Shown: in pieces, positions 1 through 29,333 of the stretch | Position numbering within the stretch: position 1 is the first letter of the stretch | Layout of the letters: every line of letters starts with the position of its first letter | NCBI GenBank assembly: GCA_017620455.1 | Contig: JAFZQK010000082.1 | Span: 1 to 29,333 of the forward strand | Reading direction: 5' to 3' | DNA from: Clostridia bacterium | GTDB taxonomy: Bacteria; Bacillota_A; Clostridia; Christensenellales; Aristaeellaceae | DNA length: 29,333 nt | Position numbers and translations under genes: made by a program | Notes under the pieces: model-generated | The model's input: only the letters and a program-made list of their open reading frames with translations | The model's database searches: none | What the model was told of the DNA's origin: nothing

Positions 1-903
1 CCAGTCGTGGCCCAGGGCCGGGATGGATTCCTGGGCTTTCAGGGTGGCCCCGCAGCGGGAGCATTTGCTCCCCTCGGTGAGCCCCGTTTCGGTGCAGGTG
101 GCGGCCTTGCCGGGGACGGCCTGGGGCGCGTGGCCCAGGGCCGGGATGGTCTCCTGGGCTTTCAGCACAGTTCCGCAGCGGGAGCATTTGCTCCCTTCGG
201 TGAGGCCGGTTTCGGTGCAGGTGGCCGCCTTGCCGGGGATGGCCTGCTCCGCGTGGCCCAGGGCCGGGATGGATTCGGTCTTTGTGGCGCCGCAGGGGCC
301 GCCGCTGGCTCCCTGGCGGGTGCAGGTGTAGGTTTTCACGCCCGGGGCGGTGCAGGTGGGCTGGGTGGTGACGGCGCCGCCGTCCCACTGGTGGCCCAGG
401 GCGGGGATGGATTCAGTCCTGGTGGCGCCGCAGGGCGCGCCGGACACGCTGATCCGCGTGCAGGTGTAGGTCCTCACGCCGTCGGAGGTGCAGGTGGGGT
501 CCGTGGTGACGGCGCCGCCGTCCCAGCTGTGGCCCAGGGCGGGGATGGGCTGGGTCTCCGATGCGTTCAGGCACACCGTGCAGTAATGGATCTGCTCCCC
601 GGCCTCGGTGCAGGTGGCAGTCTGGAGGATATCCCAGGTGTCGGGGAAGGTGTGCGGCCCCGGCTGGGAAATGGTCTCCCGGCACTTTTTCCCGCACTGG
701 GAGCAATAGTCCACTTCGATTTTTCCGTGCAGGCAGGTGGCGTCCTCGTAATGGTCCAGCCGCCAGTTGTGCTGGCCGCTTTGCACGGCCATGCAGAGGG
801 AATCGCGGGCGACATAGTCCTCCGCCTGCGCCGCCAGGGGCAGCGCCAACAGCAGCACCAGCGCCAGCGCCAGGGCGGTCAGGCATATCCGCAGCTTATT
901 CAT
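1..903 (-). CDS. Secreted Cys-rich tandem-repeat protein, partial (C-terminus outside window)
   Basis: The frame is open from the ATG at 903 to the left edge (301 codons, no stop), so the C-terminus is missing. A signal peptide is clear: basic start, long Leu/Ala core, and an A-Q-A/E-D cleavage site near residue 27. The exported part has Cys pairs (CSQCG, CTVC, CSRCG) and repeat units ending in the motif IPALGH. Two units of 46 residues (start WDGGAVTT, with CTC and PCGAT) are followed by at least two units of 41 residues (start VPGKAATCTETG, with CSRCG). Such repeats occur in surface or secreted proteins of gut Clostridia, but I know no defined function. The spaced CxxC pairs could bind zinc or form disulfides; this is inference. 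A GGGAGG ribosome site lies just upstream of the ATG, and the gene has its own promoter at 959-987. Confidence 0.8.
   Translation of the reverse strand, partial: MNKLRICLTALALALVLLLALPLAAQAEDYVARDSLCMAVQSGQHNWRLDHYEDATCLHGKIEVDYCSQCGKKCRETISQPGPHTFPDTWDILQTATCTEAGEQIHYCTVCLNASETQPIPALGHSWDGGAVTTDPTCTSDGVRTYTCTRISVSGAPCGATRTESIPALGHQWDGGAVTTQPTCTAPGVKTYTCTRQGASGGPCGATKTESIPALGHAEQAIPGKAATCTETGLTEGSKCSRCGTVLKAQETIPALGHAPQAVPGKAATCTETGLTEGSKCSRCGATLKAQESIPALGHDW
7..528 (-). repeat. In-frame tandem repeats, 123-bp then 138-bp period
   Basis: The word GTGGCCCAGGGC (plus strand) recurs at 7, 130, 253, 391 and 529. This gives two 123-bp units (41 codons) and two 138-bp units (46 codons). They code the IPALGH-ending repeats of the secreted protein. 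The 123-bp copies are nearly identical in DNA, which suggests recent duplication and possible copy-number variation. More copies may lie beyond the left edge. Confidence 0.85.
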
Positions 904-958
904 GGCAGATCCTCCCTTATGCAGATTGTATGGCGTGAAACGATATATTTTCAATTAT

Positions 959-987
959 ATTGTATCCAAAAAGCCGCCCCGCGTCAA
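959..987 (-). promoter_or_regulatory. Sigma-A-type promoter of the secreted repeat protein
   Basis: On the minus strand TTGACG (982-987) and TACAAT (959-964) are separated by exactly 17 bp. They lie about 55 bp upstream of the ATG at 903, in an AT-rich pocket of a GC-rich region. Confidence 0.75.
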
Positions 988-1043
988 GCAAGAATTGGGA
1001 AGCGGCTGCCCGTTTCCTGTTTTTTTCCGGTGGCAGACGCGCA

Positions 1044-1081
1044 CAAAAAAACGCCCCGGGAGAAGCCCCCCGGGCGTTTTT
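1044..1081 (-). terminator. Rho-independent terminator after ispE
   Basis: On the minus strand an AACGCCCGG-type stem, a short loop and the complementary arm run into a run of seven T. It begins at the ispE stop codon and closes the mutS2-RR-HK-ispE transcription unit. Confidence 0.8.
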
Positions 1082-1935
1082 CACCGCGCGCTTTCCAGCG
1101 CCGTTTCCGTCAGGATGCAGACTGCATACTGCTGCCGCAGAGCGTCGTACGCCCGGGCGGCGGCTTCCATGCCGTCGAACGCCCCGAACACCACCGAGCC
1201 GCTGCCCGTCATCTGGCTGAAGGCCGCGCCGTGGGCGTACAGGGCGTTTTTCGCCTGGGCGATCTGGGGCCGGAGGGGGATGGACGCGCCCTCCAGCACG
1301 TTCCCGGCGCAATCCCGCAGGGCGGATAAATCCCCTTCCGCCAAGGCCCGCGCCGCTTTCTCCGTGTCCGGCGGCGCGATATCCGGGGAGGCATGGTACG
1401 CGGCGAACACCTCTTTGGTGGAGAGCGCCGCGCAGGGCTGGACGAGCACCAGGGGGAACGCCCGGCTTTCGATGGGGGTCAGCCTTTCCCCGATGCCCTG
1501 GGCCCGCCGGGGCGCGTCGTGCAGGCAGAAGGGCACGTCCGCCCCCAGGCCTTCCCCGATGCGGCACAGCGCGGCCAGATCCGCCCCCAGGCCCCACAGC
1601 GCGTTCAGGCCCTTCAGGGCCGCCGCCGCGTCCGCGCTGCCGCCGCCCAGGCCCGCGCCCATGGGGATGCGCTTTGTGAGGGCGATCCGCGCGCCCGACG
1701 ACACGCCGAATTCCTTCTGCAGCGCCCGGGCGGCCCGGAGGATCAGGTTATCCCCGCCCACGGACAGCCCCGGCGCGCCCTCGACGGTGAGGGAAAGGCC
1801 GTCCGCGGGCAGGATCGAAAGCGTGTCGTGCAGGGCGATGGGCTGCATCAGCATATCCAGCAGATGATAGCCGTCCGCCCGGCGGCCCACCACGTCCAGC
1901 GTCCAGTTGATTTTTCCCCGCGCCTGTATCTTCAT
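1081..1935 (-). CDS. ispE: 4-diphosphocytidyl-2-C-methyl-D-erythritol kinase
   Basis: A 284-residue GHMP-family kinase of the non-mevalonate (MEP) isoprenoid pathway. IspE phosphorylates the 2-hydroxyl of CDP-methylerythritol with ATP in the cytosol. The N-terminus shows the IspE signature KINWTLDVVGRRADGYH (residues 8-24). The ATP-binding glycine-rich motif GAGLGGGSADAAAAL lies near residues 93-107, and a C-terminal GHMP motif MTGSGSVVFGAF near 240. Length is normal. The ATG overlaps the stop of the upstream sensor kinase by 4 bp (ATGA), which suggests translational coupling. It is the last gene before a terminator. Nothing in the sequence suggests a functional link to the two-component system it is coupled to. 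Confidence 0.96.
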   Translation of the reverse strand: MKIQARGKINWTLDVVGRRADGYHLLDMLMQPIALHDTLSILPADGLSLTVEGAPGLSVGGDNLILRAARALQKEFGVSSGARIALTKRIPMGAGLGGGSADAAAALKGLNALWGLGADLAALCRIGEGLGADVPFCLHDAPRRAQGIGERLTPIESRAFPLVLVQPCAALSTKEVFAAYHASPDIAPPDTEKAARALAEGDLSALRDCAGNVLEGASIPLRPQIAQAKNALYAHGAAFSQMTGSGSVVFGAFDGMEAAARAYDALRQQYAVCILTETALESAR

Positions 1936-3470
1936 CCGTTCGCCTTTCCGCCGTCCGCCGGCTCGGGCGCGGCGTGCCGGATGCGCCGCCCGTCGCCCGG
2001 GCGCTTTTCTTCGCCGGCTTTTTCCAGGGTGATCTCAAATTCCGCGCCGCCTTTGGAACCGACCAGGCGGATGCTCTGGCCGTGGCGCTCCATGATGCGG
2101 TAGCAGATGGCCAGGCCCAATCCGGTGCCGTTGCCCACGGTGTGGGCCTTGTCCGCCTTGTAAAAGCGGTCGAACACGTGGGGAGCGTCCTCGTCGCTGA
2201 TGCCGATGCCGGTGTCCTTCACCCGGAAGGCCACGCAGCCGCCCCGGTCCTCGGCGGACAGGGTGATCGTGCCGCCCTCCGGGGTGAATTTCACGGCGTT
2301 GTCCAGCAGATTGATCAGGACCTGCTGGATCTGGTCCGCGTCCGCCCGGACGGTCAGGGCCTCTTCCGGGAAATCCGCCTCGATCTGCAGCTGCTTTTCG
2401 TCGATCTGGTTCATCCGGGAGATCAGCACCCGGCGGGCCAGCTCGCAGATATCGAAATCGGTGTAGGCCAGGCTGATTTCCTCGTTTTCCATGCGGGAAA
2501 GATTCAGCAGGCTGTTGATGAGCTTGGCCAGGCGGTGAGTCTCCTCCGACACCACCCGCAGGTAGGTTTCGTGCTCTTCTGGGGGGATGGTGCCGTCCAG
2601 CATGCCCTGGGCGAAGCCCTGGATGGAGGTGATGGGGGAGCGCAGCTCGTGGGACACGTTGGCCACGAAATCCCGCCGGGACTGCTCCAGGGTGGACAGC
2701 TGCTTTCCCATGCGGTTAAAGGACAGGGACAGATCCCGGATCTCCCGGCTGCCGCCCTCCGGGGCCTGGGCGGAAAAATCCCCCCGGGCCATGCGCCCCG
2801 CCGCCTGGGCCATGGCGGTGAGGGGCCGGGTCATCTGCCGGGCGGTCACAAACACGATGGCGGCGGCCAGGAGGAAGATCACCAGCGCCGCCAGCACGAT
2901 CTGCCACAGCAGTCCCTGATAGGCGGCGTGCACCGTCTGGGCGGCGGTCTGAATGAGGACGAAGCCCCCCACCGTCATCTGCCCGGCGGCGTCCGTATCC
3001 CCCCAGGGCACCAGCACGGTGAACAAGGGGCCGGAGGCGCTCACGCGCTGCTTGACCACCTCTTCTCCCTGCAGGGCCTGGTCCATGTATACGCTGATCT
3101 CTTCCTTGGAGGGGACGGAGCCGATGCTTTTGTCGTTCAGGGTGGTTTCGCTGTAGTACAGATAGATTTTCCCGTAGCGGTCCACCAGCATGATATAGGC
3201 GTTGTATTCCTCGTAGATCTTCTGGCTTTTCCAGCGCATGTAGCTCTCCGTCACGGTATTGCGCTCCAGGGTCTGCACGATGGGGCCGTATTCCCGGCGG
3301 CTGGCCAGGTACGCCATTTCCCGGGCCTGGGTCTTGAGGGCGTCCATGCGGTTTTCGACGGTGCTGTTGCGCAGGTTCACGAAGGAGATCACGGAAACGA
3401 CGATCACGCAGATCAGCATGACCCCCAGGAACACGATCAGCAGCCGGGAAAAAAGACTGAGACGGCGCAT
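1932..3470 (-). CDS. Membrane sensor histidine kinase (HAMP-HisKA-HATPase)
   Basis: A 512-residue two-component kinase. It has TM1 (about residues 9-31), an extracellular sensor region of about 155 residues (32-187) with a Cache/PAS-like stretch IMLVDRYGKIYLYY, TM2 (188-209), HAMP (about 210-262) and the H-box FVANVSHELRSPITS with phosphoacceptor His274. The HATPase domain has the N-box LINLLDNAVKFT, G1 DTGIGIS, F-box FDRFYKAD and G2 GTGLGLAI. Layout and H-box are typical of the PhoR/ResE/WalK group paired with OmpR-type regulators. It starts 3 bp after the response-regulator stop and overlaps ispE by 4 bp. The signal sensed cannot be read from the sequence. All catalytic boxes are intact. 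Confidence 0.93.
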   Translation of the reverse strand: MRRLSLFSRLLIVFLGVMLICVIVVSVISFVNLRNSTVENRMDALKTQAREMAYLASRREYGPIVQTLERNTVTESYMRWKSQKIYEEYNAYIMLVDRYGKIYLYYSETTLNDKSIGSVPSKEEISVYMDQALQGEEVVKQRVSASGPLFTVLVPWGDTDAAGQMTVGGFVLIQTAAQTVHAAYQGLLWQIVLAALVIFLLAAAIVFVTARQMTRPLTAMAQAAGRMARGDFSAQAPEGGSREIRDLSLSFNRMGKQLSTLEQSRRDFVANVSHELRSPITSIQGFAQGMLDGTIPPEEHETYLRVVSEETHRLAKLINSLLNLSRMENEEISLAYTDFDICELARRVLISRMNQIDEKQLQIEADFPEEALTVRADADQIQQVLINLLDNAVKFTPEGGTITLSAEDRGGCVAFRVKDTGIGISDEDAPHVFDRFYKADKAHTVGNGTGLGLAICYRIMERHGQSIRLVGSKGGAEFEITLEKAGEEKRPGDGRRIRHAAPEPADGGKANG

Positions 3471-3473
3471 GCC

Positions 3474-4163
3474 CTATTTCACCTCGAATTTATAGCCCAC
3501 GCCCCATACCGTGCGGATCTGCCAGCCCAGGCTTTCGCTGCCCTGCAGCTTCTCCCGCAGGCGCTTGATGTGCACGTCCACGGTGCGGCTGTCGCCGTAA
3601 AAATCAAAGCCCCACACCTGCTCCAGCAGCTGTTCCCGGGTGAACACCCGGTTCTGATGGGACGCCAGGAAATAGAGCACCTCCAGCTCCTTGGGCGGCA
3701 TTTCCAGCACCTTGCCCTGGAAGCGCACCTCGTATTTTTCCAGGCTGACGGTGAGCCCGGGGAAGGACAGGGCGGCCTTTTCCGGCTCGGAGGGCGCGCT
3801 GCGGCGCAGCACGGCCTTCACCCGGGCCGTCAGCTCCTTGCCCTCGAAGGGCTTGGTGATATAGTCGTCCGCCCCCATTTCCAGGCCCAGCACCTTATCG
3901 AAGGTTTCGTCCTTGGCGGAAAGCATGATGATGGGGATGGCGCTGATCTGCCGCACGGCGCGGCACACCTGCAGCCCGTCCATGCCGGGCAGCATGATGT
4001 CCAGCAGCATCAGGCTGGGCGGATTTTTCTGGAACGTCTCCAGGGCCGTATCGCCCCGGGTCTCCACGGTGACGGCGTAGCCCTCCTTTTCCAGATACAG
4101 CTTTGCCAGCTGGGCGATATTGGGATCGTCGTCCACGATCATGATGGTCTGCCTGTCGTTCAT
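3474..4163 (-). CDS. OmpR/PhoB-family response regulator
   Basis: A 229-residue DNA-binding regulator. The receiver domain (residues 1-120) has the acidic pocket D11-D13, the phosphoacceptor Asp55 in LLDIMLPGMDG, and the conserved Lys in DDYITKPF. The C-terminal winged helix (about 130-229) carries the family motif FTREQLLEQVWGFDFYGDSRTVDVHIKRLR (quoted here only as a family hallmark; key residues are the REQLL and RTVDVH blocks). An AGAGGTG ribosome site precedes the ATG. It sits directly before the histidine kinase, its evident partner. Its target genes are unknown. Confidence 0.94.
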   Translation of the reverse strand: MNDRQTIMIVDDDPNIAQLAKLYLEKEGYAVTVETRGDTALETFQKNPPSLMLLDIMLPGMDGLQVCRAVRQISAIPIIMLSAKDETFDKVLGLEMGADDYITKPFEGKELTARVKAVLRRSAPSEPEKAALSFPGLTVSLEKYEVRFQGKVLEMPPKELEVLYFLASHQNRVFTREQLLEQVWGFDFYGDSRTVDVHIKRLREKLQGSESLGWQIRTVWGVGYKFEVK

Positions 4164-4203
4164 AAAAACACCTCTAAGTCCTGTGCGGGATGGGGCGGCG
4201 CCG

Positions 4204-6561
4204 TTATTTCAGCTCCACCACGGTGACGCCTTCCTCGCCCTCGCCGTACTTGCCCCGGCGGAAGGATTTCACCTGGGGATAGGCCTTCAGATGCTTCTGG
4301 ATGCCCTCCCGCAGGATGCCCGTGCCCTTGCCGTGGACGATGGTGACCTCGTGATAGCCGGCCATCATCGCTTCGTCCAGGTATTGGTCCACCGCGTCCA
4401 GGGCCTCGTCCAGGGCCATGCCCCGCACGTCGCAGCGCAGGGACACGGTCCTGTCCATGCCGCCGGTCTGCACGGTGACGGAGGAAATCTTCTTCTGCGG
4501 CCTGGGCTGCTCCGTGAGCCTGAGCTGGCTTAAGTGCGCCTTCATTTTCATGATCCCCGCCTGCAGGAGCACTTCGCCCTTGGCGTCGGGCAGGGACAGC
4601 ACGGTGCCCTTTGTGTTCAGGTGGGTGATCTCCACCGTGTCGCCGATCTTCACGGTCTTGGGCGGCTCGGCCAGGGTGGCGGCGGGGGCCTTCAGGCCCT
4701 CGGCCAGGCTGTCGATGCCCTCCTCCAGGCGCTTCTTCAGGGCGTTGACCTCGTGATCCGGCGCGCCGCCGGATTTTTTCATTTTCTTCAGATCGTAGAG
4801 GATCTGCTCCGAATCCCGCCGGGCCTTTTCCAGGATGCGGCGGGCCTCCTCCTTGGCCTTGCGCGTGGACTGATCCTTTTTTTCCTCCATGTTCCGGTAC
4901 AGCTTTTCCGCTTCGTTGCGCAGCCGCACCGTTTCCGCCCGGGCTTCCTCGGCCAGCTCCCGTTCCTTTTCCGCCACCTGGCGGTGGTATTCGGCGTTGG
5001 CGATCACGTCCTCGAAGCGGATGGCGTCGTGGGAAAGCAGGTCCTTCGCCTGCCCGATCAGGTATTCCGGCAGCCCCAGGCGGCGGCTGATCTCAAAGGC
5101 GTTGGATTTGCCCGGCACGCCGATGGAGAGGCGGTAGGTGGGCCGCAGGGTGCTCACGTCGAATTCCACGCTGGCGTTCTCCACCCCCTTGGTGGACAGG
5201 GCGTAGGCCTTGAGCTCGCTGTAATGGGTGGTGGCGGCGGTGCGGGCGCCGATTTTAAGCAGCGCGTCCAGGATCACCTGGGCCAGGGCCGCGCCCTCGG
5301 TGGGGTCCGTGCCCGCGCCCAATTCGTCGAAAAGCACCAGATCCCGGGGGGTGACGCTGTTCATGATGGAGACGATGTTGGTCATGTGGGAGGAGAAGGT
5401 GGAGAGGGACTGCTCGATGCTCTGCTCGTCGCCGATATCGGCGTACACCTCCTCGAAGGTGCTGATCTCCGTGCCGGTGACGCCGGGAATGTGCAGCCCG
5501 CTCTGGGCCATCAGCGTCATGAGCCCCAAGGTCTTGAGGGTGACGGTCTTGCCGCCGGTGTTGGGCCCGGTGATGATGAGGGAGGTGAAATCCCGCCCCA
5601 GCCACAGCGAACAGGGAACCACCTGATCCCGGGGGATCAGGGGATGGCGCACCCGGACCAGATTGATGACGCCGTCCTGGTTCATTTTGGGGCGCACGCA
5701 CTCCATTTCCCGGCTCATTTTGCCCTTGGCGAACACGAAATCCAGGTGAGCGAGGATCGCGGTGTTCTGGGAGATCAATCCGGCGGAATCCCCCACCTGG
5801 GAGGACAGGGCGGCCAGGATGCGGTCGATCTCGTCCCGCTCCTTCATGCTCCATTCCTTGAGCTCGTTGCCCATTTCCACCACGGCCAGGGGCTCGATGA
5901 ACAGGGTGGCCCCGGTGGAGGACTGATCGTGCACCAATCCGGGCACGTTGGAGCGGTATTCCTGCTTCACGGGCAGCACGTAGCGCCCGCCCCGCACCGT
6001 GACGATGGGCTCCATCAGGTATTTGGCGTAGGCCGCGCCGTGGGCCATGGCGTTCAGCTTTTCCCGGATGCGGTCGTTCACCTGGCGGATGTGGCGGCGG
6101 ATATCCGCCAGGGCGGGGGAGGCCTGATCGGCGATCTCCTCCTCGCTGAGGATGGCGGTGCTGATATCCTCCTCCAGGGTGCGCAGGGGCTGCAGCCGGG
6201 AGGCCGCGGCGGTGATCAGCGGGGTGTTTTCCCGGTCCGTCACCAGGGCGGAGCGGGCGGCCCGGGCGGCGCGCAGCCCTTCCGCCACGGTGAGGAGCGC
6301 CTTGGGGGAAAGGGTGCTGCCCTTTTCCGCCAGGGACAGGTATTCCCCCACGTCCGAAAAGCCGATCAGGGGACAGCCGCCCAGGTACGTCAGCGTGACG
6401 ACGGCTTCTTCGGTTTCATCCAGGGCGCGATCCACTTCGGACAGGGCCGTGAGAGGCGTCAGGGTCCTGCACAATTCCTTTCCGGGATCGGACAGGGCGT
6501 AGGACGCCAGCATCTCCCGGATCTTCACAAATTCCAGCACCCGCAGCGCGCGTTCGTTCAT
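4204..6561 (-). CDS. mutS2: MutS2 family endonuclease / ribosome-rescue ATPase
   Basis: From the ATG at 6561 the protein is 785 residues, the usual MutS2 length. Upstream in-frame starts at 6609 and 6567 are possible, but GGAGG at 6569-6573 sits 7 bp before 6561, and the family N-terminus (ALRVLEFVKIREML) fits that start. Seen in order: MutS core and lever helices, Walker A GPNTGGKTVTLKTLGL, Walker B LVLFDELGAGTDP, a long charged coiled coil, a KOW-like linker, and a C-terminal Smr domain with DVRGMALDEAL and HGKGTGILREGI. MutS2 proteins suppress recombination and in Bacillus act on collided ribosomes; the Smr domain is the nuclease part. It lies downstream of zapA and the U32 gene, an order common in Clostridia, and 40 bp before the response regulator. 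Confidence 0.95.
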   Translation of the reverse strand: MNERALRVLEFVKIREMLASYALSDPGKELCRTLTPLTALSEVDRALDETEEAVVTLTYLGGCPLIGFSDVGEYLSLAEKGSTLSPKALLTVAEGLRAARAARSALVTDRENTPLITAAASRLQPLRTLEEDISTAILSEEEIADQASPALADIRRHIRQVNDRIREKLNAMAHGAAYAKYLMEPIVTVRGGRYVLPVKQEYRSNVPGLVHDQSSTGATLFIEPLAVVEMGNELKEWSMKERDEIDRILAALSSQVGDSAGLISQNTAILAHLDFVFAKGKMSREMECVRPKMNQDGVINLVRVRHPLIPRDQVVPCSLWLGRDFTSLIITGPNTGGKTVTLKTLGLMTLMAQSGLHIPGVTGTEISTFEEVYADIGDEQSIEQSLSTFSSHMTNIVSIMNSVTPRDLVLFDELGAGTDPTEGAALAQVILDALLKIGARTAATTHYSELKAYALSTKGVENASVEFDVSTLRPTYRLSIGVPGKSNAFEISRRLGLPEYLIGQAKDLLSHDAIRFEDVIANAEYHRQVAEKERELAEEARAETVRLRNEAEKLYRNMEEKKDQSTRKAKEEARRILEKARRDSEQILYDLKKMKKSGGAPDHEVNALKKRLEEGIDSLAEGLKAPAATLAEPPKTVKIGDTVEITHLNTKGTVLSLPDAKGEVLLQAGIMKMKAHLSQLRLTEQPRPQKKISSVTVQTGGMDRTVSLRCDVRGMALDEALDAVDQYLDEAMMAGYHEVTIVHGKGTGILREGIQKHLKAYPQVKSFRRGKYGEGEEGVTVVELK

Positions 6562-6580
6562 GGTCATTCCTCCAGGCGTC

Positions 6581-6609
6581 AGTATAAATGGGCCGGCGTG
6601 CGGCGGCAA
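6581..6609 (-). promoter_or_regulatory. Probable promoter of mutS2
   Basis: On the minus strand TTGCCG (6604-6609) and TATACT (6581-6586) are spaced by 17 bp. Predicted initiation would be near 6574, right at the Shine-Dalgarno sequence, so the leader would be only about a dozen bases. Read-through from the U32 gene is also possible, since no terminator is visible in the 6562-6662 gap. Confidence 0.5.
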
Positions 6610-6662
6610 CCGTTCCGCCGCAGGATTTACGGATTGTTTACAGACGTTTCATAAATTGCCGC

Positions 6663-9005
6663 TCACAGCACCCCGTCCCGGAAACGCCCCGGGGTAAAGC
6701 GGCCCGGAAGCGGCCCGGGGCGCTCTCCCCGCAGCAGGGCGGAAAAATGGGCGGCGACTGCGGCTCGCTCCTTCTCCGTTTCATCGGAAAACGTGATCAA
6801 AAAGGAAAGCGGGGGCAGCCCGTCCAGCAGGCCGGAAAGATTCAGGGGCCTGTCCGCCAGAAGCTCGATGACGCAGCCGGACGGCAGATGCAGGGGAGAC
6901 AGGGGGTATTCCGCGCCCATCCTGTCGGTGAGGCAGGTGCCGCGCGCGCCCCGGCCGCGGGCGCACAGATCGCATTTCTCCCGGCCCCGGGTCAGGCCCA
7001 GCGCCGTGCGCATGGGGCAGTGGTTCAGCAGCATCAGCCGGGTCCTGCCGTAGACGGGGAGGATCAGCTCGCACACGTCCCGGGGCAGGGAAAAGATTTC
7101 GCTTTTCGCCAGCTCCCGGCTCAGGGTGACGCTTTCGCACCCCAGATGCCGCAGCATCTTGATCGCTTCGCCGTTCATCACGGGGATGCCCTCCCCGGCC
7201 ATGCCCCGGAACAGGCCCAGCTGGCCGGGGCTGGAAAGGCACGCGGGGATGCCGAAACGGTCCGCGATTTCTTTCAGTTTTTCCATGACTGCCTGGCCGC
7301 ACTGGGGCGGCAGGCACAGCCGCGTCTTAGGCGGCAGGGGCCGGGGATTTTCCAGGAATTCCGCGTAATCCCGGGGCTGCCACAGGATCTCATCGGCGCC
7401 TGCGGCGATCAGCCGGGGCGCATCGGATAGATCGTCCGTTTTCACGATCAGCCGGGGCGCGGGAGGGGGGAGCGGCTCCGCGGGATACCGCCCCGGCGCA
7501 GGAGCCGGCCGGGGATGGGCGGCGATGCGCTTTTCCCTAAGCTGCTCCAGAGCGTCCCGCCGCAGCGCGTTCAGGGCCGCGGCGGGCAGGAAAGCCCCGG
7601 CGGTTCTCACGGTCAGGCGGGCCAGCGTAAAGGGCGTGCCGCCGGTTTTTTCCAGGCTGCGGCGGGCGGACGCCTCGTCCAGGGGCCTGCTCTGCGCTTC
7701 CTGGCAGATTTCGCCCTCCGCTTCCGCGGCGCTTTCCCCGTCGCTGACGGCGAGGACCGCGGGCTTGCCCGGGAAGGCGGCCAGCACCGCGGAAAAGGGA
7801 ATGGGCAGCGCAGCGTCCAGTTTTCCGCCCTCCCAGGCGGCCCGGGCGGAGGCCAGCTGGCGCTCGTCCTCGGTGCGGCGCAGCGCTTCCCCGGGGCGCA
7901 CCGCCTCCCGCAGCCGCAGCACGGCGGTCTGCCCGGCGGGCACTTCCTTCCCGGAATAGCGCAGCGCCTGATCCCCGATCTCCAGGCCGTCGCCGTCGTG
8001 CAGCGTGCGGGTGAGACGGGCGTCGCAAAGCAGCGCGCCGCCCCGGCGGTAAGGCTTGCCCGCCGTGCCGATCACGACGCCCTCCGGCGCGGCCCGGTCC
8101 GGGAAAATGATGCCGGCGTCCTGGGCGTTCCCCGGATACCCCCGGGTGAAGCCGCCCCGGGAGAAAATCTGGGTGAGGGCTTCCTTTTCCGCCGCGTCCG
8201 CCGGGGAAAAGCGGCCTTCCGCCAGCGCGTCCAGCGCCCGGCGGTAGGCGTTCGTTACGGTGTACACGTATTCGGGCCGTTTCAGCCGGCCCTCGATCTT
8301 GAAGGAATATACCCCCGCCGCCGCCATTTTATCCAGTTCGTCCCGGGCGCACAGATCCCGGGGGGAGAGCCACGCGCCGGGCCGGCCCTGATAGGCATAG
8401 GGCAGGCGGCAGGGCTGGGCGCAGCGCCCGCGGTTTCCGCTGCGGCCCCCGATCATGGAGGAAAACAGGCATTGCCCGGAGCAGCTGACGCACAGGGCGC
8501 CGTGGCAGAAGGCCTCGATCTCGATGCCCGTTTCCGCCGCCAGGCGTATTTCCGCCAGGCTGCATTCCCGGGCCATCACCGCCCGGGACGCCCCCAGGGA
8601 CTGCACGAGCCGCGCCCCCGCGGCGTTGTGCAGCGCCATCTGGGTGCTGGCGTGAACGGGCAGTTCCGGATATTCCTCCCGGCAGATCTTCAGGATCCCC
8701 AGATCCTGCACCAGCACCGCGTCGGCCCGCAATTCCCGCAGCAGCGACAGGGTATCCCGGACGGCGTTCAGCTCCCCTTCCTTGGCCAGGATATTCACCG
8801 TCACATAAATACGCCGCCTGTGCAGATGCGCCAGGCGGACGGCTTCCCGGAGGGTATCCGGGTCGAAACCGGCGGTTTGCCGCGCGCCAAAGGCGGCCGC
8901 GCCCAGATATACGGCGTCCGCCCCGCCGCACAGCGCGGCCCGCAGCGATTCCATGCTGCCGGCGGGAGCAAGCAGCTCCCGCGGCGTTTCTTTATTTTCC
9001 GGCAT
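6663..9005 (-). CDS. U32-family peptidase/hydroxylase-like protein with DUF3656-type C-terminus
   Basis: A 780-residue protein. The N-terminal U32 domain starts ELLAPAGSMESLRAAL and has the family block CHGALCVSCSGQCLFSSM (about 167-184), followed by GRCAQPCR (193-200). The Cys residues match the conserved cysteines thought to hold an Fe-S cluster in U32 proteins. The region FKIEGRLKRPEYVYTVTNAYRRAL is also typical. A long DUF3656-like C-terminal region follows, with further cysteines (CDLC near the end). U32 proteins were named collagenases. The E. coli members RlhA and TrhP instead make hydroxycytidine in 23S rRNA or hydroxyuridine in tRNA, and this architecture is closest to RlhA. A role in RNA hydroxylation is therefore likelier than proteolysis, but it is inference. 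The start overlaps zapA by 14 bp. Confidence 0.88.
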   Translation of the reverse strand: MPENKETPRELLAPAGSMESLRAALCGGADAVYLGAAAFGARQTAGFDPDTLREAVRLAHLHRRRIYVTVNILAKEGELNAVRDTLSLLRELRADAVLVQDLGILKICREEYPELPVHASTQMALHNAAGARLVQSLGASRAVMARECSLAEIRLAAETGIEIEAFCHGALCVSCSGQCLFSSMIGGRSGNRGRCAQPCRLPYAYQGRPGAWLSPRDLCARDELDKMAAAGVYSFKIEGRLKRPEYVYTVTNAYRRALDALAEGRFSPADAAEKEALTQIFSRGGFTRGYPGNAQDAGIIFPDRAAPEGVVIGTAGKPYRRGGALLCDARLTRTLHDGDGLEIGDQALRYSGKEVPAGQTAVLRLREAVRPGEALRRTEDERQLASARAAWEGGKLDAALPIPFSAVLAAFPGKPAVLAVSDGESAAEAEGEICQEAQSRPLDEASARRSLEKTGGTPFTLARLTVRTAGAFLPAAALNALRRDALEQLREKRIAAHPRPAPAPGRYPAEPLPPPAPRLIVKTDDLSDAPRLIAAGADEILWQPRDYAEFLENPRPLPPKTRLCLPPQCGQAVMEKLKEIADRFGIPACLSSPGQLGLFRGMAGEGIPVMNGEAIKMLRHLGCESVTLSRELAKSEIFSLPRDVCELILPVYGRTRLMLLNHCPMRTALGLTRGREKCDLCARGRGARGTCLTDRMGAEYPLSPLHLPSGCVIELLADRPLNLSGLLDGLPPLSFLITFSDETEKERAAVAAHFSALLRGERPGPLPGRFTPGRFRDGVL

Positions 9006-9282
9006 GCTTCAGTTCGTTCAGCTCCTGCCGCGCCTGCATCAGCTCCCGGCGCAGCCGGGTATTGTCGTCCTGGGCGGTGAGCAGTTCATCCGCGATGGAA
9101 AGCCCGGCGATCACCGCGGCGCTTTCCCGGTTCACAAAGCCGCTGGACTGGGTTTCGGCAATTTTCCGGTCCACATACACGGCCACTCTGCGCACGTGCT
9201 CCGGCGCGTCGCCGCTGGTGAGGGTATAATCCCTTCCGGCGATGCGCAGGGTATAGGTGCGGTCGTCCCTGCGGGTGATCAT
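8992..9282 (-). CDS. zapA: Cell division protein ZapA
   Basis: A 96-residue protein with the ZapA pattern. The N-terminal beta region ([31 protein letters not shown]) holds the conserved YVD, and the C-terminal helix [17 protein letters not shown] is a coiled coil. ZapA binds FtsZ and bundles its filaments at the Z ring. It overlaps the upstream cyclophilin stop by 4 bp (ATGA) and the downstream U32 start by 14 bp, so all three are probably translated from one mRNA. The zapA-U32-mutS2 order supports the call. Confidence 0.92.
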
Positions 9283-9803
9283 ATCCAGTTGAAGGGGTAA
9301 TACTGCCCCTTGGTGTCCACGCGGATGGACTGGATGCGCTGGTCGGTCAGGGGCTTATCCCGCCCGTCCCGGGGGGCGCTGACGATCTGCTCCGCGTATT
9401 CCATGCCCTCCAGCACCTTGCCGAAGGCGGCGTAGGAGCCGTCCAGGTGCGGAGAATCGCTGGTCATGATGAAAAACTGGCTGCCGGCGGAATCCGGGTC
9501 CATGGCCCGGGCCATGGAGAGCACCCCGTAGGTGTGCTTCAGGGGATTTTCCACGCCGTTCCGGGCAAATTCGCCCTTGATGGAATAGCCGGGCCCGCCG
9601 GTGCCGGTGCCCTTGGGGCAGCCCCCCTGGATCATGAACCCGGGGATCACCCGGTGGAAAATCAGCCCGTCGTAGAAGCCGCCGTTGGCCAGAGACGCGA
9701 AATTGCCCACGGACTGAGGTGCGAATTCGGGGTACAATTCGCCCTTCATTTCGCCGCCGTTTTCCAGTTTGATCACGAAGGTGGGATGCGGTTGCTCGCT
9801 CAT
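9279..9803 (-). CDS. Peptidyl-prolyl cis-trans isomerase, cyclophilin type
   Basis: A 174-residue single-domain cyclophilin that catalyses proline isomerisation. Conserved blocks are [13 protein letters not shown] (catalytic Arg), [17 protein letters not shown] and [17 protein letters not shown]. There is no signal peptide, so it is cytosolic. The ATG at 9803 is chosen because GGAGG lies 8 bp upstream and the family N-terminus starts there; the frame extends further upstream without a ribosome site. It is the first gene of the minus operon, 50 bp below a near-consensus promoter. Confidence 0.95.
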
Positions 9804-9852
9804 AGGAATCGCCTCCGTTTTTCCGGTTTGGGACGCAGGATCCTTTCTGATT

Positions 9853-9881
9853 ATGATATGCCTTTTCCCGCGTTTTGTCAA
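9853..9881 (-). promoter_or_regulatory. Sigma-A promoter of the cyclophilin-zapA-U32 operon
   Basis: On the minus strand a perfect TTGACA (9876-9881) and TATCAT (9853-9858) are separated by 17 bp, about 50 bp upstream of the ATG at 9803. It is divergent from the plus-strand promoter at 9920-9948. Confidence 0.85.
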
Positions 9882-9919
9882 TCCTGCCCCCTTCCGGGGG
9901 CCGGAGCGGGGGGAAACGG

Positions 9920-9948
9920 TTGCAATTCAAGGGAAGGTGCGGTATAAT
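9920..9948 (+). promoter_or_regulatory. Sigma-A promoter of the membrane protein-to-manA operon
   Basis: TTGCAA (9920-9925) and a perfect TATAAT (9943-9948) are separated by 17 bp, 43 bp upstream of the ATG at 9992. No other strong promoter is visible until murB, so this probably drives all eight genes to manA. Confidence 0.87.
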
Positions 9949-9991
9949 TGCACGGGATTTACGGGAAAAGGACGGAGGGCCGGGGAAAACC

Positions 9992-10924
9992 ATGAGCACC
10001 AGCGAAAACCGGAAAAGGCGCGGGAGCGCGGAGGGAAATCCTTGGGCAGCGGCGGTCCTGGCGGGGCTGACGGGCCTTGCCGCGCGCACGGCGGCGCTGC
10101 TGCCGCTGTATTTCCTGCCGGTGGATTTTTCCAAAGGCTTCCCGGGCTGGGCGGGATTGATCCTCTCCGCGCTGGTTTGGGTGTTCGCGGTGATCCCCCT
10201 GCGCTGCCGGAACCGGGAGAGCATGCGGCGGGCCTTCTATTCCCGGCATCATGCCGCCCGGGGCATCCCGTATCTGAAATGGCTGGGCGCCGGGCTGATC
10301 CGCCATCTGATGGGCTGGCTGTGGGGGCTGCCGTTCCTGGCCGGCCTGGGCTACTGCGTCTATTACCTGGTGACGGGGTACGATACGCTGTCCGTTACGG
10401 ACATGTGGCGGCCGGTGCAGAACCTGCCCGCCCTGCTGGGAATGAAGCCCTCCCTGGCGGGGGGGATCCTGGTGGCCGCTGCGGCTCTTATGCTGCTGGG
10501 CGTTCTGTTCGCCTATGGCTGGCGGCGGGACATGGCGGCGGAATTCCTGCCCGTGCGGTCCATGGAGCGAAAAAGCGTATTTCGCTGGTCCCGCCGGATG
10601 CGCAGGCATCACGGAAAGGAACTGGCGAAATGCACCCTGATCAATTTCCTGCTGTGGCTGCCCGGGGCGCTGGGGATCAGCGCGGCGGCGTTTTCCCTGC
10701 GGGGGCGGGTGGACGCGTCCGGGGCCATGGCCCTGAGCGACAGTTTGAAAAGCCTGATCCGGAACGGAATTTCCCGGGATCTCCTGCTGCAGCTTTCGGC
10801 GGTGTTCTTTCTGGTGTATTTCCCCCTTTGCGTGTACCGGAAAATGCGGATCGCGAAAGCCGTGGCCGCCCTGATGCGGGAGCATATGAGGAAAGCGGAG
10901 GCGCAGAAGCATGCGGCTGGATAA
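9992..10924 (+). CDS. Unknown polytopic membrane protein
   Basis: A 310-residue protein that I do not recognise. Hydrophobic stretches at about 18-42, 52-71, 98-127, 155-176, 212-235 and 264-282 predict about six membrane spans, with strongly basic loops between them (RCRNRESMRR, RSMERKSVFRWSRRMRRHHGK) and a basic C-terminal tail. A YLKWLGAGLIRHLMGWLWGLP stretch is probably amphipathic. The ATG at 9992 is preceded by GGAGGG; an upstream in-frame start at 9875 lies before the promoter and cannot be used. It is the first gene of the operon and overlaps the pseudouridine synthase by 14 bp. No transporter or enzyme motif is visible. Confidence 0.75.
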   Translation: MSTSENRKRRGSAEGNPWAAAVLAGLTGLAARTAALLPLYFLPVDFSKGFPGWAGLILSALVWVFAVIPLRCRNRESMRRAFYSRHHAARGIPYLKWLGAGLIRHLMGWLWGLPFLAGLGYCVYYLVTGYDTLSVTDMWRPVQNLPALLGMKPSLAGGILVAAAALMLLGVLFAYGWRRDMAAEFLPVRSMERKSVFRWSRRMRRHHGKELAKCTLINFLLWLPGALGISAAAFSLRGRVDASGAMALSDSLKSLIRNGISRDLLLQLSAVFFLVYFPLCVYRKMRIAKAVAALMREHMRKAEAQKHAAG

Positions 10925-11624
10925 GCTGCTTTCCCATCTGGGGATCGCGTCCCGGAGCGAAACGAAGGCGCTGGTGCGCGGCGGCCGGGTGCTGATCGCC
11001 GGGGAACGGGCGAATAGCGCCGACGCGGAGGTGCCCCCCGGGACGGCGGTGACGCTGGACGGGCGGGAGATCGACGTCCGGCTGGAGCGGTTTCTGATGA
11101 TGAACAAGCCCGCCGGAGTGCTCACCGCTGCGGAGGACAGACGGCAGAAGACGGTGATGGACCTGCTGCCCCCCGCCTGCGCCGCCCTGGGCTGTATGCC
11201 CGTGGGACGGCTGGACAAGGACACCACGGGCCTGCTGCTTTTCACCACCGACGGCGTGCTGGCCCACCGGCTCATTGCCCCCAGGTCCCACGTGGACAAG
11301 GTGTATATCGCCCGGGTGGACGGGGCGCTGACGGCGGCGGACGCTTCAGCCTTCGCCGCGGGGATCGCCCTGGGGGATTTCACCGCCCTGCCGGCGGAAT
11401 TGGAGATCCTCTCTCCGGATACGGGCCGGGTAACGGTGCGGGAGGGGAAGTACCATCAGGTGAAAAGGATGTTCGCCGCCCGGGGAAAGCCCGTGACGGC
11501 GCTGGAAAGGGTCGCTTTCGGCCCCCTGACGCTGGACGGGGGCCTGGCCCCCGGGGAATACCGGGAACTGAACGCGGAGGAGACCGCCGCCCTGTACGCG
11601 GCGGCAGGCATACGGCATGAATGA
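10911..11624 (+). CDS. rsuA: RsuA-family 16S rRNA pseudouridine synthase
   Basis: A 237-residue protein. An S4 RNA-binding domain (residues 1-60, MRLDKLLSHLGIASRSE) is followed by the RsuA/RluB-type catalytic domain with GRLDKDTTGLLL, whose Asp102 is the conserved nucleophile, and KYHQVKRMFAARGKPV, typical of the family. These enzymes isomerise uridine in rRNA; RsuA modifies U516 (E. coli numbering) of 16S rRNA. Assignment to RsuA rather than RluB/E/F rests on overall length and the DKDTTGLL form and is likely but not certain. Overlaps: 14 bp with the membrane protein and 8 bp with the next methyltransferase. Confidence 0.9.
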   Translation: MRLDKLLSHLGIASRSETKALVRGGRVLIAGERANSADAEVPPGTAVTLDGREIDVRLERFLMMNKPAGVLTAAEDRRQKTVMDLLPPACAALGCMPVGRLDKDTTGLLLFTTDGVLAHRLIAPRSHVDKVYIARVDGALTAADASAFAAGIALGDFTALPAELEILSPDTGRVTVREGKYHQVKRMFAARGKPVTALERVAFGPLTLDGGLAPGEYRELNAEETAALYAAAGIRHE

Positions 11625-12225
11625 TCATTATTACAGCGCGGACCCGCAAAGCAGCCATCGCTACGCCCCGGCGGAATACGCCTACCGGGGGGCGGCGCTG
11701 CGCTTCCTCACCGACGCCGGGGTGTTTTCCCGGGGCGAAGTGGATTTCGGCACGGACGTGCTTTTGAACGCCCTGCCGGAGGACATCGCCGGCCGGGTGC
11801 TGGACCTGGGCTGCGGCTGGGGCGCCGTGGGGGTCAGCGTGGGCAAGCGCTATCCTGATTGCCGGATCGTGATGACCGACGTGAACGCCCGGGCCGCCGC
11901 CCTGGCCGCGGAGAACGCCCGGGCTAACGGCGTGAAGGCCGAAACCGTGACCGGGGACGGGCTGGAAAACGTGACGGGCGCGTTTGATTATATCCTCACC
12001 AATCCCCCCATCCGGGCGGGCAAGCAGGTGATTTACGCCCTGTTCGCCGCCTGCGCGGAGAGGCTGACGGCGGTGGGGGAAATGTACCTGGTGATCCGGA
12101 AGCAGCAGGGGGCGGAATCGGCGGTGCGGTATTTGAAAACGCTGTTCTGCGCGGTGGACACCATTGACAGGAGCGGCGGATTCCACGTGATCCGCTGCCG
12201 GGAGGCCAAAGGAAATGACGTTTGA
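11617..12225 (+). CDS. RsmC/YbxB-like class I SAM methyltransferase
   Basis: A 202-residue methyltransferase. The SAM motif I is VLDLGCGWGAVGV (about 62-74), the acidic end of strand 2 is MTDVNARA, and motif IV is TNPPIRAGK, the NPP(I/F) form typical of the RsmC group that methylates guanine N2 in 16S rRNA. It matches the C-terminal half of RsmC and has the length of the Gram-positive YbxB protein. The N-terminus HYYSADPQSSH is typical of this group. Overlaps with both neighbours (8 and 11 bp) indicate coupled translation. Together with the preceding RsuA it forms an rRNA-modification pair. Confidence 0.88.
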   Translation: MNDHYYSADPQSSHRYAPAEYAYRGAALRFLTDAGVFSRGEVDFGTDVLLNALPEDIAGRVLDLGCGWGAVGVSVGKRYPDCRIVMTDVNARAAALAAENARANGVKAETVTGDGLENVTGAFDYILTNPPIRAGKQVIYALFAACAERLTAVGEMYLVIRKQQGAESAVRYLKTLFCAVDTIDRSGGFHVIRCREAKGNDV

Positions 12226-13393
12226 TCAGGCTTATTTCGACGCGGGCGTGGACCGGCGGGGCACCCAATGCGAAAAATGGGACGATCCCCGGGTGCTGCC
12301 CGAGGGCGGCGTGCCCCTGTGGGTGGCGGATATGGATTTTCCCTGCGCCCCCGCCGTCGTAGAAGCGGTGCGCCGACGGGCGGCCCACCCCTGCTACGGA
12401 TACAGCAGCGGCGCGGCGGAGGAGGAATGCACTGCGGCGCTGTGCGCCTTCTGGCGCAGGCGGCACGGCCTGGCGCTGCAAGCGGAGCAGTGCGTCACGC
12501 TGCCCTGCGTGATCACGGGCCTCAAAATCTGCGTGCGGCTGTTCACGAAGCCCGGAGACGCGGTGGCCATGTTCACCCCGGTGTACGGGCCCTTCTATGA
12601 AGCGGTGCGGCTGAACGGCCGCCGGGCGGCGGCGTTGCCGTTGCTGCCGGACGAAGCGGGCTGGTATCCCATGAACCTGAAAGGCATGGAGGACGCTTTG
12701 AAGGCCGGCGCGCGGCTGATCATGCTCTGCAATCCCCACAACCCGGTGTCCCGGCTGTGGACGAAGGAAGAGCTGACGGCCCTGGCGGAGCTGGCGGCCG
12801 CCTATGACGTCAGGATCGTCAGCGACGAGATCCACGCGGATTTCGTTTACGCCCCCGGCGCATTCACGCCCATCCTGTCGGTGGAGAAGGCGAAAGGCCG
12901 GGCGGTGATGCTCTGCTCCGCCAGCAAATCCTTCAATGTGGCGGGGCTGCAGCAGGCCGCGGCGGCGGCGCTGGACCCGGCGCTTACGGAGGCCATCCGG
13001 CGGGAAATGGAAGAATGCGGCGTCACCGCCGGAAATATTTTCGCCATGGCGGCGGCGACGGCGGCGTACAGGGACGGCGACGAATGGCTGGACGGGCTGC
13101 TGCGCTATCTGGACGGCAGCCGGAAGCTGCTCCGGGAATATACGGAAGCCCATCTGCCCCGGGCCCGCCTTTCGCCTGTGGAGGCTACGTATCTGGGCTG
13201 GCTGGACCTGCGCGCTTACGGGTTTTCCTGCGATGAACTGCGGATCAGATGCGCTCGGCAGGGCGTGGCCTTCACCGGCGGCACGTTTTTCGGGCCGGAG
13301 GGCGAAGGCTTCCTGCGGGTGAATTTCGGCTGTCCCCGGCGGCAGCTGACAGCGGGCATGGACCGACTGCGCCGTGCCCTGGAGGAGGAGTAA
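12215..13393 (+). CDS. PatB/MalY-family PLP aminotransferase / cystathionine beta-lyase
   Basis: A 392-residue fold-type I PLP enzyme. Hallmarks are PLWVADMDF near the N-terminus, NPHNPVSR (Asn173), SDEIHADFVY (Asp204, His207) and the PLP lysine Lys238 in SASKSFNVAGLQ. The MalY/PatB group cleaves cystathionine or cysteine C-S bonds and also transaminates. C-S lyase activity is the best guess; the exact substrate is not readable from the sequence. It overlaps the methyltransferase by 11 bp and ends 5 bp before the dipeptidase. The GGAGGAGGAG ribosome site of the dipeptidase lies inside its last codons. Confidence 0.92.
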   Translation: MTFDQAYFDAGVDRRGTQCEKWDDPRVLPEGGVPLWVADMDFPCAPAVVEAVRRRAAHPCYGYSSGAAEEECTAALCAFWRRRHGLALQAEQCVTLPCVITGLKICVRLFTKPGDAVAMFTPVYGPFYEAVRLNGRRAAALPLLPDEAGWYPMNLKGMEDALKAGARLIMLCNPHNPVSRLWTKEELTALAELAAAYDVRIVSDEIHADFVYAPGAFTPILSVEKAKGRAVMLCSASKSFNVAGLQQAAAAALDPALTEAIRREMEECGVTAGNIFAMAAATAAYRDGDEWLDGLLRYLDGSRKLLREYTEAHLPRARLSPVEATYLGWLDLRAYGFSCDELRIRCARQGVAFTGGTFFGPEGEGFLRVNFGCPRRQLTAGMDRLRRALEEE

Positions 13394-13398
13394 AGCAC

Positions 13399-14796
13399 AT
13401 GGATCGGATCGAGGAACTGCTGGCGTCTTACCGGGAAGAAATGATGGAAACGGTGCAGAAATGGGTGCGCATCCCCAGCGTCAAAGGGGAGCCCGCCCCC
13501 GGGGCGCCCTTCGGCGGGGAGATCCGCCGGGCGCTGGACGCAGCCATGGAGGACTGCTCCGCCTTCGGGCTCAGGACCCAGATTTTCGACGGCTATGCCG
13601 GCCACGCGGACCTGGGGGAAGGGGATACCCGGGACGCATTGGCCATCCTGGCCCATCTGGACGTGGTGCCCGTGGGCGACGGCTGGCAGCGGGAGCCCTT
13701 CGGCGCCCAGCGGGAGGACGGGAAGATCTTCGGCCGCGGCACCAGCGACGATAAGGGCCCCGCGGTGGCGGCGCTCTACGCCCTGCGGGCCGTCAAGGAA
13801 GCGGGGGTGCCCCTGCGCCGGAAGGTGCGTCTGATCCTGGGCTGCGACGAGGAGTGCGGCTCCTCCGATATGGCGTACTATAAAAAGACCGGCGAAATGC
13901 CCCGGTCCGGCTTCAGTCCGGACGCGGATTATCCCGTGATCAATATTGAAAAGGGCGGCTGCCACCTGAAATTCGCCGGGGATTTGAGCCCGGAGGGGCT
14001 GCAGGTCCTGTCCATGCAGGTGGGGGAAAGGGCCAACGTGATCCCGGGCTTCGCCTCCGCCCTGGTGGAGGGGGACGAGGAAACCGCCCGGAAAGCCATG
14101 GAAGCGGGGGAAAGGCTGGGCTTTCCCGTGACGGCCACCCTGGGCAACGGCGCGGTGATCATCGAAACCGTGGGCGTCACCGGCCACGCGGCCTTCCCCG
14201 GGCATGGGCGCAACGCCATCGGGCAGATGCTGCTTCTGTTCCGGGAGCTGGGCGTGCAGGGTGTCCTCAGGGATATGGCGGATGCCGTGGGCATGACCTG
14301 GCGGGGAGAAAACCTGGGCATCGACATGCGGGACGGCGTCTCCGGCGAGCTCACCGCCAGCCTGGATATCATCCGGGTGGAGGGCGGCCGGATGGAGGCG
14401 CTGATGGACATCCGCTATCCGGTGTTGCTGAACCTGGACGCCATGGTGGATACGGCAAAGATGCGCCTGCCGGACGTGGAGATCACCGTGGCGGGCAGCC
14501 GTCCGCCGCACTTCGTCAGCGAACGGACGGAGCTGGTGCAGGAACTGCTGGAAGCGTACCATGAGGTCACCGGCGGGGAAAAGCGCACCGTCGCCATCGG
14601 CGGCGGCACCTACGCCCAGTCCCTGGAGGAAGGGGTCGCCTTCGGCGCGCTATTCCCCGGAGAGCCCGAAATGGCCCATCAGGCCAACGAGTACATGACG
14701 GAAGAATCCATTTTCCAGAACGCCCGGATCTTCGCCCGCGCCATCGTGCGGCTGGCGGGGAAGAACAGCGAGGAGGATACCGATGGCGACCGTTGA
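13399..14796 (+). CDS. pepV: PepV-like M20 dipeptidase
   Basis: A 465-residue M20-family metallopeptidase. Metal and catalytic residues fit PepV: His86 and Asp88 in AHLDVVP, Asp118 in GTSDDKGP, Glu151-Glu152 in CDEECGS, Asp175 in FSPDADYP, and a C-terminal His in EMAHQANEYM. Such enzymes remove single residues from dipeptides and use two zinc ions. The ATG at 13399 is chosen because GGAGGAGGAG lies directly upstream and MDRIEELLASYREEM is the family start; the frame is open further upstream but only antisense-like sequence is coded. It overlaps the DUF1667 gene by 14 bp. Confidence 0.92.
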   Translation: MDRIEELLASYREEMMETVQKWVRIPSVKGEPAPGAPFGGEIRRALDAAMEDCSAFGLRTQIFDGYAGHADLGEGDTRDALAILAHLDVVPVGDGWQREPFGAQREDGKIFGRGTSDDKGPAVAALYALRAVKEAGVPLRRKVRLILGCDEECGSSDMAYYKKTGEMPRSGFSPDADYPVINIEKGGCHLKFAGDLSPEGLQVLSMQVGERANVIPGFASALVEGDEETARKAMEAGERLGFPVTATLGNGAVIIETVGVTGHAAFPGHGRNAIGQMLLLFRELGVQGVLRDMADAVGMTWRGENLGIDMRDGVSGELTASLDIIRVEGGRMEALMDIRYPVLLNLDAMVDTAKMRLPDVEITVAGSRPPHFVSERTELVQELLEAYHEVTGGEKRTVAIGGGTYAQSLEEGVAFGALFPGEPEMAHQANEYMTEESIFQNARIFARAIVRLAGKNSEEDTDGDR

Positions 14797-15142
14797 AGTG
14801 ATCACCTGCATCAACTGCCCCATGGGCTGCCGGATGGAAGTGGAAAGGGAAGGGGAAACCGTCCTGTCCGTAACGGGGAACACCTGCAAACGGGGGGACG
14901 CCTACGCCCGGCAGGAATGCGTCAGGCCCCTGCGGATGGTGACGGCGGTGGCTCCGGTGGAAGGCCGGGACATGCCCGTGAGCGTGAAAACCCGGACGCC
15001 CATCCCCAAGCAGGAGATCGGCGCCTGCATGCGCGCCATTATGGCAACGCCTTTCCGGGCCCCCATCGCCGCCGGGGACGTGCTGATCGAAAACGTGTGC
15101 GGCACCGGGGTGGACGTGATCGCCACCAAGGCGGTGCCGTGA
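14783..15142 (+). CDS. Stand-alone DUF1667 Cys-motif protein
   Basis: A 119-residue protein. The N-terminal C9xxC12xxxC16 motif in TCINCPMGC and a later C35 in GNTCKRGDAYARQE, with ECVRPLRMVT, are the DUF1667 signature. The C-terminal part holds PKQEIGACMRAI and VLIENVCGTGVDVIATK. In other bacteria DUF1667 proteins are normally coded next to a GlpA/LhgO-like FAD dehydrogenase and an NAD(FAD) oxidoreductase, probably as the small Fe-S or metal subunit. Neither partner is present in this window. Here it overlaps the dipeptidase by 14 bp and the DNA glycosylase by 4 bp. Family is clear; function is not known. Confidence 0.88.
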   Translation: MATVEVITCINCPMGCRMEVEREGETVLSVTGNTCKRGDAYARQECVRPLRMVTAVAPVEGRDMPVSVKTRTPIPKQEIGACMRAIMATPFRAPIAAGDVLIENVCGTGVDVIATKAVP

Positions 15143-15648
15143 GGCTGGCGGATGCTTTCTTCCGCGGGGACGTAATGGACGCTGCGCCCGCCCTGGTGGG
15201 GGCGTATCTGTGCCGCCGGACGGCGGACGGGCGCCTGCTCCGGGGCCGGATCACGGAAACGGAGGCGTACCGCGGGGAAGAGGACGGGGCGTGCCATGCC
15301 CGGGCGGGGCGCACGAAGCGCACGGAAATGCTGTACCGGGAGGGCGGATATGCCTATGTGTACCTGGTGTACGGGCTGCACTGGCTGTTCAACGTGATCA
15401 CCGGGCCCGCGGACGCGCCCCAGGGCGTGCTGATCCGGGCGCTGGACAAGCCCCTGGACGGCCCGGCCAAATGGACCCGGGCTTTTTCCGTCACGGGGGC
15501 GCAGAACGGGCTGTATCTCCCGGACAGCGAGGAGATCTGGCTGGAGGCCGGGGAAAAGGCAAAGATCCGCACCGCGGCCCGGGTGGGCATCGATTTCGCC
15601 CCGGAGCCGTGGAAAAGCATGCCCTGGCGGTTTATTCTGGATGAATGA
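15139..15648 (+). CDS. 3-methyladenine DNA glycosylase (AAG/MPG family)
   Basis: A 169-residue protein of the alkyladenine glycosylase fold, which removes alkylated purines from DNA. Seen: RLADAFFRGDVMDAAPALVGAYL (the family N-terminus, SFY-RD-D-type), the catalytic-Glu block RITETEAYRGEEDGACHA, GRTKRTEMLYREGGYAYVY and LHWLFNVITGP, then RIGIDFA-type RVGIDFAPEPW at the end. The start is the GTG at 15139, which overlaps the DUF1667 stop (GTGA). An internal ATG at 15175 would cut off the conserved N-terminus. It is slightly short for the family but complete. Confidence 0.93.
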   Translation: MRLADAFFRGDVMDAAPALVGAYLCRRTADGRLLRGRITETEAYRGEEDGACHARAGRTKRTEMLYREGGYAYVYLVYGLHWLFNVITGPADAPQGVLIRALDKPLDGPAKWTRAFSVTGAQNGLYLPDSEEIWLEAGEKAKIRTAARVGIDFAPEPWKSMPWRFILDE

Positions 15649-15661
15649 GGAGAGATGGACC

Positions 15662-16615
15662 ATGCCCCTTGCGCCAATCCTGATGACGCCGGCCTATCGC
15701 TGCGGGGATGCGACCCCCTGGGGCGGGGACGGGCTGCGGCGGCTGTTCGGCAGGAGCATCCCGGACGAACGCACCGGGGAGAGCCTGGAGGTCAGCGCCA
15801 TTCCCGGGCTGGAAAGCCGGGATGAAAACGGAACGCCCCTGAGCGCCCTGATCGCCCGGTACGGAGAAAGGCTGACGGGGAAGGGCTTTTGCCGGCCTTT
15901 CCCGCTGCTGCTCAAGCTCCTGGACGCCCGGGACGCCCTGAGCGTGCAGGTGCACCCCGACGACGCCTACGCCGCCCGGACGGAGGGCAAATTGGGCAAA
16001 ACCGAGGCGTGGCACATCCTGCACGCCGCGCCCGGGGCCGAACTGGTCTACGGCGTGGTGCCCGGGGCGACGAAGGAAGCCCTGACGGAAGCCTCCCGCC
16101 GGGGGGCGGAGATCGAAAAGCTGCTGCGGCGGGTGAAGGTGAAGGCGGGGGAAACGTATTTCATCCCCGCGGGCACCGTCCACGCCATCGGGGCGGGGAT
16201 CGTGCTGTACGAGATCCAGGAAAGCAGCGACGTGACCTACCGCTTCTACGATTGGGGCCGGGTCGGCGGGGACGGGCGGCCCCGGGAATTGCACATCCAA
16301 AAAGCGGTGGACGTGACGGACGTGCATTTCCATCCCGACGCCGTGGGGGAAAAGGAAACGGCCCCGGGCCGGTATTCCCTCCTGAATGAAAGGGTTTTCA
16401 CCCTGGAAAGGTTTTCGTCCTTCCGCGGTGCGCTGGAAAACGAGCCCCGGCGCTTCCGATTTTTCACCGCCGTGCAGCACTGCGTCCTTTCCTGGGACGG
16501 GGGCGGGATGGCCCTGCCCGCCGGGCGCACCGCGCTGCTGCCCGCCGACGGATTTGACCTGACGCTGGACGCGCCCGCGGCGCTGATGAGCGGTCCGAAT
16601 GCCGGTAAATTGTAA
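15662..16615 (+). CDS. manA: Mannose-6-phosphate isomerase, class I
   Basis: A 317-residue type I phosphomannose isomerase that interconverts mannose-6-phosphate and fructose-6-phosphate. It has the cupin zinc ligands VQVHPDD, KTEAWHIL (Glu and His) and GTVHAIGAG, plus YEIQESSDVTYRFYDWGR. The N-terminus resembles Bacillus ManA (PILMTPAYR, GGDGLRRLFGRSIP). I chose the ATG at 15662, with AGGAGAG upstream. The in-frame ATG at 15641 would overlap the glycosylase and lacks a ribosome site. It is the last gene of the operon, before the terminator at 16656. Confidence 0.94.
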   Translation: MPLAPILMTPAYRCGDATPWGGDGLRRLFGRSIPDERTGESLEVSAIPGLESRDENGTPLSALIARYGERLTGKGFCRPFPLLLKLLDARDALSVQVHPDDAYAARTEGKLGKTEAWHILHAAPGAELVYGVVPGATKEALTEASRRGAEIEKLLRRVKVKAGETYFIPAGTVHAIGAGIVLYEIQESSDVTYRFYDWGRVGGDGRPRELHIQKAVDVTDVHFHPDAVGEKETAPGRYSLLNERVFTLERFSSFRGALENEPRRFRFFTAVQHCVLSWDGGGMALPAGRTALLPADGFDLTLDAPAALMSGPNAGKL

Positions 16616-16655
16616 AAAATGGTATAAAAGTGCAATAAAAATGATAAAATAGCGT

Positions 16656-16685
16656 CTGCGGTACTTGAAGTGCCGCGGATTTTTT
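16656..16685 (+). terminator. Rho-independent terminator after manA
   Basis: CTGCGGTAC (16656-16664), loop TTGAA, GTGCCGCGG (16670-16678), then ATTTTTT. The nine-pair stem includes G-U pairs. It overlaps the -35 box of the murB promoter. The 45 bases before it (16610-16650) are very A/T-rich and may act as an UP element for that promoter. Confidence 0.75.
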
Positions 16686-16693
16686 GCTATAAT
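16665..16693 (+). promoter_or_regulatory. Promoter of murB-whiA-HPr/NTase operon
   Basis: TTGAAG (16665-16670) and a perfect TATAAT (16688-16693) are separated by 17 bp, 20 bp before the murB ATG. The -35 box is the loop of the manA terminator hairpin, and the spacer is its right arm and T-run. Confidence 0.8.
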
Positions 16694-16713
16694 GCACGGG
16701 GGTTTGAGAAAAT

Positions 16714-17619
16714 ATGGATCAATTGGAACGTTTGCGGGCGCTTTGCCCGGGTGCGGACGTGCGCACCGGAGTGCGTTTGGACAGATACACCACGCTAAGG
16801 GTGGGCGGTCCGGCGGATTATTTTTGCGAACCGGAAACCGAGGAGGCCCTCTCCGGGCTGCTGGCCGCGGCGGAAGCGCTGGCTTTGCCGGTGCTGCTCA
16901 TGGGCAACGGCAGCAACCTGCTGGTCCGGGACGGCGGCTTCCGGGGCCTGGCGATCCGGCTGGGCCGGGGGCTTTCCCGGATCGAAAGAACGGAGGGGGG
17001 CCTGCGCGCCGGGGCGGGGGCGCTTTTGAGCGTGCTTTCCCGGACGGCCCAGGAGGAAGCCCTCGCCGGCCTGGAATTTGCCCAGGGCATTCCCGGAAGC
17101 GTGGGCGGCGGGCTGTATATGAACGCCGGGGCCTACGGCGGGGAGCTGGGGCAGGTAACGGAATCGGTGCGGGTGCTCTCCGGCGGCGCGGTCCGCTGCG
17201 TACCCGCCGGGGAGATGGGCTTTTCCTACCGGCACACCCGGGCCATGGACGAAAAATGGGTGATCCTGGGGGCGGATTTCCGCCTGGAAAAGGGCGACCC
17301 CGAGGCCATCGCCGCCGCCATGCAGGATTATGCGTCCCGGCGGCGGGAGAAGCAGCCCCTGGAATACCCCAGCGCCGGCAGCTTTTTCAAGCGGCCCCCG
17401 GGGCATTTCGCCGGCGCGCTGATCGAGCAGGCGGGCCTGAAGGGCTGCGCCGTGGGCGGCGCGCAGGTGAGCCAAAAGCACGCGGGCTTTCTGATCAATC
17501 AAGGCGGCGCCACGGCGGGGGATTTCCTCCGGCTCATGGCCCGCGTACAGGACACGGTGGAAGCGCGCTTCGGCGTCCGGCTGGAGCCGGAGGTGCGCAT
17601 CGTGGGGAGCGAAGGATGA
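16714..17619 (+). CDS. murB: UDP-N-acetylenolpyruvoylglucosamine reductase
   Basis: A 301-residue FAD enzyme of peptidoglycan precursor synthesis; it reduces UDP-GlcNAc-enolpyruvate to UDP-MurNAc with NADPH. FAD-binding blocks are TTLRVGGPADYF (about 26-37), LLMGNGSNLLVRD, FAQGIPGSVGGGLYMNAGAYGG, the active-site PSAGSFFKRP (Ser proton donor) and EPEVRIVG at the C-terminus. The length fits type II MurB. Initiation at 16714 lies close to the predicted transcription start, so the leader is very short. The stop overlaps the whiA start by 4 bp. murB upstream of whiA is a known Firmicutes arrangement, but rapZ and yvcK, usually between them, are absent here. Confidence 0.96.
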   Translation: MDQLERLRALCPGADVRTGVRLDRYTTLRVGGPADYFCEPETEEALSGLLAAAEALALPVLLMGNGSNLLVRDGGFRGLAIRLGRGLSRIERTEGGLRAGAGALLSVLSRTAQEEALAGLEFAQGIPGSVGGGLYMNAGAYGGELGQVTESVRVLSGGAVRCVPAGEMGFSYRHTRAMDEKWVILGADFRLEKGDPEAIAAAMQDYASRRREKQPLEYPSAGSFFKRPPGHFAGALIEQAGLKGCAVGGAQVSQKHAGFLINQGGATAGDFLRLMARVQDTVEARFGVRLEPEVRIVGSEG

Positions 17620-18626
17620 GCTTTTCAGCCCAGGTGAAGCAGGAAATGATGCGGGTGCGGCCGGAAAAGCACTGCTGCATGCTTTCCGAGCTCAGCGCCT
17701 TCACCCAAACCTGCGCGTCCCTGCGCCTCTCCGGCGGCGGCAGGGTGCGGCTGGTGTACGAAACGGAAAACCCGGCCCTGGCCAAGCGCATCTTCCTCCT
17801 GCTCAAAAAGCGCATGGAAATCACCCCGGCCCTGGAATTCAAGCGGCACAAGCGGCTGGGAGGGCGGCGGGCGTCGGTGCTGACGGTGACGGAGGGCGAT
17901 ACCCGGCGGCTGCTCATCGCCCTGCGGATGCTGCAGGAATCCGAATCGGGGGCGGTGTACCGCGGCATCCCCCGGACGGCCATGAACCGGCGCTGCTGCC
18001 GGGCGGCCTTCGTGCGGGCGGCCTTTCTGGGGGCGGGCGCGGTGAGCGAGCCGGAAAGCGGATACCGCCTGGAATTCGTGTCCTCCGGCAGCAAGGCCGA
18101 AACCCTGATGAAGATGCTGGAGAAAAGCGGCATCCAGGCCCTGACGGCGAAGCGCCGGGGCAGCGACGTGGTGTACTTGCGCCGGGGGGACGACGTGGTT
18201 TCCTGCCTGGCGCTGATGGGAGCGCACCGGGCGCTGATGGACCTGGAAAACACCCGCATCCGCCGGGACGGGCGCAACCAGGCCAACCGCGCCCGGAACT
18301 GCGATGAAGCGAACCTGAGAAAACAGCTGGGCGCGGGGGAAAGGCAGCGGCAGGCCATCGTGGGCTATTCCCTGGCCCACAGCCTGGGGGCGCTGCCCCG
18401 GGAACTGCAGGAGATCGGCCGCATGCGGATGCTGCACCCGGAGGTCTCTTTGGAGGAGCTGGGCCAGATGCTCAGCCCGCCGGTGGGAAAATCCGGGGCG
18501 AACCACCGGATGCGCCGGCTGATGCAGATCATAGACGGAGAGAAAACGCAAGAGAGGAAGGATTCACATGGTCAGGCTGACGCTGGATTTGACGGGCGTG
18601 ACCCCCATGACCCGGATGCAGACTGA
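17616..18626 (+). CDS. whiA: WhiA sporulation/division regulator homologue
   Basis: A 336-residue protein. The N-terminal LAGLIDADG-derived domain begins SFSAQVKQEMM and includes CCMLSELSAF and RCCRAAFVRAAFLGAGAVSEPE. The C-terminal helix-turn-helix domain includes NRARNCDEANLRK, RMLHPEVSLEELGQML and the terminal signature GKSGANHRMRRL. In Gram-positives WhiA affects cell division and chromosome segregation; in Streptomyces it is a sporulation transcription factor. The ATG overlaps the murB stop (ATGA). After the normal end of the family the frame goes on for about 20 hydrophilic residues, running 59 bp into the next gene. That tail is unusual and may be only a by-product of the overlap. Confidence 0.93.
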   Translation: MSFSAQVKQEMMRVRPEKHCCMLSELSAFTQTCASLRLSGGGRVRLVYETENPALAKRIFLLLKKRMEITPALEFKRHKRLGGRRASVLTVTEGDTRRLLIALRMLQESESGAVYRGIPRTAMNRRCCRAAFVRAAFLGAGAVSEPESGYRLEFVSSGSKAETLMKMLEKSGIQALTAKRRGSDVVYLRRGDDVVSCLALMGAHRALMDLENTRIRRDGRNQANRARNCDEANLRKQLGAGERQRQAIVGYSLAHSLGALPRELQEIGRMRMLHPEVSLEELGQMLSPPVGKSGANHRMRRLMQIIDGEKTQERKDSHGQADAGFDGRDPHDPDAD

Positions 18627-19596
18627 GCATCTGGCGGAGCTGGCGGCCCGCTTTTCCTCGCGCATCCTGTTTGAGCACCGGAGCCGCATCATCAACGGAA
18701 AATCCATGCTGGGGCTCCTGTCGCTGGGCGATACGAAGGGAGAAACGGTGGAACTGATCTGCGACGGCCCGGATGAAGAAGCCGCCGCCCGGGCCATCCG
18801 GGAGCATCTGCTGCTGGGGGAAGCGCCGCCCAAATCCGCCGCGGACGCCTGGGCGCTGATGCAGCGGGTGAAGGACCGGTTCGCCGCCATCCTGAATGAA
18901 AACCTGGTGGGGCTTTATCTGCACGGGTCCCTGGCGGCGGGGTGCTTTCAGTGGGCCCACAGCGATATCGATTTTCTTGCCGTGGTGAAGAAGGCCCCCT
19001 CCCTGCGGGTCAAAACCGCGCTGCTGGCCGCCCTGCGGGAAATCGAAAAGGACGCGCCGCCCAAGGGCGTCGAAATGAGCGTGCTGCTGGCGAAGGACTG
19101 CCGGGATATCCGGTATCCCATTCCCTTTGAATTGCACTATTCCTCCGGGCACCGCGCGGCCTTCGATCAGGATCCCCAGGGCTTCTGCGAACGCATGCAC
19201 GGCACGGACCCGGATCTGACCGCCCATATCCTCTGCCTCCACGCCTTCGGCCGGGCGGTGCTGGGGCCGGATATCCCCCGGGTGTTCGATCAGGTGAAGC
19301 GGGAGGACGTGCTTCGCGCCCTCCGGTCCGATGCGGACGACGCCCGGGAGCATCTCCACGAAAACCCCATTTATTTTGTGCTGAATCTGTGCCGGGCCCT
19401 GGCCTATGTGCGGCAGGGCCTGGTGCTGACCAAAAAGGACGGCGGTGAATGGGCGCTGCGGGAAGCGCCCCAGCAGTATCAGCCCCTGATCCAGGCGGCG
19501 CTGAACGCCTACGCTTCCGGCCTGGATATGACCTACGACGAAGGGCAGGCGGAGGATTTCTGCCTGGACGCCCTGGAAGAAATCGACCGTGCATAA
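18568..19596 (+). CDS. Fusion: HPr/Crh-like domain + AadA-like nucleotidyltransferase
   Basis: A 342-residue fusion. Residues 1-88 look like a PTS HPr domain: helix AELAARF, strand RILFEH, then NGKSMLGLLSLGDTKGE and GPDEEAAARAIREHL. Ser46 in NGKS falls exactly at the HprK-phosphorylated position of HPr/Crh. The phospho-His15 motif (HARPA) is missing; VTPMTRMQ stands there. Residues from about 95 to the end match AadA-type aminoglycoside adenylyltransferases: LHGSLAAG (Gly120-Ser121), SDIDF (Asp133, Asp135), a third acid Glu169 in GVEMSV, YPIPFELHY, and a C-terminal all-helical part with WALREAPQQYQPLIQ, as in DUF4111/AadA enzymes. GGAAGGA precedes the ATG, which lies 59 bp before the whiA stop. 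crh or ptsH often follows whiA in Firmicutes, so the fusion sits in the crh place. The trait it confers is unknown; resistance is possible but unproved. Confidence 0.85.
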   Translation: MVRLTLDLTGVTPMTRMQTEHLAELAARFSSRILFEHRSRIINGKSMLGLLSLGDTKGETVELICDGPDEEAAARAIREHLLLGEAPPKSAADAWALMQRVKDRFAAILNENLVGLYLHGSLAAGCFQWAHSDIDFLAVVKKAPSLRVKTALLAALREIEKDAPPKGVEMSVLLAKDCRDIRYPIPFELHYSSGHRAAFDQDPQGFCERMHGTDPDLTAHILCLHAFGRAVLGPDIPRVFDQVKREDVLRALRSDADDAREHLHENPIYFVLNLCRALAYVRQGLVLTKKDGGEWALREAPQQYQPLIQAALNAYASGLDMTYDEGQAEDFCLDALEEIDRA

Positions 19597-19615
19597 CAGA
19601 AACGGAGGAGAAATC

Positions 19616-20293
19616 ATGCGGAAGATCATCGCGGTATTATTGGCCCTGTGCCTCACGGCGGGGGCGCTGCCCGTACTGGCGGAAGGGTCCGGCGGGAACA
19701 TCATGACGATGCTGCAGGAAAAAATGAAGAACGACCTGATCACCCGGGAGGAAGCGGCGCCGGCGGAAGAAGTGCAGGCAGATCCCGGAGCGGAGGATCC
19801 CGAGGAAGAAGAGATCACCTCCCTGGAGGAAGACCCTGCCCGGGTGGCGGTGAACCTGCAGGCCATCAAGGTGATGCTGGACGAGAACGAATTGAAGTTT
19901 ACCTATCAGGAAGAGCAGGACAGCTTCCTGCTCAAGTATTCCCTGGAATCGGCCATGGACGCCGCGGACGTCTGGCTGACGGCGTATGACGACGGCGTAT
20001 GGGTCCGGATCGACTATGAAGAGGAGATCCCTGAGGACAAGTGGGATCAGCTGATGATCCTCTGCTCCCTGTTCAACGAGGACATGCGCCTGGGCTGCTT
20101 CTATGTGGACCGGGAGAACGCCTCCATGGGCTACCGCTTCTTCCTGTATACCGACGTTCTGCCTCCCACTCAGCACGCCCTGGCCTTCGCCCTGGTGCTG
20201 GGGATCAGCATGCTGGAATACCGTGGGGACGCCGTGGCGGCGGTGCTGCACAGGAACATGTCCGCCTGGGAAGCTTATATGGCGATCGAATGA
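19616..20293 (+). CDS. Secreted acidic YbjN-like protein
   Basis: A 225-residue protein with a signal peptide (MRKIIAVLLALCLTAGA, predicted cleavage after VLA, before EG). A Glu-rich acidic linker (about 45-78) follows, then a domain of about 140 residues. The pattern LKFTYQEEQDSFLLKY, WVRIDYEEEIP, LCSLFNEDMRLGCFYVDRENASMGYRFFLY and a long C-terminal helix resembles the YbjN / type III chaperone-like fold. That assignment is by pattern only. GGAGGAG lies at the right distance before the ATG at 19616; a start at 19589 has no ribosome site. It is the last gene of the murB operon, 19 bp after the HPr fusion, and is closed by a terminator. Function unknown. Confidence 0.8.
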   Translation: MRKIIAVLLALCLTAGALPVLAEGSGGNIMTMLQEKMKNDLITREEAAPAEEVQADPGAEDPEEEEITSLEEDPARVAVNLQAIKVMLDENELKFTYQEEQDSFLLKYSLESAMDAADVWLTAYDDGVWVRIDYEEEIPEDKWDQLMILCSLFNEDMRLGCFYVDRENASMGYRFFLYTDVLPPTQHALAFALVLGISMLEYRGDAVAAVLHRNMSAWEAYMAIE

Positions 20294-20325
20294 TAACCGG
20301 CACGGCATTTATGCCTTTCCGGCGC

Positions 20326-20350
20326 GCCTCCCTTTCGGGGAGGCTTTTTT
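20326..20350 (+). terminator. Rho-independent terminator of the murB operon
   Basis: GCCTCCC, loop TTTCG, GGGAGGC, then TTTTTT: a perfect seven-pair stem with a strong T-run, 33 bp after the YbjN-like gene. Confidence 0.9.
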
Positions 20351-20372
20351 GCTGAGATGGCCGGGATGCAGG

Positions 20373-20400
20373 TTGACAAAACCGCGCGATTCAGTATAAA
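20373..20400 (+). promoter_or_regulatory. Promoter of typA
   Basis: A perfect TTGACA (20373-20378) and TATAAA (20395-20400) are separated by 16 bp, 42 bp before the typA ATG. An AAGGGAG ribosome site lies in the leader. Confidence 0.8.
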
Positions 20401-20442
20401 ATAAAATGTTGGCGAATTTGCCGACTGAAAGGGAGAAACCGT

Positions 20443-22266
20443 ATGATTCGCAATGATATCCGCAATATCGCCATCATCGCTCACGTGGACCACGGCAAAA
20501 CCACCCTCGTGGACCAGATGCTGCGCCAGGGCGGCGTTTTCCGCCAGAACCAGCAGGTGGCCGAGCGCGTGATGGATTCCAACGATCTGGAGCGGGAGCG
20601 CGGCATCACCATCCTGGCGAAAAACACCGCCGTACATTACGGGAACGCGAAAATCAATATCGTGGATACCCCCGGCCACGCCGATTTCGGCGGGGAAGTG
20701 GAGCGGGTGCTGAAAATGGTGGACGGGGTGCTGCTGCTGGTGGACAGCTTCGAGGGCCCCATGCCCCAGACCCGGTTCGTGCTGCAGAAGGCCCTGGGGC
20801 TCCGGCTGCCGGTGCTGCTGGTGATCAACAAGGTGGACCGGCCCGACGCCCGGTGCGAGGAAGTGGTGGACGAGCTGGTGGATCTTCTGATCGAACTGGA
20901 CGCCGATCCCGCCACCCTGGACCGGCCCATCATCTACGCCTCCGCCCGGCAGGGCACCGCCACCCTGGACCCGGCGGTCCCCGGCGTGGACCTGCGGCCG
21001 CTGTTTGACGCCATCATGGAATACATTCCCGCCCCCGAGGGCGATCCGGAGGGGCCCGCCCAGGTGCTGATCTCCACCATCGACTACAACGATTACGTGG
21101 GCCGCATCGGCATCGGCCGCATCAGCCGCGGCACGCTGAAGGACAATATGATGGTGGTACGCTGCAACGCCCAGACCCAGCAGGTGTCCGCCCCCTGGCG
21201 GCTGACGGGCCTGAGCCTGTACGACGGGCTCAAGCGCGTGGGCGCCGAAACCGTGGGCATGGGGGACATCGTGGCCCTCACCGGCCTTGCGGACATTTCC
21301 ATCGGCGACACGGTGTGCGATCCCGCCTGTCCGGAAGCGCTGCCCTTCGTGGCCATCACCGAGCCCACCGTCACCATGACCTTCTCCGTCAACGATTCTC
21401 CCTTTGCCGGCCGGGAAGGCCAATACGTCACCAGCCGGCATCTGCGTGCCCGGCTGTACCGCGAATTGGAAACCGACGTGAGCCTGCGGGTCAAGGACGG
21501 GGAGACCCCGGACCAGTTCGAGGTCTGGGGCCGGGGCGAACTGCACCTCTCCATCCTCATTGAAACCATGCGCCGGGAGGGGTATGAGTTCCAGGTGAGC
21601 AAGCCGGAGGTGATCTACCGCTATGAAAACGGCGTCAGGCAGGAGCCCATCGAGCGCATGGTGGCGGACGTGCCCCAGGCCTACGCCGGGGCCGTGATCG
21701 AGAAGATCGGCCGCCGCCGGGGCACCCTGGAATCCATGGGCGGCAGCGACCGGGTGCGGCTGGAATTCCTGGTGCCCAGCCGGGGCCTGTTCGGCTACCG
21801 CAGCGAATTCATGACCGATACTCGCGGCGAGGGCATCATGAGCGCCGTGTTCGATCATTACGAGGATTACAAGGGCGATATCCCCCACAGGAACGTGGGC
21901 GCCCTGGTGTGCTACGAGACCGGCGAAACCACCCAGTACGCCCTGTTCAACGTGCAGGACCGGGGCACCCTCTTCGTGGGCAGCCAGGTGCCCGTGTACG
22001 GCGGCATGATCTGCGGCGAAAGCAGCCGGCCCGGGGACATCGTGGTGAACGTGTGCAAGGCCAAGCACGTCACCAACATGCGCAACGCATCCGCCTCGGA
22101 GGACAGCCTGCGCCTGGTGTCCATCCATCCGCTGACGCTGGAGGAGTGCCTGGAATTCATCGACGACGACGAATTGCTGGAGATCACGCCCAAATCCCTG
22201 CGCATGCGCAAACGGGAGCTGAGCCACGAGCAGCGGGCGAAGGCCGCCGCCCGGGCCAAGCAGTGA
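20443..22266 (+). CDS. typA: Ribosome-associated translational GTPase TypA/BipA
   Basis: A 607-residue GTPase of normal length. G1 is [10 protein letters not shown] (about 12-21), switch I has the ERERGITI block, G3 is [15 protein letters not shown]4 NKVDRPDA and G5 YASARQG. Domain II, EF-G-like domains III and V ([33 protein letters not shown]) and the TypA-specific C-terminal domain ([18 protein letters not shown]) follow. TypA/BipA binds ribosomes at the EF-G site and helps 50S assembly and stress growth. It is transcribed alone from its own promoter. No T-rich terminator is visible on the plus strand directly after the stop; transcripts would run into the hairpin region. Confidence 0.97.
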
Positions 22267-22330
22267 ACGGCGGGCAGGTTTGATCTCCTGATCACGTGAC
22301 GCGGCAGGGCCGGGGAAGCCATCCACACAG

Positions 22331-22365
22331 AAAAACAGCGCCGGGACTGAATGGACAGTCCCGGC
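22331..22365 (-). terminator. Minus-strand terminator ending the hairpin array / lipase operon
   Basis: On the minus strand GCCGGGACTG, a 6-nt loop and CAGTCCCGGC form a perfect ten-pair stem, followed four bases later by TTTTT. It would stop transcripts of the lipase operon and of the structured RNA before they run antisense into typA. Confidence 0.65.
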
Positions 22366-22590
22366 CCTAAACTATCGGCAAAACGCCTTGGGGAAGTATG
22401 AAGGGGCCTAGCCCCTTCATCAACAATCCGCAGGACCGGGTTTGCCGGTCCGAGGAGCAGTCAGGATGACTGCTTCCTCTATCAATTTCTGGCCGTAATA
22501 TGAGCAAATCCGGGCATAATTGCCCGGATTTGCCATATTACAAGAAATTGATGTCCCCATCGAAAGACTGCTTCAGCTGACTTTCGATGG
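22331..22590 (-). ncRNA. Candidate structured RNA: six consecutive hairpins
   Basis: The 341-base gap between typA and the lipase gene codes no protein I can support. It holds six adjacent hairpins. Stems are 22557-22566/22581-22590 (10 bp), the compound 22481-22552 (10 bp, internal loop, 7 bp, bulged A, 13 bp, loop of 4), 22452-22463/22467-22479 (12 bp, one bulge), 22433-22439/22445-22451 (7 bp), 22398-22407/22411-22420 (10 bp, loop of 3) and 22340-22349/22356-22365 (10 bp). All but one of the simple stems are perfect. On the minus strand the last stem is followed by GCTGTTTTT, so the RNA probably reads minus and ends there, from its own unseen promoter or processed from the lipase mRNA. I cannot match it to a known family. 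The rest of the gap (22267-22330) holds only a small TGATC-TCCT-GATCA hairpin and a TCACGTGA palindrome. Confidence 0.65.
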
Positions 22591-22607
22591 CAGGCTCCGC
22601 CGCTGTT

Positions 22608-23753
22608 TTACGGCTTCAGCAGCGTCATCCACGCGCCGTAGGTGGCGGGCATGTGGGCGGAGAAAACCGCCACCACGCCGCCGCTGCCCAGCAGCAGCCG
22701 GATGGCGTCCACCGCGGGAGTCAGATCGTTCTGCGCGGGCTGGACGGAGGTGATCAGCTGCATGATTTCCGTGTTCTGGCCGTGGAGCATGAAGCTGATC
22801 AGGTTTTCCATCAGCTGCCAGCCGGTGATGCCCTCCTCCCCGGTAGCGGCGGCTCCGGGATGGAGCAGGGCATGCCGCAGGGTGTAGGCCTCCCGCACGG
22901 TGGCCATGGGCACGGTCATGCCCTCGGTCCATTGGCGGGCGTCTTCGGCGGAGAGGGGCAGGGTAATGTCCTCGCCCAGCTTGTCGATCCGGGCCTCGTA
23001 GGCCTTGAGCACAGTTTGCCATTCCGCGTCGGTGGCGCCGTCCACCGGCAGGATCATATCCCGTCCGTAGCGGGTGAAGCCCCACTGGGGGAAGGGCAGG
23101 TAGGTGACGATGTCGGCGGGGTTGATGACGTTGAAAATATTGGCGTAGAAGGGCACCTCGCCCCGGACGGTGCGGGGGCAGGCCAGGGCGTAGCCGTACA
23201 CGTTCTCGCTGCCGTAGCGGTCCGTCAAAAGCGCGGAGAGCAGATTGGCCACCGCCGCGCCCCGGCTGTGGCCCGTCACCAGGAACCGGGGGCTATTCAG
23301 GCTGTCCAGGTAATCCGCCTGGGTGTCCAGGATGTCTTTGGCCGCCAGATAGAAATTTTCCGCATAGGGCAGATCGTAATCCCCGGAGGGCGCAATGTCC
23401 ATGTTCAGGGCCCATTCCGCGCTCACGGTGCCCCGGATGGCGATGACCACCGCGCTGCCGCCGTCCTCCAGCGGCTTGTCAAACAGCACGTAGCCCGCCG
23501 TGTGGCGGGTGTCGGCGGGGTCCCGGTCCATGTTCCAGTCGCCCACCTTCGCGTAGCCCAGGCCCGTCATGTACAGCTCCTGCAGGAAAAGGGAATAGCA
23601 CATTTCGGAGATGCTCAGGCACTGCTGGGCCAGCACGGGGTCGTACCGGTCGCTGGGCACGTCGTAAAACTGCAGGGGTGCTTCCGCCCGGGCTGCGGGC
23701 AGGCAGCTCCAGAGCAAAAGCGCGGCGCAGGCCAGGGTCAGGATCCTTTTCAT
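22608..23753 (-). CDS. Secreted class 3 lipase-like alpha/beta hydrolase
   Basis: A 381-residue protein. The signal peptide is MKRILTLACAALLLWSCLPA with a likely ARA/EA cleavage near residue 23. The lipase class 3 core has the oxyanion block AIRGT, nucleophile Ser163 in VTGHSRGAAVAN (GxSxG) and a probable catalytic Asp214 in NVINPADIVTYLP. The catalytic His is not certain. A C-terminal helical region of about 140 residues follows. Substrate (lipid or other ester) is unknown. Its ATG overlaps the HAD gene stop by 4 bp, so it is the last protein gene of the five-gene minus operon. Confidence 0.87.
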   Translation of the reverse strand: MKRILTLACAALLLWSCLPAARAEAPLQFYDVPSDRYDPVLAQQCLSISEMCYSLFLQELYMTGLGYAKVGDWNMDRDPADTRHTAGYVLFDKPLEDGGSAVVIAIRGTVSAEWALNMDIAPSGDYDLPYAENFYLAAKDILDTQADYLDSLNSPRFLVTGHSRGAAVANLLSALLTDRYGSENVYGYALACPRTVRGEVPFYANIFNVINPADIVTYLPFPQWGFTRYGRDMILPVDGATDAEWQTVLKAYEARIDKLGEDITLPLSAEDARQWTEGMTVPMATVREAYTLRHALLHPGAAATGEEGITGWQLMENLISFMLHGQNTEIMQLITSVQPAQNDLTPAVDAIRLLLGSGGVVAVFSAHMPATYGAWMTLLKP

Positions 23754-24409
23754 GGCGATGACCTCCTTTTGTCGATTTGCGCCGCCGCGGCGGGCAGGGC
23801 GGAAAGACTGTCCACCGTCCGGTCCGGTTCATAGGCCGGGGACCGGGGGCGCTGCAGGGCGCCGAAGCCCCGGCGCACCCATACCGTGCGCATCCCCAGG
23901 GCTTTGGCGGGGAAAACGTCGTTATCCAGCCGGTCGCCGGCCATGAGCGCCTCTTCCGGGGCGCAGCCCGCCTTTTCCAGCGCCAGGCGGAAAAGGGCGG
24001 GGTCCGGCTTCATGACGCCCGCTTCCCAGGAGGAGACCACCATGGAAAAGAACGGGCGGATGCCCAGGGCGGAGAGCCGCCCCTCCAGGCCGGAGAGCTG
24101 ATTGGCGATGACGCCCAGGCTGTATTTTCCGCAAAGGGCGCTCAGGGCGTCCGGGGCGTCGGGATACAGCCTTTCCAGTTCGGCGCGGTAGGGAACGGCC
24201 CGGGAAAGACCGAGCTTTCCGATGGCCGTGCGGTACTGGGGCAGATACGCCCGGGATGCGTTTTCGATTTCCGCATAGATCATTTCCGCCGTGACGCCCT
24301 TTTCCTGCGCTTCCGGCGTGGCCGCCTGCTCCCGGCATCTTTCGCGCCAGACGGCGTCCTCGTTCACCAGGGTGTACCCCATGTCCAGAAAAATCCATTG
24401 AATCGCCAT
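23750..24409 (-). CDS. HAD-superfamily hydrolase with DxG motif I
   Basis: A 219-residue HAD-like protein. Motif I is FLDMGYTLV (Asp nucleophile, with Gly at the usual second-Asp place), motif II is near VIANQLSG, the motif III lysine is in GVMKPDPALF, and motif IV is AGDRLDNDVFPAKALGM. A helical cap lies between motifs I and II. Classic HAD phosphatases need DxD, so the Gly may mean a different reaction or reduced phosphatase activity. AAGGAGATCCG precedes the ATG, 12 bp after the Dus stop. Substrate unknown. Confidence 0.88.
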   Translation of the reverse strand: MAIQWIFLDMGYTLVNEDAVWRERCREQAATPEAQEKGVTAEMIYAEIENASRAYLPQYRTAIGKLGLSRAVPYRAELERLYPDAPDALSALCGKYSLGVIANQLSGLEGRLSALGIRPFFSMVVSSWEAGVMKPDPALFRLALEKAGCAPEEALMAGDRLDNDVFPAKALGMRTVWVRRGFGALQRPRSPAYEPDRTVDSLSALPAAAAQIDKRRSSP

Positions 24410-24421
24410 CGGATCTCCTTC

Positions 24422-25381
24422 TTATGCGGGCGGAACAAAACGGGGCGGGGACAGCGTCCGGCTTTCGCGGAACAGCGCCGCCGCGGCGTCGGTGTAGCTT
24501 TCCAGATCGGTGGTCTGCCGCAGAGTGCGCATCAGCTTCGGCGGATGATCCAGCGCGAAGCCCAGATAGCCCATCACGGCGTGCATCCGCCCCACGGCGG
24601 CGCTTGCGGGCCAGATGCGCAGGTATTCCCGCAGCAGCGCGTCGTGAAAGGCGATCAGCTCCTGCAGATTGATCCCTTCGCCGCCCAGGATCTCCCGGGC
24701 CAGGGCGGGGTTTGTCACCATCCCTCTCCCCAGCATCAGCCCCTCCGCCCCCGGATGATCCCCAAGGAAATCCCAGGCGTCCCGGGCGGTGAACAGATCG
24801 CCGTTCCAGATCACGGGGAAGGGGGCGGACCGCCGGGCCTGATCGAAGCACAAGGGGCGTGGGGAGAAGCGATACTGCTCCCGGCCCGTGCGGGGATGCA
24901 GGATCCATTCGGAAAAGGGATACCGGATCAGCAGGCGCATCAGCTTCGGCCATTCCCCTTCTTCGTCCATGCCGATCCTGCTTTTCACCGACAGGGGCAG
25001 GGGACAGGCGGCGAACACCGCGTCCAGGAAACGGGCCAGGGCGTCCGGGTCCCGCAGGGCGCCCGCGCCCTTGCCCTTGGCGGTGACGGTGCCGGAGGGA
25101 CAGCCCAGGTTCAGGTTGATTTCCGTATAGCCGATATCCCGCAGCATCCGGGCCGCGCCCAGGAAATGATCCGGGTCCTTCGCCAGAATCTGGGGCACGG
25201 CGGGCACGCCCGCGTTGGCCTCCGGCGACAGATCGTACATTTCCCGCTTCGTAAAGGAAAGGGAAGCGGAGGGGCTGATGAAGGGCATGAAATACTTGCC
25301 GATCCCCGGGAACATACGGCGGTGCACCCGGCGGTACGCCGCGTCGGTGAAGCCCTCCATGGGGGCGAAATACAGCTTCAT
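24422..25381 (-). CDS. tRNA-dihydrouridine synthase
   Basis: A 319-residue FMN enzyme that reduces uridines in tRNA to dihydrouridine. Seen: FMN-binding N-terminus YFAPMEGFTDAAYR, QILAKDPDHF, active-site Cys in INLNLGCPSGTV followed by KGKGAGALRDP, SVKSRIGMDEE, HPRTGREQY, VIWNGDLFTA and GLMLGRGMVTNPAL. It belongs to the Dus family; which uridine it targets (DusA/B/C type) cannot be told. It starts 1 bp after the reductase stop. Confidence 0.94.
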   Translation of the reverse strand: MKLYFAPMEGFTDAAYRRVHRRMFPGIGKYFMPFISPSASLSFTKREMYDLSPEANAGVPAVPQILAKDPDHFLGAARMLRDIGYTEINLNLGCPSGTVTAKGKGAGALRDPDALARFLDAVFAACPLPLSVKSRIGMDEEGEWPKLMRLLIRYPFSEWILHPRTGREQYRFSPRPLCFDQARRSAPFPVIWNGDLFTARDAWDFLGDHPGAEGLMLGRGMVTNPALAREILGGEGINLQELIAFHDALLREYLRIWPASAAVGRMHAVMGYLGFALDHPPKLMRTLRQTTDLESYTDAAAALFRESRTLSPPRFVPPA

Positions 25382-25382
25382 A

Positions 25383-26561
25383 TCAGTACTTCATGATCAG
25401 ATGGGCGGCTTTTTTGCCCATGCGGTACAGGGGGCCTTCCAGCTCCTTTTTCGCGCTTTTGAGCATGTCCCGGATGGGGATGTGCTGGGGGCAGTGCGTT
25501 TCGCATTTGCCGCAGCCCACGCACATGGAGGCCCCGGTGGCGTTTTTGCGCAGGGCCGTGCACATGAAGTATTCCTTGAGCCCGGCGAACCGGCCGTCGG
25601 AGTACAGGCGGTTCCAGGCTGCGAAGGTGCCGGGGATATCCACGTGATTCGGGCAGGGCATGCAGTAGCGGCAGCCGGTGCAGTCCACCTTCATCCGGGC
25701 GTTGATGTGCCCCGCCACGGCTTTGAGCAGATCCCGGTCGCTCTCGGCAAGGCACCCGGGGCAGGCGTCCTCCGCGGCCCGGACGTTTTCCCGCACCATA
25801 TCCAGGCTGTTCATGCCGGAGAGCACGCAGGTGACCTCCTCCTGATCCCACAGCCAGCGGAAGGCCCATTCCGCGGGGGAGCGCTTTTCCGGGTATTCCC
25901 GGAAGGCTTCCAAAGCGTCCTTGGGCAGATGATGCACCAGCCTTCCGCCCCGCAGCGGCTCCATGATGATCACGGGCAGGCCCTTTTGCGCGGCGTAGCG
26001 CAGGCCCGTCACCCCGGCTTGGCTGTTCTCATCCATGTAATTGTACTGGATCTGGCAGAAATCCCAGTCGTAGGCGTCCACCAGGCGGCAGAACATATCC
26101 GAATTGCCGTGGTAGGAAAAGCCGATCTGCCGGATCTGGCCGCTTTTCTTTTTCTCCGCCAGCCATTCCTGCATGCCCAGCGCGCAGACCCTTTCCCAGG
26201 AGCCCACGTCGGTGAGCATGTGCATCAGGTAATAATCCACGTGATCGGTGCGCAGCCGGCGCAGTTCCTCCCGGAAGATCTTCTCCATGGCGTCCGGCTT
26301 TTTGATGTAATAATGCGGCAGCTTGGTGGCGATATACACCCGGTCCCGGGCGGCGTTGCGCTCCAGGATTGTCCCCAGGGCGGCTTCGCTGCCGGGATAA
26401 ATGTACGCGGTGTCGAAATAATTCACGCCGCCCTCGATGGCGGCCATGATCTCCTTTTCCGCCTTATCCAGGTCGATCCGGCCGCCCCGGGCCGTAAAGC
26501 GCATGCAGCCGTAGCCCAGGATGGAAAGATTATTCCCGTATCTGTCGGCGCGGTATTGCAA
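25383..26561 (-). CDS. Aldo/keto reductase with C-terminal 2x[4Fe-4S] domain
   Basis: A 392-residue protein. The AKR barrel has LGYGCMRF, the catalytic Asp and Tyr in NYFDTAYIYPGSE, the Lys in IATKLP, the His in YYLMHML and QIQYNYMD. The C-terminus carries ferredoxin-type clusters CTGCRYCMPCPNHVDIP and CVGCGKCETHCPQHIPI, both complete. Such Fe-S aldo/keto reductases are common in anaerobic Firmicutes; the substrate is unknown. The start is TTG at 26561, with AAGGAGG 7-8 bp upstream overlapping the end of the AlkZ-related gene. Confidence 0.93.
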   Translation of the reverse strand: MQYRADRYGNNLSILGYGCMRFTARGGRIDLDKAEKEIMAAIEGGVNYFDTAYIYPGSEAALGTILERNAARDRVYIATKLPHYYIKKPDAMEKIFREELRRLRTDHVDYYLMHMLTDVGSWERVCALGMQEWLAEKKKSGQIRQIGFSYHGNSDMFCRLVDAYDWDFCQIQYNYMDENSQAGVTGLRYAAQKGLPVIIMEPLRGGRLVHHLPKDALEAFREYPEKRSPAEWAFRWLWDQEEVTCVLSGMNSLDMVRENVRAAEDACPGCLAESDRDLLKAVAGHINARMKVDCTGCRYCMPCPNHVDIPGTFAAWNRLYSDGRFAGLKEYFMCTALRKNATGASMCVGCGKCETHCPQHIPIRDMLKSAKKELEGPLYRMGKKAAHLIMKY

Positions 26562-26573
26562 GGCGATGCCTCC

Positions 26574-27296
26574 TTATTTCAGGATCTTTCGGATATCGGT
26601 TTCCTTGGCGTCCGGGAAGTACCGGCGCATCCGGGCGTAAACCAGGGCCCTCGATTCCGCCGGCGCCGTCCGGTAGTCCGCGGTGACGGCGCCGTACCCC
26701 CACACGCTTTCCGGCTTCGCGTATACAGCCACGTGCCAGCCGTAAGGCGCGCCCTTTCTGTTCAGCCGGCAGCGGAAATCCCGGATCACCAGATAGGTTT
26801 GCATCATCAGGTCGGTGATCACGCCTTCAAAGTTCTTTTCCCCGCCCGGGCCGAACCCGGCCTTCCGTTTCACGTCAAAGGAGTACATCTCCGCGTCGTT
26901 TTCAAACAGATCCATGATCTTCTTCTGGCGGAAGGGGGCGTTTTCGTCTTCCCAACGGGAATCGAAATCGTATCCGTCCCGCCGCCAGTTGGCGAAGACC
27001 GGCAGCCATTTCAGGGAAATGAAGCCCGCCTTGCGATCGAAAAACTTGCCGTAGGCGGCCTTCCCGCCGTCGGCAAGGATGCGCCGCCATTCCCAGGGGT
27101 CGCTGCGCTCGTCGCCCGTCCACCAGGCGGCGGGAGAGGTATGCTCCTCCACGGAAAACCCCGCCACGGAATTCCGGAACAGCGGCAGGAAGCCGATTTC
27201 ATCCACCAGGGAAAGCAGGGCTTCCGGGGAGCGCAGACAGCCATCGTCCCGGGAGTCCGGCCCGTGCAGGATCCATTTGCCGTTTTCGCTGTCCAC
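26574..27296 (-). CDS. Conserved AlkZ-related protein, function unknown
   Basis: A 240-residue protein with the sequence pattern PLFRNSVAGFSVEEHT, WWTGDERSDPWEWR, YGKFFDRKAGFISLKW, NWRRDGYDFDSRWED and GWHVAVYAKPESVWGYG. It resembles a widespread Clostridia family that databases label AlkZ-related, because of distant likeness to the AlkZ/AlkX DNA glycosylases. That link is from memory and weak. No signal peptide or membrane segment is seen. The start is GTG at 27296, with AGGAGG 8 bp upstream; this is the first gene of the operon, read from the promoter at 27327. Confidence 0.75.
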   Translation of the reverse strand: MDSENGKWILHGPDSRDDGCLRSPEALLSLVDEIGFLPLFRNSVAGFSVEEHTSPAAWWTGDERSDPWEWRRILADGGKAAYGKFFDRKAGFISLKWLPVFANWRRDGYDFDSRWEDENAPFRQKKIMDLFENDAEMYSFDVKRKAGFGPGGEKNFEGVITDLMMQTYLVIRDFRCRLNRKGAPYGWHVAVYAKPESVWGYGAVTADYRTAPAESRALVYARMRRYFPDAKETDIRKILK

Positions 27297-27326
27297 CGCG
27301 CGTTCCTCCTTTCGCCCCTTCGCTTC

Positions 27327-27355
27327 ATTATACTAAATTTCCGGATAATTGAAAA
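27327..27355 (-). promoter_or_regulatory. Promoter of the AlkZ-related-to-lipase operon
   Basis: On the minus strand a perfect TATAAT (27327-27332) is preceded at 17 bp by TTTTCA (27350-27355), a weak -35. It lies 31 bp upstream of the GTG start and divergent from the Nudix promoter. Confidence 0.65.
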
Positions 27356-27371
27356 GCAGAAAATGACGCCG

Positions 27372-27400
27372 TTGCCCCGGGAGCGGTTTTCTGTTACAAT
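27372..27400 (+). promoter_or_regulatory. Promoter of the Nudix-phosphatase operon
   Basis: TTGCCC (27372-27377) and TACAAT (27395-27400) are separated by 17 bp, 27 bp before the GTG start. Confidence 0.75.
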
Positions 27401-27426
27401 GGAGAGGAAAAAAGGAGGCGTTCGGG

Positions 27427-27981
27427 GTGCGCGTATTCAAGGGCGTAAGGCAGATCGCGGGCGGGTTTCTCAAAAAGTACGAGCTGACCTACGACGCGGA
27501 CGGCCGGGAAGTGAAATGGGAGGTGATCTCCCTCAACGACCTGCAATCGGAAAAGGACCTGGCCTCCGCCCTTACGGCGGTGGAGCTGATCGCCCGGTTT
27601 CCGGACGGGGATTATCTGCTCTGCCGGGAATTCCGCTTCGCGGTGAACGATTTTGTGTGGGAATTTCCCACCGGCATGATCGAAAAGGGCGAAAGCCCCG
27701 CGGACGCCGCCCGGCGGGAACTCAGGGAAGAAACGGGGCTGGAGCTGGTCCGGGTGGACCGGGCGCTGCCGAAGTGCTGCTACAGCGTGGGGCTGACGGA
27801 CCAGATCATCGTGCCCCTGATCGTCACCGTCCGGGGCGAAATGCGGGAATGCGACGATGCCTACGAGGAGATCCGGCCCTGCAAGCTGTCCCCGGCGCAG
27901 GTGCGGGCGCTGCTGCGGGATCCAGAGCTGAAAATGACGGAAACGTGCCTGATGTATCTGGCCGGGGCGCTGGAGGAATAA
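27427..27981 (+). CDS. Nudix hydrolase, ADP-ribose pyrophosphatase-like
   Basis: A 184-residue hydrolase of X-linked nucleoside diphosphates. The Nudix box GX5EX7REUXEEXGU is complete: GMIEKGESPADAARRELREE, then TGL (about 84-106). FRFAVNDFVWEFPTG before it is typical of ADP-sugar pyrophosphatases (NudF-like). The start is GTG at 27427, with GGAGG 8 bp upstream. It is co-transcribed with the phosphatase 2 bp downstream, whose ribosome site (GGAGGAATAAAA) lies in its last codons. Confidence 0.92.
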   Translation: MRVFKGVRQIAGGFLKKYELTYDADGREVKWEVISLNDLQSEKDLASALTAVELIARFPDGDYLLCREFRFAVNDFVWEFPTGMIEKGESPADAARRELREETGLELVRVDRALPKCCYSVGLTDQIIVPLIVTVRGEMRECDDAYEEIRPCKLSPAQVRALLRDPELKMTETCLMYLAGALEE

Positions 27982-27983
27982 AA

Positions 27984-28685
27984 ATGGGAAACAGCCTGCT
28001 TGTATCCGCCCGCAACTGCCGGGACCTGGGCGGACATCAGGGCGCGGACGGGCGGATCACGGCCTTTGACCGTTTCTGGCGCAGCGACGCGCCCCGGGGA
28101 AACGCCGGCGGGGACGCGGAAACGCTGCTGCGCCATGGCATGGATACCGTGATCGACCTGCGGACGGCGGAGGAAGCGGAAAAATCGCCAAATCCCCTGG
28201 CGGTGCAGACGGGCTTTCGCTATCGCCTGCTGTCCGTTGACGAGGGCAGCGCGCCGCCCGCCCGGGCCGAGGACGTGCCGGACAGCTATATGGCCATCGC
28301 GGCGGCAGCCGTGATGCCCGACGTGTACCGCTGCCTGGCGGAGGCTCCCCGGGGCGTCCTGTTCCACTGCACCGCGGGGAAGGACCGGTCCGGGGTGGTG
28401 AGCGCCGTCCTGCTGCTGCACGCCGGCGTGGGCGACGGGGAGATCATTGCGGATTACGTTCTCAGCCGGGAGAACAACCGGGAGCGGCTGGAGGCGTTTT
28501 TGAAAAAGCATCCCGAGGTGGACAAAAATGTGGTGCTGGCCCGGGAGGAGAGCATGACGGCGTTCCTGCGCCTGTTCCGGAAAAGGTACGGCGGCACGGA
28601 CGGCTATTTCCGGGCCCTGGGGCTGCCGGAGGAAACCGGCCGGGCCCTGCGGCGGAAGCTTTTTGGCAAAGAAAACGGATTCTGA
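27984..28685 (+). CDS. Tyrosine/serine protein phosphatase-like protein (CX5R)
   Basis: A 233-residue cysteine phosphatase. The N-terminus has NCRDLGG and FDRFWRSDAP, followed by VIDLRTAEEAE, and the P-loop HCTAGKDRSG with Cys129 and Arg135. This is the Y_phosphatase3 group (like LipA/IphP), which acts on phosphotyrosine, other phosphoproteins or phosphoinositides. There is no signal peptide. The stop codon lies inside the stem of the terminator at 28673. Confidence 0.9.
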   Translation: MGNSLLVSARNCRDLGGHQGADGRITAFDRFWRSDAPRGNAGGDAETLLRHGMDTVIDLRTAEEAEKSPNPLAVQTGFRYRLLSVDEGSAPPARAEDVPDSYMAIAAAAVMPDVYRCLAEAPRGVLFHCTAGKDRSGVVSAVLLLHAGVGDGEIIADYVLSRENNRERLEAFLKKHPEVDKNVVLAREESMTAFLRLFRKRYGGTDGYFRALGLPEETGRALRRKLFGKENGF

Positions 28686-28711
28686 GATGAACTCAGAATC
28701 CGTTTGTTTTT
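28673..28711. terminator. Bidirectional terminator between phosphatase and leuS
   Basis: AAACGGATTCTGAG (28673-28686), loop ATGAA, CTCAGAATCCGTTT (28692-28705): a perfect 14-bp stem, with GTTTTT after it on the plus strand and TTTTCTTT after it on the minus strand. It serves both convergent transcripts. Confidence 0.92.
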
Positions 28712-28722
28712 GGCGGGATTGA

Positions 28723-29333
28723 TTATTTGACCACCAGGTTCAGCAGCCGGCCGGGAACGTAAATGCACTTGACGATCTGCTTATCGCCCACCAGGGCCTT
28801 GACCGCCTCCAGCCGGGGCAGCTCCTCCTGGGCAGCCTCGCGGGTGAGGGTGACGGGCACCATGAGCTTGCCCTTCACCTTGCCGTTCAGCTGCACCGCG
28901 ATTTCCACCTCGTCCCGCACCAGGTATTTTTCATCGTACGCGGGCCATTTCTGGGTGTACACCGGCGCGCCGAAGCCCATTTGCTGCCAGATTTCTTCGC
29001 AGATGTGGGGCGCGACGGGAGAGAGCAGCAGCAGCAGGGCCTTGTATTCGCCCACGGTGACGCTGCCCTTCTGATAGATTTCGTTCACCAGGGTCATCAT
29101 CTGGGCGATGGCGGTGTTGAACTTCATCTTTTCAAAGTCTTCCGTCACCTTCCTGATGGTCTGGTGCATGGACACCTTCATGTCCTCGCTGAAAGCGTCG
29201 GGGCAGGGGTTGGGAGAAATCATATCCTGCAAACGCCATACCCGGTCCAGGAACTTGCGGCAGCCCTGTGCGCCGTTGGTGCTCCAGGGAATGGCCTGAT
29301 CGAAAGCGCCCATGAACATTTCATACATGCGGA
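28723..29333 (-). CDS. leuS: Leucine--tRNA ligase, C-terminal part
   Basis: The last 203 codons of leuS; the N-terminal catalytic part lies beyond the right edge. The anticodon-binding region starts RMYEMFMGAFDQAIPW, which in LeuS follows the KMSKS region, and continues with MKFNTAIAQMMTLVNEIY, LLLLLSPVAPHICEEIWQQMG, and the C-terminal domain WPAYDEKYLVRDEVEIAVQLNGKVKGK, ending IVKCIYVPGRLLNLVVK (a typical LeuS end). The enzyme charges tRNA-Leu. The 3' end is shared with a bidirectional terminator. Confidence 0.95.
   Translation of the reverse strand, partial: RMYEMFMGAFDQAIPWSTNGAQGCRKFLDRVWRLQDMISPNPCPDAFSEDMKVSMHQTIRKVTEDFEKMKFNTAIAQMMTLVNEIYQKGSVTVGEYKALLLLLSPVAPHICEEIWQQMGFGAPVYTQKWPAYDEKYLVRDEVEIAVQLNGKVKGKLMVPVTLTREAAQEELPRLEAVKALVGDKQIVKCIYVPGRLLNLVVK

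Follow-up and report, generated by a model that had tools for sequence, protein, structure and literature searches.

In Bacillus, crh lies directly after whiA, and the HPr-like protein that it encodes, which HprK phosphorylates, is the closest described counterpart of the N-terminal domain considered here. HprK, the presumed kinase of that domain, occurs in many bacteria that lack a complete phosphotransferase system (PTS). According to PMC6916182, a complete PTS, or even a homologue of HprK, is missing from many bacteria. HPr domains are described as modules of larger proteins, namely sigma-54 activators carrying PTS-HPr (PMC6615313) and multiphosphoryl transfer proteins that join HPr to enzyme I or IIA (PMC2405797), and Crh is reported to inhibit the enzyme MgsA only while unphosphorylated (PMC13130090). 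For AadA, the nucleotidyltransferase closest to the C-terminal domain, we took residues and roles from PMC6065190, where Trp112, Asp182 and His/Asn185 are the determinants for spectinomycin and streptomycin, and where it is said of AadA-like enzymes in which no more than the ATP and magnesium residues are retained that they 'may perform a different function'.

The window, which is the whole analysed stretch of 29,333 nucleotides from a Clostridia bacterium, encodes a protein that joins an HPr/Crh-like domain to an AadA-like nucleotidyltransferase, just after whiA. The analysis confirmed this fusion as a real observation. Its features and those of the two genes upstream are as follows.

16714..17619, forward strand: murB, which overlaps the start of whiA (Pfam MurB_C, FAD_binding_4)
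17616..18626, forward strand: whiA, upstream of the fusion (Pfam WhiA_N, LAGLIDADG_WhiA, HTH_WhiA)
18555..18561, forward strand: AGGAAGG, Shine-Dalgarno-like by its sequence, 5' of the ATG at 18568
18568..19596, forward strand: fusion coding sequence, 342 aa, N-terminal Crh/HPr-like domain and C-terminal AadA-like nucleotidyltransferase
18568..18822, forward strand: HPr/Crh-like domain, residues 1-85
18610..18612, forward strand: codon of residue 15, the position of His15 in phosphocarrier HPr; Thr here and His in none of the fusion rows
18703..18705, forward strand: codon TCC of Ser46, the presumed HprK phosphorylation site (113/113 rows; 31/31 loci)
18838..19593, forward strand: AadA/ANT(9)-like nucleotidyltransferase, residues 91-342
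18964..18972, forward strand: codons of Asp133-Ile-Asp135, metal ligands (equivalent to AadA Asp47 and Asp49)
19072..19074, forward strand: codon of Glu169, presumed catalytic base (equivalent to AadA Glu87)

Of 7997 candidates scored in a protein search, 167 matched with an E value of 0.001 or lower, and both PF00381 and PF13427 were found in 112 of the 120 homologues listed; the few with source names in the protein listing are called 'DUF4111 domain-containing protein'. A separate scan of one genome per species yielded 441 relatives. Among the best 80, 31 loci (L001-L031) match the whole protein, with the two domains in a single frame, and 49 match essentially the enzyme part. The 31 fusion loci are from Clostridia, many of them rumen or gut organisms by their titles, and all are metagenome assemblies; one of them (L001, genome G001), 98% identical, stood proxy for the genome of the window. 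The protein has 342 residues, as against about 85 in stand-alone Crh. Its N-terminal part scores over the PF00381 cut-off and, in the predicted structure, matches HPr chains across residues 1-86. Both folds are confidently predicted, the C-terminal part as a complete two-domain AadA fold, and the model is less sure of how the domains are arranged (pTM 0.74). Domain search and structure prediction thus both recovered the two halves proposed in the first-pass annotation.

The start codon lies upstream of the HPr domain in 31/31 loci, with purine-rich stretches before it in most relatives, and homologues gave no sign of a downstream start from which the nucleotidyltransferase alone would be made. 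In 17 pairs that we picked, dN/dS ranged from 0.02 to 0.28 in the HPr domain and from 0.05 to 0.14 in the enzyme; these low values indicate purifying selection on both. The origin of all 31 loci in metagenome assemblies could suggest that the fusion is an artefact of assembly joining, and a wrong start or an enzyme domain kept as an inactive structural part would likewise make it less than it seems. The same joint recurs, however, in 31 loci of separate assemblies as well as in the 112 listed homologues, the three acidic residues of the enzyme are kept in 110-113 of 113 rows, and dN/dS is low. An artefact or a dead protein is therefore very improbable.

The N-terminal domain had been read as HPr-like, with the regulatory serine and without the phosphocarrier histidine, and the residue counts, made over 113 aligned full-length members with the window included, agree. 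Asn43, Gly44 and Ser46, the last of these closing an NxKS motif, are each present in 113/113, and in all 31 loci the serine falls at residue 46, encoded by TCN codons plus one AGC; loss of Ser46 among orthologues, which would have spoken against the reading, was not seen. Position 15 is Asn in 73 rows, Ser in 26, Thr in 10, Asp in 1 and a gap in 3; it is His in none, and the GIHARP context of His15 in PTS phosphocarrier HPr is not present in the fusion. With Thr12 (106), Pro13 (109), Arg16 (110) and Gln18 (113 of 113 rows) nearly invariant, the former His15 loop is now another conserved surface. HPr Arg17 is not kept, so the surface that contacts HprK may differ. Beside Ser46, hydrophobic residues are retained (M47 in 31/32 rows, L48 and L51 in 32/32). 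Ser46-type serines are also found in the HPr of bacteria that do not use them for phosphorylation by HprK, so that conservation of Ser46 alone is no proof of phosphorylation.

The gene order murB-whiA-fusion was found in 30/31 loci, the contig of the remaining one (L006) ending 86 bases upstream of the fusion. In the window the first 59 nt of the fusion also belong to the whiA frame, and the fusion starts inside the whiA frame in 19/31 sequences (the window and 30 loci, L006 left out), which suggests coupled translation. Ten of the 30 loci checked share this exact length with the window; since the whiA stop falls within the codons for a conserved Q-x-E of the fusion, the length may just mark where that frame next meets a stop. 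Downstream of the fusion nothing is constant, no protein cluster being common to more than 6 of 32 neighbourhoods. The next gene in the window (19616-20293) is YbjN-like with a signal-like N-terminus; it occupies the same place in L001, L002 and L018 (50% identity) and not in the other loci.

The fusion is present in 13/200 genomes of the same taxonomic family. In family genomes without it we read 20 places holding an HPr domain only, mostly the best-scoring ones, and 18 of these lie just downstream of whiA; the other two are less than 150 bases from a contig end. In these 20 stand-alone Crh-like proteins Ser46 is always present and His15 always absent. The proposal that the fusion occupies the crh position after whiA was thus borne out in related genomes by both forms of the gene. 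In a tree of the enzyme parts, the 31 fusion members group in a single clade (support 100/99), apart from 48 stand-alone rows (one further stand-alone row, L040, was left out for an internal stop). The fusions are also one clade (99/86) in a tree of the HPr domain, which has 84 columns and unresolved deep branches, and in which the Crh-like rows were excised by their N-x-K-S motif, present in 20/20. Synteny makes it most likely that the N-terminal domain descends from the stand-alone Crh-like protein encoded after whiA in related Clostridia, and the HPr-domain tree does not contradict this. Since the stand-alone Crh-like gene of relatives occupies the same slot, it was probably Crh that acquired the enzyme, most simply by one joining event at the end of the crh gene. 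With its short conserved linker, the fusion persists down to 45-50% identity.

AadA residues were placed on the C-terminal domain by profile alignment. The three acidic ligands noted from the window alone are kept almost throughout (Asp133 in 112, Asp135 in 113 and Glu169 in 110 of 113 rows), as are the equivalents of the ATP ligands (Ser121 in 112, Ser132 in 102, Arg276 in 112, Lys289 in 113 and Tyr315 in 111). From these retained metal and ATP ligands we infer nucleotide transfer. The acceptor side is different. In the sequence alignment, Trp112, Asp182 and His/Asn185 of AadA correspond to variable position 194, variable position 266 and conserved Tyr269. With few exceptions, the 31 fused and 48 stand-alone rows share His190, Ser192, Pro267 and Tyr269, and have His, Trp or Tyr at position 195. 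By alignment, then, the acceptor pocket is conserved but unlike that of AadA, in keeping with the earlier remark that it departs from the streptomycin-modifying enzyme.

The best named folds are AadA and ANT(9), which would suggest an aminoglycoside resistance enzyme; however, the NCBIfam curated cut-offs for ANT_9 (81.1/340 bits) and ANT_3pp_I (51.3/375 bits) were not reached, and the acceptor residues fail as well. With the determinants for spectinomycin and streptomycin not conserved, the fusion should not be called a resistance enzyme, and AadA-like matches in gut metagenomes are not necessarily resistance genes. The MntA antitoxin of type VII toxin-antitoxin systems was also considered and rejected, its model scoring only 13.5/60 bits. 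Related AadA-like enzymes carry other partners: a C-terminal GNAT acetyltransferase domain (L036:630-1865), a C-terminal HIT domain (L055:6160-7386) and an N-terminal GIY-YIG domain (L034:7734-8771). The HIT domain, which we take to be a nucleotide-binding or hydrolysing fold, could act on a nucleotidylylated product.

It is conceivable that an ordinary small-molecule enzyme, resistance-like or detoxifying, was joined to Crh without any phospho-control, Crh keeping its own job and the enzyme gaining only steady expression from the whiA operon. The stand-alone relatives, found in Streptococcus, Clostridium and Lachnospiraceae, are consistent with such an enzyme. They have no constant partner among 108 neighbouring proteins scanned, which we chose from 181 called ORFs, mostly on the same strand (L072, without an ORF, left out); 11 of the 108 are GNAT acetyltransferases, and one relative (L036) is itself fused to GNAT. 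The pocket residues, moreover, do not set fused forms apart from stand-alone ones. Mere tethering fits less well with a fusion of single origin, kept with its short linker to such low identity, and with the absence of the spectinomycin and streptomycin determinants; besides the fusion, moreover, the PF00381 search shows no more than one kind of HPr-fold protein bearing the serine in the fusion genomes. We consider this explanation rather unlikely.

The gated enzyme, which we prefer, requires a kinase, and HprK, which the first-pass annotation had suggested looking for, was found in 30/31 fusion genomes. In the 20 sequences read of these 30, the P-loop (Walker A) GESGVGKS is intact and a MEIRGIGIIDI stretch is common to all. 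The HprK search missed its Bacillus subtilis control, which has hprK, and a negative from the search cannot be taken as absolute. For this reason two models were applied to enzyme I, and both matched that control. The two models name the same 11 of 31 fusion genomes as having enzyme I over the cut-off. The second also has matches below its cut-off, in 13 other fusion genomes as well as in each of the 14 controls; these span only parts 344-561 and 149-311, and we take them to be related PEP-utilising enzymes. Because the fusion loci all come from metagenome assemblies, a missing gene may be a gap, a caution that little affects HprK at 30/31. Across the 200 family genomes, HprK was found in 186 and enzyme I over the cut-off in 32, so that HprK without detected enzyme I is the usual state in the family of G001 and probably predates the fusion. 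By the same token, HprK (186/200) is far more widespread in the family than the fusion (13/200) and equally common where the fusion is lacking, and its presence does not point specifically to the fusion.

His15 and Ser46 are found on different proteins in these genomes, and this partition is the strongest of the new evidence. A His15 HPr occurs in the same 11 fusion genomes as enzyme I, in 15 copies (L081-L091, L171-L174), and none of the 15 has Ser46, position 46 being Lys in ten, Asn in three and Gly in two. The only His15 HPr of one genome (G029; L091) is the C-terminal domain of an EIIC-EIIB-HPr chain, has Gly46 and is encoded just before enzyme I. The HPr that serves the PTS thus offers HprK no Ser46. 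Together with the presence of HprK in 30/31 fusion genomes, this lends indirect support to the control by HprK proposed in the first-pass annotation, whose interpretation is overall supported in part. A small, highly conserved HPr-like protein of about 76-80 aa with VVDAKSILGIFSLDLSKP is present in 28/31 fusion genomes (L111-L130, e.g. L120); in the 20 copies read the serine is present and His15 is not, one copy reading DATS (L128, which was left out of the class table together with L175, the second small protein of G025). By the PF00381 search, the Ser46-bearing HPr-fold candidates for HprK are therefore the fusion and this small protein. The small protein is a possible second substrate of HprK, and could even be the main one. 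Sequence alone thus narrows the HPr-fold substrates of HprK to two proteins, one of them with its own enzyme, and with the candidates down to two the role of HprK without a complete PTS becomes testable.

CcpA was not found over its curated cut-off in any of the 31 fusion genomes (best 229 vs 442.35 bits), which makes it a doubtful output; weaker matches to the ccpA model, presumably LacI-family regulators, occur in 31/31. These matches bear on another reading of the enzyme, in which the Crh domain would dock on a partner of the class known for Crh (HprK, a regulator of the LacI/CcpA type or, like MgsA, an enzyme that Crh inhibits) and the attached nucleotidyltransferase would adenylylate the bound protein. 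GlnD and GlnE, which modify proteins of nitrogen control, offer a parallel. Such docking is compatible with the retained hydrophobic residues beside Ser46, with the presence of possible LacI-family partners in all 31 genomes and with the different function that PMC6065190 allows to AadA-like enzymes keeping only ATP and magnesium residues. The lack of a CcpA over the cut-off argues against it, as does the acceptor cleft, whose conservation extends to members lacking an HPr domain and suggests a small acceptor. A protein target is, in our judgement, distinctly improbable.

We put the chance that the fusion is an HprK-phosphorylated, Crh-gated nucleotidyltransferase at slightly better than even; phosphorylation, catalysis and the control of catalysis are presumed parts of this proposal. 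The Crh domain, having no His15 to carry a phosphoryl group, would present Ser46 in what is predicted to be an intact HPr fold. HprK would phosphorylate Ser46 under plentiful carbon and energy and take the phosphate off again when these run short. The AadA-fold domain would transfer a nucleotide, probably AMP from ATP, to an acceptor that is probably a small hydroxylated molecule, as is suggested by a pocket unlike that of AadA yet conserved in fused and stand-alone members alike. Phosphorylation of Ser46 would then raise or lower transfer activity through the short linker. By analogy, this gating would be a cis version of the control that Crh is reported to exert in trans on MgsA. If so, carbon supply would directly switch a covalent modification. 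A broader proposal, which we advance tentatively and think possible but not probable, is that in this clade of gut and rumen Clostridia, mostly without detected enzyme I, HprK has been uncoupled from sugar transport and from classical CcpA repression, and is a dedicated Ser46 kinase that switches nucleotidylylation of a new acceptor by the fusion, a direct pathway from carbon status to covalent modification.

If phospho-gated, the fusion would be the first case known to us, outside the PTS, of an HPr or Crh domain in control of an enzyme within its own chain, and would link carbon status to nucleotidylylation. No fusion of this kind is described in the titles and abstract openings listed by searches of the open-licence literature on HPr/Crh with nucleotidyltransferases, DUF4111 and HprK without PTS, which agrees with its having been taken as new at first sight. 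Like Bacillus Crh, the protein has the HPr fold and Ser46, lacks His15 and is encoded directly after whiA; unlike it, it carries an enzyme of 250 aa. Residues 16-18, which read A-R-P in HPr and Crh, are R-x-Q in the fusion, and whereas Crh acts with CcpA, the fusion genomes have only the weaker matches to CcpA noted above. The enzyme resembles ANT(9)/AadA in its two-domain fold and in its metal, base and ATP ligands (Asp133, Asp135, Glu169, Ser121, Ser132, Arg276, Lys289, Tyr315), but shares only 19-26% identity with these enzymes (4cs6, 5g4a, 6xxq, 7uy4) and does not keep Trp112, Asp182 and His/Asn185, its conserved pocket (His190, Ser192, Pro267 and Tyr269) being a different one. As in the sigma-54 activators and multiphosphoryl transfer proteins, the HPr domain is a module of a larger protein; in the available text on those proteins the partners are transcription activators or PTS proteins, and no nucleotidyltransferase is described. 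The proposed control of an enzyme by the phosphorylation state of Crh would have its analogue in MgsA (PMC13130090), although MgsA is an enzyme of a glycolytic bypass that is controlled in trans, and the enzyme of the fusion is on the same chain. We class the fusion as a Crh-type regulator in a new architecture, not as an ANT resistance enzyme.
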